Source: Hyphomicrobiales bacterium (GTDB lineage Bacteria; Pseudomonadota; Alphaproteobacteria; Rhizobiales; Rhizobiaceae). Taken from it: DNA of 64,000 nt. The notes under the pieces were generated by a model. It was not told where the DNA came from and ran no database searches. It worked only from the letters and a program-made list of their open reading frames with translations. Location: NCBI GenBank assembly GCA_900470285.1, contig UCAG01000005.1, forward strand, positions 440,921 through 504,920. The letters run 5' to 3'. Below, piece after piece: positions 1-64,000 of this stretch. The position numbers and the translations under genes are program-made. Within the stretch, counting starts at the first letter, position 1; every line of letters begins with the position of its first letter.

Positions 1-14
1 TGAGCTACACCCGC
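1..14 (-). tRNA. tRNA-Asp, 5' end only (cut by window edge)
   Basis: The first bases are identical to the 5' acceptor and D-arm start of the complete tRNA-Asp at 213-289, including the CACCCGC that complements the acceptor stem. The rest lies outside the window. This is therefore probably a tandem second copy of tRNA-Asp(GUC), about 200 bp from the complete one. Identity beyond the first 14 bases cannot be seen. Confidence 0.75.
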
Positions 15-212
15 GCAGTACTTCATGTGCTGAAGTGATTTGGTATGTACTCTGATTCATTTTTAAAATCAAAGGGTTTTCTTATAAAATCTACAAATAA
101 ATGAAGAAAATTTGCATTTAAAAACAAATGCTTAAATCAGAACATCAAAGGGAAATATAAAGCAGGCGGGGTGCGCCACTTTCTCACAAATTGTATTTTA
201 AAGAAGAGAAAG

Positions 213-289
213 TGGCGCGAGTGACGGGGCTCGAACCCGCGACCTCCGGCGTGACAGGCCGGCACTCTAACCAACTGAGCTACACCCGC
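213..289 (-). tRNA. tRNA-Asp (GTC)
   Basis: The minus strand gives a full cloverleaf: acceptor GCGGGTG paired with CACTCGC, D-arm GCTC..GAGT, anticodon stem CCGGC/GCCGG around a loop with GTC, T-arm with GGTTCGAGCC, and an encoded CCA end. Seventy-seven nucleotides including CCA. Confidence 0.97.
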
Positions 290-700
290 GCAGTATTTTC
301 AGAGATTATCTGAAAGCCTTAAGCTATTTACTTGAGGCACCGTGACGTTTCCGTTCGGTATGGGCGCTGTCTAATGCGTTCACCATGAACTGTCAAGCGA
401 GGTTTTGAAAGTTTTTCACTGAAAAGAGGATAAAGATGCACAGAGCCCGAACAGAGCACTTTATATATATAGGCAGTGCACAAATGACAGGTTTTATACA
501 CAGCACAGAATAAAAAGATGCCCCTCCTCACAACCTATAAGCAACTGAATTCAAAGAATCATCCGAAACGCATGACGGAACCGCATCGGGAATGTGAAGA
601 AACAAAAATTAATTCAAATTTCTGTTTTATTTTTGATTTTTGCTCTTGCGCTTAGTCAAAGAATTCCTTAAACGAGCCTCACAGCCGCTTCAAAGCGAGC
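290..700. other. Gene-free stretch between tRNA-Asp and tRNA-Val
   Basis: About 410 bp with no coding sequence I can support. Short open frames here lack recognisable similarity and ribosome binding sites. It must hold the promoters of the two divergent tRNA groups, but no clear -35/-10 pair stood out. Confidence 0.6.
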
Positions 701-776
<76 letters not shown>

Positions 777-877
777 TTCATTATCGGAGAAATCAGATAA
801 TGAATGAAGATTATAAATGTGTTGTGCTCATATTTATAATTGACGAATTAAGTCAGCACATACCGCTTTTAGCGAGC

Positions 878-953
<76 letters not shown>

Positions 954-1302
954 TTTCTCCCCCTCTTCTGAAAAACAACATTTTGAACCTTACGCTGATT
1001 TTCAGCGAAAATTGTTTTATGCAGAATCGCCGTCTCACGGCTGACTATTCTCATATCTTTTCTGCAGCGTATCTTCTCCGCTTTATTTGAGAATCGGCTG
1101 CCCGCTCCGGCCGCTTTTGTAAAGAAAAGAATCTGCCAAGAAACAGCAAAGTTTCCGCCCCAAAACCGCTCATATCTTATATGCTGCAGTTAAGAATCAA
1201 GCTGAGCGGTTGCAGCACGCCTGCCGACCCTGCTGATACCTTTTTGGCACATCTCCACATATTAATTCAGCCCTGTGTATAGCGGGTAAAATTATCAGAG
1301 AG

Positions 1303-1351
1303 ACACCATAGGTATTGACGAAAAATTCATAACATATACCATATATAGTGT
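1303..1351 (+). promoter_or_regulatory. Candidate NrdR-repressed promoter with two NrdR boxes
   Basis: The 16-mer at 1336-1351 (ATACCATATATAGTGT) matches the NrdR-box consensus ACACWATATATWGTGT at 14 of 16 positions. A weaker copy (ACACCATAGGTATTGA, about 11 of 16) lies at 1303-1318, 33 bp upstream, close to the three-helical-turn spacing usual for box pairs. A TTGACG at 1315-1320 and CCATAT at 1339-1344 (18 bp spacer) fit an alphaproteobacterial promoter whose -10 lies inside the better box. This is the expected layout for repression by NrdR, which the window encodes at 54244-54726. The next gene on this strand is nrdH, about 960 bp away. Box and promoter are sequence matches; the start site is inferred. 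Confidence 0.6.
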
Positions 1352-2311
1352 CTTGAGCGGTTCTTCGATTCTGCAAACAGCAGCTTCGCAACAATGCTCA
1401 AAACGGCTTTATCAGGCACAATAAAACCGGTCATACGCATTGCGATCCGGGATAGTTGCGTCGAAATTTTTGCCGGTCCTCAGGAGGCAACTCCTTTCCG
1501 GCGGAGAGTTGGGGATTGTTGTTATCAACAGGCTCCGGGAATGTTGAAGACGGAAGAAATGTGATCCGTTACGCCGGTGTTGTTTTCAGTATCGCAGGCA
1601 CACAGATCACAGTTCGGCAAGGCAACAGGAATCAGGTTATGCGCAAGGTCAGAGCTGCTTTTCAGGAATCAAAAAACAAACAGATGTCCGCATCTGTGGT
1701 TCAGGAACCTGTTTCAGCAGATTTGTCAGCAGTCAGAGCGAATCTTCGCCCGATGGCTTTATACGACCATCTCTGATGACGCATCCGGCTCTTCTATGAG
1801 TCATTCCTTTCAGACCTCTCCCGCCGTCCGTTCCGTTCTTATCAGTTTAAGCAAGTTCAGCATGCGTTTTGCGGAATAACCGCAGTTTGTGCAGCAGATT
1901 TAAAGGTGCGCTTTGCACCTGAAAGGCCTCCGCCCTCGGGTTTCTAAAACGGCGGAACCACAATGCTCGGATTTATCACCGCCGGTGCGTCTTTGGATGA
2001 ACCATACCGGTGAGGAATACAGGGAAGCCTAAGACAAAAAGTTCTTTGAGGGCACAACGCTCCGGAGAACGACAAATACCGCACCGTAAGGTGCAAAAAT
2101 AAAGACGCACCGTGAGGTGCAAAAGAAAAGAGCGCCGTCAGGCGCAGATACAAAAAGGCACCGCAAGGTGCAGACCAATAAGGCCCTGCCAAGGGAAACT
2201 GTAGCCCCCGCTACAATGTCCGCTGACTATTCTCTCCGGAGTAATCAACAGGCATATAACGCATAATCAGTCTCTGAAAAATATCAGGGCGATCAAGAAA
2301 CGAGGAATCCG
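1352..2311 (+). other. Long gene-free region, presumed nrdHIEF leader
   Basis: About 960 bp between the NrdR-box promoter and nrdH with no convincing gene. The longest sense frame (TTG at 1456 to 1776) shows no recognisable domain. Hairpins are visible: CAACTCC with GGAGAGTTG at 1488-1511, AGGTGC/GCACCT with a five-base loop at 1904-1920, a periodic array at 2081-2195, and TGTAGC/GCTACA at 2200-2215. No B12, FMN or other riboswitch consensus was recognised. It could be a long 5' leader, a separate noncoding RNA, or both. The nrdH ribosome binding site (GAGGA) closes it. Confidence 0.45.
2081..2195 (+). repeat. Array of five evenly spaced GNNA-loop hairpins
   Basis: Four 14-nt units of 5-bp stem and 4-nt loop, then one 4-bp unit: GCACCgtaaGGTGC (2081-2094), GCACCgtgaGGTGC (2107-2120), GCGCCgtcaGGCGC (2132-2145), GCACCgcaaGGTGC (2158-2171) and CCCTgccaAGGG (2184-2195). 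Loops begin at 2086, 2112, 2137, 2163 and 2188, spacings of 26, 25, 26 and 25. The third stem changes both partners of one pair (A-U to G-C), so pairing is kept. Read on the plus strand the loops are GUAA, GUGA, GUCA, GCAA and GCCA, three being GNRA. Linkers are mostly A-rich. The period is not a multiple of three, so a coding repeat is unlikely. Confidence 0.75.
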
Positions 2312-2533
2312 ATGTCCATTACTGTTTACAGCAAGCCAGCCTGCGTTCAGTGCACCGCCACCTATCGCGCTCTGGAACGTCAGGGAATCGATTTCAACAT
2401 CATTGATATTTCTGCCGATGCAGAAGGCTACGACACAGTTAAACGTCTCGGTTATATGCAGGTTCCGGTTGTTGTTGCCGGTGATACACACTGGGCAGGC
2501 TTCCGTCCTGACATGATCAGCGCGCTGGCTTAA
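2312..2533 (+). CDS. nrdH: Glutaredoxin-like protein NrdH
   Basis: A 73-residue redoxin that supplies electrons to class Ib ribonucleotide reductase in the cytoplasm. It has the thioredoxin fold size and start (MSITVYSKPAC), the redox pair CVQC at residues 11-14, the cis-proline segment QVPVV and the C-terminal GFRPDMI typical of NrdH rather than ordinary glutaredoxins. A GAGGA ribosome binding site sits 6-7 nt before the ATG. It opens the nrdHIEF cluster, with an unusually long gap of about 270 bp before nrdI. Regulation by NrdR is inferred from boxes at 1303-1351 and 2737-2752. Confidence 0.95.
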   Translation: MSITVYSKPACVQCTATYRALERQGIDFNIIDISADAEGYDTVKRLGYMQVPVVVAGDTHWAGFRPDMISALA

Positions 2534-2611
2534 ATATAACGGCCTGAGCGCTCCGGTGTGGCTGTCATATCCGGACGATCCGTCTGGCTGCTCGATCTGA
2601 CCGGTAATTCT

Positions 2612-2642
2612 CTGCCCGTCTTTCGCTTTGGAAGGCGGGCAG
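2612..2642 (+). other. Strong hairpin between nrdH and nrdI
   Basis: CTGCCCGTCTTTC pairs with GGAAGGCGGGCAG across a 5-nt loop, 13 bp with two G-U pairs. No run of T follows, so it is a poor intrinsic terminator. It may be a processing or stability element that separates nrdH expression from nrdIEF. Confidence 0.45.
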
Positions 2643-2736
2643 AATCCGGGATCAGAAACGGCATATCAGGCAAAACACAAAAGCTATGCCCTCTTCTTGT
2701 ATAATGCACAGCAATGGCTGCAGAGCCGGACTGGAG

Positions 2737-2752
2737 CCACTATATATAGAGG
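2737..2752 (+). promoter_or_regulatory. Second NrdR-like box before nrdI
   Basis: CCACTATATATAGAGG has the palindromic core CTATATATAG of an NrdR box (11 of 16 positions of the consensus). The same bases contain CTATAT, a good alphaproteobacterial -10 hexamer. No strong -35 is visible 17-18 bp upstream and no partner box was found at about 31 bp. It may mark a secondary NrdR-controlled promoter for nrdIEF. Confidence 0.4.
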
Positions 2753-2804
2753 GTCTTTGTTTGACTTCAGTGTCTCACTGGAGATTTAACATGAGGAAGT
2801 GGCT

Positions 2805-3215
2805 ATGAGCATGCTCGTCTATTTTTCAAGCGGCACGCAAAATACGCATCGCTTTGTCACAAAGACCGGACTGCCTGCTCTGCGTATTCCGTGCAGCATG
2901 AAGGCCGATCTTTTACAGGTGACACAACCTTTTGTACTTGTTGTCGCAACCTATGCCGGCGGAGACGGACGCGGTGCCGTTCCCAAACCTGTGATCCGTT
3001 TTCTTAATGACAGTTCCAACCGTTCCTTCATTCGCGGTGTGATTGCAGGCGGCAACCGTAACTTCGGTTCAACCTATTGTCTTGCCGGCAATGTCATATC
3101 TGAGAAATGTCAGGTACCGTTCCTGTATCGCTATGAACTGGCCGGAACGGATGATGACGTTATCAATGTGCGGAATGGCCTGCAAAAATTCTGGCAGGCA
3201 GACCTCGCTGCCTGA
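2805..3215 (+). CDS. nrdI: Flavodoxin-like protein NrdI
   Basis: A 136-residue flavodoxin-fold protein that helps assemble the dimanganese-tyrosyl radical cofactor of NrdF. The FMN phosphate loop is seen in [12 protein letters not shown] near the N-terminus, and the family's [10 protein letters not shown] segment follows at about residues 78-87. Length agrees with proteobacterial NrdI. The ATG at 2805 was chosen because GAGGAAG lies just upstream; an in-frame GTG at 2799 is possible but too close to that site. It is followed by a 275-bp gap that holds a palindromic repeat before nrdE. Confidence 0.95.
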
Positions 3216-3237
3216 CTTCTGACCCCGTGCAGGGGTT

Positions 3238-3342
3238 TAGAGCATGATCTCTTAAACTTGAACCAGTTTAAGTTCAAATTATGCTCTCATTTTAAAGTGT
3301 TAGAGCGAGTTTTGTGCGCCTAACCGGGCGCCCGGCGCTCTA
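3238..3342 (+). repeat. Palindromic intergenic element, family 1 (copy between nrdI and nrdE)
   Basis: Two joined modules. The left one is bounded by AGAGCAT and ATGCTCT with inner TTAAACT/AGTTTAA. The right one runs from TTAGAGCG to CGCTCTAA with inner TGCGCC/GGCGC pairing. Bases 3290-3318 are identical over 29 bp to the reverse complement of 19922-19950, showing this is a dispersed repeat. The layout resembles the Bru-RS/RIME palindromic elements known from Brucella and rhizobia; identity with a named family is inferred. Confidence 0.8.
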
Positions 3343-3491
3343 ATAATGAAATTGAATTGCTGTCCGCTTTCTCAATCAAAAGCCGGATCAGTATTGTGAA
3401 CAGATGTGGAAATAAAGCCGGTCTTTGTTTTGCACATACCGACAAATAAATTGGCCGACACATATTGGCCGAAAAATGAATTGGAAAAACT

Positions 3492-5681
3492 GTGGCGACT
3501 CTTGAGCTTGAACGGACAGAAAAAAACAACACCAACAGTTCAAACAACGGGAGTTCTAAAAAGGACACTCCGGCAATGGACTATCATGCGCTGAATGCCA
3601 TGCTGAACCTTTTCGGTCCGAATGGTGAGATCCAGTTTGATATGGATCGTAAGGCCGTTCGCCAGTATTTTCTCCAGCATGTGAACCAGAACACGGTTTT
3701 CTTCCACAATCTGGAAGAGAAACTCGATTATCTGGTGACCCAGAATTATTACGAAAAAGAAGTTCTGGACCAGTATTCCTTTGAGTTCGTCCAGAATCTC
3801 TTCAATCTTGCCTATAAAAAGAAATTCCGCTTTCCAACCTTCCTTGGCGCGTTCAAATATTACACCAGCTACACGCTGAAGACTTTTGACGGCCTGCGTT
3901 ATCTGGAACGTTATGAAGACCGCGTTTGTATGGTTGCGCTGGCTCTGGCTGACGGCGACGAAGCTCTGGCGATCTCGATCATGGAAGAAGTGCTGTCCGG
4001 CCGTTTCCAGCCTGCGACACCGACTTTCCTCAATGCCGGTAAAAAACAACGCGGTGAGCTGGTTTCCTGCTTCCTTCTGCGTATGGAAGACAACATGGAA
4101 TCGATCGGTCGCTCGATCAATTCCGCACTGCAGCTTTCCAAGCGCGGCGGTGGTGTTGCTTTTGCACTGACCAATATTCGTGAGCATGGCGCACCGATCA
4201 AAATGATCGAGAACCAGTCTTCCGGCATCATTCCGATCATGAAGCTGCTCGAAGATGCTTTCTCTTATGCTAACCAGCTGGGTGCGCGTCAGGGTGCCGG
4301 TGCGGTTTATCTCAATGCCCACCATCCGGACATTATGCGCTTCCTCGACACCAAGCGTGAAAATGCGGATGAAAAAATCCGTATTAAAACCCTGTCGCTC
4401 GGCGTGGTGATTCCGGACATCACTTTTGAACTCGCGAAAAATGACGAGGATATGTATCTGTTCTCGCCATATGACGTAGAGCGTGTTTACGGTGTGCCTT
4501 TCACTGAAATCTCGGTTTCAGACAAATACCGCGAAATGGTTGATGACGGCCGTATCCGTAAGCAGAAGATCAAGGCGCGCGCCTTCTTCCAGACCTTGGC
4601 GGAAATCCAGTTTGAATCCGGTTATCCGTACATCATGTTCGAAGATACCGTGAATGCAGCCAATCCGATTGCCGGTCGCATCAATATGAGCAATCTCTGC
4701 TCGGAAATTCTTCAGGTCAGCGAAGCCAGCACCTATAAAGACGATCTGAACTACGAACATATCGGCAAGGATATTTCCTGCAACCTCGGCTCGCTCAATA
4801 TTGCGATGACCATGGACTCACCGGATTTCGGCAAGACTGTTGAAACTTCGATCCGTGCGCTGACCGCTGTGTCGGATATGAGCAAGATCAATTCCGTGCC
4901 ATCAATTGCCCGCGGCAATGATGAATCACATGCAATTGGCCTTGGTCAGATGAACCTGCATGGCTATCTTGCTCGTGAACGCATTTATTACGGTTCTGAA
5001 GAAGGTGTGGATTTCACCAACATCTATTTCTACACCGTGGTCTATCACGCGATTAAAGCGTCCAACCGCATTGCGATGGATCGCAAATCAAGCTTTGTCG
5101 GCTTTGAAGATTCAAAATATGCCGACGGCACATTCTTCGACAAATATACCGACAAGGTCTGGGAACCGGAAACTGCCCGTGTTCGTGAATTGTTTGAAAC
5201 TGCAGGCGTTGCGATTCCAACGCAGGCAGACTGGGAAGAACTGCGCAAATCGGTGATGGCGCATGGTATGTATAATCGCAACCTTCAGGCTGTTCCGCCG
5301 ACAGGCTCAATTTCCTACATCAACAACTCGACCTCTTCGATCCATCCGATTGCCTCCAAGATTGAAATTCGCAAAGAAGGCAAGATCGGCCGCGTTTATT
5401 ACCCTGCCCCGTTCATGAGCAATGACAATCTTGATTATTATCAGGACGCTTATGAGATCGGTGCAGAGAAAATCATCGACACTTATGCAGCAGCTACGCA
5501 GCATGTGGATCAAGGGCTGTCGCTCACACTGTTCTTCCGCGATACCGCAACAACCCGCGATATCAACAAGGCGCAGATCTATGCATGGCGCAAGGGAATC
5601 AAAACTATCTACTATATCCGCCTGCGCCAGATGGCTCTGGAAGGCACACAGGTAGAAGGCTGCGTTTCCTGCACCCTGTAA
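3492..5681 (+). CDS. nrdE: Ribonucleoside-diphosphate reductase class Ib, alpha subunit
   Basis: The catalytic large subunit that reduces ribonucleoside diphosphates to deoxyribonucleotides with NrdF, using NrdH as donor. The 729 residues align by recall with E. coli NrdE almost throughout, including [20 protein letters not shown] (first active-site Cys), [18 protein letters not shown] (Asn, Cys, Glu of the active site) and the C-terminal CVSC pair that passes electrons from NrdH. The N-terminus is about 14 residues longer than in E. coli if the GTG at 3492 is used; an internal ATG at 3576 would begin exactly at MDYHAL. The ribosome binding site before 3492 is weak, so the start is uncertain. 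Confidence 0.96.
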
Positions 5682-6725
<1,044 letters not shown>

Positions 6726-6796
6726 CTCCTTCGTCAGGAAATAAACGGGTTTTCATTTAGATTCCGTCTGCTTTCCAATGTGCTGCATGTTTATAC

Positions 6797-6835
6797 CCCT
6801 GAGGCCAAGCAAAGCCTCAGGAGTATTTCTTTTGA
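6797..6835 (+). terminator. Terminator after nrdF
   Basis: CCTGAGGC pairs with GCCTCAGG at 6798-6821 over an 8-nt loop and is followed by AGTATTTCTTTT. It closes the nrdHIEF transcript. Confidence 0.75.
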
Positions 6836-7050
6836 GGCAATATCGCTAAGATATTGAAAATACATCAATATTTTAATTCATAAATATATAAATCAATTCA
6901 TAGCAGACAAAATAAAAGTAATTCATTAAGCAAACTCAATGCTTAAACTTCATTTACTATGTAATTTAAGCCTTGAAAAACACTCTTCGGGCTATAAGTC
7001 GTAACAGGTCAGCAAGACCATAACGAAAAGAACTATCTGGAGTTAAGGCA

Positions 7051-7236
7051 ATGAAAGCAATTTTCAAACGTTTCCGTAAAAATGAATCCGGTGCAACTGC
7101 AATCGAATACGGCCTGATCGCAGCGCTTATTGCTGTTGTTATCATCACTGCTGTTACAGTTCTGGGTACCTCCGTTGCTACTCAGTTCTTCCGCGTAGCT
7201 TCCGAAATCGGCGCAGCAACACCTGCAACGAACTAA
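7051..7236 (+). CDS. Flp/Fap-type pilin
   Basis: A 61-residue type IVb pilin precursor. A short basic leader (KAIFKRFRKNESG) is followed by the cleavage and assembly motif GATAIEYGLIAALIAV, with Glu at position 5 of the mature form, then one hydrophobic helix. Such proteins are cleaved by a CpaA-type prepilin peptidase and polymerised by Tad machinery. GGAG precedes the ATG by about 9 nt. No cpa/tad genes are beside it, so it is an orphan locus with its own terminator. Upstream about 215 bp are A+T-rich and likely hold its promoter. Confidence 0.92.
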   Translation: MKAIFKRFRKNESGATAIEYGLIAALIAVVIITAVTVLGTSVATQFFRVASEIGAATPATN

Positions 7237-7256
7237 TAAAGCCAAAGTTTTATGAT

Positions 7257-7289
7257 AAAAACGCCCGGTCATCACACCGGGCGTTTTTA
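7257..7289 (+). terminator. Terminator after pilin gene
   Basis: ACGCCCGGT (7261-7269) pairs with ACCGGGCGT (7276-7284), flanked by AAAA and TTTTT. Confidence 0.9.
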
Positions 7290-7431
7290 TTTACAGTCAA
7301 CACTGTTTTGTGTCGGCCATGTATTAAGAACAATATGGTCATGCCACGCTTTGTCACGCTGCATTTTCTCCTCACCTGCCTTTATAGTCGCATAGCAAAT
7401 TCTCTTTTAATGCCAATGCGATGAAAGCCTG

Positions 7432-8688
7432 ATGAATCACTTCCCTAGCGCCCCTGCAAAACCTGATTATCTTCATTTCGATCCTGCTACCCGCCATGTA
7501 CGCATTGATCCGCATCAGCCGGAGTTTGTACAAAATCCTTATGCTGCCTATGCATGGCTGCATCACAATGCGAGGGTGTTTTTCTGGGAAGATTACGGTT
7601 TCTGGTGCTTTGCCGGTTACGACGACATCAACAAGCTGTTCCGCGACCGCCGTTTTGGCCGTGAAGAACCAGGCGGTTATCGCGCCAATGCAATCAACCG
7701 CGAACATCTCAAAGATTTTGACGGCGTAGAACGTCACTCCATGCTGGAGATCGAGCCGCCGGTGCATACCCGTCTGCGCACCCTCGTCAATCGTGCTTTC
7801 GTCTCCCGTCAGGTTGAACGCCTGCGCCCGCGCATTGAAAAGCTTGCCAATGAGCTGATTGACGGCTTTGAACACCAAGGCCATGTCGACCTGATGCCGG
7901 CTTTCGCCACTCCTATTCCGGTGGTGGTGATTGCGGAAATGCTCGGTGTGCCGACTGACAACGCCCCGCAACTGCTCGACTGGTCGCATCGCATGGTCAA
8001 CATGTATATGCACAATGCCACCCGTGAAGTGGAAGACAGTGCCAATCAGGCGGCCAAAGAGTTTTCCGATTATCTACGTGACTATGCCGCTCAGCGCCGC
8101 AAAAATCCGGGTGACGACCTGTTGAGCCTGTTGCTCGCCGCTGAGGAAAACGGTGCCAAGCTCTCGGAAGATGAGCTGATTACCACTTGTATCCTGCTGC
8201 TCAATGCCGGACATGAAGCAACGGTCAATCAGACAGGCAATGCGGTTAAGACCATTCTGCAAAGCGGACTGGATCATCGCGCTCTGTTTGCCACGCCGGA
8301 ATCAACTGCTGCTGTGGTTGAAGAAAGCCTGCGCTTTGATGCACCGCTGCATATGTTCACTCGCTATGCCTATAATGAGACTGAAATTGCCGAAGGCGTA
8401 ACGCTCAAAGCCGGTGAACAGCTTGGCCTGTTGCTGGGGTCCGGCAACCGCGATTATCAGGCTTTCGAGCAGCCGGACCGCTTCTGGCCGGAACGTCCAG
8501 ATCAGAAGAATGTTTCCTTCGGAGCCGGTATCCATTTCTGCATCGGCGCACCGCTGGCACGTCTGGAAATGCAGGTTTCTCTGGCAACATTGTTCAAGCG
8601 TCTGCCGAATATCCGCTTTGCCGAGCCGCCGCTCTATGGCGACACCTATCATTTTCACGGCATGCAAAGCCTGAAACTGGAATGGTAA
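7432..8688 (+). CDS. Cytochrome P450
   Basis: A soluble bacterial P450 of 418 residues. The heme-binding loop FGAGIHFCIG places the thiolate ligand at Cys370, the helix-K ExxR is at Glu298-Arg301, and the helix-I oxygen-activation segment is NAGHEATVNQ (258-267). There is no signal peptide or membrane anchor, so it is cytoplasmic and would need a ferredoxin and reductase from elsewhere; none is adjacent. The substrate cannot be told from sequence. It stands alone between the pilin gene and a shared bidirectional terminator. The ribosome binding site is weak. Confidence 0.95.
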   Translation: MNHFPSAPAKPDYLHFDPATRHVRIDPHQPEFVQNPYAAYAWLHHNARVFFWEDYGFWCFAGYDDINKLFRDRRFGREEPGGYRANAINREHLKDFDGVERHSMLEIEPPVHTRLRTLVNRAFVSRQVERLRPRIEKLANELIDGFEHQGHVDLMPAFATPIPVVVIAEMLGVPTDNAPQLLDWSHRMVNMYMHNATREVEDSANQAAKEFSDYLRDYAAQRRKNPGDDLLSLLLAAEENGAKLSEDELITTCILLLNAGHEATVNQTGNAVKTILQSGLDHRALFATPESTAAVVEESLRFDAPLHMFTRYAYNETEIAEGVTLKAGEQLGLLLGSGNRDYQAFEQPDRFWPERPDQKNVSFGAGIHFCIGAPLARLEMQVSLATLFKRLPNIRFAEPPLYGDTYHFHGMQSLKLEW

Positions 8689-8693
8689 AAACA

Positions 8694-8727
8694 AAAACGC
8701 CGCGTCTATCAAGACGCGGCGTTTTCT
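8694..8727. terminator. Bidirectional terminator between P450 and cupin genes
   Basis: AACGCCGCGTCT pairs with AGACGCGGCGTT, with A-rich bases on the left and T-rich on the right. It serves both convergent genes. Confidence 0.85.
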
Positions 8728-8745
8728 ATTTCAGACAATATAACT

Positions 8746-9087
8746 TTAAAGCTTTATCACATAGGTTTTACGAGTCGTTTCAATCACTTCCCACGTGCCT
8801 TTAAAGCCCGGTCTGATGATGAAACTATCGCCTGCCCGCAAAGTGACCGGCTCCTTGCCTTCTTCTGTGACCACAGACACACCGCTAATCAGCTGGAAGA
8901 ACTCCCACTCATCATAAGCGACATGCCATTTACCAATCGTCGACTCCCAGATACCGGCATAAAGCCCGTCTGAGGTCTCCTCCGCATTCCATGTTCTGAA
9001 CTGCGGATCACCGGAAATGATACGCCCTTCTGCAGGCGCACCAAGTTCCGGTTCAGACACTGTATTTACAGGCAGCAACAACGACAT
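8746..9087 (-). CDS. Cupin-domain protein (DUF861/EutQ-like)
   Basis: A 113-residue single cupin of the ureidoglycine-aminohydrolase-like (DUF861) type: WHVAYDEWEFFQLISGVSVV and AGDSFIIRPGFKGTWEV form the two halves of the beta-barrel. Members usually bind a small molecule or metal; the function here is unknown. The start codon shares one base with the stop of the upstream sulfhydrylase gene (TGATG), so the two are translationally coupled and probably act on related sulfur or amino-acid metabolites. This link is an inference from position. Confidence 0.85.
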   Translation of the reverse strand: MSLLLPVNTVSEPELGAPAEGRIISGDPQFRTWNAEETSDGLYAGIWESTIGKWHVAYDEWEFFQLISGVSVVTEEGKEPVTLRAGDSFIIRPGFKGTWEVIETTRKTYVIKL

Positions 9088-10373
9088 CAGGCGATCTTTG
9101 CCAGAGCCTGTTCAAGATCAGCGATAATATCGTCAGCATCTTCAATACCGATCGACAGACGCACCACTTCCGGCCCTGCACCGGCAGCAACTTTCTGCTC
9201 ATCTGTCAGCTGACGATGGGTGGTTGATGCCGGATGGATAACCAGCGAGCGGGTATCACCGATATTTGCCAGCAGTGAGAACAGTTCCAGCGAGTTCGCA
9301 AATGTCTTACCGGCTTCATAGCCGCCCTTCAGACCGAAGGTGAAAACCGCGCCGCCGCCTTTAGGCGAATATTTCTGCTGCAGAGCATGATATTTGTCGG
9401 TTGGCAGACCGGCATAACGCACCCATGAAACTTTCTCGTGCTTTTCCAGCCACTGAGCCACTTTCAGTGCATTGTCGCAATGGCGCTGCATACGCAGCGG
9501 CAGAGTTTCAATACCGGCCAGAATCTGGAACGAGTTGAACGGAGAAATCGCCGGACCAAAATCGCGCAAACCAAGTGTGCGTGCTGCAATGGCAAAAGCA
9601 ATATTGCCGAAGGTTTTGTGCAGTTCCGCACCGGCATATTCAGGGCGCGGTTCACTCAGCATCGGATAATTGCCGGATTTCGACCAGTCGAATGTACCGC
9701 CATCGACCAGAATACCACCCATGGAATTACCATGACCGCCAATGAATTTGGTCAGCGAGTGCACAACAATATCTGCACCATGTTCAATCGGGCGGATCAG
9801 ATATGGCGACGCCATTGTATTATCAACGATCAGCGGCAGACCGTGCTTATGTGCGATTTCCGCAATAGCAGCGATATCAACAACGATACCGCCCGGATTA
9901 GCCAGACTTTCAATGAAAATCGCACGGGTTTTGTCGTCGATCTGTTTCTCAAAGCTGGAAACATCATCCACATCACCCCAGCGCACTTCCCAGCCGAAAG
10001 ACTTGAAGGCATTGCCGAACTGATTGATCGAACCACCGTAAAGCTTGTTTGCAGCAACAAAATTGTCGCCGGTACGCAGCAGATTGTGGAATACCAGCAA
10101 CTGTGCAGCATGACCGGATGCAGTCGCAACGGCAGCTGTACCACCTTCAAGCGCTGCAACGCGCTCTTCCAGAACCGCAGTCGTCGGGTTAGTCAGGCGG
10201 GTATAGATATTGCCGAAAGCCTGCAGGCCGAACAAAGCGGCAGCATGATCCACATCATCAAAAACATAGGATGCAGTCTGATAAATCGGCGTGGTGCGGG
10301 CACCGGTTGTCGGATCCGGTTTTGCGCCTGCATGAATAGCAAGTGTATCAAAACCAGGGCTGCGCTTGGACAT
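9087..10373 (-). CDS. O-acetylhomoserine sulfhydrylase (PLP enzyme)
   Basis: A 428-residue enzyme of the Cys/Met metabolism PLP family, matching the O-acetylhomoserine aminocarboxypropyltransferase subgroup (MetY-like), which makes homocysteine from O-acetylhomoserine and sulfide. The PLP lysine lies in HSLTKFIGGHG (Lys209), the aspartate in LIVDNTMASP (Asp184), and RLTNPTT is the phosphate-binding region. Length is typical of MetY and longer than cystathionine gamma-synthases. A GGGGAG ribosome binding site precedes the ATG and is partly paired in a small hairpin (10383-10402). The cupin gene downstream overlaps by one base. Confidence 0.93.
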   Translation of the reverse strand: MSKRSPGFDTLAIHAGAKPDPTTGARTTPIYQTASYVFDDVDHAAALFGLQAFGNIYTRLTNPTTAVLEERVAALEGGTAAVATASGHAAQLLVFHNLLRTGDNFVAANKLYGGSINQFGNAFKSFGWEVRWGDVDDVSSFEKQIDDKTRAIFIESLANPGGIVVDIAAIAEIAHKHGLPLIVDNTMASPYLIRPIEHGADIVVHSLTKFIGGHGNSMGGILVDGGTFDWSKSGNYPMLSEPRPEYAGAELHKTFGNIAFAIAARTLGLRDFGPAISPFNSFQILAGIETLPLRMQRHCDNALKVAQWLEKHEKVSWVRYAGLPTDKYHALQQKYSPKGGGAVFTFGLKGGYEAGKTFANSLELFSLLANIGDTRSLVIHPASTTHRQLTDEQKVAAGAGPEVVRLSIGIEDADDIIADLEQALAKIA

Positions 10374-10382
10374 TCTCTACTC

Positions 10383-10402
10383 CCCAAAATAAACAATTTG
10401 GG
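10383..10402 (-). promoter_or_regulatory. Small hairpin overlapping the sulfhydrylase ribosome binding site
   Basis: In the minus-strand leader CCCAAA pairs with TTTGGG, the latter running into the GGGGAG ribosome binding site of the sulfhydrylase gene. It could limit translation. I could not fit it to the SAM-II or other SAM riboswitch consensus. Confidence 0.35.
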
Positions 10403-10517
10403 TCAGGTTAGAGTTTTACTCCCCCACAAGCAAAGAAAAAGATTCCACTTATCACTATAATATACGCAAACTATTATCTTTTTCCGCCAGAACACCTATA
10501 AATTACCCGCAGATTTA

Positions 10518-10552
10518 CATTGCGGTCAAAACAAAATTTTTGCACCGCAATG
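10518..10552 (-). terminator. Long hairpin after the CoA-binding protein gene
   Basis: CATTGCGGT pairs with ACCGCAATG, and the stem can extend through CAAAA/TTTTG with one bulge. It lies just past the end of the CoA-binding protein gene on the minus strand. A clear T-run after it is missing, so termination is only probable. Confidence 0.5.
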
Positions 10553-10568
10553 TCACAGAAAGCTAAAA

Positions 10569-10985
10569 TCAGGCACCAATCAGTCGCTGATGCTGCTGTT
10601 TGGTACACATATCGGTCACCACCTTTATTCCGGCAGCGCGGGCTTTGGCTTCAGCCTCTTCATGGCTGATTTCAAGCTGCAACCACAAAACATCCGGCTG
10701 TGTTTTCAGTGCCAGAATTTCATCGACAATTGCAGGCACGGCATTGGAAGCGCGGAAGACATCGACAATATCAATCTTCTCCGGAATATCGGAGAGCGAA
10801 GCATAAACTATCTGCCCCAATATCTGCTTACCTGCCTGCCCCGGATTAACCGGAATAACTTTATAACCATGCTCCAGCAGATATTTCATCACACCAAAGC
10901 TTGGACGATCTTCATTCGGAGAAGCGCCGACCAGCGCGATCACATGCTTGGTTTGCAGGATAGATTTCACTTCTGTTTCATTCAT
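10569..10985 (-). CDS. CoA-binding domain protein (YccU type)
   Basis: A 138-residue single Rossmann domain of the succinyl-CoA-synthetase alpha-like CoA-binding family. VIALVGASPNEDRPSFGVMKYLL is the nucleotide-binding beta-alpha-beta near the N-terminus, and IDIVDVFR and DVLWLQ follow as in family members. The role is unknown; the family is small, cytoplasmic and widespread. The ATG at 10985 was chosen because GGAG lies 8 nt before it; in-frame starts at 11018 and 11000 lack that. It is upstream of the sulfhydrylase on the same strand but separated by about 195 bp. Confidence 0.88.
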   Translation of the reverse strand: MNETEVKSILQTKHVIALVGASPNEDRPSFGVMKYLLEHGYKVIPVNPGQAGKQILGQIVYASLSDIPEKIDIVDVFRASNAVPAIVDEILALKTQPDVLWLQLEISHEEAEAKARAAGIKVVTDMCTKQQHQRLIGA

Positions 10986-11353
10986 GGCATTCTCCGTTTT
11001 CATACTGCTATGCATCACATTCTGCAGAAGACATAATCTATGTACAAAATGCGGGCAATTGAAGTGACGCTGCAGGCCGGACGGGAATATAGGGTAAAAA
11101 TCACCTGATTTTTATAGGGTAATATAATACCGTAATTTTAACATATTGATTTTAAACACCAATTATAATTACACGCAAATTCAGTGTACTTGACGCCTAC
11201 TCACAGGCACTGTATTGCACAGCCAGAAAATATACATCTCTCAAAAGATGTGCGGTTTTCATTTGTTACGAGCAGATTTCTGCCGGAACACAAGCAACAA
11301 AAAAAGCCTTGCTCCAGTCTCTGTTGCAAGGATTATTTCCAAGGATAACTTCA
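10986..11353. other. Intergenic region with rplM leader
   Basis: Divergent promoter region of about 370 bp, A+T-rich at 11090-11170. Close to rplM there is a hairpin CCTTGC/GCAAGG (11307-11331), which might be part of ribosomal-protein feedback control. No gene is visible. Confidence 0.45.
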
Positions 11354-11818
11354 ATGGCAACTTTTTCCCAGAAGCCAGCAGAAGTGGTGAAAAAGTGGAT
11401 CCTGATCGACGCTGAAGGCGTTGTTCTCGGTCGTCTCGCTTCTCAGGTCGCCAACATTCTGCGCGGTAAGAACAAACCAACCTTTACTCCACACGTTGAC
11501 GACGGTGACAATGTCATCATCATCAATGCGGACAAGGTAGTTCTGACCGGCAAGAAGTACACCGACAAGGTTTACTACTGGCACACTGGCCACCCAGGCG
11601 GTATTAAAGAACGTACAGCTCGTCAGATCCTCGAAGGCCGTTTCCCGGAACGCGTCGTTGAGAAGGCGATTGAACGTATGGTTCCGCGCGGTCCGCTCGG
11701 CCGTCGTCAGATGAAAAACCTGCGCGTTTATGCAGGCGCTGACCACCAGCACGAAGCACAGCAGCCAGAAGTCCTCGACATCGGCGCTTTGAACAGCAAA
11801 AATAAGAGGAACGCATAA
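11354..11818 (+). CDS. rplM: 50S ribosomal protein L13
   Basis: A 154-residue large-subunit protein. [17 protein letters not shown] near the start, HTGHPGG in the middle and [19 protein letters not shown] toward the end are L13 signatures. The ATG at 11354 has AAGGA about 8 nt upstream; a longer frame reaching 11309 has no family match. Its stop overlaps the rpsI start by one base (TAATG), the universal rplM-rpsI operon. Confidence 0.98.
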
Positions 11819-12297
11819 TGGCTGAGCAGCTCAACTCGCTCGAAGAACTTGGCACAGTTGCAGCAGCTGCTGCTCCTGAAGCTCCGGTTCACGTTAAAAA
11901 AGTCGACGCTCTCGGACGTTCTTATGCGACCGGTAAGCGTAAAGATGCGATTGCACGCGTTTGGGTAAAGCCAGGCACAGGCAAGATCATCGTAAACGGC
12001 AAAGAGTTCAATGCATACTTTGCTCGTCCGGTTCTGCAGATGGTTCTGCAGCAGCCAATCGTTGCAGCAAACCGCGCTGGTCAGTTTGACATCATCGCGA
12101 CTGTTGCTGGCGGTGGTCTGTCCGGTCAGGCCGGTGCAGTTCGTCACGGCATTTCAAAAGCTCTGACTTACTACGAACCAGCTCTGCGCGCAGTCCTCAA
12201 GAAGGGCGGCTTCCTGACACGCGATAGCCGTGTTGTAGAACGTAAGAAATACGGTAAGGCGAAAGCCCGTCGTAGCTTCCAGTTCTCCAAGCGCTAA
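11818..12297 (+). CDS. rpsI: 30S ribosomal protein S9
   Basis: A 159-residue small-subunit protein. It has an alphaproteobacterial N-terminal extension of about 35 residues (A-rich) before [35 protein letters not shown] and the basic C-terminus [16 protein letters not shown], which reaches the P-site tRNA, are conserved. It is coupled to rplM by a one-base overlap and followed by a strong terminator at 12356-12383. Confidence 0.98.
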
Positions 12298-12355
12298 TCG
12301 CGTTCCGGGGCTTGAGTTCCCAAGCGCTAATCTTTTATCGCTTACGAACGACAGA

Positions 12356-12383
12356 AAAGCGGATCTTCGGATCCGCTTTTTTT
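12356..12383 (+). terminator. Terminator of rplM-rpsI
   Basis: AAGCGGATC-TTCG-GATCCGCTT with a stable tetraloop, followed by TTTTTT. Confidence 0.95.
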
Positions 12384-12466
12384 ATTTCATGCGACAGAGT
12401 AGCTGCTATCTCCTGCATTGCCTGGTCTTTATGTTTCCATATCACCAAGCTTCAGGATTCTGTTTC

Positions 12467-12826
12467 ATGCACAATCACTCTCCGTTCGCCACCCTTCCCG
12501 ACGCACCTTATTATATTGTCGCTTTTTCATCGCAGCGCACGGCGGATGATGACGCGGGCTATGGCGAAATGGCCGATCAGATGGTTGAGCTAGCGGAAAA
12601 GCAGGACGGTTTTCTCGGCATTGAAAGTGTGCGGGATGCAAGCGGCTTCGGCATTACCAATTCGTACTGGCGCGATGAAGAGAGCATCCGTAACTGGAAG
12701 CGTAATATCGATCATCTGGCCGCGCAGAAGCAAGGCCGTGCCATGTGGTATAAAACCTATGCTTTACGGATTGCCCGTGTTGAGCGCGCCTACGGCTTTC
12801 ATGCTGAAAGCTCTAAAACCAAATGA
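12467..12826 (+). CDS. Antibiotic biosynthesis monooxygenase-like (ABM) protein
   Basis: A 119-residue dimeric alpha-beta barrel-type protein. The segment YYIVAFSSQR, then GFLGIESVRDASGFGITNSYWRDEESIRNWKRNIDH, then WYKTYALRIARVERAYGF is the usual ABM pattern with a Trp-rich centre. Such proteins may act as cofactor-free oxygenases or bind heme; which one applies here is unknown. ATG at 12467 has AGGA upstream at suitable distance; longer frames to 12389 run into the rpsI terminator. Its stop overlaps the next gene by four bases (ATGA), so the two form an operon. Confidence 0.82.
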   Translation: MHNHSPFATLPDAPYYIVAFSSQRTADDDAGYGEMADQMVELAEKQDGFLGIESVRDASGFGITNSYWRDEESIRNWKRNIDHLAAQKQGRAMWYKTYALRIARVERAYGFHAESSKTK

Positions 12827-13281
12827 CGACTCATAACTTCAAATTGAAGCGTTTGGGCTTGCCGGAAATGGCGCAGGCTTCCCGCATCCATCGGGCGGCC
12901 TTCGACAATAGCCTGCCATGGCTGAAAGGCTTGCATACACCGCAAGAAGATCAATGGTTTTATGAAAACTGCGTTTTTGAACAATGCGAGGTCTGGGCAG
13001 CCTTTTCCCCTGATATGGCTGGTATTGTTGCCTTTAAAGAAGACTGGATTGAGCAACTCTATATTCTGCCGGATTTTCAGGGCCGCGGTATTGGCAGTGC
13101 TTTACTCAGACAGGCACAAACGACGTTTCCGCATCTGCAATTATGGACATTTCAGCGAAATATTCAGGCACAGCAATTCTATGAGAAACACGGTTTTATC
13201 GCGATTGGTAAAACCGACGGCAGCGGCAATGAAGAAAAAGAACCGGATATGCTCTATGAATGGCGCAGAACCGGTTCCTGA
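12823..13281 (+). CDS. GNAT family N-acetyltransferase
   Basis: A 152-residue acetyltransferase. The acetyl-CoA binding loop is in IEQLYILPDFQGRGIGSALL (motif A, Q-x-x-G-x-G), and motif B gives NIQAQQFYEKHGF. The acceptor substrate is unknown. It overlaps the ABM gene by four bases and is convergent with the acid phosphatase gene with only 11 bp between, so no separate terminator fits there. Confidence 0.9.
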   Translation: MTTHNFKLKRLGLPEMAQASRIHRAAFDNSLPWLKGLHTPQEDQWFYENCVFEQCEVWAAFSPDMAGIVAFKEDWIEQLYILPDFQGRGIGSALLRQAQTTFPHLQLWTFQRNIQAQQFYEKHGFIAIGKTDGSGNEEKEPDMLYEWRRTGS

Positions 13282-13292
13282 ACCGATCCAAA

Positions 13293-14099
13293 TCAACCCT
13301 TCCAGACTTTTAAATTCTCACGGTTGATTTGCAGCTGCTTTGCCGGTGTTTGCTTGTAATAATCTGTTGCCATACCACTGATCCAGTCACCGTAATTCGG
13401 GTTTGGCAGCATGATGAATTTTGAGCCGAACTTGTTCTGTTGTGCAGCAACCAGCAACCGGCGCTCACTATTATTCTTGCCGTAGAATTGTGCGCCGAAA
13501 TCGTTGAGATTGTCACCGGCGTAAACGACAACATCATAGCCTTTGGATTTTACCCGATCAAAACGCGCCTGCTTGTTTGACTGTTCAGTGCGCAGCAAAA
13601 CTGTTTCACGCGATACACCGGGAAAACCGAGTTTTTGCAGATTGCTGACAGTCGCTGCATAGGATGTATCATCACGATTGGAGATATAGAACATCCGCCC
13701 GCCATGGGAATTGACATAACGGGCGAAAGACACCGCTCCGGCAATGGCCGTTGCCTGTCGCGCCGCCATCCAGCGCGCCCATGTCGGCTTGGTATAAGGC
13801 ACACCATTCTCCACCCGCCATGCGGCATAAGCAGAGTTGTCGATCATTGTCTCGTCCAGATCAACAATCACAGCCTTCTTACGCCCGTCTTCCACCTTTG
13901 CCGTATCAAACGCTCTGCGGGCAGCATTGAAAGCCTGATAGGCCAGTGCTTCATATTCACCTGATTGCTGGACCCAGTTCAAACCCAGCACGGCCTGCTG
14001 CTCAAGTTGAGCCTGTGCCGCTTTCTGATCCGTGACACAGCCTGCTGTTAAAACTACCAGTGCTGAAACCACAAAAACATTGATTACCCTACTTTGCAT
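13293..14099 (-). CDS. Class C acid phosphatase / 5'-nucleotidase lipoprotein, e(P4) family
   Basis: A 268-residue HAD-superfamily phosphatase exported and anchored as a lipoprotein. The N-terminus is a signal peptide ending in the lipobox LTAGC (Cys21). The nucleophile motif is VIVDLDETMIDNS (Asp80, Asp82), and FYISNRDD and VVYAGDNLNDF are later HAD motifs. Family members such as Haemophilus e(P4) dephosphorylate NMN and nucleotides at the outer membrane. GGGGAC lies just before the ATG at 14099; the frame is open to 14156, but that extension would bury the signal peptide. Confidence 0.92.
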   Translation of the reverse strand: MQSRVINVFVVSALVVLTAGCVTDQKAAQAQLEQQAVLGLNWVQQSGEYEALAYQAFNAARRAFDTAKVEDGRKKAVIVDLDETMIDNSAYAAWRVENGVPYTKPTWARWMAARQATAIAGAVSFARYVNSHGGRMFYISNRDDTSYAATVSNLQKLGFPGVSRETVLLRTEQSNKQARFDRVKSKGYDVVVYAGDNLNDFGAQFYGKNNSERRLLVAAQQNKFGSKFIMLPNPNYGDWISGMATDYYKQTPAKQLQINRENLKVWKG

Positions 14100-14275
14100 A
14101 ATGTCCCCTCGGATGAATAGAAAAGCACTATCTGCAGGCAGAACGGGACACCTCACAATCGCAACTCTGCGCCCGATAATTCTCAGTATTTAAATATCGG
14201 ACGCCGCTTTATCAGCCCGCCAAAAGACGCTACAGCTTGTATCGTCAGTTTTGTTTCAGCTTACGGTGTTACTTC

Positions 14276-15226
14276 ATGGCGCATAAATCCATCGACAATG
14301 CTTTTACGGCTCAGACGATCAAGGGAGCCGCAACCGACCCTACTCATGCCGGTGCCCTCTCCTTTATGCGGCGTCTCTATAGTAAAGATGTAAACAATGC
14401 CGATGCGGTGGTCTGGGGTATTCCGTTTGATGCAGCCGTTTCCAACAGGCCGGGCGCCCGTTTTGGCCCGCAGGCAATCCGTCGTGCCGCAGCGATCTTT
14501 GATAATGATCCGCAATATCCGTTTCAGCGCGATCTGTTTGAAAATCTGGCAGTGATTGATTACGGCGACTGCCTGCTCGATTACGGCAACCACCAGCTGA
14601 CACCGGCCACCATTGAACAGGAAGCCGCTAAACTGATCGCCAATGATGCTTTTCTGGTGTCGCTTGGCGGCGATCATTTTGTGACATGGCCGATCCTCAA
14701 AGCCCATGCCGCGAAATATGGTCCGCTGGCCTTAGTGCAGTTTGATGCCCATCAGGACACCTGGTTTGATGATGGTAAGCGTATCGATCACGGCTCATTT
14801 GTTGCCCGCGCTGTACGCGACGGTATTATTGATCCGGCTGCATCCATCCAGATCGGTATCCGCACCCATGCACCGGAAGATTGCGGCATCCAAATTCTCT
14901 ATGGTCACAATGTTGAAGATATGAGCGCCAGAGACATTGTGCAGGCGATTGAAACCCGTACACAGGGGCGCAAAACCTACGTCACTTTCGACATTGATTG
15001 CCTTGATCCGGCCTATGCGCCCGGTACTGGCACACCGGTTGCGGGTGGCCCGTCCTCGGCAAAAATGCTCTCGGTGCTGCGTCAACTCGGCAAACTTGAT
15101 ATTGTCGGCGCTGATATTGTAGAGGTTGCACCGGCCTATGATCATGCCGATATAACAGCCATTGCAGGCGCGACAATTGCCATGCATTATCTGGGGCTGC
15201 TTGCGGAAAAGAAAGCCGCGCGCTAA
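14276..15226 (+). CDS. speB: Agmatinase (ureohydrolase family)
   Basis: A 316-residue manganese enzyme that hydrolyses agmatine to putrescine and urea. Metal-ligand motifs are LGGDHFVTW (130-138), FDAHQDTW (156-163) and the later TFDIDCLDPAYAPGTGTP. The RPGARFGPQAIRR near residue 58 is typical of agmatinases. Related guanidino ureohydrolases cannot be excluded. The ATG at 14276 fits the family; the ribosome binding site is weak. The TAA stop is formed by the first bases of a palindromic repeat (15224-15330). Confidence 0.88.
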   Translation: MAHKSIDNAFTAQTIKGAATDPTHAGALSFMRRLYSKDVNNADAVVWGIPFDAAVSNRPGARFGPQAIRRAAAIFDNDPQYPFQRDLFENLAVIDYGDCLLDYGNHQLTPATIEQEAAKLIANDAFLVSLGGDHFVTWPILKAHAAKYGPLALVQFDAHQDTWFDDGKRIDHGSFVARAVRDGIIDPAASIQIGIRTHAPEDCGIQILYGHNVEDMSARDIVQAIETRTQGRKTYVTFDIDCLDPAYAPGTGTPVAGGPSSAKMLSVLRQLGKLDIVGADIVEVAPAYDHADITAIAGATIAMHYLGLLAEKKAAR

Positions 15227-15330
15227 AGCGGTTCCGGTGAATATTGAATCACTGGCACCGTTCCAACTGTTTGATTTTACGCATTGTCCTCCGGCAAAAC
15301 AGGTTCCCGCTTTTGCCGGAAATGCTTTAG
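15224..15330. repeat. Palindromic intergenic element, family 2 (between speB and argC)
   Basis: Bounded by CTAAAGCGGTTCCGG at the left and CCGGAAATGCTTTAG at the right, with an inner TTTTACGCATT ... CCGGCAAAA ... TTTTGCCGG. It follows the pattern of the rhizobial intergenic repeats with TTTTTACGCATT and AAAACCG..CACTTTT blocks. Related copies in the window are at 27512-27610, 56344-56400 and 58071-58120. Confidence 0.7.
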
Positions 15331-15417
15331 TCTCACAGAATGAATCAACTGCTTGACAGAATGATTCAGCAATAACTCCTAACACTCTGAATTCTCTACC
15401 ATTAAGGCAAAATTCAA

Positions 15418-16350
15418 ATGAAACCGAAAATCTTTATTGACGGCGAACATGGCACAACGGGTCTGCAGATCCGCACCCGCCTTGCCGGTCGCACTGATCT
15501 GGAAGTCCTGTCTATTCCGGAAGAAGAACGACGCAATAAAGATTTGCGCGCTGACCTGCTGCGCTCGGCTGATATTGCCATTCTCTGCCTGCCGGATGAT
15601 GCCTCGCGTGAAGCGGTGATCCTGCTTGAAGGCCATTCCACGCGTATTATCGACACGTCGACCGCACACCGTACCCATTCCAACTGGGTTTATGGTTTTG
15701 CAGAGCTCGAAGCATTGCAGGCGCAGCGTATCCGCGAAGCCCGTCTGGTTGCCAATCCGGGTTGCTATCCGACCGGCGCAATCTCGCTCATCCGCCCATT
15801 GCGTGATGCAGGGCTGATGAACAGCGATTACCCTGTCACCGTCAATGCGGTATCCGGCTATACCGGCGGCGGCAAGCAGATGATTGCCCAGATGGAAGAT
15901 GTGAACCATCCGGAACATATGAAGGAAAACAATTTCCTCTATGGTCTGACACTCAAGCACAAGCATCTGCCGGAAATGCAGATGTATGGCAAACTTGACC
16001 ATGCGCCGATTTTTGCACCAAGTGTCGGCCGTTTTGCACAAGGCATGATTGTGCAGGTTCCGGTCCATCTCGATCTGCTCAAGGGCAAACCGACAATGGA
16101 AGATGTGCATAATGAGCTGAAGGCACATTATTCCGGTCAGAAAATCGTGCGCGTCGTCCCGCTTGAAGAAAGCAGCGCCATGGCGCGTGTGGATGCCGAA
16201 ATGCTGGCAGATACAGATGGTATGAATCTTTATGTCTTCGGCTCTGAAGGCGGCAAGCAGATCAATCTGGTCGCCGTGCTGGATAATCTCGGCAAAGGCG
16301 CATCGGGTGCAGCCGTGCAGAATATGAATCTGATGCTGGGTCTGCGTTAA
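15418..16350 (+). CDS. argC: N-acetyl-gamma-glutamyl-phosphate reductase (type 2)
   Basis: A 310-residue NADPH-dependent enzyme of arginine biosynthesis that reduces N-acetylglutamyl phosphate to the semialdehyde. The start [14 protein letters not shown] is the nucleotide-binding segment, and the catalytic cysteine is in [12 protein letters not shown] (about residue 117). [13 protein letters not shown] follows. The length of about 310 marks the short type 2 ArgC common in alphaproteobacteria. The next gene begins 18 bp later and is likely co-transcribed. Confidence 0.95.
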
Positions 16351-16368
16351 CCGGAGCATTCATCGCCT

Positions 16369-17220
16369 ATGGAACAGCAAGCAGTGATAAAGCCGGTATT
16401 TCCGGCACATTGGCAGATTGCTTCTGCAAAACTGCTCGCTGACACCAATTCCAGCCATATCTGGAAAGCAACAATCACCGGAGAGGAACAGTCTCCGGTG
16501 ATTGTTAAAGTTCTCAAGCCTGCCGGCCATGAAGAATTGCGCGGTGCCTATTATCTGCGCGAGCGTGACGGACATGGTGCTATCAGGCTGCTCGGCCTCA
16601 CGCATGATCCGGTGATAATGTTGCTGGAATATGCCGGTGATTATGACCTCAAAGCCCATCTTGAAGCCGGGCATGATGCAGATGCCATCCGTATTGCCGG
16701 CGAAGTGATCCGCGTTTTACACAGTCCCTCCGGTCGGGTGCTGCCGTCTGAATTACAGCCGCTGCTCAAGCATTTCAAAAGCCTGTTTGATCTGGCGGGA
16801 AAGAAAGCGGATATTTACACGGAAGCAGCCGATCTCGCGGCATCCCTGCTCAGACAGCCTCATGAAATCATCGCCCTGCATGGCGATCTTCATCATGAGA
16901 ATATCATTCGCAGTGCACGGGGCTGGCTGGCAATTGATCCGCACGGATTGTGCGGTGATGCTGCCTTTGATTGCGCCAATCTGTTCTACAATCCGCTCGA
17001 CCGTGATGATTTGTGCCTTAATATGCAGCGTGCTGCAGAAATGGCGCAATATTTCGCAGGGATCATCGACAAGCCTGCGGCCTATATTCTTGATTATGCC
17101 TTTTGCTATGGCTGCCTCTCAGCCGCATGGCATCATGAAGACGGCAATGCTGCAGATGAGGAACGTGAACTGAAAATTGCCACCGCGCTGCGTAAGTTAA
17201 GACATCAGCTGTATCCATAA
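16369..17220 (+). CDS. Aminoglycoside/hydroxyurea kinase-like phosphotransferase
   Basis: A 283-residue protein of the streptomycin 6-kinase/hydroxyurea phosphotransferase family, with a protein-kinase-like fold. The catalytic loop is LHGDLHHENII and the metal motif is IDPHGLCGD, about 20 residues later. The N-lobe lysine is probably in PVIVKVLK. Chromosomal members often have unknown natural substrates, so resistance should not be assumed. It lies 18 bp after argC and ends at a strong terminator. Confidence 0.85.
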   Translation: MEQQAVIKPVFPAHWQIASAKLLADTNSSHIWKATITGEEQSPVIVKVLKPAGHEELRGAYYLRERDGHGAIRLLGLTHDPVIMLLEYAGDYDLKAHLEAGHDADAIRIAGEVIRVLHSPSGRVLPSELQPLLKHFKSLFDLAGKKADIYTEAADLAASLLRQPHEIIALHGDLHHENIIRSARGWLAIDPHGLCGDAAFDCANLFYNPLDRDDLCLNMQRAAEMAQYFAGIIDKPAAYILDYAFCYGCLSAAWHHEDGNAADEERELKIATALRKLRHQLYP

Positions 17221-17249
17221 AAAAGCCCCGCATTTGCGGGGCTTTTTTT
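17218..17249. terminator. Bidirectional terminator between the kinase gene and ctaA
   Basis: AAAAGCCCCGC-ATTT-GCGGGGCTTTTTTT, A-run on one side and T-run on the other. Confidence 0.95.
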
Positions 17250-17250
17250 G

Positions 17251-18336
17251 TTAAGCTGCACGCATTTCATAAGCACCTTTACAGGCGCGCCAATGGGCGA
17301 CAGCAAAGCTCAGCACCACCAATGCAAAGCCCTGATGGGCAAGGCCCCACTCAATCGGCACCATTGTCAGCAAGGCGATAATTCCGATCGCCGCCTGCAT
17401 CAGGATCAGGCCGAGCAGCACAACAGAGCGTCGCGCGTGAGTTGTACCGGCAGCATGGCGATGCGCCTGTACAGCATGCAGCACAGCCAGCACCAACACC
17501 GTATAGGCAAACATCCGGTGAATGAATTGCACAGTCTTCGGATTTTCAAACAGGTTTCGCCAGTAAGGCTGGTTGATGAACAGGTCTGAAGGGATAATCG
17601 CGCCATCCATCAGCGGCCATGTATTATAGGTCAGACCGGCATGCAGCCCGGCGACCAGCCCGCCAAGATAAATCTGCACCAGAATTGCCAGAACCAGCCA
17701 GCCGGCAAAGCGTTGCAAACCGCGCGGCGCTGGTTTTTCCGTATATTCAGCAAGCCCGCGCGCAACATAAAACACGGCGGTAATAATAATACAGGCCATA
17801 GTGAGATGCACAGCCAGACGATACTGGCTCACCGATGTCAGCACGCTCAAACCCGATGCCACCATCCACCAGCCGATAGCGCCCTGCAAACCACCCAGCG
17901 CCAGAATACCAAGCATCCGCGCTTTCAAACCGTCCTGCAGGCGGCCAGTTACCCAGAAGAAAATCAGCGGAACAGCCACCAGAAAGCCGACGAAACGCGC
18001 CAGCATACGATGCGCCCATTCCCACCAGAAAATGAACTGGAACTCTTCCAGTGCCATGCCCTTGTTGATCTGCTGATATTGCGGGATCTGACGGTATTTA
18101 TCGAATTCTTCCAGCCATTCCGCATGGTTCAGCGGCGGGATAACGCCATGGATAGGCTTCCACTCAGTGATAGACAGACCGGAGCCGGTCATACGGGTTG
18201 CACCGCCCACCATGACAATTGCGATCAGTACAACGAACACCGCATAAAGCCACCACCGTACCATTTTACGGTTCTTGTCGTGGTTGGCACTGACCGGTTG
18301 TTGTGTTGCCGGTAATGCGGCATAATCTGTTATCAT
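17251..18336 (-). CDS. ctaA: Heme A synthase (COX15/CtaA)
   Basis: A 361-residue integral membrane enzyme that oxidises heme O to heme A for cytochrome aa3 oxidase. About eight hydrophobic helices are seen. [19 protein letters not shown] after the first helix, the [12 protein letters not shown] loop and the heme-ligand helices [12 protein letters not shown] and QFIHRMFAY are family hallmarks; type 2 (alphaproteobacterial/mitochondrial) length. The ATG at 18336 follows GGAGCAGGA. It ends directly at the shared terminator. Confidence 0.95.
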
Positions 18337-18529
18337 CAATCCTGCTCCGACTGAGTTTTACCCCCGCAGATACATGCCGCATGCGCACCGCGAATACAAG
18401 ACAACAACACGCGACACGCAGACGCTGTTTTTATTGACCACTTTCATAAATGCAGCGTCAAACCGGAGACGAAAACCATTTCAGATTCAGTACTGTCTGG
18501 TGTATGAGAGTGATGACGGAGAGAGAAAT

Positions 18530-18742
18530 ATGCCTGTAAGATTGAAAAAACTGATCGGAACCGTGCTGCTTGTTCTGCTGATTGCAATTTATGCGCTGCT
18601 TGCAACCATGATTGCGGTTGCCCATCTTGGCCAGTCCTCGGTCTGGGTACAGCTTGCTTATTTCTTCTTCACCGGCTTTTTGTGGATACTTCCGGCCATG
18701 TATCTGTTGTGGTGGATGGTTCAGCCGCCTAAAGCCCGCTGA
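18530..18742 (+). CDS. DUF2842 membrane protein
   Basis: A 70-residue inner-membrane protein with two hydrophobic helices separated by HLGQSSVWVQ and ending WWMVQPPKAR, the pattern of alphaproteobacterial DUF2842. Function unknown. GGAGAGAG just before the ATG at 18530 decides the start; a frame open from 18374 has no such site. The next gene starts 2 bp after its stop, so the two are co-transcribed. Confidence 0.87.
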   Translation: MPVRLKKLIGTVLLVLLIAIYALLATMIAVAHLGQSSVWVQLAYFFFTGFLWILPAMYLLWWMVQPPKAR

Positions 18743-18744
18743 TT

Positions 18745-19890
18745 ATGTTCCGCACGGCCTGTTATTCCGATATTCATGATGCCTTGCCGCTCTGGAGCAA
18801 TGACAAGACGGTGCATGGTATAGCCCAGTCCGCACTCTGGACACGGCTCTGGCAGCAAAATGTAAATCCTGACTGCCTTGTGCTGGCGCTGTTTATCGAG
18901 GACAACCCTGCTTTATTATTACCGCTTGAGGTTATCAAACTAAACCACAAGCATGTTGCTCGCTTTGCCGGCGGCTCCCATGCCAATTGCAATTTTCCGG
19001 TTCTGTTTCCGGCTTTTTCGCAACACATCAGCAAAGACCATATCACTGCACTGATTGCCCGCCTGAAAGAAGCGCGGCCGGATATTACACTGCTGTCCCT
19101 CACCCGTCAGATGCAGTGCTGGCTCGGATATAATAATCCGCTGCTCAGCCTCTCTCATCAGCGCAACCCGAATCCGGCGCTGATTGCCTCGTTGCCAGAC
19201 AGTTTTGACACTGTGCTTGAGCGCAGCAATGCCTCACGCAAACGCAAAAAGCACCGCCAACATGCCCGTCGTTATGATGAAACAGGTGCATGGCGGATTT
19301 ACACCGCAGAAGGTGATGCGGAAAACAGCGCTGCATTCAATGATTTTTATGCGATGAAAAGCCAGCGCTTTGCCAAACAGGGCATTGCCAACAGCTTTAC
19401 CGGCGATGACCTGAACCGCTTTTTCCGGAAACTTTTTGCCGCACCGGAAAATAACACACGCAGACAATATCGCCTGCATGTTCTTGAAGTCGCCGGAAAA
19501 CCGCGTGCGGTCATTGGCTGTGCCTATTGGCAAAGCCCTGACAGTCAGACGCCACTGCAACGCGGACTGACTGTGGAATTTGGTGCTTTCGCCGATGATG
19601 ATCTGGTCACCGCCAGCCCCGGAGATTTTCTGTTTTATGAAGCGATTGCCGGTGCCATTGATGAAAAGCTGGATTATTTCAGCTTCGGCATCGGCGAGGA
19701 GAAATATAAGCGTGACTGGTGTGATATTGAGCAACCACTTTATGACAGCCATATCGCTCTAACATTCAAAGGCCGTTTGAGCGCAACACTCAATCAGCTG
19801 CGCTCAGGTCTTGTCTATCGTATTAAAACCAACAAATATCTCTGGCCGCTGGTGAAAAAGCTGCGCAGTAAGCTGCGTAAAAACGCTTAA
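18745..19890 (+). CDS. FemAB/GNAT-like acetyltransferase of the exopolysaccharide locus
   Basis: A 381-residue protein of the BioF2/CelD-like GNAT group (COG2994/COG5653 type). A basic stretch NASRKRKKHRQHARR precedes the second acyltransferase half with FNDFYAMKSQRFA, and the end has LDYFSFGIGEEKYKRDWCD, which is typical of this family. Such proteins are found in polysaccharide clusters, where they may acylate a sugar or a lipid-linked intermediate. The neighbours at 19979-27514 support this. It starts 2 bp after the DUF2842 gene. Confidence 0.82.
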   Translation: MFRTACYSDIHDALPLWSNDKTVHGIAQSALWTRLWQQNVNPDCLVLALFIEDNPALLLPLEVIKLNHKHVARFAGGSHANCNFPVLFPAFSQHISKDHITALIARLKEARPDITLLSLTRQMQCWLGYNNPLLSLSHQRNPNPALIASLPDSFDTVLERSNASRKRKKHRQHARRYDETGAWRIYTAEGDAENSAAFNDFYAMKSQRFAKQGIANSFTGDDLNRFFRKLFAAPENNTRRQYRLHVLEVAGKPRAVIGCAYWQSPDSQTPLQRGLTVEFGAFADDDLVTASPGDFLFYEAIAGAIDEKLDYFSFGIGEEKYKRDWCDIEQPLYDSHIALTFKGRLSATLNQLRSGLVYRIKTNKYLWPLVKKLRSKLRKNA

Positions 19891-19896
19891 TCCGGC

Positions 19897-19981
19897 TTTT
19901 AGAGCGCCGGCACCCATTGTACGCACAAAACTCGCTCTAACACTTTAAAACCAAAGCATAATTTTAGATAATTATGCTCTA
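19897..19981 (-). repeat. Palindromic intergenic element, family 1 (inverted copy)
   Basis: On the minus strand it reads TAGAGCATAATT...ATTATGCT, then the same 29-bp block seen at 3290-3318, then the closing GCGCTCTA. Its first three bases (complement of 19979-19981) are the TAG stop codon of the chain-length gene at 19979-22237. It fills the space between two convergent genes. Confidence 0.8.
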
Positions 19982-22237
19982 GGCGTGCGGTACCATCAGA
20001 ATGGTTACATCATCCTGACCTGCCTCATGGAATGCCAGTGCCGTCTGCGCCACAGCCTGATCTTCGCTGTCAAACACATTCATCACAAAGACGGATGTAT
20101 CACTGTCAAGGTTCAGCGCCTGTTCAGCAGAGGATGCACCGGTTTCTACCAGAACAAAATCATAGGCCGTTTCCAGCGCTTCAAAAATTACCGGCAGACG
20201 TTCGGCCTGTGCCATTGCGGTCTTCGGATCAGAAAGACCTGTCGGAATTACATCCGCATCCGAATATAAATCACCATGAATAATATCGGTAAACTGCTTC
20301 ACATTGAGCAGAAGGTCGGTAATGCCGGCAGGTCTGTTGCCATCCAGCATTGCCTGACTGACAGCACCATTGCCGGTCATATCCACAAGCAGTACCCGCA
20401 GGCTGCGATCAGCCAGTTCACGCAGCAAATGCACACTGCCGGCAGATCCGGCATCACCTTCCGGCGAAATCAGAATAATGCGACGGCGTTCCTGCAACAT
20501 CAGACGGCTGGCAATCGCCGCAATCCCATTGGGCGCATAAATATCATCGGATGCCGGATCAGGTTCTTCCGTAGCATCCGGTTCAGACACAGTATAGCTG
20601 TCATAGATACGCTGAATTGTTTCTACATCAATTTCAGGACGGGCCATAGGGTGCTCTACCATCTCATTTTTATCAGGCATCTCATTTGTATCGGAAACAG
20701 GCTCGGGAGCCGGCTGCGCAATCAGCTTATTATCAAGCTGAGCAGTTTCATTATGCGCAGGGCTAAAGTTCTGTGCAACAGCACCATATTCGTCCCCCCA
20801 GAGATTGTGCCTGTTGTCAGCTCTGACAGGACTTGTTGTCATTGCACGACCGCTGAAAAGCTCGCGCAGCAAAACAAAAACCGATAACAGCAACAAGCCT
20901 GCTACAAAACTCATGCTGACCATAGGCAGCACTTTTGGGAAATACGGTGCCCCTGCTACAGTTGCCGTTGAAAAAATCCGTGCATCTGCAGGCTGATCTG
21001 TACGGTCAGCAATGCTGGAAGCCTCGCGATAGCGCGCCAGATAGGCTTGCAGCAAATCGCGCTGGGCGGCGGCATCACGTTCCAAAGCACGTAGTTCAAC
21101 TTCCTGACTGCCAGCCTCGGCGGCCTGTGCTTTCAGCCGGTTGAGTTCACGGGTCTGCTCCTGCTCGCGGCTGCGGGCAGTCGTCACCTCATTATCGAGG
21201 CTTTTCAGAATTGTATTGCCTTCCTGCCGGATTTGCCGGTCAAGATCAGCGAGTTGCGCACGCAAGCCCTGAATACGCGGGTGCCCGTCCAGCAGCGTTG
21301 TCGACAGATTGGCAATCTCAGCCATCAGCGCTCCGCGGCGCTCATTCAGCTGCTGCATAATGCCGGAGGACATAACTTCCGGCAGGCTGTTGACCGGCAC
21401 ACCATTTTTAAGTGCAGTGCGAATGCTCTCAGCTTTCGCTTCACTGGCCGCACGTTCTGCTTTCAGTCGTGATAGTTCCGATGAGATATCGGACATTTGC
21501 TGCGTGGCAAGGGAAGTATTATTGCTGGTATTCAGCAGATCACTTGCCGCACGAAAATCTGCGACTTTGGTTTCCGCCTCGCGCACTTTCTTCGTCAGCC
21601 GTTCAATTTCAGGCTCCAGCCAGCCGGTTGCATCACCTGTCAGCTGACGCTTGGCAGCGGCTTGTGCCGCAATATATTCCTCTGCAATTTTATCGGCAAC
21701 ATCGGCAGCGATCTGCGGATTTTTGGAGACAAACTCAACCACAATCACCCGTGAGCCGGTTACAGCATAGACCTGTAAATTCTCACGCATACGGGTGAGA
21801 ACCTGTTCTGACACCGGAATCGTGCGCGGGTCAGGGCGCAATCCCAGCAAGACCAGAACCTGTTTCACCGGCGACATGGTTTTCGGATAGAATTCCGCAT
21901 AATCTTCAAGCTTCAGATCAGCTGCCACTTTTGCAAGGATTTTCGCAGAGTTAATCAACTCTACCTGCGATTTAACAGCCTCAGGATCCAGTAGCGGACG
22001 ATCCGTTTCGGAACCGATATTCGGACGTGTGAAGACAGTTTCCCGTGCTTCAATCAGAATACGCGCCTCGGAGCGGTAATAAGGAGAGAGAAATTGCGCA
22101 ACACCCCATGTCAGCAGAGCAAACAGCAGTGCGCCCAAAACAATGAACAGCCAGTTGCGCTTCAGAGCGGCGAACAGCGCTCCGATATCAATTTCCGCAT
22201 TTTCTGCTGCATCGCGCATCACTGACCCGATCCCCAT
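19979..22237 (-). CDS. Wzz/GumC-type polysaccharide chain-length protein with degenerate kinase domain
   Basis: A 752-residue inner-membrane protein for exopolysaccharide polymerisation and export. Wzz domain with a first helix at about residues 32-50, a long periplasmic coiled coil (about 200-400), a second helix near 435, and a cytoplasmic C-terminal domain from about 573. That domain has the BY-kinase fold order but lacks the P-loop: the Walker A position reads SPEGDAGSAGS with no GKT/GKS, and Walker A' reads LLVDMTG. No tyrosine cluster closes the protein. It probably cannot hydrolyse ATP or phosphorylate itself. It is divergent from the wza-like gene. Confidence 0.9.
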   Translation of the reverse strand: MGIGSVMRDAAENAEIDIGALFAALKRNWLFIVLGALLFALLTWGVAQFLSPYYRSEARILIEARETVFTRPNIGSETDRPLLDPEAVKSQVELINSAKILAKVAADLKLEDYAEFYPKTMSPVKQVLVLLGLRPDPRTIPVSEQVLTRMRENLQVYAVTGSRVIVVEFVSKNPQIAADVADKIAEEYIAAQAAAKRQLTGDATGWLEPEIERLTKKVREAETKVADFRAASDLLNTSNNTSLATQQMSDISSELSRLKAERAASEAKAESIRTALKNGVPVNSLPEVMSSGIMQQLNERRGALMAEIANLSTTLLDGHPRIQGLRAQLADLDRQIRQEGNTILKSLDNEVTTARSREQEQTRELNRLKAQAAEAGSQEVELRALERDAAAQRDLLQAYLARYREASSIADRTDQPADARIFSTATVAGAPYFPKVLPMVSMSFVAGLLLLSVFVLLRELFSGRAMTTSPVRADNRHNLWGDEYGAVAQNFSPAHNETAQLDNKLIAQPAPEPVSDTNEMPDKNEMVEHPMARPEIDVETIQRIYDSYTVSEPDATEEPDPASDDIYAPNGIAAIASRLMLQERRRIILISPEGDAGSAGSVHLLRELADRSLRVLLVDMTGNGAVSQAMLDGNRPAGITDLLLNVKQFTDIIHGDLYSDADVIPTGLSDPKTAMAQAERLPVIFEALETAYDFVLVETGASSAEQALNLDSDTSVFVMNVFDSEDQAVAQTALAFHEAGQDDVTILMVPHA

Positions 22238-22501
22238 AATCCTGAACAGGACTCTAATGGTAAATCATCAAGGTAACTATAGGGTTAAATCCGGTAATCT
22301 CCCCTCATCCTCCATATTGAGAAAGTATCAGGGCTTTACTTTAGCAGTTTGTATTTAAAGATAATTTTATCATCGCAACGAATTTTAGCTTTTAGTCTTT
22401 ACGCCATATTAACCCTAATAATTCAATAATCACCATCAGGCAGATGTCAGTTGCACAGCTATGAAATGCGCAACGGTACCTGAACATATACCAATATGAA
22501 C
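22238..22501. other. Divergent promoter region of the exopolysaccharide genes
   Basis: A+T-rich intergenic DNA between the chain-length gene and the Wza-type gene. Together with the repeat at 22502-22617 it makes a gap of 420 bp. No gene is visible, and no operator could be named. Confidence 0.5.
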
Positions 22502-22617
22502 TAGAGCATGTCGTGCTTAATCAAATTCACAGCGCTCGCTCTAGATTCTTTTAATTGTAGCATGTGCGCGAACGCTAAATGAAACCATTTAGCTGCCGAC
22601 ATGCTTTGGTGAGTTCT
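22502..22617 (-). repeat. Palindromic intergenic element, family 1 (upstream of wza-like gene)
   Basis: Shares AAGAATCTAGAGCGAG, GCTGTGA and the terminal TAGAGCAT blocks with the copies at 44863-44970 and 62572-62717, in the minus orientation. It ends with a palindrome GCTAAATG/CATTTAGC. The element sits within 45 bp of the wza-like start, so it may affect the 5' end of that transcript. Confidence 0.75.
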
Positions 22618-22657
22618 GACACCAAAGCAATCAGAACGGAATAAGGAAAAGAGCAGA

Positions 22658-23221
22658 ATGAAAACACGTGTTTTTATGGCAGCTTTGGGCGTAACCTGTC
22701 TGGTATTGTCAGGCTGCACCAGCTATCGCCCTGCTCCTCCGGCATTCCACGAAGCGCTAAACCAGCCTTATATCCTCGGCTCCGGTGACCGTCTGCGCAT
22801 TACCGTTTTTGAACAGGCGGGATTAAGCAATACATATTCTGTCGACCAGTCCGGTTATATTGCCTTCCCGCTGATCGGCAGCGTTCCTGCACGCGGCAAA
22901 ACAGTCAAACAGCTTGAAGCCACTATCGCTTCTAAGCTGCGCGGCGGCTATATCCGCAATCCTGACGTCAGCGTAGAAATCGACCGTTACCGGCCGGTTT
23001 TTATCATGGGTGAAGTCGGTGGCGCAGGACAATATTCTTACGTGCCGGGCATGACCGCGCAAACGGCCATTGCTGCGTCCGGCGGCTTTACACCACGCGC
23101 CAATCAGGAAAGCGTGGATATTACCCGCCAGATCAACGGTAAAATCTTTACCGGACGTGTGCGCATTACAGACCCGATCCTGCCAGGTGATACCATCTAT
23201 GTCCGTGAACGGTTATTCTGA
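22658..23221 (+). CDS. Wza/GumB-type polysaccharide export lipoprotein
   Basis: A 187-residue outer-membrane lipoprotein. Signal peptide with lipobox VLSGC (Cys20); Poly_export domain YILGSGDRLRITVFEQ and an SLBB-type domain FIMGEVGGAGQYSYVPGMTAQTAIA follow. It is short, as in GumB/ExoF-like members, compared with E. coli Wza (about 380). It forms the outer-membrane exit for the polysaccharide together with the chain-length protein. AAGGAAAAG precedes the ATG. The glycosyltransferase gene follows after 47 bp. Confidence 0.93.
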   Translation: MKTRVFMAALGVTCLVLSGCTSYRPAPPAFHEALNQPYILGSGDRLRITVFEQAGLSNTYSVDQSGYIAFPLIGSVPARGKTVKQLEATIASKLRGGYIRNPDVSVEIDRYRPVFIMGEVGGAGQYSYVPGMTAQTAIAASGGFTPRANQESVDITRQINGKIFTGRVRITDPILPGDTIYVRERLF

Positions 23222-23268
23222 CCGCCACAGATAAAACCAGCATTCATCCTTCCTGAGGCGAGGCTATT

Positions 23269-24408
23269 GTGAAGCAAAAATCTTTGCGGATTATCCATTG
23301 CTTCCGTTCCCCTACAGGCGGCGTGTTCCGCCATATACGTGATCTGGCTGCCATGCAGAATGCCGCCGGCCATCAGGTCGGTGTCATTTGCGAATTATGC
23401 GAAGACGGCGCTCTTGAGCAACAGCAATTTGCCAGTATGGTGCCTGATCTGAAACTGGGGCTGCATCGTATCCCCATCAGCCGCAGAATAGGTCTCAGTG
23501 ATATCGGCGCTATTATAAGCACGCGCAAATTACTGAAGCAGCATCAACCGGATATTGTGCACGGGCACGGCGCAAAAGGCGGAACTTACTCCCGTCTCGG
23601 CACGATAGGCATCCATAAAAGCCGGACTCTGCGCCCGCACAGATTTTACTCTCCTCATGGCGGCAGCCTGCATTTTGATCCGGCATCCCTTGCCGGTAAG
23701 ATCATGTTCACAGCAGAGCGTCTCCAGGAACGGATCACCGATGGCCTGATTTTTGTCTCAGCCTATGAGGAAAATACCTATCAGGAAAAGGTCGGGCATC
23801 CGCGCTGCGCTTACACCGTCATCCGTAACGGTATCAGCAAAGATGAATTTACTCCGGTTACACCTGAGCCTGATGCCGCAGATTTTCTGTTTACCGGCAT
23901 GATGCGCGATCTGAAAGGCCCCGATCTTTTCATCCGCGCTCTGGCGGAACTGAACAAGACAGCAAAGGCGAACAACCAGCCAGTTGCCAGCGGCGCTATG
24001 ATCGGAGACGGGCCGCAAAAACAGAGCTATCAGGCACTTGCCGCGCAACTCGGATTGGAAAATCATATCCGCTTTTATCCGGCAATGCCGGTACGGGAGG
24101 CATTAAGGCACGGTCACATCTTTGTACTGCCTTCACGTGCTGAATCCCTGCCTTATATTGTCTTGGAAGTTCTGGCAGCACAGCGTAGTATCATTGCAAC
24201 AGATGTCGGTGGCCTTGCTGAAATATTCGGCGCGGACAGCAATGCGCTTTGCAAGCCGGATGCCGGTGCAATTGCCGTAAGAATGCGCGAAGTTCTGGCT
24301 TTCCCGGCGCGCTACCAGGAAACGATGCCTGATACCCTCCTGCTACGCTCACGTTTCAGCCGGGAAAATATGGCTCATGCAGTTGAACAATTTTATTGCA
24401 TCAACTAA
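23269..24408 (+). CDS. Group 1 (GT4) glycosyltransferase
   Basis: A 379-residue GT-B enzyme. The N-terminal domain starts RIIHCFRSPTGGVFRHI, with the acceptor-side glycine loop, and the C-terminal donor domain has FLFTGMMRDLKGPDLFIRAL and the E-x7-E motif region RAESLPYIVLEVLAAQ. It would transfer an activated sugar in assembly of the exopolysaccharide repeat unit. The start is GTG at 23269 with GAGGCGAGG upstream. The 240 bp after it is A+T-rich without a gene. Confidence 0.92.
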   Translation: MKQKSLRIIHCFRSPTGGVFRHIRDLAAMQNAAGHQVGVICELCEDGALEQQQFASMVPDLKLGLHRIPISRRIGLSDIGAIISTRKLLKQHQPDIVHGHGAKGGTYSRLGTIGIHKSRTLRPHRFYSPHGGSLHFDPASLAGKIMFTAERLQERITDGLIFVSAYEENTYQEKVGHPRCAYTVIRNGISKDEFTPVTPEPDAADFLFTGMMRDLKGPDLFIRALAELNKTAKANNQPVASGAMIGDGPQKQSYQALAAQLGLENHIRFYPAMPVREALRHGHIFVLPSRAESLPYIVLEVLAAQRSIIATDVGGLAEIFGADSNALCKPDAGAIAVRMREVLAFPARYQETMPDTLLLRSRFSRENMAHAVEQFYCIN

Positions 24409-24650
24409 ATTACCTGTAAGAGCTATGTAAAACTTCCGTATTTCAGTATAATATAAATATTATTCGCATAAAATTACTCTAATAAAGCAATATTGCGGAT
24501 ATTTACTATCCGGCAACCACAATACATGAAAACCCAGTTTACAACCTCAAACTACGCGTTCTCTCGAGAAAAATAAGAAAAAAGCAACTCTCATCACGGA
24601 TACAGTGCTTATATTTCTTGTGAGCAAAACTTTAATATGCCGGTGCATCA

Positions 24651-26195
24651 ATGAATGAGAAAAAAAATAAAGGAAACTTTGACAGGAAGGTGCTGCAAAG
24701 AAAACCTGACTCAGGTGCATCTTTTACACCAACTGAAAAAGCCGAGTTGAGCCCGCTGGCCATGAAAGTGGCTGCTCAATACAAAAACGAAAGCATTTCT
24801 CCCGCTCTGTTCACAGGACTTATGCGCATCTGGGAGTTTGTGATTGTCGCTCTGTGCGGCACCGGAGTTTACCTCAGCTATGTCGGCGCCAGCAGCATCC
24901 ATATGCTGGAATATTTATTTGCGAATGTTCTGGCAGCCGCACTCTATGTTATCTTTGCCCAGTTCAGTTCCGGCTATCGCCCTTCAGTGCTGCGCAAGCC
25001 GTTTCGCTATCTCGGCCGGCTGATTATCTGCTGGGCCGGTGTTTTCGCCGTTATGGCTATTGTGGCATTTCTGCTGAAAATTTCTGCCGTTTATTCCCGT
25101 ATCTGGTTTGCCGGATTTGTGATTTCCGGCTTTATCGCTCTCGCTGCATCGCGTTTTCTCGCAGCCAGACTGATGCGCATGCTCGCCCGCAGCGGCCGCA
25201 TGGAACGGCGTGCGGTTATTGTCGGCGGCGGTCAGAATGCGGAAGATCTCATTCTTGAACTCAACAAGCAGCCGGATAATGATATCCGTATTTGCGGTAT
25301 TTTTGACGATCGCGGTGACCGTCGGTCCCCGCCGGTTGTTGCCGGCTATCCCAAGCTTGGTAATATTTCAGAACTTATCGAATTTGCCCGTGTCGCCCGC
25401 ATTGACATGCTGATCGTCTCTCTGCCTATCTCTGCGGAAGAACGGGTTTTGACACTGATGCAAAAGCTTTGGGTACTGCCGGTGGATATCCGCCTTTCTG
25501 CCCATGCTGCCAATATGCGCCTGCGACCACGTGCTTATTCCTATATCGGCTCCGTGCCGATGCTGGATATTCTCGACAAACCTATCAACGACTGGGATGC
25601 TATCGCCAAGCGTTTGTTTGATATTGTCTTCAGCCTGTTTGGAATTGTTCTTTTCTCACCAATCATGCTGGCGACCGCTATCGCAATCAAGCTCGACAGC
25701 AAAGGCCCTGTGATTTTCAAACAAAAGCGTCACGGCTTTAATAATGAAGTGATCAATGTCTGGAAATTCCGCTCGATGTATAGCGACCAGTGCGATCCTA
25801 CTGCAAGATTGGCCGTCTCCAAGAATGACAGCCGCGTAACCCGTGTCGGCCGTTTTATCCGCAAAACTTCGATTGATGAATTACCGCAATTTTTCAACTC
25901 CTTAGGCGGCAGCCTTTCACTCGTCGGCCCTCGTCCTCACGCGGTCAGCGCCAATTCCAACAATATGCTCTATAATGATGTGGTTGACGGCTATTTTGCC
26001 CGTCATAAAGTCAAACCCGGTGTAACCGGTTGGGCACAGATCAATGGCTGGCGCGGCGAAATCGACAAGCCGGAGAAAATCGTGATGCGTACGGAATATG
26101 ATCTCAATTATATTGAGAACTGGTCACTGCTGTTCGACCTGAAAATCCTGTTTCTTACCCCTATACGCCTGCTGAATACGGAAAACGCCTATTGA
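24651..26195 (+). CDS. Undecaprenyl-phosphate sugar phosphotransferase (priming enzyme)
   Basis: A 514-residue polyisoprenyl-phosphate hexose-1-phosphate transferase of the WcaJ/ExoY type. Four to five N-terminal helices (about 60-180), a CoA-binding-like domain (RRAVIVGGGQNAEDL, about 187), then the catalytic bacterial sugar transferase domain from KRLFDIVFSLFGIVLFSPIML, with WKFRSM, DELPQFFNSL, LVGPRPHAV and TGWAQINGWRGE. It loads the first sugar onto undecaprenyl phosphate. Its stop overlaps the start of the polymerase gene, so the two are coupled. Confidence 0.94.
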   Translation: MNEKKNKGNFDRKVLQRKPDSGASFTPTEKAELSPLAMKVAAQYKNESISPALFTGLMRIWEFVIVALCGTGVYLSYVGASSIHMLEYLFANVLAAALYVIFAQFSSGYRPSVLRKPFRYLGRLIICWAGVFAVMAIVAFLLKISAVYSRIWFAGFVISGFIALAASRFLAARLMRMLARSGRMERRAVIVGGGQNAEDLILELNKQPDNDIRICGIFDDRGDRRSPPVVAGYPKLGNISELIEFARVARIDMLIVSLPISAEERVLTLMQKLWVLPVDIRLSAHAANMRLRPRAYSYIGSVPMLDILDKPINDWDAIAKRLFDIVFSLFGIVLFSPIMLATAIAIKLDSKGPVIFKQKRHGFNNEVINVWKFRSMYSDQCDPTARLAVSKNDSRVTRVGRFIRKTSIDELPQFFNSLGGSLSLVGPRPHAVSANSNNMLYNDVVDGYFARHKVKPGVTGWAQINGWRGEIDKPEKIVMRTEYDLNYIENWSLLFDLKILFLTPIRLLNTENAY

Positions 26196-27514
26196 ACTAT
26201 CCGCCCCAGCCTGCGCATACGCATTCCGCTTCAGATGCAGCATTCCATGCTCTGAAGGAGCGCGGCCAGCGACAAGCTGCAATACAGTGGCTTGCCCGGT
26301 TGTCGCTGGCTACAGGCGTATTTTTCAGCGGCTTCGTCCTCTTTGAACCCGGGCCTTATGAAATTCTGATGTTAGGGCTCATCAGCCTGTGGCTGCTGTT
26401 TGGTCTCAGGCTGAGTGTTCATTCGCTGGCATTGCTGCTGCTGCTCACCTTGTTCAATATTGGCGGCGTGCTCTCGATTTTTCAGATGGCTGATCTGAAG
26501 AAAGCACCGCTTTATATTGCTGTGTCTTATTTTCTGGCGCTTACCAGCGTGTTTTTCGCCGCAGTCACTGAAAGCGACTGGCGCAGATTGCAACCACTGT
26601 TCACCGGCTATCTGACAGCCGCGGTCATTACAGGCATGCTGGGTATTGGCGGCTATCTTAATCTGATCCCTGCTGCAGATCTGTTCACTCTTTACGGCCG
26701 CGCTAAAGGTGCTTTTCAGGATCCGAATGTCTTCGGTCCTTTTCTGATCCTGCCTATTAACTGGTGCATTTATCAGGTTCTGACACGCCCGTTCCGGAAA
26801 AGCCTGCTCTATTGGGCACTGTTTCTTTTGCTGACGCTTGCTGTGCTGTTGTCCTTTTCCCGTGCAGCATGGGGTATGCTTGCTGTATCCTTATTGCTTA
26901 TTCCGGCCCTGCTGTTCATCAGCAGCAAGAACCAGCACTTTCGCGGCAAAATCATCCTAATCAGCATCGCAGCAATTGTTCTTCTTGCTTTTACATTGCT
27001 GATTGCCTTGCAAATTCCGCAAATCAGCGAATTGTTCACCCAGCGCGCGCGCCTTGAACAGGATTATGACAGCGCCCGCACGGGACGCTTTGCGCGGCAC
27101 TGGCTGGGTTTTCTTTTGTCTATGGAAAAACCCTTCGGCATAGGTCCGCTGGAATTCGGCCCCATGTTCGGAGAAGACACACATAATATCTGGCTGAAGG
27201 CATTGCTGGACTATGGCTGGCTTGGGTTTTTGGCTTTCATTATCCTGACCATGCTCACACTGGGTTTCGGCTTCAGGCTGATGCTGCGGGAGCGGCCATG
27301 GCAGCCTTATCTGCTCTGTGCCTATGTTGCATTTATCGGTCATATACTGATCGGCAATGTGATCGATATCGATCACTGGAGACATTTCTATCTGATAACC
27401 GGCATTATCTGGGGTTGCGCAGGGCTTGAACAACGCTATCAGCAACAGGCACGTTTCCAACGCACATCTGCAGCGCAACTGCACCACAACCTCTCATCTC
27501 CTCCCAGACGATAG
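26192..27514 (+). CDS. O-antigen ligase/polymerase-like membrane protein (Wzy type)
   Basis: A 440-residue protein with about ten hydrophobic helices and the large periplasmic loop (QARLEQ..SARTGRFARHWLGFLLS..GPLEFGPMFGEDTHNIWLKALLDYGWLGF) of the Wzy_C/O-antigen ligase family. It probably polymerises exopolysaccharide repeat units. The start appears to be TTG at 26192, four bases before the end of the previous gene (TTGA); no ATG is near. The TAG stop is the first three bases of a palindromic element at 27512. No flippase gene is present in this cluster. Confidence 0.88.
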   Translation: MNYPPQPAHTHSASDAAFHALKERGQRQAAIQWLARLSLATGVFFSGFVLFEPGPYEILMLGLISLWLLFGLRLSVHSLALLLLLTLFNIGGVLSIFQMADLKKAPLYIAVSYFLALTSVFFAAVTESDWRRLQPLFTGYLTAAVITGMLGIGGYLNLIPAADLFTLYGRAKGAFQDPNVFGPFLILPINWCIYQVLTRPFRKSLLYWALFLLLTLAVLLSFSRAAWGMLAVSLLLIPALLFISSKNQHFRGKIILISIAAIVLLAFTLLIALQIPQISELFTQRARLEQDYDSARTGRFARHWLGFLLSMEKPFGIGPLEFGPMFGEDTHNIWLKALLDYGWLGFLAFIILTMLTLGFGFRLMLRERPWQPYLLCAYVAFIGHILIGNVIDIDHWRHFYLITGIIWGCAGLEQRYQQQARFQRTSAAQLHHNLSSPPRR

Positions 27515-27610
27515 AGCATTTCCGGTTTTGATTACATCCGGGGAAATGTTCTATTCCTTGTTTTTATGCGCATCACGAAAAGCACCTCACATTTTTCGTG
27601 ACGTGTTTTA
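27512..27610. repeat. Palindromic intergenic elements after the polymerase gene
   Basis: Left part: TAGAGCATTTCCGG against CCGGGGAAATGTTCTA (27512-27554). Right part: CTTGTTTTTATGCGCAT, then TCACGAAAA paired with TTTTCGTGA, matching the second family of repeats seen at 15224-15330. The left end supplies the upstream gene's stop codon. It could also act as a terminator-like structure. Confidence 0.7.
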
Positions 27611-27725
27611 ACCGGAGCCGGTCACCTGCACCCTGCTTGTAATGCGTTTATATTCTGCGGAACCAAACCACCAGCACTGACGTTACATCCCTGTAACCGA
27701 ACCACAACAATGAGGGAGAGCTAAG

Positions 27726-27803
27726 ATGTTGAGAGCCGGTATTTTGTGGATGATGGGTGTTCCGTTTTTTGTCGTTGTGCTGATCTGGTATTTTTTCTTC
27801 TGA
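27726..27803 (+). CDS. 25-residue single-helix membrane peptide
   Basis: ATG at 27726 with a strong GAGGGAGAG 6-8 nt upstream opens a 25-codon frame ending TGA at 27803: a basic start (MLRAG) and then an almost wholly hydrophobic, aromatic-rich segment ending YFFF. It would be one membrane-spanning helix. I know of similar small unannotated proteins in rhizobia by impression only. The strong ribosome binding site is the main evidence. It lies between the exopolysaccharide locus and the diguanylate cyclase gene. Confidence 0.55.
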   Translation: MLRAGILWMMGVPFFVVVLIWYFFF

Positions 27804-27840
27804 TCCGCAGACGTCCGGCCGGATTTTCTCGTGGCAGAAA

Positions 27841-28977
27841 TCAGGCTAAAGTCACCTGATCACGGCCGGTCGCTTTACTGCTGTAAAGCGACACGTCAGC
27901 CCGTCTGTACAGACTTTCGAAATCCTCATTGTTTTCAAGTTCCGCAACGCCGACGCTGATTGTAAGAACCCCTGAGGCCAATGAGCCTTCATGCTCGATC
28001 TTCAATGCAGCAATCTGCTCACGCAGCCGTTCCAGAAGCTGTCCGGCCTGCTCAGTTGTACAATCATAAAAGAACAGTGCGAATTCCTCACCGCCAATTC
28101 TTGCCGCCATATCCTCACTGTGGCGCAGCGTAGCTTTGATTGTACCGGCAACATGTTTCAAAGCTTCATCACCTGCAGCATGACCGTAAACATCATTATA
28201 AAGTTTGAAATGATCCACATCGATCATTGCAAAGCACATAGGCTTCTCCAATGAGCGTCCCCTGCCCATCATTGTCTCAACATGCCGGGAAAACAGCCGG
28301 CGGTTTGCCAGACCTGTCAGAGAATCTGTGTCACGCTCTTTGCGCAGCTCCGCAATCATATCCATAAATGTGACAGCCAGCAGCCCGATACCTGTAATGA
28401 CGCCTATGACAGATATAGTAAATTGCAAAACCAGCCAGAACGAACCGGCAGAAAACTCGATGACCGGCGAGGTCGCCATTCTTTCTGCGGTCATAATTGT
28501 GCGAGGAAAGAAATGCAGACCGAGCGCTAAGATCAGCCAGAACAGTAATTTATCACCGGAATGACCGCGCAACAAAAAACGCGCCTGCAGGGCCGTGGCC
28601 AGAAAGATCGCCCCTATCCCCAGATTGATAATATAAATCCGGTAAAACAGATTTCGTTCGATATAATAATAATAAAATGTGCTGCCGACAATTGCGATCA
28701 TAAACAGAGCATGAAACCAATAGGGCAATTTTCTGCCTGACCGGATCAATACACCATGGGAAAAGAATAAAACGCCGGCAACATATAAAACTGCCGATAA
28801 AACGGCATTCTGACCGATATCTGCGGGAACAAATATGACCTGAACGAATGTGCCCAGCGCAACCAGCAGAAAAGCACAGCCAAATAGTCCGAGATGCGGC
28901 CGTGTCCGTTCAAGACGCCACACACCGAAAAACATCAGTGAAAACAAAAAGAAGAAAATCGGCGGCAGATAAATCAT
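27841..28977 (-). CDS. Membrane-bound diguanylate cyclase (GGDEF)
   Basis: A 378-residue protein with about six to seven N-terminal helices (residues 1-200) and a C-terminal GGDEF domain beginning RDTDSLTGLANRRLF. The active site reads RIGGEEFALFF, an accepted GGEEF variant, so c-di-GMP synthesis is expected. The inhibitory I-site RxxD five residues upstream is not intact (HSED), so product inhibition is probably absent. Its place next to an exopolysaccharide locus suggests it stimulates that polysaccharide or attachment; this is inference. Confidence 0.93.
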   Translation of the reverse strand: MIYLPPIFFFLFSLMFFGVWRLERTRPHLGLFGCAFLLVALGTFVQVIFVPADIGQNAVLSAVLYVAGVLFFSHGVLIRSGRKLPYWFHALFMIAIVGSTFYYYYIERNLFYRIYIINLGIGAIFLATALQARFLLRGHSGDKLLFWLILALGLHFFPRTIMTAERMATSPVIEFSAGSFWLVLQFTISVIGVITGIGLLAVTFMDMIAELRKERDTDSLTGLANRRLFSRHVETMMGRGRSLEKPMCFAMIDVDHFKLYNDVYGHAAGDEALKHVAGTIKATLRHSEDMAARIGGEEFALFFYDCTTEQAGQLLERLREQIAALKIEHEGSLASGVLTISVGVAELENNEDFESLYRRADVSLYSSKATGRDQVTLA

Positions 28978-29329
28978 AGCAAAGCAGTTTTCTTTTTCTC
29001 TGAGCCGGAAAACTGCCCGGATTTACTCATCCCACACACCCTCCGGCCGCATGCTCCCTGTATTCAGGCTGCACTCCCATATGCCGGTCTTTATTCTCCT
29101 GATAATTATTTTAACGGCTTTCATCAAGCAACATAAAATTTATTTCATGCATATAAGCAACTGCAGGTTCTTCTATTCACGGTTCCCCCTCTTTACGGGA
29201 ACCAAAACCCATTCCGCACGTTTTCATCCTGAGCAGATATTTCACTCTGCATTTGTCTGCACATTAAATTCCTGCAGACAAAGACCATCTTTTTACTATG
29301 TGCTGAACGTCAATAATGAGGGATATACT
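28978..29329. other. Intergenic region before the GlsB-like gene
   Basis: About 350 bp between divergent genes. A frame continues upstream of the GlsB-like gene from 29051, but it lacks family similarity and a ribosome binding site. No other structure recognised. Confidence 0.5.
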
Positions 29330-29581
29330 ATGGAAGATGCTCAGATCGGCTGGATTGCAGCCATAATCATCGGTGGTCTGGCCGGCTGGCTGGCCGAAAT
29401 GTTTATGAAAAGCGACCACGGCGTTTTCATGAATATTATTCTGGGTATTATCGGCGCTGCTGTCGCCAATGCCCTGCTCGGCCTGTTCGGCGTTGTACTC
29501 GGAGGCTGGCTCGGCTACCTGATCGCCGGTTTTATCGGGGCATGTATTCTGATTGCAGCGGGGCGCATGATCCGGCGGTAA
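29330..29581 (+). CDS. GlsB/YeaQ/YmgE family membrane protein
   Basis: An 83-residue inner-membrane protein with three glycine-rich helices: GWIAAIIIGGLAGWLAEMFMK, NIILGIIGAAVANALLGLFG and GWLGYLIAGFIGACILI. This is the transglycosylase-associated (Tlp) family linked to envelope stress, function not settled. GAGGG lies about 8 nt before the ATG at 29330. The DUF883 gene follows after 54 bp, probably in one stress-related unit. Confidence 0.92.
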   Translation: MEDAQIGWIAAIIIGGLAGWLAEMFMKSDHGVFMNIILGIIGAAVANALLGLFGVVLGGWLGYLIAGFIGACILIAAGRMIRR

Positions 29582-29635
29582 CTCCCCCGTCCGGTCAACA
29601 CTCCATTCCACAGTCAATGATTACGGAGAATGAAA

Positions 29636-29929
29636 ATGGCAGATAATGCTGACAATGCCCGTCAGGCAATGGAAGAACAGATTGCAGAACTGCGTGCGCA
29701 GATTGATGCGATGAGTAAATCTTTGAAACAGCGCGGTGAGGAAGTTGCAGACGAAGCCCGCACCCGCCTGAACGGTGCAGCCTCAACTATCAAAGAACAG
29801 GGACAGGCAACCGTATCTGTCATCCGCGAGAATCCGGGCACTGCTACGACAATCCTGAGCACAGCAGGTATTGCCGGTTTTGTGCTTGGCTTTCTTGTTG
29901 CCAGCTGCCGGAATGATACGCGCTGGTAA
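29636..29929 (+). CDS. DUF883/ElaB-YqjD-like protein
   Basis: A 97-residue protein: an amphipathic helical N-terminus with coiled-coil character (MEEQIAELRAQIDAMSKSL), ENPGTATTILSTAGIAGFVLGFL as the C-terminal membrane helix, and a short tail. Enterobacterial ElaB/YqjD are tail-anchored, stationary-phase, ribosome-associated proteins, so a stress role is likely. The ATG at 29636 has GGAG 7 nt away; another ATG at 29630 is too close to it. A strong terminator follows. Confidence 0.87.
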   Translation: MADNADNARQAMEEQIAELRAQIDAMSKSLKQRGEEVADEARTRLNGAASTIKEQGQATVSVIRENPGTATTILSTAGIAGFVLGFLVASCRNDTRW

Positions 29930-29960
29930 TAACCGCAATACTCCCTGACTGAAGCTCAAT

Positions 29961-29992
29961 AAAACAGCGCCGAAAATTTCCGGCGCTGTTTT
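29961..29992. terminator. Bidirectional terminator between DUF883 and eptA-like genes
   Basis: AAAACAGCGCCG-AAAATTTC-CGGCGCTGTTTT, symmetric with A and T runs. Confidence 0.93.
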
Positions 29993-29997
29993 GATAT

Positions 29998-31632
29998 TCA
30001 GGAAGCAGCTCCGTCACCGCGACAGGTATTGAAGATGTCCATATCCCTGTCATAGACGGTCGTTTTCACATTCATTAAACCCAGCACTGTATGAAACAAA
30101 TTATCATGAGATGCCGGATAATCCGCCAGAGTTTTGAGGCAAGCCTGTTTCAGGTCATTCTCTGTCAGAAAGTCCGGTGAAAACCAGCTGATAAACGGAA
30201 TAGCCGTTTGCTCCCGCGGTGCGATGAAATAAGGCATGGCATGAAGATACAGCCCTTTCTCGCCAAGAGATTCACCATGATCAGACATATAGATCATCGA
30301 TGAGGCAAACTCACTTTCTCTGGATTTCAGTAAACCAATAATTTCCGCCAATATTTTATCGGTATAAGCGATTGTATTGTCGTAGGCATTTACAATTTCC
30401 TGCTGAGTGCAGTCAGCGAAATTAGATGTTCGGCATGCAGGTTTGAAGATTTCCTGCTCCGGCGGGTAGCGCCGGTAATAAGCAGGGCCATGACTGCCGA
30501 GCATATGCAGCACGACAACAGTATTGGTTTGAAAACTCTCAAGCCGTGATGCCAGTGTGTCTACCAGCACCTGATCGTAACATTCGCCGCCTGCACAATT
30601 CGGATTGCCTTCCTGCAGAAGGCTCATATCAATTGTTTCAATGCGATCTGCCACACGTTTACTGCCGGTATTATTTTCAATCCATAAAGGCTGAATACCG
30701 GCATGTTTGAGCACATCCAGCAAGTTTTCAGACTGACGGAACTTCTTGCTGCTATATTCCGTACGCGGAAACGGGGAAAACATGCATGGCACGGAAACAG
30801 AAGTCTCTGTACCGCAACTGCTGACATCGGTGAAATTCAGAACACCACGCTCACGGAGCTTCGGATTTGTGTCCCGGTCATAGCCATTGAAACTGAAGTT
30901 CTGTGCCCGTGCTGTTTCACCGACCACAATCACCGTCAACCGCTTTTTATTATTGCCCTCTCGATATGGTTTGGTCTGTACAGCATCTGTGCCGAGCGGC
31001 TGAGCAATATAGGTGCGCTCATCATTGACCTTCACGAAATAACGAATGGTACTGCTGAGCGGCGCAAGCGGGTTAAGCCTGCCGGTGATTTCCGCCTTTT
31101 TCTCGCGAAACATCGAAGAAAAAGCACCAAAATCTGTCAGAAGCAAAGCAATACCGGCAATCATACAACCACTGATCAGCAAAGTATTGACCCATAATTT
31201 CTGCACGAAAGGCCGGTGCCTGATCTTCACGCAGATAATCAGTGCGGACGGCAGGCCGGCATAAAGCAGCATATTGATTACAAAATGCGTATTAATCAGA
31301 TGGCCGGATTCAGCCCTTGTGGTTGTCGCAGCATTTTCAATCATATTCGGTGTAATCAGAACGCCGAAATGATCAATAAAATATGCAGCGGCTGCAGACA
31401 CCGTCACAAAGAAAATCAATGCAGGTTTGATGAGATATGGCGCTGAAAATAAAACCAGCAAACAATAGGTCAGCAAAAATAATACCGCAGCAATAATACC
31501 GGTACTCAGAAAATCTCCTTTGAGATGATCCGCAATGAAAATGAAAGCGGCGCGGTTAAAAAATACAGTAATATAAATGGCCGTAATGAAACATAATAGA
31601 TTGCTCGCAACAGAAATTCTTTTGAATTTCAT
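29998..31632 (-). CDS. Phosphoethanolamine transferase, EptA/sulfatase family
   Basis: A 544-residue inner-membrane enzyme that moves phosphoethanolamine from phosphatidylethanolamine to a lipid A or core sugar on the periplasmic side. Five helices fill the first about 165 residues. The catalytic domain has the nucleophile threonine in VVVGETARAQNFSFNGY (about residue 240) and metal ligands in MSDHGESLGEKGLYLHAMPY. Conserved cysteine pairs (SSCGTETSVPCM-like, CYDQ, CRTSNFADC) fit the disulfides of EptA. Products of this family can lower susceptibility to cationic peptides. It is monocistronic, with a long A+T-rich upstream region. Confidence 0.93.
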   Translation of the reverse strand: MKFKRISVASNLLCFITAIYITVFFNRAAFIFIADHLKGDFLSTGIIAAVLFLLTYCLLVLFSAPYLIKPALIFFVTVSAAAAYFIDHFGVLITPNMIENAATTTRAESGHLINTHFVINMLLYAGLPSALIICVKIRHRPFVQKLWVNTLLISGCMIAGIALLLTDFGAFSSMFREKKAEITGRLNPLAPLSSTIRYFVKVNDERTYIAQPLGTDAVQTKPYREGNNKKRLTVIVVGETARAQNFSFNGYDRDTNPKLRERGVLNFTDVSSCGTETSVSVPCMFSPFPRTEYSSKKFRQSENLLDVLKHAGIQPLWIENNTGSKRVADRIETIDMSLLQEGNPNCAGGECYDQVLVDTLASRLESFQTNTVVVLHMLGSHGPAYYRRYPPEQEIFKPACRTSNFADCTQQEIVNAYDNTIAYTDKILAEIIGLLKSRESEFASSMIYMSDHGESLGEKGLYLHAMPYFIAPREQTAIPFISWFSPDFLTENDLKQACLKTLADYPASHDNLFHTVLGLMNVKTTVYDRDMDIFNTCRGDGAAS

Positions 31633-32076
31633 AGTTCACCTGTTCGACGTTAAAAAACGCACAGATTCAATATCTTTATCAAGAAACAACACGTTTTTGA
31701 GCAAGCTACAAAGCGGATCAAAATCGTTTGAATAAAAATGAGCGTTTTGAAAAATTTTTATAAAAATCAATAAATTACAATAAGTTATAAATTTTACCTT
31801 TGAGATTTCCTCTCCAAAATTGAAGCACCGGCTTCCGGGCGAAATTGTGACATCTCAATCAAAGCAGGAGTATATTCAGATAAAGCTCCTGTTCCCCTAA
31901 TCAGTTTTCAGGCTCCGGAATATAGCTCCCCGCTTTATTCGCACCGCTTCAAAAAGTCTTGTTTCAACTTCCCGTAACTGAGCTATGATGGAGTGAATAA
32001 AGTTCTATTTCTCAACCGCTTACGGTGACCGCCAGAGACTTTCCTGCGGCACTGCAGTCAGAAGGACAGACTTGTG
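31633..32076. other. A+T-rich intergenic region between eptA-like and HTH genes
   Basis: About 440 bp without a gene, very A+T-rich from 31660 to 31800. A possible promoter toward the HTH gene is TTGTTT (31959) with CTATGA (31983), 18 bp apart. No repeat of the two element families is here. Confidence 0.4.
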
Positions 32077-32376
32077 ATGATTACCGGCCCGCAATCTAAA
32101 GCTGCCCGCGCATTAATTGAACTCAGCCGTGAAAGACTGTCATCATTCTCAGGCATTGATATCCGTGTGATTGAGCTATTTGAACGAAAACTTGAAACAC
32201 CGGATGAAACTGTCCTTGCAGCGCTGCAAAAAGCCCTTGAAGATGCCGGAGCTGTATTTATTCCGGAAAATGGCGGCGGTATTGGCGTAAGATTGAAATT
32301 TACACGATCCGAAGCACGACGGCTTTCAACACTGGAAAGCGAAGGCGGCATTGTCGCCTATGACGAAGTTCCTTAG
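32077..32376 (+). CDS. Small XRE-type helix-turn-helix protein
   Basis: A 99-residue protein with one helix-turn-helix of the Xre kind: KAARALIELSRERLSSFSGIDIRVIELFERK, then DETVLAALQKALEDAGAVFIPENGGGIGVRL, a C-terminal pattern common in short rhizobial regulators of this type. It is probably a DNA-binding regulator with unknown targets. AAGGA lies upstream; a GTG three bases earlier in frame (32074) is an equally spaced alternative start. Confidence 0.8.
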   Translation: MITGPQSKAARALIELSRERLSSFSGIDIRVIELFERKLETPDETVLAALQKALEDAGAVFIPENGGGIGVRLKFTRSEARRLSTLESEGGIVAYDEVP

Positions 32377-32623
32377 CGGCATAATCTGTCAGATATCATA
32401 AATGCGCCACGGGCAGATCAAAGCACAGAAGCTTTCTGTCTTTATCTGTCCGTAAAGGTGTTTTTCCCGGCTCCGGAAGCGATCTGTTCAAAGGTAAAAC
32501 AAACCGGTAAGAACTCAGGCTGTTCGCACCATCTTTTATTTCGTTCCTGCCTGCCAGAACTCCTCAGCCTGTCAAAATGATTTCATGCTGAGCAGGACTG
32601 CTGCCAATCACACCGAGGCACAT

Positions 32624-32968
32624 ATGGCTGATTATCTCAAGCCGATCTTACTGCTTTGCGCATCCAACATCTTCATGACATTTGCCTGGTACGGGCATCT
32701 CAAATTTACAAACAAACCGCTTTTGCTGGTCATAATCGTCAGTTGGCTGATCGCTTTTGCTGAATATTGCCTTGCAGTTCCGGCCAACAGAATGGGGCAT
32801 GGCATCTACAGTGCCGCAGAACTCAAAACCATTCAGGAAGTCATTACTCTCAGCGTATTTGCCGGATTTTCCGTGCTGTATCTGGGGGAAAGCATAACCA
32901 TCAATCATATGATTGGTTTTGCATTTATCTGCCTTGGCGCTTTTTTTGTATTTAAAGGGCCATTTTAG
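32624..32968 (+). CDS. DUF486 membrane protein (DMT superfamily)
   Basis: A 114-residue protein with four hydrophobic helices: LKPILLLCASNIFMTFAWYGHL, KPLLLVIIVSWLIAFAEYCL, QEVITLSVFAGFSVLYLGE and MIGFAFICLGAFFVF. The FMTFAWYGHLK and PANRMG motifs are typical of DUF486, a half-size relative of small multidrug and metabolite transporters. Function unknown. ATG at 32624 follows GAGG; the frame is open upstream to 32585 but without a family match. Confidence 0.88.
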   Translation: MADYLKPILLLCASNIFMTFAWYGHLKFTNKPLLLVIIVSWLIAFAEYCLAVPANRMGHGIYSAAELKTIQEVITLSVFAGFSVLYLGESITINHMIGFAFICLGAFFVFKGPF

Positions 32969-33008
32969 AGATATACAAAATACCTCCCTTCCCTCAACAG
33001 AGAGTGAC

Positions 33009-33527
33009 ATGATGAAACTGAATATTTCCGCAATCACTTTAATGAGTGTTCTTATTTCAGGCGCAGCATCCGCAGAGGAACTGACCGTTGAAGGCTCCGG
33101 TATTACACGTGATATTGCCTGTTCTTCGAATGATATCGGCATTTACGGTGTGAAGAATACGATCAAACTCACCGGCCGGTGTGATGATGTTGTTATTCAC
33201 GGCAGCGATCATCAAGTGACATTTGAAGAAGCCAATGATGTATCAGTGACCGGTTCAAATAATAAAGTGACCGGTGGTCGTGTGAATGACCTCTCTGTAG
33301 ACGTGGCCAACCATGAAGTCACAGCCACATTACGCTCCAATGATAATGACAGGGCAGAGCTTGAAGTGAGCGGTGCACAAAATGTGGTGAATGTTACCCT
33401 GGAAAGTGACACCAAAATCGAAGTCGGGGGTGTTGGCCATAAAATCAACTGGTCTGTCGCATCAGGCGTTAAAGATCCGGCGATTTCAATTTACGGCGCC
33501 GATCACGAGGTCAGGAAAGCCAACTAA
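33009..33527 (+). CDS. Exported DUF3060 protein
   Basis: A 172-residue secreted or periplasmic protein. Signal peptide MKLNISAITLMSVLISGAASA, then repeated short strands with G-x-x-N/H-x-V/I patterns (IYGVKNTIKL, IHGSDHQVTF, VTGSNNKVTG, VSGAQNVVNV, IYGADHEVRK) that suggest a beta-helix, as in DUF3060. Function unknown. ATG at 33009 follows AGAGAG; an adjacent ATG at 33012 is possible. A terminator follows at 33585. Confidence 0.85.
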   Translation: MMKLNISAITLMSVLISGAASAEELTVEGSGITRDIACSSNDIGIYGVKNTIKLTGRCDDVVIHGSDHQVTFEEANDVSVTGSNNKVTGGRVNDLSVDVANHEVTATLRSNDNDRAELEVSGAQNVVNVTLESDTKIEVGGVGHKINWSVASGVKDPAISIYGADHEVRKAN

Positions 33528-33584
33528 CCTTGTTTGCCTGCTTCCGGCACATTCATAGCAATCTGCCGATTATATGAGGTAAGA

Positions 33585-33620
33585 ACAGTTCAGGGAAAAC
33601 AATCATCCCTGACTGTTTTG
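33585..33620 (+). terminator. Terminator after the DUF3060 gene
   Basis: ACAGTTCAGGGA pairs with TCCCTGACTGT (one bulged T), followed by TTTTGATG. Confidence 0.75.
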
Positions 33621-33758
33621 ATGCGGCAATGTAATATTTTAAACCGTCACAAGGATCTGCTTACCGCTCTATCCGGCTCTTTCCTCCCACTTAATTGTGG
33701 TTTTCACCACTGAGGAACTATGTTCTCATTTCCTTCTTTTCGAATGAAGGAATTCATA

Positions 33759-34031
33759 ATGCGCTCTTATTCACTTATTTATATAACTGCATTATCCGCT
33801 TTCGCCATGAGCGCAAATGCTGAGGCTGCATCAACAACTGCGAAACGCCCTGCTTTTACAATCAATGCAGACCAGACAAAACAGTTATCAAAAACTGTCT
33901 CCCAGTTCAGCGGCAATGTGGTTATCAAATTGGGAGCCACAGAAATCAAAACAAATAAAGCGAAACTGGTTACGGCACCTGACAAAATAACAGTCTACAC
34001 GGACACATTTGTCGCCACAGCGAAAAAATGA
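33759..34031 (+). CDS. Small exported protein, LptA/OstA-like
   Basis: A 90-residue exported protein: signal peptide (SLIYITALSAFAMSANAEA) and then one short beta-rich stretch FTINADQTKQLSKTVSQFSGNVVIKLGATEIKTNKAKLV, which resembles the ADQ..Q..K..F.GNV.I motif of LptA/OstA repeats. At this size it would be a single beta-jellyroll strip, not a full LptA bridge. The ATG at 33759 has GAAGGA about 8 nt before it; ATGs at 33720 and 33744 are less well placed. Function uncertain. Confidence 0.7.
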   Translation: MRSYSLIYITALSAFAMSANAEAASTTAKRPAFTINADQTKQLSKTVSQFSGNVVIKLGATEIKTNKAKLVTAPDKITVYTDTFVATAKK

Positions 34032-34210
34032 TCCGATAGCTCCCTCTCCCATGTTCTGATTTTACTGCTGTTTTCAGGAATAGCGGCGAAACAAAACCAT
34101 GCCAATCAGGCTATGAACGAAAGATTTAATGTCGAGGCAATAAACATCTGTGCGGCTTATCCTTTTGAAGGCAGGTGAGCCGTTTTACATCGGTTTCAAG
34201 CTTTGAAACA

Positions 34211-34287
<77 letters not shown>

Positions 34288-34362
34288 AACACCTAAAAGC
34301 CCTAGAATAGAAAGGCTTTTTTGGCAAGAGATTAAAGCTCGCAAAGAACAACGGAAGACTCT

Positions 34363-35187
34363 TTATGCCTTGAAAGGTATCTTCCGCAGGATATGTCCTT
34401 TCATTAGCAAAAGCCTGATGAATAAAATTGCCTGTCCGATTTTAGTGACTGATCTGGTCAATTCACGTTTAGCTTTTTTAAGGCCTTTAGGTTTCTCATC
34501 ATTGCTTGCGGTTATAACCGTCTTGTCCGGATAGTGCCCACGTTGCAGCTCTATGTCACTGATAAGACAGCCTTCACCTTTTGAAGTCCCTGCCGCTGCC
34601 TGCCGCCCTAAAGCAGGAACAATTTGATAAATATTATGCCTGTGAAGTGATTTTCCAAAAACATCGCCATCTATACAATCCATTCCGGGTGTGAAACGGT
34701 CGACAATTTCTTTGGCAGCTTTCCGGCTGATAATGTACAGAGCCGCTCCGGAATGATGAGACAAAAGACGCGATAAATAGCGTGTTTTATTCAGCTTAAT
34801 CCGCTTGCTTGAAATAGTTGTCACCATCAAAGACGTTTCAAGCTTAACCAGATCAGCATCTTGCGGAATCCAACTATCCGAACAAAGGTAATCCTTTGCA
34901 TCTGCTGAAACGTATATATCATCTTCCATAACGGCAGCATATTCATCGGCACCAGCAATGATTTTCCTCATAATCATCAAGTGTGTTGCACCGCAAGCAA
35001 TATCACCTGCTGATAAGTCAAAACCCGCGACACCTTGCGATCTGTAATCAGAAAGCTCCTGTAGTGAAAATTTCTGCCCGTCAATCGCAGAAACCCTCTC
35101 AAACGGAATATCCAGATCAGAAAGCATCTTTGACATTCGCGTCATTCTCTCCGGTGCACGGTCAAGATTGATCAGATAACATTTCAT
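34363..35187 (-). CDS. Glycosyltransferase family 25 (LPS-type), copy A
   Basis: A 274-residue GT25 enzyme: CYLINLDRAPERMTRM at the start, FERVSAIDGQ, GAT/CxxSH-like CGATHLMIMRKII and the acidic AVMEDDIYVS metal site. Family members add galactose or related sugars to lipopolysaccharide or lipooligosaccharide in the cytoplasm. It ends with a basic tail of about 50 residues that may contact the membrane. The gene looks more A+T-rich than the metabolic genes around it. A second GT25 gene lies 39 bp upstream on the same strand. Confidence 0.9.
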   Translation of the reverse strand: MKCYLINLDRAPERMTRMSKMLSDLDIPFERVSAIDGQKFSLQELSDYRSQGVAGFDLSAGDIACGATHLMIMRKIIAGADEYAAVMEDDIYVSADAKDYLCSDSWIPQDADLVKLETSLMVTTISSKRIKLNKTRYLSRLLSHHSGAALYIISRKAAKEIVDRFTPGMDCIDGDVFGKSLHRHNIYQIVPALGRQAAAGTSKGEGCLISDIELQRGHYPDKTVITASNDEKPKGLKKAKRELTRSVTKIGQAILFIRLLLMKGHILRKIPFKA

Positions 35188-35226
35188 CGATGCTTCCCCC
35201 GGCTTTTTCAGCTCAATAAATCAACA

Positions 35227-36012
35227 TCAGAGAACGTCAATAATCATTCTTTTTTCTGTCGCAAAACGCTTCACTTTAGAAACACCTCTTTTAAGCTCAC
35301 GGATAATTTTTTGCTTTTTCGAAAGGGTGCCCCGTTTTTTTTGCACCATGTGAACTACAGAGCGCTCTTCAATATTTTGCCCCAGAAGCAGAGCTTCAGG
35401 CGTCAGAACCTGTTCCTGAGCACAGATCGCGGGAACCATTTGATAAATATTATTCTGCGCATAAACTTCACAGCGCGGATCGAACAAGAAATGGTCAATC
35501 GGAGCCGGCATATATTGCCGCGTCAATGAGAGCAACTGCACAGCAATCTCTCTGGAGATAAGATAGCCGCCTGTACCGGATTGAAAACTCAACATTCTTT
35601 TTAAATGCCGGTCATGAACAGAAATCTGTTCCCATCTTTTAAAATAAACCTTCATTTTAAAAGTCTCGAACCGCAGCAAATCAATTCCGGCAGGAACCCA
35701 GTTCGCATTTTTCAGAAAATCAGCAGCTTTTGCGGTCAGAATTATATCATCTTCGAAAATTGCTGCATATTTGTCATTGCTGGCAACCAGAAGCTCCCAG
35801 CATTTCCGATGGCTCATAAAACAGGCGAACTCTGACGGAGTGGGCTTTGGCCAATCCTCACTCAGACCAATCTTTGCAATATCATCCGGCTCAAGATTAC
35901 GTCCGTCCACCGCCGGAACTCTTTCAAATTGCAGTTTCAATTGACTAAACTGATGGTGACAATGAGCAAGTCTGTCAGCACTTCTGTCCAGATTAATAAC
36001 AAGTGTTTTCAT
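35227..36012 (-). CDS. Glycosyltransferase family 25 (LPS-type), copy B
   Basis: A 261-residue GT25 enzyme. TLVINLDRSADRLAHC, FERVPAVDGRNL, ACFMSHRKCWELL and AAIFEDDIILT match the family motifs better than copy A (the C-x-x-SH is intact). Both copies end with a basic region (KKQKIIRELKRGVSKVKRFA here). The two are likely a diverged duplication and act in turn on a surface glycolipid. It is 13 bp downstream of the GT32-like gene and co-transcribed with it. Confidence 0.92.
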   Translation of the reverse strand: MKTLVINLDRSADRLAHCHHQFSQLKLQFERVPAVDGRNLEPDDIAKIGLSEDWPKPTPSEFACFMSHRKCWELLVASNDKYAAIFEDDIILTAKAADFLKNANWVPAGIDLLRFETFKMKVYFKRWEQISVHDRHLKRMLSFQSGTGGYLISREIAVQLLSLTRQYMPAPIDHFLFDPRCEVYAQNNIYQMVPAICAQEQVLTPEALLLGQNIEERSVVHMVQKKRGTLSKKQKIIRELKRGVSKVKRFATEKRMIIDVL

Positions 36013-36025
36013 ATGTCACCCAGCA

Positions 36026-36781
36026 TCATGAATTCAGAATTTCATCCATCGGGCTACCCGCAGGAATATTATTTAGTTTCAAACGGGAACTATACAAATG
36101 AAGTGCAGATGAACGTCCTGATGTCAGGTTAAGAACTGAAAGTCCTGGTTCATAAAGCAAATTTGTACATTCGAAATGCATATTATAAAATGTGTCTATG
36201 CTCGATACATGATCCGTCAAATTCAGTTCACGAACATAATGTGTTAAAAGCTGCGGCCCGATCACACCCCAAGGCTGATCTGCTACATGAACAGGAAATC
36301 CAAGTTTTTTCCGCAATATCATCCTGTTTCTTCGGCGGGTCTTCAGCCACGGAGGAATAAAGTAACTATCCTCGGAGGCCTCCAGGATTTTTTTTAATAA
36401 ATGGCTTTCAGCAGGAATTTTAAGAACCGCATTACATATCAGCTCGGAACTTTCCCAACCGAAAATATATTCAGCTTCGGCAAAAGGCTTCAGGCAATAA
36501 ACATCACAGTCAACATAAAGCCCCATATTTTCTCGCTGAATGCGATAGCGATAAATGTCAGAGGCAAAAGCCAGTCTGCTGTTTTTTCGAAAAATTTCAA
36601 TTTCCTGTAAAGACATCAGCTTGCTTGCATCAAATAATCTGACACCTTCAGGAACATCTTCCGGCACTCCGAAAGAATGCAATACGACATCATAGCCATT
36701 GCGTAAAAACGATCTCAAACAAGCTGCATGAATTGGGCCAAGCTGTTTGCCGATCCAAACTGTGTTCACAATATTTGACAT
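36026..36781 (-). CDS. DXD-motif glycosyltransferase (GT32-like)
   Basis: A 251-residue enzyme: IVNTVWIGKQLGPIHAACLRSFLRNGYDVVLHS, then the sugar-nucleotide/metal segment SDIYRYRIQRENMGLYVDCDVYCLKPF with Asp-x-Asp (DCD), as in the Gly_transf_sug (TcdA/OCH1-like) family. It probably adds a sugar to a surface glycan. It is first of three co-directional glycosyltransferase genes. ATG at 36781 was chosen; a TTG just before it is unnecessary. The upstream 250 bp probably hold the promoter. Confidence 0.88.
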   Translation of the reverse strand: MSNIVNTVWIGKQLGPIHAACLRSFLRNGYDVVLHSFGVPEDVPEGVRLFDASKLMSLQEIEIFRKNSRLAFASDIYRYRIQRENMGLYVDCDVYCLKPFAEAEYIFGWESSELICNAVLKIPAESHLLKKILEASEDSYFIPPWLKTRRRNRMILRKKLGFPVHVADQPWGVIGPQLLTHYVRELNLTDHVSSIDTFYNMHFECTNLLYEPGLSVLNLTSGRSSALHLYSSRLKLNNIPAGSPMDEILNS

Positions 36782-37035
36782 CAATTCCTCATTACGCCGG
36801 TCTGCTCTAACTAAACCAAAATTGCAGTTTGTAAATGTTTTATAGAACCGTCCTTATACTGTTATCCTCATTCCATTTTTCAGCTCTGACACCAAATGCA
36901 ATTATTTCCTGAGCGGTTCAAAGCTGCATCAAATGTGAACTATTTCCGCTAGTGTTTAATTTTCATCGCTTTTAAAATCGCGCTTGACCGCATATAAAAA
37001 CAAGAACATTATAGGAACAAACAGAGGATTCTATA

Positions 37036-37287
37036 ATGTCTCTCGCCGCACAAAACCCTGAAAAATATATCATTATGCCGTTCCGCAGAAACAACCAGAA
37101 ACTTGTTGCGGCGGAAATGCGCCCTGCTTCCAGTGAGGCAGGAGCCATTAAGATTGCCACATCTATGTCCGGCCGGTTTATTGGTGTTGCGGCCTATGCT
37201 GTGCTGGTTGATGAGGAAAGCGGCGATATGAACGCGCCGCGCCTGTTAGCAAGCTTTGGCGAAGTGCCTGATTTCAGTGATGATTAA
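37036..37287 (+). CDS. Conserved small protein of unknown function
   Basis: An 83-residue soluble protein: EKYIIMPFRRNNQKLVAAEMRPASSEAGAIKIA, RFIGVAAYAVLVDEESGDM and an acidic tail FSDD. AGAGGA before the ATG and sense codon use support it as real. I do not recognise a domain but the pattern recalls short rhizobial conserved proteins. Confidence 0.72.
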   Translation: MSLAAQNPEKYIIMPFRRNNQKLVAAEMRPASSEAGAIKIATSMSGRFIGVAAYAVLVDEESGDMNAPRLLASFGEVPDFSDD

Positions 37288-37380
37288 AGCCTGATTTTCT
37301 GTTTATTATCCACTGAACATTCGCACTCTATGCAACTTCAACAGTCATTATCAGGCCCGATAACCGGCAAAGGATTCAGT

Positions 37381-37692
37381 ATGCGCATCATATTTCTCAA
37401 ATTGATTGCAACAGCATTTTTTCTGTCGGGGCTGAGTTCAGCATCATTGGCAGCTCTCGCGCCGCAGTATCAGCGCGCCAGTGAAATGAATGCTGTCATC
37501 TCTGCGGTTACAGAAACATTGTCTCCGCAACAAGCTGTCACCAAAGTCGTTTATCAGAGTGAAGATCAGTATTTGGTGGTCGCAGGCAATTGCTCAATAA
37601 AAGCAACAATTATCACGCTTCCGGCAAAGGCCGGGCTGGTAGGACCAAGACAATTTAAAGTCCAGCTTGGAAAACAGCGCTGCAAAAAATAA
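37381..37692 (+). CDS. Small exported protein of unknown function
   Basis: A 103-residue protein with a clear signal peptide (RIIFLKLIATAFFLSGLSSASLA). The mature part is about 80 residues with two cysteines (VAGNCSIK and KQRCKK), which could form a periplasmic disulfide. AAAGGA is 7 nt before the ATG at 37381, which decides the start over an in-frame ATG at 37330. Function unknown. It is convergent with the GNAT gene, 17 bp away. Confidence 0.75.
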   Translation: MRIIFLKLIATAFFLSGLSSASLAALAPQYQRASEMNAVISAVTETLSPQQAVTKVVYQSEDQYLVVAGNCSIKATIITLPAKAGLVGPRQFKVQLGKQRCKK

Positions 37693-37709
37693 AGCCCAAA
37701 TGTCGTAAA

Positions 37710-38243
37710 TCAGAATTTATGGATCAGGTGAATATCATCCGGCTCCAGAGCATATAGCCTCTTATCCGGCTGTCCTATCGGATGGCCGCCCTGATGCAGA
37801 TAAAACTCGACCGTATGCCGCGTTGAGGTTGAAGAAATATAGAATCCTTCTGCACCCTGCTCTTTGACAATTTCCATAGATTGCCGATAGAGGCGCGAGG
37901 CTAATCCGCGCCCGCGCCAATCATGACTGACATGTAAAAAAGACAGCTGCCGGTATTGCGGATAATCCGTAACCGGCCGCGCATCAACAACAGCGACCGC
38001 AACCAGTTTCTCCTCCGCGAAAGCACCAAGAAATGCACCGCCATGATCGTAACACTCCAGCAGGATCGGGGTATAGAGCTCAGGCTCTCCTTCCGGCCAG
38101 TCGCGTGTATCATAAAACTCTGAATGCAAATGTAAGCGGCCATCAGCAAAGCGATAGACTTCCTGAATAATCTCGCGCCGCTCAATCTGCCAGACAGATA
38201 CAACCTCATCACGTGTAAGCGGGCGTATCTCTATAGTTTGCAT
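37710..38243 (-). CDS. GNAT family N-acetyltransferase
   Basis: A 177-residue acetyltransferase. QLSFLHVSHDWRGRGLASRLYRQSMEIV is the acetyl-CoA motif A (R-G-R-G-L-A), and HTVEFYLHQGGHPIG is motif B. The acceptor is unknown. It lies 29 bp downstream of the HlyD gene on the same strand and may be in the efflux transcript. Confidence 0.9.
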   Translation of the reverse strand: MQTIEIRPLTRDEVVSVWQIERREIIQEVYRFADGRLHLHSEFYDTRDWPEGEPELYTPILLECYDHGGAFLGAFAEEKLVAVAVVDARPVTDYPQYRQLSFLHVSHDWRGRGLASRLYRQSMEIVKEQGAEGFYISSTSTRHTVEFYLHQGGHPIGQPDKRLYALEPDDIHLIHKF

Positions 38244-38272
38244 TCAGACCTCGTTTTGTTGTCATGCAAGCA

Positions 38273-39319
38273 TTATTTCGCTGCGGCTCCGGAATCAACC
38301 TTGACGATGACCGACATTCCCGGAACCAGGCGCCCGACCTGCTCCTGCCCGCTATCAATCGCAATACGAACCGGCAGCCGCTGCGTTACCTTGATGAAAT
38401 TTCCCGTCGCGTTATCCGCTTTCAAAACACTGAATTCCGAACCTGTTGCCGGAGAAAACGCTTCAATATGACCTGTCATTTTCTCATGGTTTAATGCATC
38501 CACAGTGAATGTCACCGGCAAGCCGGCTTTCATGCCGTAAAACTGGGTCTCTTTAAAATTAGCAATAATCCACTTTTTGTCCGGTACGAGATTTGTCAGT
38601 TGTGCACCAATATTGACATATTGGCCCGGTTTCGCACCGATTTCCCCAAGCACACCATCCTGAGGCGCAGTGATTTTTGTATTGCTCAGATCAATTCTGG
38701 CCAGATCAACTGCAGCTTCTGCATTGGTAACGGCAGCTTCAAGAGAATGTCTGCGAACAATAATGGATTGTACATCCTGTTTATTCACATCCAGCGCTGC
38801 TTCTGCCTGACTGACAGCGCCGCGTGCTTGCTCTAAAGCTGATAAGGACTGGTCTTCATTGCTTTGGGTCATCACCCCGCTTTTACGCAAGGGTGTTACG
38901 CGATTATAATTCGCCTCGGCCACATTCAACGTCACTTTCGCGCTGTTCAGAACAGCTTCGCCGGAGCGCGTGCGCGCTTCTGCGGCCAACCGATCTTGCT
39001 CCGAATTTGCAAGTGCTGCTTTTTGTGTCTCCAGCATGGCTTCTGCCTGCTTCAGTTTCTGAACATAAATCCGGTCATCCAGCGTAAACAGCACCTCACC
39101 CTTTTTGACCCGCAGATAATCACGCTCAGGCGCCTTGGTAATATAACCAGCAAGCTGTGGGCTGATCACCGTTACCTGCCCGCGGACATAGGCATTTTCT
39201 GTCATCTGGACAGAGGAGCGAAATGGCGGCAGCTGCCAGGCATAAAGAATGAACAATACGCCGCACAGGCCAATAGCCAGAATAAACAATGTTGCCGAAT
39301 TACGAAAAATCTTCTGCAT
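38273..39319 (-). CDS. HlyD/EmrA-type membrane fusion protein
   Basis: A 348-residue periplasmic adaptor. One N-terminal helix (ATLFILAIGLCGVLFILYAW), a biotinyl-lipoyl half (VISPQLAGYITKAPERDYLRVKKGEVLFTLD), a coiled-coil hairpin rich in A, E, Q and S (about 90-200), then the second lipoyl half and beta-barrel (TAPQDGVLGEIGAKPGQYV). It joins the DHA2 transporter at 39347-41158 to an outer-membrane channel. The gap to that gene is 27 bp. No TolC-type gene is in the cluster. Confidence 0.93.
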   Translation of the reverse strand: MQKIFRNSATLFILAIGLCGVLFILYAWQLPPFRSSVQMTENAYVRGQVTVISPQLAGYITKAPERDYLRVKKGEVLFTLDDRIYVQKLKQAEAMLETQKAALANSEQDRLAAEARTRSGEAVLNSAKVTLNVAEANYNRVTPLRKSGVMTQSNEDQSLSALEQARGAVSQAEAALDVNKQDVQSIIVRRHSLEAAVTNAEAAVDLARIDLSNTKITAPQDGVLGEIGAKPGQYVNIGAQLTNLVPDKKWIIANFKETQFYGMKAGLPVTFTVDALNHEKMTGHIEAFSPATGSEFSVLKADNATGNFIKVTQRLPVRIAIDSGQEQVGRLVPGMSVIVKVDSGAAAK

Positions 39320-39346
39320 TTCAGATACTCACAAATCAAAATCAAC

Positions 39347-41158
39347 TTATACGGGCTGCGCAATTGCGCGCCCGTGCATCAAGCGCCAGAGTTTCCCGAT
39401 TACGGGGAAAACAGCGCGACGAATAATCAGAATGGCCAAAGTCAGTGCAGCAATAGCGGAAACAAGCAGAAACAGATCATTATAGGATAATATAACGGCC
39501 TCTTTCACAGCCTGCTGCGCCAAAAGCGCTACCCCTTCAGCCTGCACATAAACAGGATCTGTTATGACTTTTGTCACAGCACCGGAAAGCTGCGCGATAC
39601 GTTGCGCAACCTGCGGATCGGTCAGAACCAGCTGATCGTAAAGCCCGCGGAGGTGGAATTGCTGACGCCATGTCACAAAGCTGCCGAAGACTGCGGAACC
39701 GAACAGCCCGCCCACACTCTGCGTGAAAATGAAAATCACAATAAAGCTGGTTATATAGGCAGGTCCGTTTTTCAGCGCACTTACCAGCCCTGCCGCCATG
39801 GCAGGCGGCAGAAATAAAGCTCCGCCAAATGAAATCATCCCCTGACTGAGATACATCATTTCAGGGCGGGTCAGATTATTGGCATGACCATCCATAAAAG
39901 CACCGGTCATAATCAATATCAGCGCAACCGCATAAATATAGGCTTCACGCCCCGGACGGATAACCATAGCGCAACTGATGCCGCCCATAAACGAGCTGAT
40001 AATCAGAAGCCAATAAAGGCCGGTGCTTTGCTCATTATAAATACCCAGTGCCTGAAACATCCCTGTGGCACCGGCTGTTTGCTCTGAAAGCACCAGCCGA
40101 AACACCAGCAACATACCGGTAAAAGTCAGCGTCTGTCTGCTGGTCAGCCAGCGGATATTAATCAGAGGGTTTTCACGGTTGAATTCAATCGCGGCGGCCA
40201 ATGCCAGAGCAGCAAAAGCAACAGCCAGACAGATACCGATCCACGGAGCCTCAAGCCACCAGTATAAACGGCCGACAACCAGCATCATTGCCAAAAGTCC
40301 GAAGCCGGTTGCAATCAGCGGATAGCTGATGAAATCCAGTTTTTCGAGCACTTTCTGATGCGGGATTGGTGTCAGCTTGAGTGTATAGACCGTCGCAAAA
40401 CACAGCATCGCAAGACCGATTTCCAGCATATAAAGCTGCTGCCACAGACCGGTATCCAGCAATATCGGAGAAATAATGCGCGAAAGCGGCGCACCGAGTG
40501 TCGTACAGGTTAAAGCCAGACACAGTCCCCAGCTCATTTTCTTACTCGGAGGAAACGCCTCAAGCATATAGAAAAAGCCGAGCGTCGACATAGGAGATGC
40601 CGCAGCCCCCGAAAAGAACCGTACGATCAATGCCGAGTTAAGGTCATGGATAAACCAGTGCAGTGATGTAACCACCACAAAAGTAAGCAGCCCCAGTTCT
40701 GTAAACCGGCGCAACCCGTATTGCGTGCGGATTTTCATCAGGAACAGTGTCAGGCTGACATTCGGTGCCATATAGGCAGCAAGCAGCCATGTCGTTTCGG
40801 CAGTCGTAGCGCCAAGTCCGCCCTGTATTTGCGGAATATTGACCGCAACCATATTCAGGCCAATGCCCTGTGTGATCCACATCAGCAGAGATGCACACAC
40901 AAAAGCAGCAGAAAGCAGAAACGGTTTTGCCGGCGGTACAGGCGGCGCAGCAGAAGTCTGCGGAGCATCGGATGCAGGTGCCTCTACCACTTCCTCAACA
41001 AGTACCGGTTTTACCATCTGTTGTGTGGTGGCCGGCACAGCTTCAGCTGATGGTTTTTCCGTTTCCTGCACACCGGCTTTTGCCGGATGCAGCACTGCAT
41101 CGGCATCATCTCCGGCCTCTTCAGGCTCGTCCTTTCCGGTTACTCTTATATCTGCCAT
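39347..41158 (-). CDS. DHA2 family MFS efflux transporter (EmrB-like)
   Basis: A 603-residue inner-membrane pump with 14 predicted helices, as in EmrB. After the first helix QIQGGLGATTAETTWLLAAYMAPN is the expected DHA2 loop. The N-terminus is unusual: about 80 residues rich in Ala, Glu, Pro and Val (EEAGDDADAVLHPAKAG..., VPPAKPF) precede the first helix; typical EmrB has only about 10-20. The gene follows the MarR gene with a 7-bp gap, so regulator, pump and adaptor form one transcript. Substrates are probably lipophilic or toxic compounds. Confidence 0.92.
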   Translation of the reverse strand: MADIRVTGKDEPEEAGDDADAVLHPAKAGVQETEKPSAEAVPATTQQMVKPVLVEEVVEAPASDAPQTSAAPPVPPAKPFLLSAAFVCASLLMWITQGIGLNMVAVNIPQIQGGLGATTAETTWLLAAYMAPNVSLTLFLMKIRTQYGLRRFTELGLLTFVVVTSLHWFIHDLNSALIVRFFSGAAASPMSTLGFFYMLEAFPPSKKMSWGLCLALTCTTLGAPLSRIISPILLDTGLWQQLYMLEIGLAMLCFATVYTLKLTPIPHQKVLEKLDFISYPLIATGFGLLAMMLVVGRLYWWLEAPWIGICLAVAFAALALAAAIEFNRENPLINIRWLTSRQTLTFTGMLLVFRLVLSEQTAGATGMFQALGIYNEQSTGLYWLLIISSFMGGISCAMVIRPGREAYIYAVALILIMTGAFMDGHANNLTRPEMMYLSQGMISFGGALFLPPAMAAGLVSALKNGPAYITSFIVIFIFTQSVGGLFGSAVFGSFVTWRQQFHLRGLYDQLVLTDPQVAQRIAQLSGAVTKVITDPVYVQAEGVALLAQQAVKEAVILSYNDLFLLVSAIAALTLAILIIRRAVFPVIGKLWRLMHGRAIAQPV

Positions 41159-41165
41159 GATAAAA

Positions 41166-41621
41166 TCAGCTGATCGCTTCCATATTCTTCAAAATCACCC
41201 GCATAATGCGTAAACCTTCATCCAGATCAGCCTCACTCAGATCCTGAAGAATGCGGATGCGCAATTGTTCGGCAACGATATGCAATTCTTCCACCTGATC
41301 ATGAGCCGCCTCGGTCAGAATAATATGTTTGGCGCGTCTGTCGCCTTCCACGGCACGCCGTGTGACCAGCCCCTGCTTTTCCAACCCGTCGATCAAACGC
41401 ACCAGTGTCGGTGTCTCAATCTCCAATGCTGCAGCCAGTTCGGTCTGCGTCATACATTTATGGGTTGAAAGCAAAAACAACGTGCGGGCACGGGACAATG
41501 TCATGTCGTGCTCTTTGGCGAATGCATCAAATAAAGTGCGTAATTTGCGACCAGCCACGGACATATCCGTAAGCAAATCAGCACGTTTCTGAACGATTGC
41601 AGGTTTCATGAGTACACACAT
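41166..41621 (-). CDS. MarR family transcriptional regulator
   Basis: A 151-residue winged-helix regulator. LSRARTLFLLSTHKCMTQTELAAALEIETPTLVRLIDGLEKQGLVTRRAVEGDRRAKHIILTEA is the MarR DNA-binding core including the DRR wing. The order marR-emrB-emrA on one strand suggests it represses this efflux operon and is relieved by a pump substrate. An ATG at 41609 is a possible alternative start; neither has a clear ribosome binding site. Its operator is probably in 41622-41790, shared with the divergent META gene. Confidence 0.93.
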   Translation of the reverse strand: MCVLMKPAIVQKRADLLTDMSVAGRKLRTLFDAFAKEHDMTLSRARTLFLLSTHKCMTQTELAAALEIETPTLVRLIDGLEKQGLVTRRAVEGDRRAKHIILTEAAHDQVEELHIVAEQLRIRILQDLSEADLDEGLRIMRVILKNMEAIS

Positions 41622-41790
41622 AAGTAGGAAGCTAACAATTATTATGCTATATAATTTTATTTAAAGCATTTTGCAACCCGATATGCGCGATAAGCGTTTA
41701 CTCATCACTGTATTTAAGGTGGACAAACATCAGACAGTCGGGTTCACATGCCCTTATCCGCAAGCAAATCATTTCATAACGAGGACAAAT

Positions 41791-42210
41791 ATGGCGTTCA
41801 GCTCCACCAAACTCATTCAATCTGCTGTGATTTCTGCAGGATTAATGCTCGCAGGATTCAGTACCGCCAATGCCGCAGAATCCGGAATTTACGGCAACTG
41901 GATTACAGAGCGCATTCAGGGACATAAAGTTCATGCAAAAGTGCAGTCCACCCTTGATATTGCGCAGGATGGCAAGATTTCCGGCAGTGGCGGTTGTAAC
42001 CGCTATATGGGTGGCATGGAAATTAAAGGCGATAAAGTAAAGGTGCTGCCCGTTGGTGCAACACTGATGGCCTGCCCGCCACCGATGATGCAGCAGGATT
42101 CCAAATTTCATGCTGCACTCAATCTGGTCACAAGCTGGAAGATCAGCAAAAACAAGCTGATCCTGATTGATTCAAAAAACCGTGAAGTACTTCGCCTGAA
42201 GCGCGCCTGA
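41791..42210 (+). CDS. META-domain (HslJ-like) exported protein
   Basis: A 139-residue protein: signal peptide ending ANAAES at about residue 32, then a META domain with GNWITERIQG, SGSGGCNRYMGGMEIKGDKVKV and ATLMACPPPMMQQDSKFHAALN, the family's two conserved blocks with a paired Cys. Relatives include heat-shock protein HslJ. It likely works in the periplasm in stress tolerance. GAGGAC precedes the ATG at 41791. It is divergent from the MarR gene. Confidence 0.88.
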   Translation: MAFSSTKLIQSAVISAGLMLAGFSTANAAESGIYGNWITERIQGHKVHAKVQSTLDIAQDGKISGSGGCNRYMGGMEIKGDKVKVLPVGATLMACPPPMMQQDSKFHAALNLVTSWKISKNKLILIDSKNREVLRLKRA

Positions 42211-42218
42211 GATCATAA

Positions 42219-42249
42219 AAACAAAAACGGGGTGGTTTGAACCACCCCG
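42219..42249 (-). terminator. Terminator after the MerR gene
   Basis: CGGGGTGGT-TTGA-ACCACCCCG with, on the minus strand, a T-rich tail (TTTTTGTTTTTAT). It fits termination of the minus-strand MerR gene at 42277; the plus-strand side lacks a T-run. Confidence 0.88.
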
Positions 42250-42276
42250 CTCTCTAAAAATAAAAGTTACCAGCCT

Positions 42277-42801
42277 TTACCGCACCTGATCGAGCAGGCG
42301 TTTGCATTCCAGCAAATCGAAAAGTGCTTCCTGCAACAAAGTACGGTTGTCTTTATTCAGGCGTTTGGAATCAGCGCCCATCGGCCCTTCTTCATCGCCG
42401 CGCAACAGGCCGAATAATTTACGGCCACCTGAAGACTGGCGTTGTTCTTCCGGATCATAATCATCAATCGCCGCATCCTGCGCAGCTGTTGCCTGCTTCT
42501 GACGTGTTATCGCCTCAACGGCAGCAACATCACCATTACCGAGCGCAATGATGAATTGTGCATTATTTTCACGCAGCAAACGCTGCACACCTTTGATTGT
42601 ATAACCCTGATCGTAGAGCAGATGACGGATGCCCTTGAGCAGTTCCACATCCAGCGGACGGTAATAGCGGCGTCCGCCGCCGCGTTTCATCGGTTTGATC
42701 TGGGTAAAGCGCGTTTCCCAGAAACGCAGCACATGTTGCGGCAAATCCAGATCTTCCGCTACCTCACTGATCGTCTTAAACGCATCAGGACTTTTATTCA
42801 T
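42277..42801 (-). CDS. MerR family regulator
   Basis: A 174-residue regulator with an N-terminal MerR DNA-binding domain: [69 protein letters not shown]. No metal-binding cysteines follow; the C-terminal about 85 residues are polar. This gene follows ihfA in many Rhizobiales genomes, which the present order matches. The target is unknown. It is separated from ihfA by about 380 bp. Confidence 0.92.
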
Positions 42802-43117
42802 GTACTGCCCCTTTCCGGTCGTAAAGGAGTATCACTCAAACGATACACAACTTGAATGAATCACATTTCCTGCAAAAACAAGGCATACCGCATATAAACT
42901 TATAAAAAACAGGCCTATCCCTGACAGAAAAGTCGAGAATCCGGCTTTGACCGCGGCACTTTGTTCGGCATTTACAATGATTCTTATTATCACTTACCAT
43001 AATGCAAAAATCGCAGGCTGCATAATGCCTTAAGCGGAAAAGCTATCAAGGTTTAAAAATCCGTCTTATTCACAGTGCAGAGACAGGTCCTCATCCTCCA
43101 TGATATGTGCAGAAAGC
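42802..43117. other. Intergenic region upstream of merR
   Basis: About 316 bp without a gene. It contains the Fur-like sequence at 42973-42991 and A+T-rich runs at 42870-42910 and 42960-43000 that may be the merR promoter. Confidence 0.5.
42973..42991 (-). promoter_or_regulatory. Fur-like box upstream of merR
   Basis: The minus-strand 19-mer GATAATAAGAATCATTGTA agrees with the classical Fur box at 15 of 19 positions. It lies about 170 bp upstream of the merR start. Rhizobiales often use RirA, Irr or Mur instead of Fur, so the match may be accidental. Confidence 0.3.
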
Positions 43118-43150
43118 AAAACACCGGCCACATATGCAGCCGGTGTTTCA
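43118..43150 (-). terminator. Terminator after ihfA
   Basis: AAACACCGGC pairs with GCCGGTGTTT; the minus strand continues TTTTGCTTTC. It closes ihfA. Confidence 0.88.
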
Positions 43151-43180
43151 AAATCAGAAGCCTTTAAACAAGGCAGATAA

Positions 43181-43507
43181 TCAGGCCTTGGCCTTATTAC
43201 CCTGACGGGCAAGATGCTGATCCAGAATACGCTGTTTCAACACATTTGATGCTTTAAAGGTCATAACCCGACGCGGCAGAATTGGAACTTCCTCACCGGT
43301 TTTCGGATTACGGCCAATGCGCTCATTCTTGTCGCGGACCTGAAATGTTGCAAAAGATGAAAGCTTAACAGTTTCACCATTCACAATGGCATCACAGACT
43401 TCGTCAAGAATCATTTCAACAAGCGACGCAGATTCCGTACGTGAAAGCCCTACCTTGCGATAGACAGCTTCAGCCAGATCGGCACGCGTGACAGTCTTAC
43501 CCCCCAT
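43181..43507 (-). CDS. ihfA: Integration host factor alpha subunit
   Basis: A 108-residue DNA-bending protein. [33 protein letters not shown] is the N-terminal helical body, and [33 protein letters not shown] carries the DNA-binding arm with the R-NPKT motif. The alphaproteobacterial extra tail ([12 protein letters not shown]) is present. It works as a dimer with IhfB. Gene order fabH-ihfA-merR is the common one in the order. Confidence 0.96.
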
Positions 43508-43654
43508 GATGAACCTACTCGGCTAGCGTTAAAGGTGATAATATCTTGTATGTGCAACAGGTTACACAGATGCAACGCCGATGGTCAAGCAGACTTTTGT
43601 ACCGTATGAAACTTCTTTTCAGTCAACAAGGCATTGAAATGCTGTTTGAGCGCC

Positions 43655-44626
43655 CTACCAGCGCAGCAAAACCGCACCCCAGGTAAAGCCGCCGCCCATT
43701 GCTTCGAGCAAAATGAGATCACCTTTTTTGATGCGCCCGTCTTTTACAGCGGTCGCCAGAGCCAGCGGCACGGAAGCTGCTGATGTATTGCCATGCTGAT
43801 CAACGGTAATCACAACTTTATGCTCGGCAATGTTCAGTTTCTTGGCAGAGGCATCAATAATGCGCTTATTGGCCTGATGCGGAACGAACCAGTCAATATC
43901 CTCAGCGCTCAGACCGGTGGTTGCAAAAGAGGCTTCGATCACATCTGTAATCATACCCACTGCATGCTTGAAGACTTCACGGCCTTCCATACGCAGGTGA
44001 CCGACGGTCCCGGTTGTTGAAGGGCCGCCATCAACATAGAGTTTTTCTTTATGGGAACCATCAGAGCGCAGGTTGGCTGTCAGCACACCGCGATCAGAGG
44101 TCAGACCATTGCCCTCACCGGCTTCGAGAACCAGCGCACCCGCTCCGTCGCCAAACAATACGCAGGTCGTGCGGTCTTTCCAGTCGAGAAGACGCGAGAA
44201 TGTTTCCGCGCCAATCACCAATACGCGCTTGGCCATACCGCTCTTGATATACATATCAGCCGTTGTCACCGCATAGACGAAACCACTGCACACAGCCTGC
44301 ATATCGAAGGCAAAGCCGTGTTTCATGCCCAGTGCATTCTGAATTTCAACAGCGCTGGCCGGAAATGTATGATTGGGTGTGGAGGTCGCCAGAATAATGA
44401 GATCAATATCATCCGCTGTCAGGCCGGCATTTTCCAGAGCAGCCTGTGCGGCTTTGGTACCGAGAGATACAGTCGTTTCATTCTCAGCAGCAATATAGCG
44501 CTGGCGAATACCTGTACGCTGAACGATCCATTCGTCGGATGTTTCGACAACCCCTTCCAGCTCGGCATTTTTTACAACGCGTTCCGGTGTGGCTGCACCA
44601 ATGCCTTTAACGACGGATCTGATCAT
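43655..44626 (-). CDS. fabH: 3-oxoacyl-ACP synthase III
   Basis: A 323-residue condensing enzyme that joins acetyl-CoA and malonyl-ACP to start fatty-acid synthesis. Catalytic triad: Cys113 in [11 protein letters not shown], His in [12 protein letters not shown] and Asn in [10 protein letters not shown]. The ATG at 44626 has AGGAAAA upstream; a frame open to 44707 lacks the family start. plsX lies upstream on the same strand, separated by 353 bp that contain a palindromic element. Confidence 0.97.
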
Positions 44627-44862
44627 CAGTAATTTTCCTGTCTGACATATCGGGCATCTTGTCGGGCATCTGGCGCAAAGCAAGCCATCCGACGACACCG
44701 GATACATATATTGATTTTGTGCGTGCTCGTCCGGCGAGACACTGACGTGAATTTATCGCCGGATAATTGCAATATAGTGTCAGTCATTACAAATGCCTGA
44801 ACGGAAAGCAATGACTGACAGAATAAACGCTTATATGGAAATCATATAAGGCGAATTTACGA

Positions 44863-44970
44863 TAGAGCGGCTTACGTTCAGATTACCTCACAGCACTCGC
44901 TCTAGATTCTTTAGTTTGTCGCATTGTCACTGCCGTCAAGTTGATCCAATTTGACTGTGAAATGCTCTAA
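44863..44970 (-). repeat. Palindromic intergenic element, family 1 (between plsX and fabH)
   Basis: On the minus strand the first 82 bases from TAGAGCAT to GCTGTGA differ at only two positions from 62572-62653. Internal pairing CACAGTCAA/TTGACGGC and closing CCGCTCTA are visible. It splits a normally tight plsX-fabH pair, so it is transcribed with them and may form an RNA hairpin. Confidence 0.85.
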
Positions 44971-44979
44971 ATTAAAGGA

Positions 44980-46056
44980 TCAGGCCGGTTTTGCAGTTGC
45001 GTCTGCCGTATCGCCGGTCACTTCAGCATCATCAGCTTTGTAATGGCTGTAAAATGTGGTCAGATCCGCCTCGATCTTTTGCATAAGACCATTGCGCACC
45101 ATGTCATAACCCACCTCAATCGCCGAACAGAAACCGTCAACATTAGCGCCGCCGTGGCTTTTAATAACCACACCGTTGAGACCGAGAAACACACCGCCAT
45201 TGACCTTGTTCGGATCCATCTTTTCCCTAAGGCGATTAAATGCGCCTTTGGCAAAAATATAACCGATCCTCGCCATCCATGTACGACTCATCGCACCACG
45301 CAGATAGGCCGCAATCTGTTTGGCAGTACCTTCGGCAGTTTTCAGAGCGATATTGCCGGAAAAACCTTCCGTCACAACAACATCGACTGTGCCTTTACCG
45401 ATATCATCGCCCTCGACAAAACCGTTATATTCAAAACCCGGCAGCGGTGTTGCCTTCAAAGCAGCGCCCGCTTCCTTGATTGCATCCAGACCTTTGACTT
45501 CCTCAACACCAACATTGAGCAGACCGACAGTCGGGCGCTTAATTTCGAACAAGGCGCGTGCCATACCGGCACCCATCACCGAATAATCAATCAGCTGACG
45601 GGCATCGGCACCAATACTTGCACCCACGTCCAGTACAATGCTTTCGCCACGCGTGGTCGGCCAGATCGCCGCAATCGCCGGACGTTCAATATTAGCCATC
45701 ATACGCAGGCAGAATTTCGCCATTGCCATCAGTGCGCCGGTATTGCCTGCGGATACACAAACATCGGCTTCGCCGTTTTTCACCGCTTCAATCGCCTGCC
45801 ACATCGTGGATTTGCCGCGACCATTGCGCAAAGCCTGACTAGGCTTATCGTCCATCTGCACCGCGGTTTCGCTGATATGCAGCACCGATACAGCTTTCAG
45901 TTTAGGAAATTTATCCAGAAAAGGTTCGACCTGGCCTGCTAAGCCATAAAAAACGAACCGGATGTCAGGATGACGCTCCAGTGCATTCGCCGCAGCGGGG
46001 ATAACCACTTCAGGGCCAAAATCGCCCCCCATAGCGTCAATAGAAATTGTGACCAC
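44980..46056 (-). CDS. plsX: Phosphate acyltransferase PlsX
   Basis: A 358-residue enzyme that makes acyl-phosphate from acyl-ACP for phospholipid synthesis. [19 protein letters not shown] starts the protein, and [30 protein letters not shown] and [21 protein letters not shown] are conserved blocks. The start seems to be GTG at 46056 with AGGACG upstream. The tail of about 20 residues ([16 protein letters not shown]) is low-complexity. The neighbours DUF177 and fabH are the usual ones. Confidence 0.96.
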
Positions 46057-46391
46057 TTGATCGTCCTATACCGGTCCTCACAAAACCACACGGGTTTGCC
46101 ATAAAGGCTGCCTGTCCGGCATGATTTAAATGTATATTCCGCGCCCGCAAAGCAAACGTGAATATCTTCGTCTTTTTCATCTGCGAAGTTGCAGCCCTAT
46201 ACAGCACTGCAACCCGCCCTGAATTTTGCAAAATAACTTTTTTGCCTGCGCACACAACTTATTTTTAATTTTGGCACGCAGACACCATTCCGCGAAACGG
46301 CAGCTCCCACAGCATGTTTTTGAATATAAAGCACTTTACAGGCTTTGACTATTCAAATCACGCGAAGCATCCGCTGTTTAAAAACAGAATC
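46057..46391. other. Intergenic region between DUF177 and plsX genes
   Basis: About 335 bp within an otherwise co-directional block. rpmF, which occupies this place in gammaproteobacteria, is not here. No gene or known repeat seen; A+T-rich around 46230-46280. Confidence 0.5.
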
Positions 46392-46967
46392 TCAGTTTTT
46401 GTCACGCAGCTTGGCCAGACCGGCAAAAGGCGAATCCGGCTTGATATCGCTTGCGGCTTCATCTTCGTCATCTTCGATGATTTCGACATATTCCGCCTCG
46501 GCTTTACGCGGATAAGGATCAATCGCCAGTTCAAAGAATTCTTCAGCCACAGCGCCAATATCAATGCGGTCACCTTCAAAGGTTTCCGGCATATCCGGAC
46601 CTTCGGCATCAATCAGCATTTCACCGCTTTCATCCAGACGAATACGGGCAAGGCGGGAGTTTTCCGGCACAAAAACCGTATCCACATCTTCACTGATCGT
46701 TGCACTGATCGGCTCAAGCGTCGCAATGCAAGCCTGCACGATCTGCGCTTCGATATGACCACGCACTTTAATGCCGTCTTTCTTCCACTGCGTAATCAAA
46801 AAATCTGCTGTGAATGAATCAACCGACAGCAATTCATGATTGTCAGCCAGTAAAGCACGCTCTTTTTCATTGGCTTCGATCTTAACGGTCATGCCCTTAG
46901 GCGGTACATGTGCCACCGGAACCGGATGGCTTAAGCCCGTATTTCCCGACCCGTTATGTTTAGTCAT
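46392..46967 (-). CDS. DUF177 (YceD-like) protein
   Basis: A 191-residue protein of the YceD family: LSHPVPVAHVPPKGMTVKIEANEKERALLA in front, the central acidic segment ISEDVDTVFVPENS and DAEGPDMPETFEGDRIDIGAVAEEFFELAIDPYPRK with the conserved E-E-ALDPYPR core, and SPFAGLAKL at the end. YceD is linked to 23S rRNA accumulation in plants and bacteria. The ATG at 46967 was preferred to one at 46988 because of GGAC just upstream. Confidence 0.93.
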   Translation of the reverse strand: MTKHNGSGNTGLSHPVPVAHVPPKGMTVKIEANEKERALLADNHELLSVDSFTADFLITQWKKDGIKVRGHIEAQIVQACIATLEPISATISEDVDTVFVPENSRLARIRLDESGEMLIDAEGPDMPETFEGDRIDIGAVAEEFFELAIDPYPRKAEAEYVEIIEDDEDEAASDIKPDSPFAGLAKLRDKN

Positions 46968-47023
46968 GATAAGTCCATTTCGTTTCAACGCCGGTCCAAT
47001 AACGGCGCTTGTATTTGTAATAT

Positions 47024-47566
47024 TTATGCAAAGCTGAAGCTTGCTTCAAGGAAGCTGCTGTCCGGCTGCTCACGCAAATGCGCGTAGACCTGCATCACAT
47101 AAGCGGCCATTGCTTCACTATATTCCCATTCTTTATCGGCCTCGGTCAGGTCAGGACGCACATTACGACCGAGAGCGACAGCCAGAGCCGCGCTGTCATT
47201 CTTATCGATTGCCTCAGCATAGCTCAGCACACGGCCATAATACATGCGCGCCAGTTTTTTCATGCGCTTCGGCACGCCCTGATCGCCGATACCAAGTTCG
47301 CGCAGGGAATGGTCGACATCTTTGAAAAACTCTTCTGCAATGTCCTGTGTCAGTTCTTTCAATGCTGGATCTTCAGATTTCAGCCGGTGCATCAGCAAAA
47401 ACACATGTAATGACAGCATTTCATAGCGGCCGATCGGCGTATCGGGCACAAGAAATTCGGCATAGAAGCGTTTTTGTCGTGCTGCCGCCACGATTTTTTC
47501 ATAAATCAACAGTGTAATTGCTTCATTTACTCGGGATTTGCGTCTTAATAAATTAAGAATCATCAT
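47024..47566 (-). CDS. Ubiquinol-cytochrome c chaperone family protein
   Basis: A 180-residue protein of the CBP3-like ubiquinol-cytochrome c chaperone family. FYAEFLVPDTPIGRYEMLSLHVFLLMHRL and the later FFKDVDHSLRELGIGDQGVPKRMKKLARMYYGRV are the characteristic blocks. It is thought to assist assembly of the bc1 complex. It is 56 bp upstream of the DUF177 gene and divergent from bamE across 86 bp. Confidence 0.93.
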   Translation of the reverse strand: MMILNLLRRKSRVNEAITLLIYEKIVAAARQKRFYAEFLVPDTPIGRYEMLSLHVFLLMHRLKSEDPALKELTQDIAEEFFKDVDHSLRELGIGDQGVPKRMKKLARMYYGRVLSYAEAIDKNDSAALAVALGRNVRPDLTEADKEWEYSEAMAAYVMQVYAHLREQPDSSFLEASFSFA

Positions 47567-47584
47567 TTAACGCCCATGCTTTTG

Positions 47585-47600
47585 TTGCATCCGGATGCAA
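47585..47600. promoter_or_regulatory. 16-bp perfect palindrome in the bamE divergent promoter
   Basis: TTGCATCCGGATGCAA is a perfect inverted repeat between the divergent chaperone and bamE genes. Such symmetry is typical of an operator for a dimeric regulator. The regulator is not known. Confidence 0.4.
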
Positions 47601-47652
47601 GGTGGTTTACCCAAGTTCATCTGGATACGGAAGTACCGTTGGGATAATGGTT

Positions 47653-48165
47653 ATGGAGATGTCGTCGTTGCAGCGTATTTTCGCACAAAACCGCAGCAGA
47701 AGCTTGCTCATTACAGGCGCAGCCGTGCTTTTTTCGCTCGGGCTTGCCGGTTGCAATACCGCAAGCACGCTCAATCCTTCAGAAACTTTGACTGAAGGTT
47801 ACGTCCTTGATGAACAGGCGCTTGATTCTGTTCCTGTCGGTTCCAGCCGTGAGCAGGTTCTGCTGACGCTCGGCACCCCGTCAACAACTGCTACATTTGA
47901 TAATGAAGTCTTCTACTATATTTCGCAGAAGCGTTATCGTGTTGCGCAGTTCATGGCGCCTAAAATCATCGACCGCCGCATTCTTGCTGTTTACTTCAAC
48001 AAGGATGGCAAAGTCTCTCAGATCGCCCATTATGGTCTGCAGGATGGTAAAGTCTTCGACTTCATCTCCCGCACAACACCAACCGGCGGTAAAGATCAGA
48101 GCTTTATCGGTCAGCTCATTCAGGGCGTTGGCAAAATGCCGACCTCCCTGCCGGGTACGATCTAA
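47653..48165 (+). CDS. bamE: Outer membrane assembly lipoprotein BamE (SmpA/OmlA)
   Basis: A 170-residue lipoprotein of the Bam complex for outer-membrane protein insertion. A signal peptide ends in the lipobox GLAGCN; the SmpA/OmlA domain follows with VPVGSSREQVLLTLGTPSTTATFDNEVFYYISQ, ILAVYFNKDGKVSQIAHYG. Three in-frame ATGs (47647, 47653, 47659) are possible; 47653 is best spaced from GGGA. It is followed by a strong shared terminator. Confidence 0.92.
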   Translation: MEMSSLQRIFAQNRSRSLLITGAAVLFSLGLAGCNTASTLNPSETLTEGYVLDEQALDSVPVGSSREQVLLTLGTPSTTATFDNEVFYYISQKRYRVAQFMAPKIIDRRILAVYFNKDGKVSQIAHYGLQDGKVFDFISRTTPTGGKDQSFIGQLIQGVGKMPTSLPGTI

Positions 48166-48195
48166 AATATTTCTGCATGATTGCAGTGATAAGAA

Positions 48196-48232
48196 CAAAA
48201 ACGCCGGTGAGAATATCTCACCGGCGTTTTTC
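48196..48232. terminator. Bidirectional terminator between bamE and hppA
   Basis: AAAAACGCCGGTGAG and CTCACCGGCGTTTTT form a symmetric hairpin with A and T runs. Confidence 0.95.
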
Positions 48233-48246
48233 TTTACCTGCACGCT

Positions 48247-50388
48247 TTACTGATGCGCCAGTACTGCAAGCAGCAGCAATGCCACAATATTGGTGATCTT
48301 GATTGCCGGATTGACCGCCGGCCCTGCCGTATCCTTATAAGGATCGCCGACAGTATCACCGGTAACCGAAGCCTTATGCGCTTCCGAGCCCTTCATATGC
48401 TTCACACCATCGGCATCAGTGAATCCGTCTTCAAAGCTCTTCTTGGCGTTATCCCATGCACCCCCGCCGGAAGTCATGGAAATCGCCACGAACAATCCGT
48501 TGACGATCACGCCGAGCAGAGAAGCACCGAGCGCCGCGAATGCGGAAGCCTTCGAGCCGGAAATCAGCAGCACACCGAAATAGACAACCAATGGCGCCAG
48601 TACCGGCAACAAAGACGGAATAATCATTTCGCGGATCGCAGCTTTGGTGAGAATATCCACCGCGCGGGCATAATCCGGCCGCTCCGTACCGCTCATGATT
48701 CCCGGTTTTTCCCGAAACTGACGACGTACTTCCTGTACCACCGATCCCGCTGCACGACCGACTGCCGTCATAGCGATACCGCCAAACAGATAGGGAATCA
48801 GACCGCCGAAGATCAGCCCTGCAACCACATAAGGGTTGGAGAGATCAAAAGAGACTGGCCCCATATCACTGAAATACGGATAGTTCTGACTATTTGCTGC
48901 AAAGAATGCCAAATCATTGGAATAAGCTGCAAACAATACCAAGGCACCAAGACCGGCCGAGCCGATGGCATAGCCCTTAGTTACCGCCTTAGTGGTATTG
49001 CCTACCGCATCCAGCGCATCCGTTGCCTTGCGCACCTCCGGATCAAGCCCCGCCATTTCCGCAATACCACCGGCATTGTCGGTTACAGGACCAAAGGCAT
49101 CGAGCGCTACGATCATACCGGCAATGCCGAGCATCGCTGTCACCGCAATCGCCGTGCCGAACAATCCGGCCAGCTGATAGGTGGTAATGATACCGAACAC
49201 GATAACAATCGCTGGCAATGCCGTTGATTCCAGCGATACGGCCAGTCCCTGAATAACATTGGTGCCATGCCCGCTGACAGAGGCCTGCGCAATAGAATTA
49301 ACCGGACGCTTATTTGTGCCGGTATAATACTCCGTAATCACCACAATCAGGCCGGTGACAATCAGACCAATCAGTCCGCAAATGAACAGGTTTGTACCGG
49401 TGATGGAAATACCGGCAACAGTACCAACCTCCCCCCAACCGATGGTCAGCGTGGTTGCTACTGCAAGCCCCGCCACAGACAGCAGACCGGTCGCAATCAG
49501 CCCCTTATACAAAGCCCCCATAATGGAATTATCCGTACCGAGCCGCACAAAGAATGTACCGGCAACGGATGTGAGAATGCAAAGCCCGCAAATAGCCAGC
49601 GGATAGAGAATGATCGTTGGCAGTAATGGTGTACCGGCAAAGAAAATCGCCGCCAGCACCATAGTCGCAACAACAGTCACCGCATAGGTCTCAAACAAAT
49701 CCGCAGCCATACCGGCGCAGTCACCGACATTATCGCCGACATTATCGGCAATCGTTGCCGGATTGCGCGGATCATCTTCGGGAATACCGGCCTCAACCTT
49801 GCCGACCAGATCGCCGCCGACATCGGCACCCTTGGTGAAAATACCACCGCCGAGACGCGCGAAGATGGAAATCAGCGAAGCACCGAAGCCAAGCGCCACC
49901 AATGCATCAATTACCACACGGTCACCGGAGGCATAACCCATTATTGCCGTGAGCCATGTGTAATAACCGGCAACACCAAGCAGTGCCAAACCTGCCACCA
50001 GCATACCTGTGACCGCACCGGCACGGAAGGCAATCTCCAGTCCGCCTGCCAGACTCATCGAAGCCGCCTGCGCTGTGCGCACATTAGCGCGCACGGAGAC
50101 ATGCATCCCGATAAAGCCGGCCACGCCGGACAAAACCGCCCCGATCAGAAAGCCGAAAGCCGCATAGGCACCCAGCAACCACCATGTAATGAGAAAAACC
50201 ACCGCACCGACGAAAAAGATCGTCATATACTGGCGTGCAAGATAGGCTTGTGCACCCTCGCGGATTGCTCCTGCAATTTCCTGCATCCGCGCATTACCTG
50301 CATCCGATGCCAATACCGAGCGGATTGCCCAGCCTGCATAGACCAGTGCGAGAATGCCACAAATAAGAATGAGTATGAGAACTGCCAT
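48247..50388 (-). CDS. hppA: Membrane-bound proton-pumping pyrophosphatase
   Basis: A 713-residue integral membrane enzyme with about 16 helices that couples pyrophosphate hydrolysis to proton export. The PPi-binding loop [16 protein letters not shown], the acidic [20 protein letters not shown] and the C-terminal block [17 protein letters not shown] are all present. A Lys in [10 protein letters not shown] marks the potassium-independent class by the family rule. ATG at 50388 follows AGGGG; the frame is open to 50472 but unlike the family. The bamE neighbour is typical of Rhizobiales. Confidence 0.97.
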
Positions 50389-50749
50389 GCGTATTCCCCT
50401 TATTCTTCGGCCTTCATAATTCCGGAATAATAACCGGATTATCTCCCGATAACGGAGGACGGCATGGAGCAAGGTACAGCAGTCATTTAAAGCGCGGAGT
50501 GCGCTTCAGAAAATGCTCACAGTCTGTTCAGACAGAAACAGAGGGCAGTTATTTCAATTCAGAGTCCGGTAGTTTGATTTACCCCACAATCCTGCTCTGA
50601 TGTTTCAGTCTTCAGGATTATGTTTATTTAGCATCTGTCTGATCAGCATGCTTCAGGCTTGTCTTCCGGTATTCTGTGCGCAGGATGCGAAAGCCTGTAA
50701 CAAAGGTCAAGTGCCTGTTTTAAAAACGGGAACCGCGCAAGTACCGGCA
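50389..50749. other. Gene-free region between hppA and nusB
   Basis: About 360 bp (440 bp with the terminator) without a gene. In many proteobacteria including Brucella relatives, thiL follows nusB here; it is not present, and no remnant was recognised in any frame. A small minus-strand frame (50643-50825) spans the terminator and looks spurious. Confidence 0.6.
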
Positions 50750-50782
50750 ATATAAAAAGCCGGCACAATATTGTACCGGCTC
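50750..50782 (-). terminator. Terminator after nusB
   Basis: AGCCGGTACAATATTGTGCCGGCT on the minus strand, followed by TTTTATATT. Confidence 0.88.
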
Positions 50783-50831
50783 TGATGGCTTTTAAATACG
50801 CCGCAGAGGTAATCACCCCTGCCAAACACCA

Positions 50832-51338
50832 TCAACGCGGTGTTTTTCTGGTGCCGCGGCTGTCACCACGAATCTCGAATGCCAGACGATCCAGCACAGC
50901 ATTGACAAGTTTCGGCTCATCTTCTGCGTAAAAAGCTTTGGCAATATCTACATATTCGGAGACGATAACAGCTGTCGGAACTTCTTTTTTCGTGCGCAAT
51001 TCCCAAATACCCGCACGTAAAATCGCACGCAGGGTCGAATCAAGGCGTGACAGCGGCCAGTCTTCGGTCAGCGACTGGCGGATCATCGGATCCAGCACGC
51101 GCTGGTCGGCAACCACACCGGCAATAATGGCACGGAACCATTGCGGGTCAGCTTCCAGATACTGATCACCGTCAATATCTTTGCCGAGACGGAAATTTTC
51201 ATATTCGGCAGCAATGTCCAGCACGCCTGTGCCGGTAACTTCCATCTGATACAGTGCCTGAACGGCAGCAAGGCGTGCGACGCCTCGCTTATTGGCGGTG
51301 CGCGGCGCATTCTGCGGCGTCGCATGAGGGGCGGTCAT
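50832..51338 (-). CDS. nusB: Transcription antitermination factor NusB
   Basis: A 168-residue RNA-binding helical protein acting in rRNA antitermination. [19 protein letters not shown] is the N-terminal arginine-rich helix, and [49 protein letters not shown] are family hallmarks. ATG at 51338 has GGAG seven bases before it. The gene starts one base after the ribH stop, so the two are co-translated. Confidence 0.96.
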
Positions 51339-51339
51339 A

Positions 51340-51801
51340 TCAGACTCCAAATTTTTTCTGTAAATCAATCATCGTCAGGGCAGCGCGCGCTGCAAAACCG
51401 CCCTTGTCTTTTTCACTACGTTTGGCGCGGGCCCAGGCCTGCTCTTCATTTTCAACAGTGAGAATGCCATTACCGATCGCAATGCTCTCTGACACCGACA
51501 GATCTGTCAATGCGCGCGAGGATTCATTGGCAACGATTTCAAAATGATAAGTCTCGCCGCGAATGACAGTGCCAAGCGCAACATAACCATCATATTCTGT
51601 GCCACCGCCGGCTTCGGCATCGAGAGCGAAAGAGATAGCCGCAGGAACTTCAAGTGCGCCCATGACCGTCACAATATCATAAGTCGCACCGGCTTCATCC
51701 AGCGCCGCTTTGGCACCATCCAGAAGCGCATCAGAAAGCGCATCATAAAAACGGGCTTCAACAATCAGAATATGCGGCGGATAGGCCAGATTTCCGGTCA
51801 T
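51340..51801 (-). CDS. ribH: 6,7-dimethyl-8-ribityllumazine synthase
   Basis: A 153-residue riboflavin enzyme that joins the ribityl pyrimidine and 3,4-dihydroxybutanone phosphate. [58 protein letters not shown] and GNGILTVEN are the conserved active-site loops; His in GETYHFE is the catalytic residue. The ATG at 51801 has GGAG just upstream; an ATG at 51813 is an equal candidate. It lies after a 390-bp gap from ribE. Confidence 0.96.
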
Positions 51802-52154
51802 CTCATTCTCCATAATCAGCTGCCTTTAAAGCAATTGAATCCACGACTACCAGAGCGGTTTATTTGAAACTGCCTCAGGTTAAGAACACTGCATCCTTTC
51901 CCGCAGGCGCAGGCTGCTTACGGGAACGTATATAAATCATATTCTATAGAAACCTGCGGCACTTACAATGTAAGCAGCCATACATTTTTCAATATGCTTT
52001 TTGCCCGCAACAACAGCGAGACCCTGCTGCGACAGATCGATGTCTGCACAACTGAGTTAAAGCAACGCCTGAACGGTAATGACTGCTGCTCTACAGCATT
52101 GCGGTTGAAAAGTAATCCCTGTTTGCAGCTTTTCAGTGATTTTGTCGCACGTAT
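51802..52154. other. Gene-free region between ribH and ribE
   Basis: About 350 bp with no supported gene. The FMN riboswitch consensus (GGGCAGGGTGAAATTCCC type core) was looked for on both strands and not found. A plus-strand frame from 51994 runs into the ribE terminator and is probably spurious. This separates ribD-ribE from ribH-nusB, which probably has its own promoter here. Confidence 0.5.
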
Positions 52155-52190
52155 AAAACAAAGATGCCGCTTATGCAGATAAGCGGCATC
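52155..52190 (-). terminator. Terminator after ribE
   Basis: GATGCCGCTTA pairs with TAAGCGGCATC; the minus strand then reads TTTGTTTTATA. Confidence 0.9.
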
Positions 52191-52216
52191 CCGTCCGGTT
52201 GTTACAAAAAAGAGAT

Positions 52217-52825
52217 TTATGCCTTAAACTGCGCAAGGCGGGCTGCATAACGTGCTAGCTGGTCGATCTCAATATTGATCTTGTCGCCGACCTGACGTGT
52301 GCCCCATGTGGTGACTTCCAGCGAATGGCGGATCAACAGCACATCAAATTCATTGCCGTTGACGCCATTGACTGTCAGCGATGTGCCGTCCAGTGCCACG
52401 GAGCCCTTCTGCGCAATAAACGGTGCCAGCGCTTCCGGTGCGCGGATGGTAAAGCGCACCGCCTCACCTTCCTGCTGAATATTGATAATTTCCGCCATGG
52501 CATCAACGTGGCCGGATACAAGATGACCGCCCATTTCATCACCAAGCTTCAGCGAACGCTCCAGATTGATTTTGCGTCCGGCTTTCCATTCGCTGATCGT
52601 GGTCAGACGCAGGGCTTCTTCCCATGCTTCCACTTCAAACCAGCAGGCATTGCTTTCAATATCCGGCAGACGGGTAACAGTCAGACACACACCCGAACAG
52701 GCAATAGATGCACCGATTTCAATGGTTTTCGGGTCATAATGCGTATCAATACGCAGTCTTACGCCTTCATCCATCGGGCTGATTTCAGCAACTTCACCGA
52801 TATCTGTAATAATGCCTGTAAACAT
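52217..52825 (-). CDS. ribE: Riboflavin synthase alpha subunit
   Basis: A 202-residue enzyme that converts two lumazines into riboflavin. Two tandem lumazine-binding domains: MFTGIITDIGEV with SIACSGVCLTV in the first, GGHLVSGHVDAMAEI and KGSVALDGTSLTVNGV in the second. AAGGA precedes the ATG. It lies 26 bp after ribD and ends at a terminator. Confidence 0.97.
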   Translation of the reverse strand: MFTGIITDIGEVAEISPMDEGVRLRIDTHYDPKTIEIGASIACSGVCLTVTRLPDIESNACWFEVEAWEEALRLTTISEWKAGRKINLERSLKLGDEMGGHLVSGHVDAMAEIINIQQEGEAVRFTIRAPEALAPFIAQKGSVALDGTSLTVNGVNGNEFDVLLIRHSLEVTTWGTRQVGDKINIEIDQLARYAARLAQFKA

Positions 52826-52851
52826 AAGAAATCCTTCTCATTTCCTGCTTA

Positions 52852-54024
52852 TCAAAAACCTGCTTTGCGCTTGTATTCGCTTAAAACGTCAGACGCAAAA
52901 TGGCTCTCGCCGGTTTTGACAAAATCCGCATCAATGAAAGCCTGCAAACCTTCAACCGCCAGCGCCTGACCATCTCCGTTGGAAAGGATCGGGTTCGGGC
53001 CGTCAAAAATCATCAGCTTATCAACCAGTCCCTGAGCAAGAAAAGCCTGCGCAACGACTGCACCGCCCTCAACCATGACTGTTGCAATACCCTGCGCTGC
53101 AAGGTCATCCAGCAATTCCGGCAGAGCAATTTTTTCATCCTCACATTCCGTCGCCAGAATACGGCATCCGGCTTCAATCAGCTGCTGGCGTTTTGCCGGA
53201 TCAGCATTATTGCTGGCGGCAATCCACAAAGGCACCTGACGCGCGGAACGCACCAGTTTGGATGTGAGCGGAATACGCAATTCGCTGTCGAGAATAACGC
53301 GGATCGGCGAACGATCCTGCAGACCTGGCAAACGGGTATTCAGTACCGGATCATCCGCTATAACCGTTCCGACACCAATCATAATCGCATCGGTCTGGGC
53401 ACGGCGCATATGCACCTGCGCAATACTGACCGCACCGGTAATGGCAATCTGACCACGTCCGACGCAACCGACATAGCCGTCAACCGACAGAGCCAGTTTC
53501 AGCATCACTTCCGGACGCTTGCGGAAAGAGCGTGACAGATAACCTGCGAGTTCATCATCGCCCTGCTCGCGGCAAACATCGGTGACAACTTCCAGCCCTG
53601 CATCGCGCAAAATCTGATAACCACGACCTGCAACACGCGGATCAGGATCGCTGCTCGAAGCAACCACACGCCTGATACCTGCAGTGACCAGAGCGGATGC
53701 GCAAGGCGGTGTATGGCCGTGATGAGCGCAAGGCTCCAGCGTGACATAGGCGGTAGCGCCCTTTGCCAGTTCTCCGGCTTCAGCCAGCGCTTGTGTTTCT
53801 GCATGCGGACGTCCGCCTTCAGCCGTCACACCACGCCCGACAATCACCGGCCCGTGGCCGTTATCCGCTACAATCAGCGTCGCCACAGAAGGATTGGTTC
53901 CCGTAATACCAAGATGGCGGCGTGAATAGCGGATTGCAGCCGCCATAAAGCGCTTATCAAGCTCCGATGCACTTCCCTCGCCAGAATGGGTCTGACGGGC
54001 TGTCGCGTTCTGAGGTTCATTCAT
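52852..54024 (-). CDS. ribD: Bifunctional deaminase/reductase of riboflavin synthesis
   Basis: A 390-residue two-domain enzyme. The N-terminal deaminase has the zinc motif HAETQALAEAG and PCAHHGHTPPCASAL; the C-terminal reductase follows from about 160 with LKLALSVDGYVG, AITGAVSIAQVHMRRAQTDAIMIGVGTVIADDP. It makes the ribitylamino pyrimidine precursor. A leading stretch of about 25 polar residues before the deaminase is longer than in E. coli. nrdR lies 220 bp upstream. Confidence 0.96.
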   Translation of the reverse strand: MNEPQNATARQTHSGEGSASELDKRFMAAAIRYSRRHLGITGTNPSVATLIVADNGHGPVIVGRGVTAEGGRPHAETQALAEAGELAKGATAYVTLEPCAHHGHTPPCASALVTAGIRRVVASSSDPDPRVAGRGYQILRDAGLEVVTDVCREQGDDELAGYLSRSFRKRPEVMLKLALSVDGYVGCVGRGQIAITGAVSIAQVHMRRAQTDAIMIGVGTVIADDPVLNTRLPGLQDRSPIRVILDSELRIPLTSKLVRSARQVPLWIAASNNADPAKRQQLIEAGCRILATECEDEKIALPELLDDLAAQGIATVMVEGGAVVAQAFLAQGLVDKLMIFDGPNPILSNGDGQALAVEGLQAFIDADFVKTGESHFASDVLSEYKRKAGF

Positions 54025-54243
54025 ATGCCAAATTCCAGTACGGAGTGTTTTGTACCGCCTGCCTTTAAGCCAAACAGATTCAAAACCTATTTACTTTAAC
54101 ACGCATCTGACCCGAAATAATTTTCAGTTGCCAAGATGCATTCAGTTCACAAGAGGCATCAGGTTCAACGAACATCCATGCCTCAAATTCTTATTTAAAA
54201 GCAGAAATCTGCCAACAGACAGAGTGTATTACGCACTCTGACC

Positions 54244-54726
54244 TTACTCTTCATTATCTGCCGGTGCAGCATTTTCCGGATGGCCAAGCTCATCAATGAC
54301 ATTGTGGAAGTCTTTGGCAACACTGAAATTGCGATAAACGGAAGCGAAACGGATATAGGCAATGTCGTCCACGCCCTTCAGTGCTTCCATCGCCAGACGG
54401 CCGATCTCTTCCGACGGAATTTCAACCTCGCCGGAACTTTCCAGCTGGCGCACAATGCCCGAAACAGCGCGTTCCACGCGGTCACTGTCAACCTCACGCT
54501 TGCGCAGCGCAACCTGCACTGAGTGCATCAGTTTATCGCGGTCGAAAGGCACACGGCGGCCGCTTTTCTTGACCACCATCAGTTCGCGCAATTGTACGCG
54601 CTCAAATGTAGTGAACCTGCCGCCACATACAGAACAGACGCGACGTCTGCGGATGACCGAACCGTCTTCCGCCGGACGGGAATCTTTGACCTGCGTATCT
54701 TCAGACTGACAAAACGGACAGCGCAT
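54244..54726 (-). CDS. nrdR: Transcriptional repressor NrdR
   Basis: A 160-residue repressor of ribonucleotide reductase genes that senses nucleotides. A zinc ribbon with Cys3, Cys6, Cys31 and Cys34 ([20 protein letters not shown]) is followed by the ATP-cone domain [27 protein letters not shown]. It should bind the boxes near 1303-1351 and 2737-2752 upstream of nrdHIEF. Its own place between glyA and ribD is the standard one for alphaproteobacteria. Confidence 0.97.
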
Positions 54727-54875
54727 GGCTCAACTCTCAACTTGTTACCGCGCCTTGCAGCACGGCAGCCATTCCAGCCTGACAGGTTGTAAACGACTAT
54801 AATTCACTCAGATTGAAATTATCTAAAGCAGATAGGCTGCTTTGTCATCAGCTATGTCCGGCAAGCTGCACAGAC

Positions 54876-54912
54876 AAAAACGCCGCGTAACACTTATGTG
54901 ATACGCGGCGTC
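54876..54912 (-). terminator. Terminator after glyA
   Basis: ACGCCGCGTA pairs with TACGCGGCGT; on the minus strand TTTTTGTC follows. Confidence 0.9.
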
Positions 54913-54939
54913 TGAAATTACAACATAGTCACAACCGGC

Positions 54940-56247
54940 TCAGCCCAGATAGCCATACATCGGGAAGCCTTCGGTCAGCTCCACAACTTTCTTCTGAACA
55001 GCCTGTTCAACAGCTGCATTGCCTTCATCGGAATTGGCAGCTTTAAGACCGTCGAGCACTTCAGTGATCATATCACCAATCTGTTCGAATTCCTTGATAC
55101 CGAAGCCGCGGGTTGTACCGGCAGGTGTACCGAGGCGGATACCGGAAGTTACAAAAGGCTTTTCAGGATCGAACGGAATACCGTTTTTGTTGGTGGTGAT
55201 ATTTGCACGGCCCAACGCTGCTTCAGCGCGTTTGCCGGTTGCATTCTTCGGACGCAGATCAACCAGCATCAGGTGGTTGTCAGTACCACCGGAAACGATA
55301 TCAAGACCGTTCTTCTTCAGGTTCTCTGACAGCGCTTTGGCATTTGCCACAACATTCTGTGCATAGAGCTTGAATTCTGGCTGCAGTGCTTCTGCCAGTG
55401 CAACCGCTTTACCGGCGATCACGTGCATCAGCGGGCCGCCCTGAAGACCCGGGAATACAGCCGAATTGAACTTCTTGGCCAAATCACCGTCATTGGTCAT
55501 GATCATACCACCGCGCGGACCGCGCAGGGATTTGTGGGTGGTGGTGGTGCAGACATGAGCATGCGGCACTGGTGACGGATGAACACCGGCAGCAACCAGA
55601 CCGGCAATATGCGCCATATCTACCATCAGATATGCACCGACTTCATCGGCGATTTCACGGAAACGCTTCCAGTCCCAGATGCGGGAATAGGCAGTACCAC
55701 CAGCCAAAATCAGCTTAGGCTTATGTTCGCGGGCAAGACGTGCCACTTCATCCATATCCAGCAGGTGGTCATCTTCACGCACACCATAGGATACGACATT
55801 GAACCATTTACCGGACATATTGACCGGAGAGCCGTGGGTCAGGTGACCACCGGAATTCAGATCCAGACCCATGAATGTATCGCCTGGCTGCAACAGCGCG
55901 AGGAATACAGCCTGATTCATCTGGCTGCCGGAATTTGGCTGCACGTTGACGAATTCTGCACCGAACAGTTTCTTCGCACGTTCAATCGCCAGTTCTTCAA
56001 CGATATCAACATACTGGCAGCCGCCATAATAACGCTTACCCGGATAACCTTCGGCATATTTGTTGGTGAGGATTGAACCCTGAGCTTCAAGCACTGCGCG
56101 GGAAACGATATTTTCCGATGCAATCAGCTCGATTTCGTGACGCTGACGGCCAAGCTCCTTGCGGATTGCGCCGAAAATTTCAGCATCCGCTTCTTCAAGA
56201 CCCTTATTAAAGAATGCTTCGAGAGAAGCACTGTTCGCCTGCGACAT
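54940..56247 (-). CDS. glyA: Serine hydroxymethyltransferase
   Basis: A 435-residue PLP enzyme that converts serine and tetrahydrofolate into glycine and methylene-THF. [33 protein letters not shown], the PLP lysine in [15 protein letters not shown] and TPAGTTRGF are all present. AAGGAATAGG precedes the ATG. The upstream 370 bp include a family 2 palindromic element, so the promoter is close to it. Confidence 0.98.
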
Positions 56248-56343
56248 ATCCTATTCCTTCCGGTTCCCAGTCAATTTCCCAGTCAAAAGTCAATCAGACA
56301 CCATTCCCGCCGCCTGTTTGCGACGGTCATGGAATTCCTCGCT

Positions 56344-56400
56344 ATTTTTTGACGCGTATCTTATCCGAAAACCGGTTCCCGTTTTTCGGGATACGCTCAA
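56344..56400. repeat. Palindromic intergenic element, family 2 (upstream of glyA)
   Basis: TTTTTTGACGCGTATCTT, then ATCCGAAAACCGG and CCCGTTTTTCGGGATACGC form a stem-loop (ATCCGAAAA with TTTTCGGGAT). The copy at 58071-58120 has the same order and most of the same bases. The gap 56248-56574 has no gene otherwise. Confidence 0.7.
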
Positions 56401-56574
56401 TGTCTGTCCGCATATCAAAATGCGGAACAAAAAGCACGTAAATTCAATGTTGTTTACGGGCTAACTCACTCCTATGTCGGGTGGCAATATCACACTTGTA
56501 ACACCTGCTCCATGGCCAGCAGGCGATATGCCATGACGTAAAACGGCTAAAGCCCCATTTATATCGTTTAAATA

Positions 56575-56602
56575 CAAAAAAAGCCGCCCGAAGGCGGCTT
56601 TA
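56575..56602 (-). terminator. Terminator after the L,D-transpeptidase gene
   Basis: AAGCCGCC-CGAA-GGCGGCTT with a T-run (TTTTTTTGTATT) on the minus strand. It lies about 100 bp after the stop of ldtP. Confidence 0.88.
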
Positions 56603-56704
56603 AATTCAGACGAGTATTAAGGGATCATGCATTCTGCCTGGTCATCCGGCTGGTACATTTTTTGGAACTGCACCAGCATTATTGCGACCTCAGGCTGTGC
56701 AAGA

Positions 56705-58012
56705 TCAGATAGCGGTACCGATAGCCAGTTCCGAAGCGCCGTCCATCTTGTAAATATCATCGCGGAACTGCGGAATACCGTCACCGGTAGACCAAGCGGA
56801 AATATAGACAAAATACAGCGCCACAGGGTCAGCCACCTGAATCGGATTATTCTGACCACTCTTAATTGTGTCTTCGATGGTCTGGCGATCCCATCCGCCG
56901 GTGTTTTTCAACAGCCACACATCCAGATCGCGGATATTCTGCACACGGATACAGCCTGACGAGTCGAAACGCATCAGATTGTTGAAGGTGCCTTTCTGCG
57001 GTGTGTCATGCATATAAACAGCATGGCTGTTATGGAAATTGATCTTGGTCGAAGCCATGGCATTGATCTTGCCCGGATCCTGACGGAACATCAGCTTCAC
57101 TGCATCTTCCGTGTTCCAGTCAACGGTTTCCGGCGGAACTTCCTGTCCCTGACCATTATAAAGGCGGATCTTGTTCTTGGTCAGATATTGCGGATCTTTA
57201 CGCATCAAAGGAATGATATCCTTGCGGATAATCGACTTTGGCGCTGTCCAGTATGGATTGAGGATCACTTCATGGATTTTAGAAGTCAGGATCGGTGTCT
57301 GGCGGTCGATCTTACCGACAACTGCGGTATGGCGCTGTACCACGCGGCCATTTTCAATCGCCTCGATCTGTGCTGCCGGAATATTGACCATGACAAAACG
57401 TGTCTGATCGACATTGGCCAGCGAGCCAAGACGCTGCAGATTGGTATTCAGCTGACCAAGACGGACATCGGCGCTGACATTGAGCGCCTTATAGGTCACA
57501 TCGCCCATCACGCCGTCAGCAGGCAGACCGTGGCGCGCCTGAAAGCGCTTTACGGCCGCATCCACATAAGTATCAAAAGAATTGGAAGCACCGATGCCCT
57601 GAGGCAGATCACCGGAGATCATCAGGCGCTGGCGCAGGATCGGCACAACCTGACTTTTCATGCCGAGACGCAGGCGCTCATTGCCCGGCACAACCGGCCA
57701 GCCGCCATTGGCAACAATATTATTATACTGATTGATCGCTTCGCTGATATAATTCAGCGTCTGCGGACTCATAATCGGCTGATTGGTGGCGATAGCTTTG
57801 GCACCGCCGGTGCCGCGTGCATCGAATGTATCGTTCCAGTTACCGCGACGGCCGGATGACAGCACATCATTCAGGCCGACAGCCTGAGCAAGTGCCGCAG
57901 AAGAAACTGCCGGCACCGACAAAGCAGCCAGTCCCAGACCGGCAGCGCCCCGCAAAAACAAACGGCGGTCAAGCGCCCTAGTTGTTTTGCTGTCTTTTAC
58001 ATTATGCTTCAT
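56705..58012 (-). CDS. ldtP: L,D-transpeptidase with peptidoglycan-binding domain
   Basis: A 435-residue periplasmic enzyme that makes 3-3 crosslinks or attaches proteins to peptidoglycan. A twin-arginine signal (DRRLFLRGAAGLGLAAL) with AxA-type cleavage near residue 42, a scaffold region, a peptidoglycan-binding domain (about 114-178, DTYVDAAVKRFQARHGLPADGVMG), and a YkuD domain with His335 (YMHDTPQK) and the nucleophile Cys354 (FDSSGCIRV). Rhizobial homologues are named LdtP and controlled by the MarR-type LdtR, which is encoded just upstream. The name follows that knowledge. Confidence 0.93.
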   Translation of the reverse strand: MKHNVKDSKTTRALDRRLFLRGAAGLGLAALSVPAVSSAALAQAVGLNDVLSSGRRGNWNDTFDARGTGGAKAIATNQPIMSPQTLNYISEAINQYNNIVANGGWPVVPGNERLRLGMKSQVVPILRQRLMISGDLPQGIGASNSFDTYVDAAVKRFQARHGLPADGVMGDVTYKALNVSADVRLGQLNTNLQRLGSLANVDQTRFVMVNIPAAQIEAIENGRVVQRHTAVVGKIDRQTPILTSKIHEVILNPYWTAPKSIIRKDIIPLMRKDPQYLTKNKIRLYNGQGQEVPPETVDWNTEDAVKLMFRQDPGKINAMASTKINFHNSHAVYMHDTPQKGTFNNLMRFDSSGCIRVQNIRDLDVWLLKNTGGWDRQTIEDTIKSGQNNPIQVADPVALYFVYISAWSTGDGIPQFRDDIYKMDGASELAIGTAI

Positions 58013-58070
58013 TCTTTGATCCTCAATCCGCCGTAACGTGGCACACCGGAATAGCTGGTCGCATGAGACA

Positions 58071-58120
58071 GGCGCATCTTATCCCTGCGAAGACAGTCCC
58101 GCTTTTCGGGATGCGCTCAA
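58071..58120. repeat. Palindromic intergenic element, family 2 (upstream of ldtP)
   Basis: GCGCATCTTATCCCTGCGA, then CCCGCTTTTCGGGATGCGC, aligned with the copy at 56344-56400. It lies about 60 bp before the ldtP start, within its leader or promoter. Confidence 0.65.
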
Positions 58121-58289
58121 CTTCAACTCTGGAACTAAAACAAACCTGAATAGCAGTATAACTGACTAAACCTGCATCCGTTGCTGATACACAAACATCC
58201 TGCCGGACTTAACCGCTATAAACAGTTTTGTGGCTTAAACATGTCTGCACCTATTCCGGCAAGTCATAGCATTCATCACAAACTGAAAA

Positions 58290-58315
58290 TTATTATTACA
58301 AGATAAGCTTAATAA
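58290..58315. promoter_or_regulatory. Candidate LdtR operator upstream of ldtP
   Basis: TTATTA (58293-58298) and TAATAA (58310-58315) form an inverted repeat in an A+T-rich stretch between ldtR and ldtP, about 285 bp before the ldtP start. A MarR-family dimer could bind such a site. No published motif was used to define it. Confidence 0.3.
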
Positions 58316-58363
58316 GTGAATGTGGCCATTTCGCAACGATCAGGACTGTCAGGATTGCCAGTG

Positions 58364-58909
58364 TTACTGCTCAATAGCCCTGCCATGCATGTGACTGAAT
58401 TTTTGCAATCGCCTCAAAGAGTTATGCATAGAAGCCAAACGCGCAGCATCCGGCACTTCCCTGCCCGATGTCTCCAGAAACACATAAGTATAAAGCTCAT
58501 AGAGGCCGTCTGCCACTGCCTGTCCTTTTTCTGTGAGTTCAAGAACAGCCAGATCCGCTCCGCCTGCCGCAGTCTCATCCGCACCGGAGGTCGCATAACC
58601 TTGTGCAAACAGACTTGCCAGCATCACCACTGATTGCGATGTGACAGGCTCAACCATACGGTAAAGCTGGACAGTATCACGCAGACCAAGACTGATACAG
58701 AACAGCATCAATGCCTGTTCGGCATTCAGCGGATAATCCTGCCGGCCGGAAAAAGCATCGTCAAAAAATGCCAGAACCCGCTTATAATGCCGGTTCAGCT
58801 GCCGCTCAACCTCCAAACACAGAACCTGCAAGCCTGTTCCTTCAGCAGAACGGGAACCTGCATATCCGGCACCGGATAATGATGTCTGAAACGGCTCTTG
58901 CGTTTGCAT
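58364..58909 (-). CDS. ldtR: MarR-type regulator LdtR
   Basis: A 181-residue winged-helix protein. LNAEQALMLFCISLGLRDTVQLYRMVEPVTSQSVVMLASLFAQGYATS is a divergent MarR DNA-binding core, and LAVLELTEKGQAVADGLYELYTYVFLETSG is the wing and dimer helix. Position directly upstream of ldtP and next to a DUF6163 gene fits LdtR of Sinorhizobium and Liberibacter, which controls ldtP and osmotic tolerance. The ATG at 58909 has GGAGACA upstream; a frame to 58939 lacks one. Confidence 0.78.
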   Translation of the reverse strand: MQTQEPFQTSLSGAGYAGSRSAEGTGLQVLCLEVERQLNRHYKRVLAFFDDAFSGRQDYPLNAEQALMLFCISLGLRDTVQLYRMVEPVTSQSVVMLASLFAQGYATSGADETAAGGADLAVLELTEKGQAVADGLYELYTYVFLETSGREVPDAARLASMHNSLRRLQKFSHMHGRAIEQ

Positions 58910-59088
58910 GCAGCTTGTCTCCGCTTTTCCAAAGCACAAGATCAGCCCGCCGCCTCCGAATGCGGAGCGCGCAGAAAACTGAAATTTGCCTGAGGAGACT
59001 TTAAGAAACAGCGGTGAAATTCGGCTTAAGCCACAGGGCTAACAAGTGGTTAACAACCGGCTTTCTCAATCCGGTCATTACCCATGTT

Positions 59089-59529
59089 TTAACGGACAGG
59101 CGCTGCCAGTGCACGTTTGCCTTGCAGAAACAGGCCGATACGAAAAGCGACATAGATCAGCAGAAACGCAATATTGACCGCCGCCAGTGCCGGAAAATAT
59201 TCAAAAAATCGTGCAAAAACTGTGTAAATCAAGGCCTGAGCCACAGCAGTAATCACCCATAACACTGCCCCCCATGAGGCACGAATCCACAACCCCGTCG
59301 CAACAATCGGCAGCGCAATCGCGAGACTCACACAAACTGTCTGCCATTGCCACGGCATCAGATCGAAACGCCATAACAGCCCCGGATAAAGACCGATCAG
59401 CCGCAGCCAGTAATAAACACCGCCGACAAGACAAACCAACGCGACAAACCGGATAAACAGAATGAACCAGCTATGCAGGGTTGAATCTCCCGTGCGTAAT
59501 CTCAGCTGATCATCCATCATGCGGCTCAT
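59089..59529 (-). CDS. DUF6163-like four-helix membrane protein
   Basis: A 146-residue inner-membrane protein with four hydrophobic helices (FILFIRFVALVCLVGGVYYWLRLI, WQTVCVSLAIALPIVATGLWI, WGAVLWVITAVAQALIYTVF, AVNIAFLLIYVAFRIGLFL). Rhizobial proteins of this type are grouped as DUF6163; function unknown. It is upstream of ldtR on the same strand, a conserved neighbour, so it may take part in envelope maintenance. It begins 18 bp after the hydrolase-like gene. Confidence 0.8.
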   Translation of the reverse strand: MSRMMDDQLRLRTGDSTLHSWFILFIRFVALVCLVGGVYYWLRLIGLYPGLLWRFDLMPWQWQTVCVSLAIALPIVATGLWIRASWGAVLWVITAVAQALIYTVFARFFEYFPALAAVNIAFLLIYVAFRIGLFLQGKRALAAPVR

Positions 59530-59547
59530 TACCCTTGTTTATTGTCT

Positions 59548-60651
59548 TTAAGCGTTAAAAAAGTCCGGCAATTGCACCTGCGCCAATGTTGCAGGATTCC
59601 ATATCGGATTACCGGTCTTGTCGATCAGAACAGCGCCGACACCGGCATAGAAATCATGCCCTTGCAGCAGAATCTCTGCCAGAGCGTACTCTATTTGCAT
59701 CTGCCTATCCAAGCGTGCGCTGTAGCTCAGCTCTCTGTTTGCACGAATAAATGCTTCGGCATCCTGAAAAAGTGTAAAAATCGCCTTCAGACTGGTTGGT
59801 GAACGTTTGCCCAGCAGTTCAGCAATGGCTGCGGCCTTCTCACTACCAGCCTCTCCTGCTGTTGAGAATTGTGCCAGAACCTGTTCCACACTCTCCGCCG
59901 TACAGCATCGGGCAATCAGCCCCCTGTCCTGCTCCGGCATTTCCCAGTCCGGCACATCAGATTGCATAGACAATAAAACATCATCCGGCTTTTCACCGCC
60001 GATCAGCTGCGCACGCAACTCCGCCAACTGCTCGGCCTTCAGAGCGTGAGTGGCAATCCCGCTCTGCAAACAATCTCCCCAGCGTATCGCCGAGCCGGTT
60101 AAGCCGAGATAAAAGCCGAACTTGTCCGGCAAGGCAGGTAAAAACGCACTGCCGCCGACATCGGTGAAAAAACCGATCCCGCTTTCCGGCATAGCAAACA
60201 GCGTATTCTCCGTCACAATCCGGTGTGAACCATGGACGGATATTCCGGCACCGCCCCCCATGGTAATGCCGTCAAGCAAAGCAATATAAGGCTTCTTATA
60301 GGAGCCGATGAGGCGATTGAGGCGATATTCATCCTGGAAAAAATCATAGGCAGGCGCGCCATTTCTGCCTGCATGATAGGCAGCCACAACATCACCACCG
60401 GCACAAAATGCACGCCCTTCGCCTTCAACGATCACAGTTTTCACCTGAGGATCATCGGCCCAATGCAGCAAGGCGCGCTCCATTGCCTGCACCATTTTGT
60501 GTGTCAGAGCATTCAGCGCTTTCGGACGGGTCAGCCGGATCAGTCCTGCAGAACCTTGCATAGTAAAAGCAACTTCATCATCGCCGCCGAAATTCTCCTT
60601 GAAATCAGATATCATCACGCCGCTTCCTCCGCTCTGATGCACCTTATTCAT
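59548..60651 (-). CDS. 3-hydroxyisobutyryl-CoA hydrolase-like protein (crotonase family)
   Basis: A 367-residue crotonase-fold enzyme of the HIBCH type, which acts in valine breakdown. RLTRPKALNALTHKMVQAME, GRAFCAGGDVVAAYH (oxyanion hole), LDGITMGGGAGISVHG and the catalytic glutamate in AMPESGIGFFTDVGGSAFL are visible. The length of about 350-370, more than for enoyl-CoA hydratases, supports HIBCH. GAGAGGAAAA lies before the ATG at 60651; ATG at 60615 is less likely. It is divergent from hemB. Confidence 0.88.
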   Translation of the reverse strand: MNKVHQSGGSGVMISDFKENFGGDDEVAFTMQGSAGLIRLTRPKALNALTHKMVQAMERALLHWADDPQVKTVIVEGEGRAFCAGGDVVAAYHAGRNGAPAYDFFQDEYRLNRLIGSYKKPYIALLDGITMGGGAGISVHGSHRIVTENTLFAMPESGIGFFTDVGGSAFLPALPDKFGFYLGLTGSAIRWGDCLQSGIATHALKAEQLAELRAQLIGGEKPDDVLLSMQSDVPDWEMPEQDRGLIARCCTAESVEQVLAQFSTAGEAGSEKAAAIAELLGKRSPTSLKAIFTLFQDAEAFIRANRELSYSARLDRQMQIEYALAEILLQGHDFYAGVGAVLIDKTGNPIWNPATLAQVQLPDFFNA

Positions 60652-60830
60652 TGATTTTCCTCTCCCGCATTGAAGCATGATTCATAAGTGAGTAAAGCAA
60701 GCGCGGCAATGTTTCACACCTCAAAAATTGTTTTTATCAAGCTGTAACCACGATTTGGGTGTTAAGGCTCCCTCATCGAAGTCTGCGCTGCAGGAAATTG
60801 CAGCTTCATGGGCCGAAATACGGAAAAGAC

Positions 60831-61835
60831 ATGATGCGTAACATTGATGAGATCACCCAAAGCCGCCGCCTGCGCCGTACGCGCCGTACCGACTGGTCAC
60901 GCCGTATGGTTCAGGAAAACAGTTTAAGCGTCAATGATCTGATCTGGCCGTTTTTTGTCTGTGAGGGCAGCAATGTCACCTCGCCGATTGCCGCAATGCC
61001 GGGTGTTCATCGTTACTCCGTGGATATGGCTGTGCGTCAGGCAGAAAAAGCTGCGAAACTTGGTATTCCGGCCATCGCACCTTTCCCGAATGAACCGGCG
61101 CACATTAAAACGCAGGACGGCTCTTATATTGCCGATCCTGACAATCTCATCAATTCGGTGACCCGTGCGATCAAAAAGGAAATTCCTGAAATCGGCATTA
61201 TTACCGATGCTGCGCTCGATCCTTTCACCACTGACGGCCATGACGGAATTTTACGCGACGGTATTATTCTCAATGATGAATCCGTTGAGATGGTTGTGCG
61301 CGGTGCGCTGGCACAAGCTGAAGCCGGTGCGGATATTATCGCCCCTTCCGATATGATGGATGGCCGTATCGGCGCAATCCGCGATGCACTGGATGCCAAT
61401 GGTTTCCAACATCTGCCGATTATGTCCTACGCGACCAAATTCGCCTCAGCTTTCTACGGTCCTTACCGTGAAGCGATCGGCACAGCAGGTGTGCTCAAAG
61501 GTGACAAGAAAACCTATTATCTTGATCCGGCCAATACGGATGAAGCGCTGCGCGAAGCCGAACAGGATGTGCTGGAAGGCGCGGATATGCTGATGGTCAA
61601 ACCAGGCCTGCCTTATCTCGATATTATCCACCGTATCAAAAGCCAGTTTGCCCTGCCGACCTTCGCCTATCAGGTCTCCGGTGAATATGCGATGATCAAA
61701 GCTGCCGGTCAGAATGGCTGGATCGACGAAGAAAAAGTGATGCTGGAAAGCCTGCTGGCATTCAAACGCGCCGGTTGCGACGGTATTCTCACTTATTTCG
61801 CTCTGGAAGTGGCTGAGAAACTCAAAAACGCCTGA
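60831..61835 (+). CDS. hemB: Delta-aminolevulinic acid dehydratase (porphobilinogen synthase)
   Basis: A 334-residue enzyme that condenses two aminolevulinate molecules in heme synthesis. Schiff-base lysines are Lys203 (MSYATKFASAFYGPYREA) and Lys257 (ADMLMVKPGLPYLDI). The metal region DAALDPFTTDGHDG has no cysteine triad, so this is the magnesium-type, zinc-independent class common in alphaproteobacteria. The ATG at 60831 follows GGAAAAG; a second ATG at 60834 is possible. A strong terminator follows. Confidence 0.97.
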   Translation: MMRNIDEITQSRRLRRTRRTDWSRRMVQENSLSVNDLIWPFFVCEGSNVTSPIAAMPGVHRYSVDMAVRQAEKAAKLGIPAIAPFPNEPAHIKTQDGSYIADPDNLINSVTRAIKKEIPEIGIITDAALDPFTTDGHDGILRDGIILNDESVEMVVRGALAQAEAGADIIAPSDMMDGRIGAIRDALDANGFQHLPIMSYATKFASAFYGPYREAIGTAGVLKGDKKTYYLDPANTDEALREAEQDVLEGADMLMVKPGLPYLDIIHRIKSQFALPTFAYQVSGEYAMIKAAGQNGWIDEEKVMLESLLAFKRAGCDGILTYFALEVAEKLKNA

Positions 61836-61851
61836 TCCCGTCTATGTTTTT

Positions 61852-61893
61852 AAAAAAGCGCATTCAGCCTCAGGCAGAATGCGCTTTTTTATT
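61852..61893 (+). terminator. Terminator after hemB
   Basis: AAAAAAGCGCATTC pairs with GAATGCGCTTTTTT, then ATTTCG. Confidence 0.93.
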
Positions 61894-62009
61894 TCGTATT
61901 GCATTCAGAAGGCTTACCGGCAGAGGGCTTACCGGCGGGCAATCTTGAAATCGGTACTGCGGCTTCCTATCTCCCTGATTGTAAGTTTAAAAGGAGAAAC
62001 CATAAGCCG

Positions 62010-62480
62010 ATGAATGACCGAACAATCCATAATGATATTGTTCTGCCGCGTTTTGAAGACCGCCGCCTGTATGAAGGTGTGCGCACCAGACGTGTATTCG
62101 CCTTTGCGATTGACTATTTCATTGTGCTTTTGCTGTGTATCCCTGTCGCGATCGTCATCGCTTTTCTGGGTATTCTGACGCTGGGGCTGGGCTGGATGCT
62201 CTATGGTATCCTGCTGCCGCTGGTGGCGCTGCCTTATGTATATTTTACAGTCGGCGGACGTAATAAAGCCACCACAGGTATGCGGATGATGGGTATTCGC
62301 ATCGAGCGTATGGACGGCCATCAGGTTGACGGTCTGTTTGCAGTGGTTCACTCAGTCTTGTTCTGGGCTTCCTGCGCAGTGCTCACCCCGTTGATCCTGC
62401 TGGCAACCCTGTTTCTGGATTACAAACGCGGCGTACATGACATGCTGCTCGGCGCGGTGATTGTCCGTACCAATCCGTAA
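62010..62480 (+). CDS. RDD family membrane protein
   Basis: A 156-residue inner-membrane protein with an N-terminal about 30-residue lead and RDD domain: RRVFAFAIDYFIVLLLCIPVAIVIAFLGILTLG, YFTVGGRNKATTGMRMMGIRIERMDG and LDYKRGVHDMLLGAVIVRTN. Some RDD proteins are cation transporters; its role is unknown. It commonly lies between hemB and bpt in Rhizobiales, as here. The ribosome binding site AAGGAG is 13 nt before the ATG at 62010, longer than usual. Confidence 0.9.
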   Translation: MNDRTIHNDIVLPRFEDRRLYEGVRTRRVFAFAIDYFIVLLLCIPVAIVIAFLGILTLGLGWMLYGILLPLVALPYVYFTVGGRNKATTGMRMMGIRIERMDGHQVDGLFAVVHSVLFWASCAVLTPLILLATLFLDYKRGVHDMLLGAVIVRTNP

Positions 62481-62501
62481 CAAGACGACAAGCTGAACGT
62501 G

Positions 62502-62532
62502 AACAGCGCGGGTATCTCCGCGCTGTTTTCTT
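62502..62532 (+). terminator. Terminator after the RDD gene
   Basis: AACAGCGCGG pairs with CCGCGCTGTT around GTATCT, then TTCTTT. Confidence 0.85.
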
Positions 62533-62571
62533 TACCAGCTTTTTTATCGCCCCATATGCGCTATGAAGGGC

Positions 62572-62717
62572 TAGAGCATTTCACAGTCAAGTTGGATCAA
62601 CTTGACGGCAGTGATAATGCGACAAACTAAAGAATCTAGAGCGAGTGCTGTGATCCAATCTGGATGTAAACCGCTCTAGAGCGAGTTTTGTGCGCCCAAC
62701 GGTGCGCCCTGCGCTCT
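62572..62717 (+). repeat. Composite palindromic element, family 1 (between RDD and bpt genes)
   Basis: The first module (62572-62678) is nearly identical to the inverted copy at 44863-44970 (two differences over 82 bp). The second (62677-62717), TAGAGCGAGTTTTGTGCGC to GCGCTC, is the right-hand module of the copy at 3238-3342. The two modules share their junction TA, showing that they are separable units. Confidence 0.85.
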
Positions 62718-62845
62718 CAATCACAAAAGCGGGATTTTACATATCTTCGTTTTCAATTATTATTAACCACTCTGCAGGCCTTTAACTGCACAATTACAGA
62801 CGGGAATTTTACAATTCGTCTTTATTGCGTTTTGATAGGCAGACC

Positions 62846-63601
62846 ATGACACAACATCAACCGCAACCGCAGCAATTTTATCTCACCGCCCCGTCTGAAT
62901 GTCCGTATCTGGACAATCGCGCAGAGCGGAAGGTTTTTACACATCTGGTTGGCAGCCGTGCGCCGGAACTCAATGATCTGCTGACACAGGCCGGTTTCCG
63001 GCGTTCGCAAAATATCGCCTATCGCCCCGCCTGTGAAAGCTGCAATGCCTGTGTGTCCGTGCGTATTCTCGCCGGTGAATTTCAGATGACGCGCTCCATG
63101 CGCCGCATCTGGAAACGCAATCAGGATCTCATTGGCTTTGCAAATAAAGCTGAGCCGAGTTCCGAGCAATATTCCCTGTTCCATGATTATCTTAATCACC
63201 GTCATCATAATGGCGGCATGTCGGAAATGTCCGTGCTTGATTATGCGATGATGGTTGAGGACAGCCATGTGAACACGCAGATCATCGAATATCGTATGCG
63301 TGGCGCTGATACGATGATTACAGGCAAAGGCGAAGGTCCGCTGATTGCTGCCGCCCTCACCGATGTAATGGGCGACGGCGTGTCGATGGTCTATTCGTTC
63401 TTTAATCCGGAACTGGCTGACCGCTCACTCGGCACCTATATTATTCTCGACCATATTATGCGCTGCAACGCGCTTGGCCTGCCGCATGTTTATTTGGGCT
63501 ACTGGGTCAACGGTTCTGAAAAGATGCATTATAAAACCCGCTTCAAACCGCAGGAACATCTCACAACCAATGGCTGGCTGCGTACGGAAATTACGGAATA
63601 A
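62846..63601 (+). CDS. bpt: Aspartate/glutamate leucyltransferase (Bpt)
   Basis: A 251-residue tRNA-protein transferase that adds leucine to N-terminal Asp or Glu of proteins and marks them for ClpAP (N-degron pathway). The N-terminal cluster [15 protein letters not shown] and the C-terminal region [42 protein letters not shown] match Bpt and eukaryotic ATE1. ATG at 62846 was chosen over the TTG at 62825. It follows a composite repeat and precedes a kinase-like gene by 60 bp. Confidence 0.95.
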
Positions 63602-63661
63602 CGGATTTTATCATTATATCAGTTCCGCAACTGACAATGACCGGACAAAGCAAACCCTGTT

Positions 63662-64000
63662 ATGCATGCCAATAAGATTAAAACCGATCTGACGCTAATA
63701 CAGCGCTTGATTGCCTCCCAGTTTCCGCAATGGCAAAATTTACCGCTGAAAGAAGTTTTCAGCGCGGGTACCGATAATTCCATGTACAGGCTTGGTGATG
63801 ATCTGGTTGTCCGCCTTCCGCAACGTCCGGAAGCAGCAGTGCAGATTCTTAAAGAACAGCGCTGGCTACCTGTCATTGCTCCGCATCTGCATTGTGAAAT
63901 TCCACTGCCATTGGCCAATGGTGTACCTGCCACAGATTTCCCTTATCCATGGTCAGTCTGTCAGTGGCATGAAGGTGAGAATGCCATAGAAGCTACAGTT
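63662..64000 (+). CDS. Aminoglycoside phosphotransferase-family protein (truncated by window end)
   Basis: The first 113 codons of a frame open at the window edge. The N-lobe FSAGTDNSMYRLGDDLVVRLPQRPEAAVQILKEQRWLPVIAPHL and FPYPWSVCQWHEGENA are typical of the APH-like kinase family of small-molecule phosphotransferases. The catalytic loop lies beyond the window. The substrate is unknown and resistance is not implied. No strong ribosome binding site is visible. Confidence 0.85.
   Translation, partial: MHANKIKTDLTLIQRLIASQFPQWQNLPLKEVFSAGTDNSMYRLGDDLVVRLPQRPEAAVQILKEQRWLPVIAPHLHCEIPLPLANGVPATDFPYPWSVCQWHEGENAIEATV

Follow-up and report, generated by a model that had tools for sequence, protein, structure and literature searches.

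The window, by which we mean the whole 64,000-nt stretch of DNA analysed, derives from a Pseudochrobactrum genome (G000; 3.81 Mb in 23 contigs). The closest named NrdH proteins are those of P. saccharolyticum, P. asaccharolyticum, P. kiredjianiae, strain sp1633 and a record labelled Bacillus subtilis SK6B4, which has an identical type of nrdH locus. Matches above the NCBIfam cut-offs identified, all on the plus strand, nrdH (2312-2533; TIGR02194), nrdI (2799-3215; TIGR00333), nrdE (3492-5681; TIGR04170) and nrdF (up to 6725; TIGR04171), so that an earlier note made from the sequence of this window was correct in presuming an nrdHIEF leader here. The ribosome-binding region (CGAGGAATCC) and nrdH together span 2301 to 2533, and the 5′ leader of nrdHIEF is 0.92-1.1 kb long in Pseudochrobactrum. 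A candidate promoter at 1315-1351 on the plus strand comprises TTGACG at 1315 and, at 1332-1351, the box ACATATACCATATATAGTGT, which we take to be NrdR-like from the NrdR consensus. The sigma-70-like site at 1315 is the only one in 960-2400 (shuffle mean 1.2). The stretch from TTGACG to the NrdR-like box is common to all six Pseudochrobactrum leaders, with TTGAC lying 969-1146 nt 5′ of nrdH, and in each of the six the promoter-like site and its box are oriented toward nrdH. This site is likely to be the nrdHIEF promoter.

Two features occupy the middle of the leader. An upstream open reading frame (uORF) of 45 amino acids at 1639-1776 on the plus strand, which ends in LRPMALYDHL-stop and is a candidate leader peptide, is open in six of six genomes. 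It encodes 45 or 54 amino acids, the lengths being one in-frame 27-base block apart, and starts with ATG in three genomes and GTG in the other three. The C-terminus has the form LRPMALYDH-X-stop, and its nonapeptide LRPMALYDH is invariant as protein in all six, with synonymous variation in the L, R, P and Y codons. The middle varies freely, and in 12 of 15 genome pairs more codon differences are nonsynonymous than synonymous. Judged by these codon patterns, the C-terminal part of the uORF, and that part only, is clearly under peptide-level selection. A codon pattern for RPMALYDH was found once each in 6 of 396 genomes, all Pseudochrobactrum, and in none of the 390 others; the reversed control of this pattern gave one match, in genome G088. 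A similarity search gave matches at E <= 1 in 47 other genomes (best 0.006) but no convincing relative outside the genus, and the uORF has no NCBIfam match. The second feature, a rut-like stretch at 1767-1844 on the plus strand, is by composition the most C-over-G 78 nt of the leader and starts 7 nt 5′ of the uORF stop. In five of the six genomes the highest-scoring C-minus-G window of the leader has its start 7-8 nt 5′ of the uORF stop, and in P. kiredjianiae the second-highest does, a ranking that holds within the leader only, since most top C-over-G windows in a 1700-nt upstream scan lie upstream of the promoter. From its composition we infer that the rut-like stretch may be a Rho loading site.

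Farther downstream the leader becomes a succession of plus-strand hairpins. A conserved long stem-loop of 12 pairs (2041-2070; 98.6% of cells paired in six sequences) carries in its 5′ arm the boxA-like 9-mer GTTCTTTGA at 2041-2049, which is GTTTTTTGA in P. kiredjianiae. Just 3′ of it lies the array (2081-2195), ending 116 bases upstream of nrdH. Five hairpin units with loops starting at 2086, 2112, 2137, 2163 and 2188 had been described in the earlier note, and all five are located as claimed. Four of them are indeed copies of one 5-bp hairpin, namely GCACC-GTAA-GGTGC at 2081-2094, GCACC-GTGA-GGTGC at 2107-2120, GCGCC-GTCA-GGCGC at 2132-2145 and GCACC-GCAA-GGTGC at 2158-2171. The fifth (CCCT-GCCA-AGGG, 2184-2195) has a 4-bp stem of other sequence and is a neighbour rather than a copy; it is paired in all six aligned sequences and shows one double change, its stem being CCCC/GGGG in strain sp1633. 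A sixth hairpin, GTAGC-CCCC-GCTAC at 2201-2214, has a stem that is invariant in the six sequences. The seventh, ATTCT-CTCC-GGAGT at 2229-2242, takes the form GTTCC-N4-GGAAC in three relatives and shows a double change at one pair in three of the six sequences, with 96.7% of its cells paired.

RNAfold predicts all five hairpins of the array, and the folding energy of 2030-2320 corresponds to z = -5.70, a value matched by 0 of 200 shuffles. The whole 64-kb window contains a single chain of four similar 5-bp hairpins with tetraloops spaced at 20-30 nt, whereas 40 dinucleotide-shuffled versions of it gave chains no longer than 1 (28 shuffles) or 2 (12 shuffles). No Rfam family was detected over 2030-2311 at the gathering score, nor over the hairpin element at a relaxed threshold, the three matches of a relaxed search of 950-2400 (up to E = 10) all falling at 950-1105, outside the element. 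The sequence GCACCGNNAGGTGC is present in six copies in the source genome, three of them inside the array. The other three copies were considered as possible relatives of the array and rejected, as their surroundings contain no array and by eye look coding.

The array is present between the same flanks in the five other Pseudochrobactrum genomes in which nrdH was found. Units of the GCACC-N4-GGTGC family number 4 in the window and 3, 5, 5, 5 and 4 in the others, 26 units in total, and in P. asaccharolyticum and SK6B4 (five units each) the first unit precedes the long stem. Independent evolutionary events are few in this set, two of the six genomes being very close; there are 4 base differences between the uORF of P. 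asaccharolyticum and that of SK6B4. The 26 units were kept from 37 rows of a scan that demanded a G start, a C end, standard or A-C pairs and an N4 loop. The 11 dropped rows were six of GTAGC-CCCC-GCTAC, three of GTTCC-N4-GGAAC and two of GAAAC-TGTA-GCCCC, the last two with three A-C pairs each and overlapping the GTAGC hairpin. A similarity scan without any pairing rule recovered the same 26 units, all fully paired, and 17 further look-alikes that do not fully pair, 15 of which overlap a unit or sit outside the array. The other two of the 17 are unpaired GCACC half-units joined to the long stem, in P. asaccharolyticum and P. kiredjianiae.

Among the 23 distinct unit rows, 115 of 115 pair cells are standard, a result that, like the fixed ends, is partly built in by the unit selection. 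Double changes occur at two of the five pair positions (A-U to G-C and C-G to U-A). The compensatory double change noted earlier in the third unit of the window is real, and more of the kind are found across the genus. Over the 26 units (23 distinct rows), 5 double-change cells were observed against 0.6 in shuffled units, and unit covariation was 0.226 against 0.144, a value reached by 0 of 500 shuffles; in the aligned 3′ leader (six sequences), for which pairing played no part in the choice of units, the four array helices pair at 100% and the structure as a whole at 98.6% of 295 cells, with 6 double-change pairs compared with 2.0 after shuffling, all of these shuffle counts ignoring the relatedness of six genomes, two of them near-identical, so that they are strong yet not probabilities. 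One-sided changes are solely of the G-U kind (three U-G and one G-U on the plus strand, found in three units) and would read as A-C on the minus strand. Together with the excess of double changes, this bears out the earlier proposal of selection on RNA pairing. The shuffle z-score is better for the plus than for the minus strand in all six genomes (in P. saccharolyticum, -4.56 versus -2.59), although in three of the six it is the minus strand that has the lower raw energy.

With regard to the loops, the assertion that GNRA loops arise on the plus strand only stands for the window, but as a genus-wide rule it is loose, with GNRA in 9 and GNNA in 20 of the 26 units. Pairwise identity is 0.79-1.0 in stem columns, compared with 0.31-0.73 in most columns of the loops and flanks. 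Stems could also be kept alike by concerted evolution of the tandem repeats. The base 5′ of the stem is C in 15 of 26 units and T in none, and the base 3′ of it is A in 25; stems therefore stay at 5 bp, since the left base is never T though the right base is nearly always A. Linkers between consecutive units measure 8-12 nt (11-12 nt in 14 of 18, 8-10 nt in 4 of 18), and linkers inside one array differ from each other. Since double changes keep the pairing and one-sided changes pair only in plus-strand RNA, the array is very probably a plus-strand RNA element of the nrdHIEF leader, conserved by evolution.

The distribution of the element was followed with several searches. DNA similarity across 101 genomes gave matches in the source genome and the five same-genus genomes only. 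A covariance model of unit pairs, applied to 301 genomes, gave clear matches solely in the six Pseudochrobactrum nrdH leaders, with E-values of at most 1.9e-9 for matches to adjacent units of the array and of 7.3e-7 and 1.5e-6 for matches spanning the long stem; the best outside match among the matches listed had an E-value of 1.1e-5 (genome G090). At E <= 0.1 some match appeared in 209 of 301 genomes, which is noise at that threshold. Eight loci of weaker matches (L149-L155 and L157) were inspected by eye and rejected, each holding at most one complete unit. Weak matches were also seen within the genus, on contig C1 of genome G003 at position 1232887 (1.9e-5) and on contig C68 of genome G002, the latter (L150) being among the eight inspected. 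In 78 other nrdH loci (80 nrdH records less two, both from Pseudoclavibacter), no match was obtained on the array strand at E up to 1, and two weak matches lay on the minus strand (E 0.024 and 0.42). A model-free scan found chains of at least three hairpins in four of five Pseudochrobactrum loci and in none of 80 other nrdH upstream regions, these being 75 named nrdH records and five further loci (chain length 1 each at L013-L016, below 2 at L017). The sp1633 locus scored only a chain of 2 because of its diverged stems, and chains of 2 occurred in 10 of the 75 other named loci. NrdH was not found in Pseudochrobactrum genome G002, which at 61% completeness is uninformative. The array thus looks restricted to Pseudochrobactrum among the genomes searched. 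No description of the element was found in the open-access literature searched, which is weak evidence of absence, and we are not aware of another bacterial mRNA leader that carries such a tandem hairpin array with a variable number of units.

The expectation that the element would accompany nrdH throughout the Brucellaceae was accordingly not borne out; 15 other leaders carry a cobalamin riboswitch instead. Of 20 loci, from a total of 80, that were searched with Rfam, RF00174 was detected upstream of nrdH in 15 of 15 non-Pseudochrobactrum loci (from Brucella/Ochrobactrum species, Falsochrobactrum, Rhizobium, Neorhizobium, Shinella, Agrobacterium, Ensifer and Devosia) and in 0 of 5 Pseudochrobactrum loci. 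The window has no RF00174 match at the gathering score, and 950-2400 has none up to E = 10. Pseudochrobactrum genomes possess one to three cobalamin riboswitch matches each (one in genome G005 below cut-off), none of them adjoining nrdH. Control of a class Ia operon beside a class II enzyme by a B12 riboswitch is described for nrdABS of Streptomyces (PMC4991794).

The presence of the B12-dependent enzyme NrdJ was assessed in a scan of 61 genomes, with 49 exceeding the model cut-off. The 12 others comprised seven Pseudochrobactrum genomes (one 61% complete) and G011, G012, G014, G065 and G069. None of the six Pseudochrobactrum genomes of at least 99% completeness had NrdJ above cut-off, and each of these six gave one Ribonuc_red_lgC match, which is the NrdE of nrdHIEF; the description of NrdE as sole large subunit refers to class I and II enzymes, as distinct from class III (NrdD). 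G014 (392.4 bits against a cut-off of 399.95) and G069 (306.3 bits; 84% complete) seem to encode a near or partial NrdJ. G012 and G065 each have one large subunit; G012 lacks any riboswitch match, and G065 lacks one upstream of nrdH. G011, too, is without riboswitch matches, yet it encodes a second protein of large-subunit type (PF02867) below the NrdJ cut-off. In G032 and G035, NrdJ is present and a riboswitch lies 388 and 263 nt upstream of nrdH. Riboswitch loss thus appears to track NrdJ loss in this small sample with few independent losses, G012 and G065 fitting and G011, G014 and G069 being less clean; NrdJ status here refers to the 61 scanned genomes, and the 15 riboswitch loci bear on the riboswitch only. 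Plausibly, the riboswitch was lost because NrdE is the sole class I/II large subunit in genomes that have no NrdJ.

These observations point to an apparent swap of one leader-RNA control for another at a key operon, for which loss of the B12-dependent enzyme is a plausible cause, the related genera retaining the ancestral-looking state with a cobalamin riboswitch. The conserved candidate leader peptide provides a second lead on how the level of the single class I/II reductase is set, and the hairpin array is directly testable by reporters. As the best explanation for the array we tentatively propose, at rather less than even confidence, that it forms a multi-copy docking platform within a genus-specific, cis-acting leader RNA and helps the transcript to pass or survive into nrdH. 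Of the roles put forward in the earlier note, namely a protein-binding array, an RNase-protection module, an Hfq-type scaffold and a sequestering RNA, a binding platform is the one that we favour. In this scheme, nrdHIEF would have become the sole class I/II reductase operon, repression by B12 would have been lost, and other leader control would have taken over. The uORF and the rut-like stretch would set the number of polymerases or ribosomes getting through. The array would dock a trans-acting factor that reads a short hairpin whose loop is mostly GNNA and whose flanks are single-stranded and A-rich, and it would promote transcript passage or survival into nrdH. The proposal draws on the retention of stem sequence and pairing while linkers and loops drift, on the presence of at least three copies in each of the six leaders, and on the steady stem length and the A that follows. 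That the platform favours polymerase passage or mRNA survival rather than repression is a guess, made because a rut-like stretch lies upstream and the sole reductase needs to be expressed.

Two known kinds of reader were considered for such a platform and rejected. For ANTAR proteins, 0 of 26 loops fit the A1/G4 requirement, and no ANTAR domain was detected in two of the array-bearing genomes (G000 and G004); PF03861 was found in 4 of 6 array-bearing and 0 of 14 control genomes. For CsrA/RsmA, the recognition motif is ANGGA, which occurs in 0 of 26 unit rows, and a single row of the 26 has GGA at its loop.

The main rival to docking, which we regard as unlikely though by no means negligible, is that the array is a structural insulator or stabiliser, its hairpins and A-rich linkers barring long-range pairing, Rho and RNase E with no specific reader. 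Such a role would be consistent with the folding of the 3′-most 270 nt of the leader mainly as a string of local hairpins, with a unit number that varies from 3 to 5, and with the scarcity of YC dimers in 2001-2180, at 4-5 per 60 nt versus 14 just after the uORF. However, YC dimers rise again to 13 in the C-rich 2181-2240, and a pure insulator needs pairing alone, whereas here the stem sequence itself is kept.

Less probable, and in our view doubtful, is a series of hairpin-stabilised RNA polymerase pauses, in which each hairpin would stand 11-12 nt before the next unit and give time for Rho or a ribosome to act. The prevailing linker length suits this idea, since a review (PMC12288461) states that pauses last about 10-fold longer when a duplex lies 11-12 nt from the RNA 3′ end. 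The elemental pause signal G-10/Y-1, however, is not kept: linker positions 2 and 3 most often hold A, the stem is preceded by C in little more than half of the units and by T in none, and the G at +1 was itself a requirement of the unit scan. The four linkers of 8-10 nt also depart from the spacing that pausing would call for.

A nut-like antitermination site, in which the boxA-like 9-mer and boxB-like hairpins would recruit Nus factors and send Rho-resistant polymerase into nrdHIEF, is quite improbable. In its favour, GTTYTTTGA is present in all six leaders, and GTTNTTTGA occurs once in each of the six (11-31 of 1000 shuffles contain one) and in 0 of 75 other nrdH upstream regions, but also in one of four further leaders (L015, at -643). 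The pattern was, however, noticed after the fact, and the 9-mer is buried in the long stem, which itself accounts for much of its conservation. The 9-mer is separated from the hairpins by 31 nt, whereas lambda boxB closely follows boxA. It resembles the rRNA boxA in two of four Rhizobiales rRNA leaders inspected (Phyllobacterium, GGTTCTTTGAAAATTG; Ensifer, GGTTTTTTGACAATTG), a comparison with other genera rather than with Pseudochrobactrum itself, as 16S was found in 0 of 6 of its genomes. There is a precedent for boxA in an mRNA leader in E. coli suhB (PMC5725501), where Nus factors repress. We assign a comparably low probability to the fuller proposal of a complete device that controls a sole class I/II reductase in place of the B12 riboswitch, in which LRPMALYDH would be a sensing peptide that gates the Rho site, and the boxA-like element and a variable-number array of boxB-like hairpins would form a cellular, non-phage nut-like antitermination platform into nrdHIEF.

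That the array is a neutral tandem repeat, functionless and expanded by slippage of units prone to form hairpins, would account for the changes of whole-unit number among species and for the two degenerate half-units beside the long stem, but is highly unlikely in view of the double changes and of the linkers, which differ within an array and so mark the units as old, yet these units keep their stems; nor were arrays found elsewhere in the source genome. Least probable of all is an element acting as DNA or on the minus strand, either as NtrC-like palindromic operators (consensus TGCACC-N5-GGTGCA) or as tandem antisense terminators, for although the units are palindromic with a GGTGCA that resembles the NtrC half-site, a T-rich tract follows each of the four units of the window on the minus strand, and terminator-like matches in 960-2400 number 10 against 1.4 after shuffling, with five of the 10 located inside the array on the minus strand, the loop is N4 in 26 of 26 units (a size fixed by the scan, though a scan allowing loops of 3 and 5 gave no better-paired alternative in the array), the T that a symmetric operator would have on the left is absent from all 26, the G-U changes break the minus-strand stems of 3 of 26, and the minus-strand tail begins with U in only 9 units of 26, and has U in only 10 at the second position and in 20 at the third.

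The leader, with its candidate docking platform, can be compared with several known systems. Leader-peptide-controlled Rho attenuators are a known general class, and the layout here is alike in having a short conserved uORF, then a C-rich, G-poor stretch, in a long leader; it differs in that the hairpin array is an additional part, and control by Rho and by ribosome arrest would here be putative. The boxA/boxB elements of nut and rrn sites share with this leader a boxA-like 9-mer followed by 5-bp hairpins with GNRA-like loops; here, by contrast, the boxA-like arm is paired, there are several hairpins rather than one, and the gap is 31 nt. CsrA/RsmA-binding leaders and sponge RNAs likewise contain several short hairpins per RNA, but the ANGGA motif is missing from all 26 units. 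The cobalamin riboswitch of nrd operons (RF00174, as in Streptomyces nrdABS) occupies the same place, the leader of a B12-independent reductase operon, whereas the Pseudochrobactrum nrdH leaders have no match to it and their array is a row of simple hairpins. ANTAR target RNAs (EutV, NasR, AmiR) are also tandem small hairpins in mRNA leaders, with linkers of 5-12 nt in the E. faecalis eut genes compared with 8-12 nt here, and they share the conservation of the stem pairs that adjoin the loop. They have hexaloops with A1 and G4 and a position upstream of an intrinsic terminator (PMC3369931), in contrast to the tetraloops of the present array, none of which fits A1/G4. Structured leaders and multi-hairpin binding RNAs are thus already known kinds of RNA, and the Pseudochrobactrum leader module described here would be a new member among them.

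An upstream ORF in the nrdHIEF leader of the Pseudochrobactrum window (1639-1776, plus strand), lying 5′ of the hairpin array, is kept at the nrdH loci of five other Pseudochrobactrum genomes (L043-L047), with a C-terminus reading LRPMALYDH-X-stop. Across the window and these five loci, all changes in the C-terminal nonapeptide LRPMALYDH are synonymous. Among the genomes searched, the ORF was seen in Pseudochrobactrum alone; its product is a candidate arrest or leader peptide.

Tandem tRNA genes are located 5′ of the nrd leader, at 701-773 and 878-950 (both on the plus strand), 177 bp apart in the window. Copy number differs within Pseudochrobactrum, there being three copies in L044 and L046. 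The latter locus, which is a Pseudochrobactrum nrd locus, is found in a record named Bacillus subtilis SK6B4 (JAHREI010000002.1), perhaps a mislabelled or mixed genome. A search for 16S rRNA (RF00177) gave no match in six Pseudochrobactrum genomes (G000, G001 and G003-G006), although the control search gave a match in 9 of 14 genomes; the six assemblies may lack rRNA sequence or have it masked.

Reading of the sequence also identified an inverted repeat around AACTTGAACCAGTTTAAGTT within the stretch that separates nrdI from nrdE (3238-3345). In eight fetched nrdH loci (L052, L062, L065, L070, L076, L078, L082 and L086), tiny ORFs found by eye lie directly 3′ of the B12 riboswitch and 5′ of nrdH; L062, for example, has MSSNSRPNSSGPPFTG-stop, and L078 has MSVSQFRPPPAR-stop. 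At several loci, a CCCCG...CGGGG inverted repeat adjoins the GGGGTGA-bearing start region of this short ORF.
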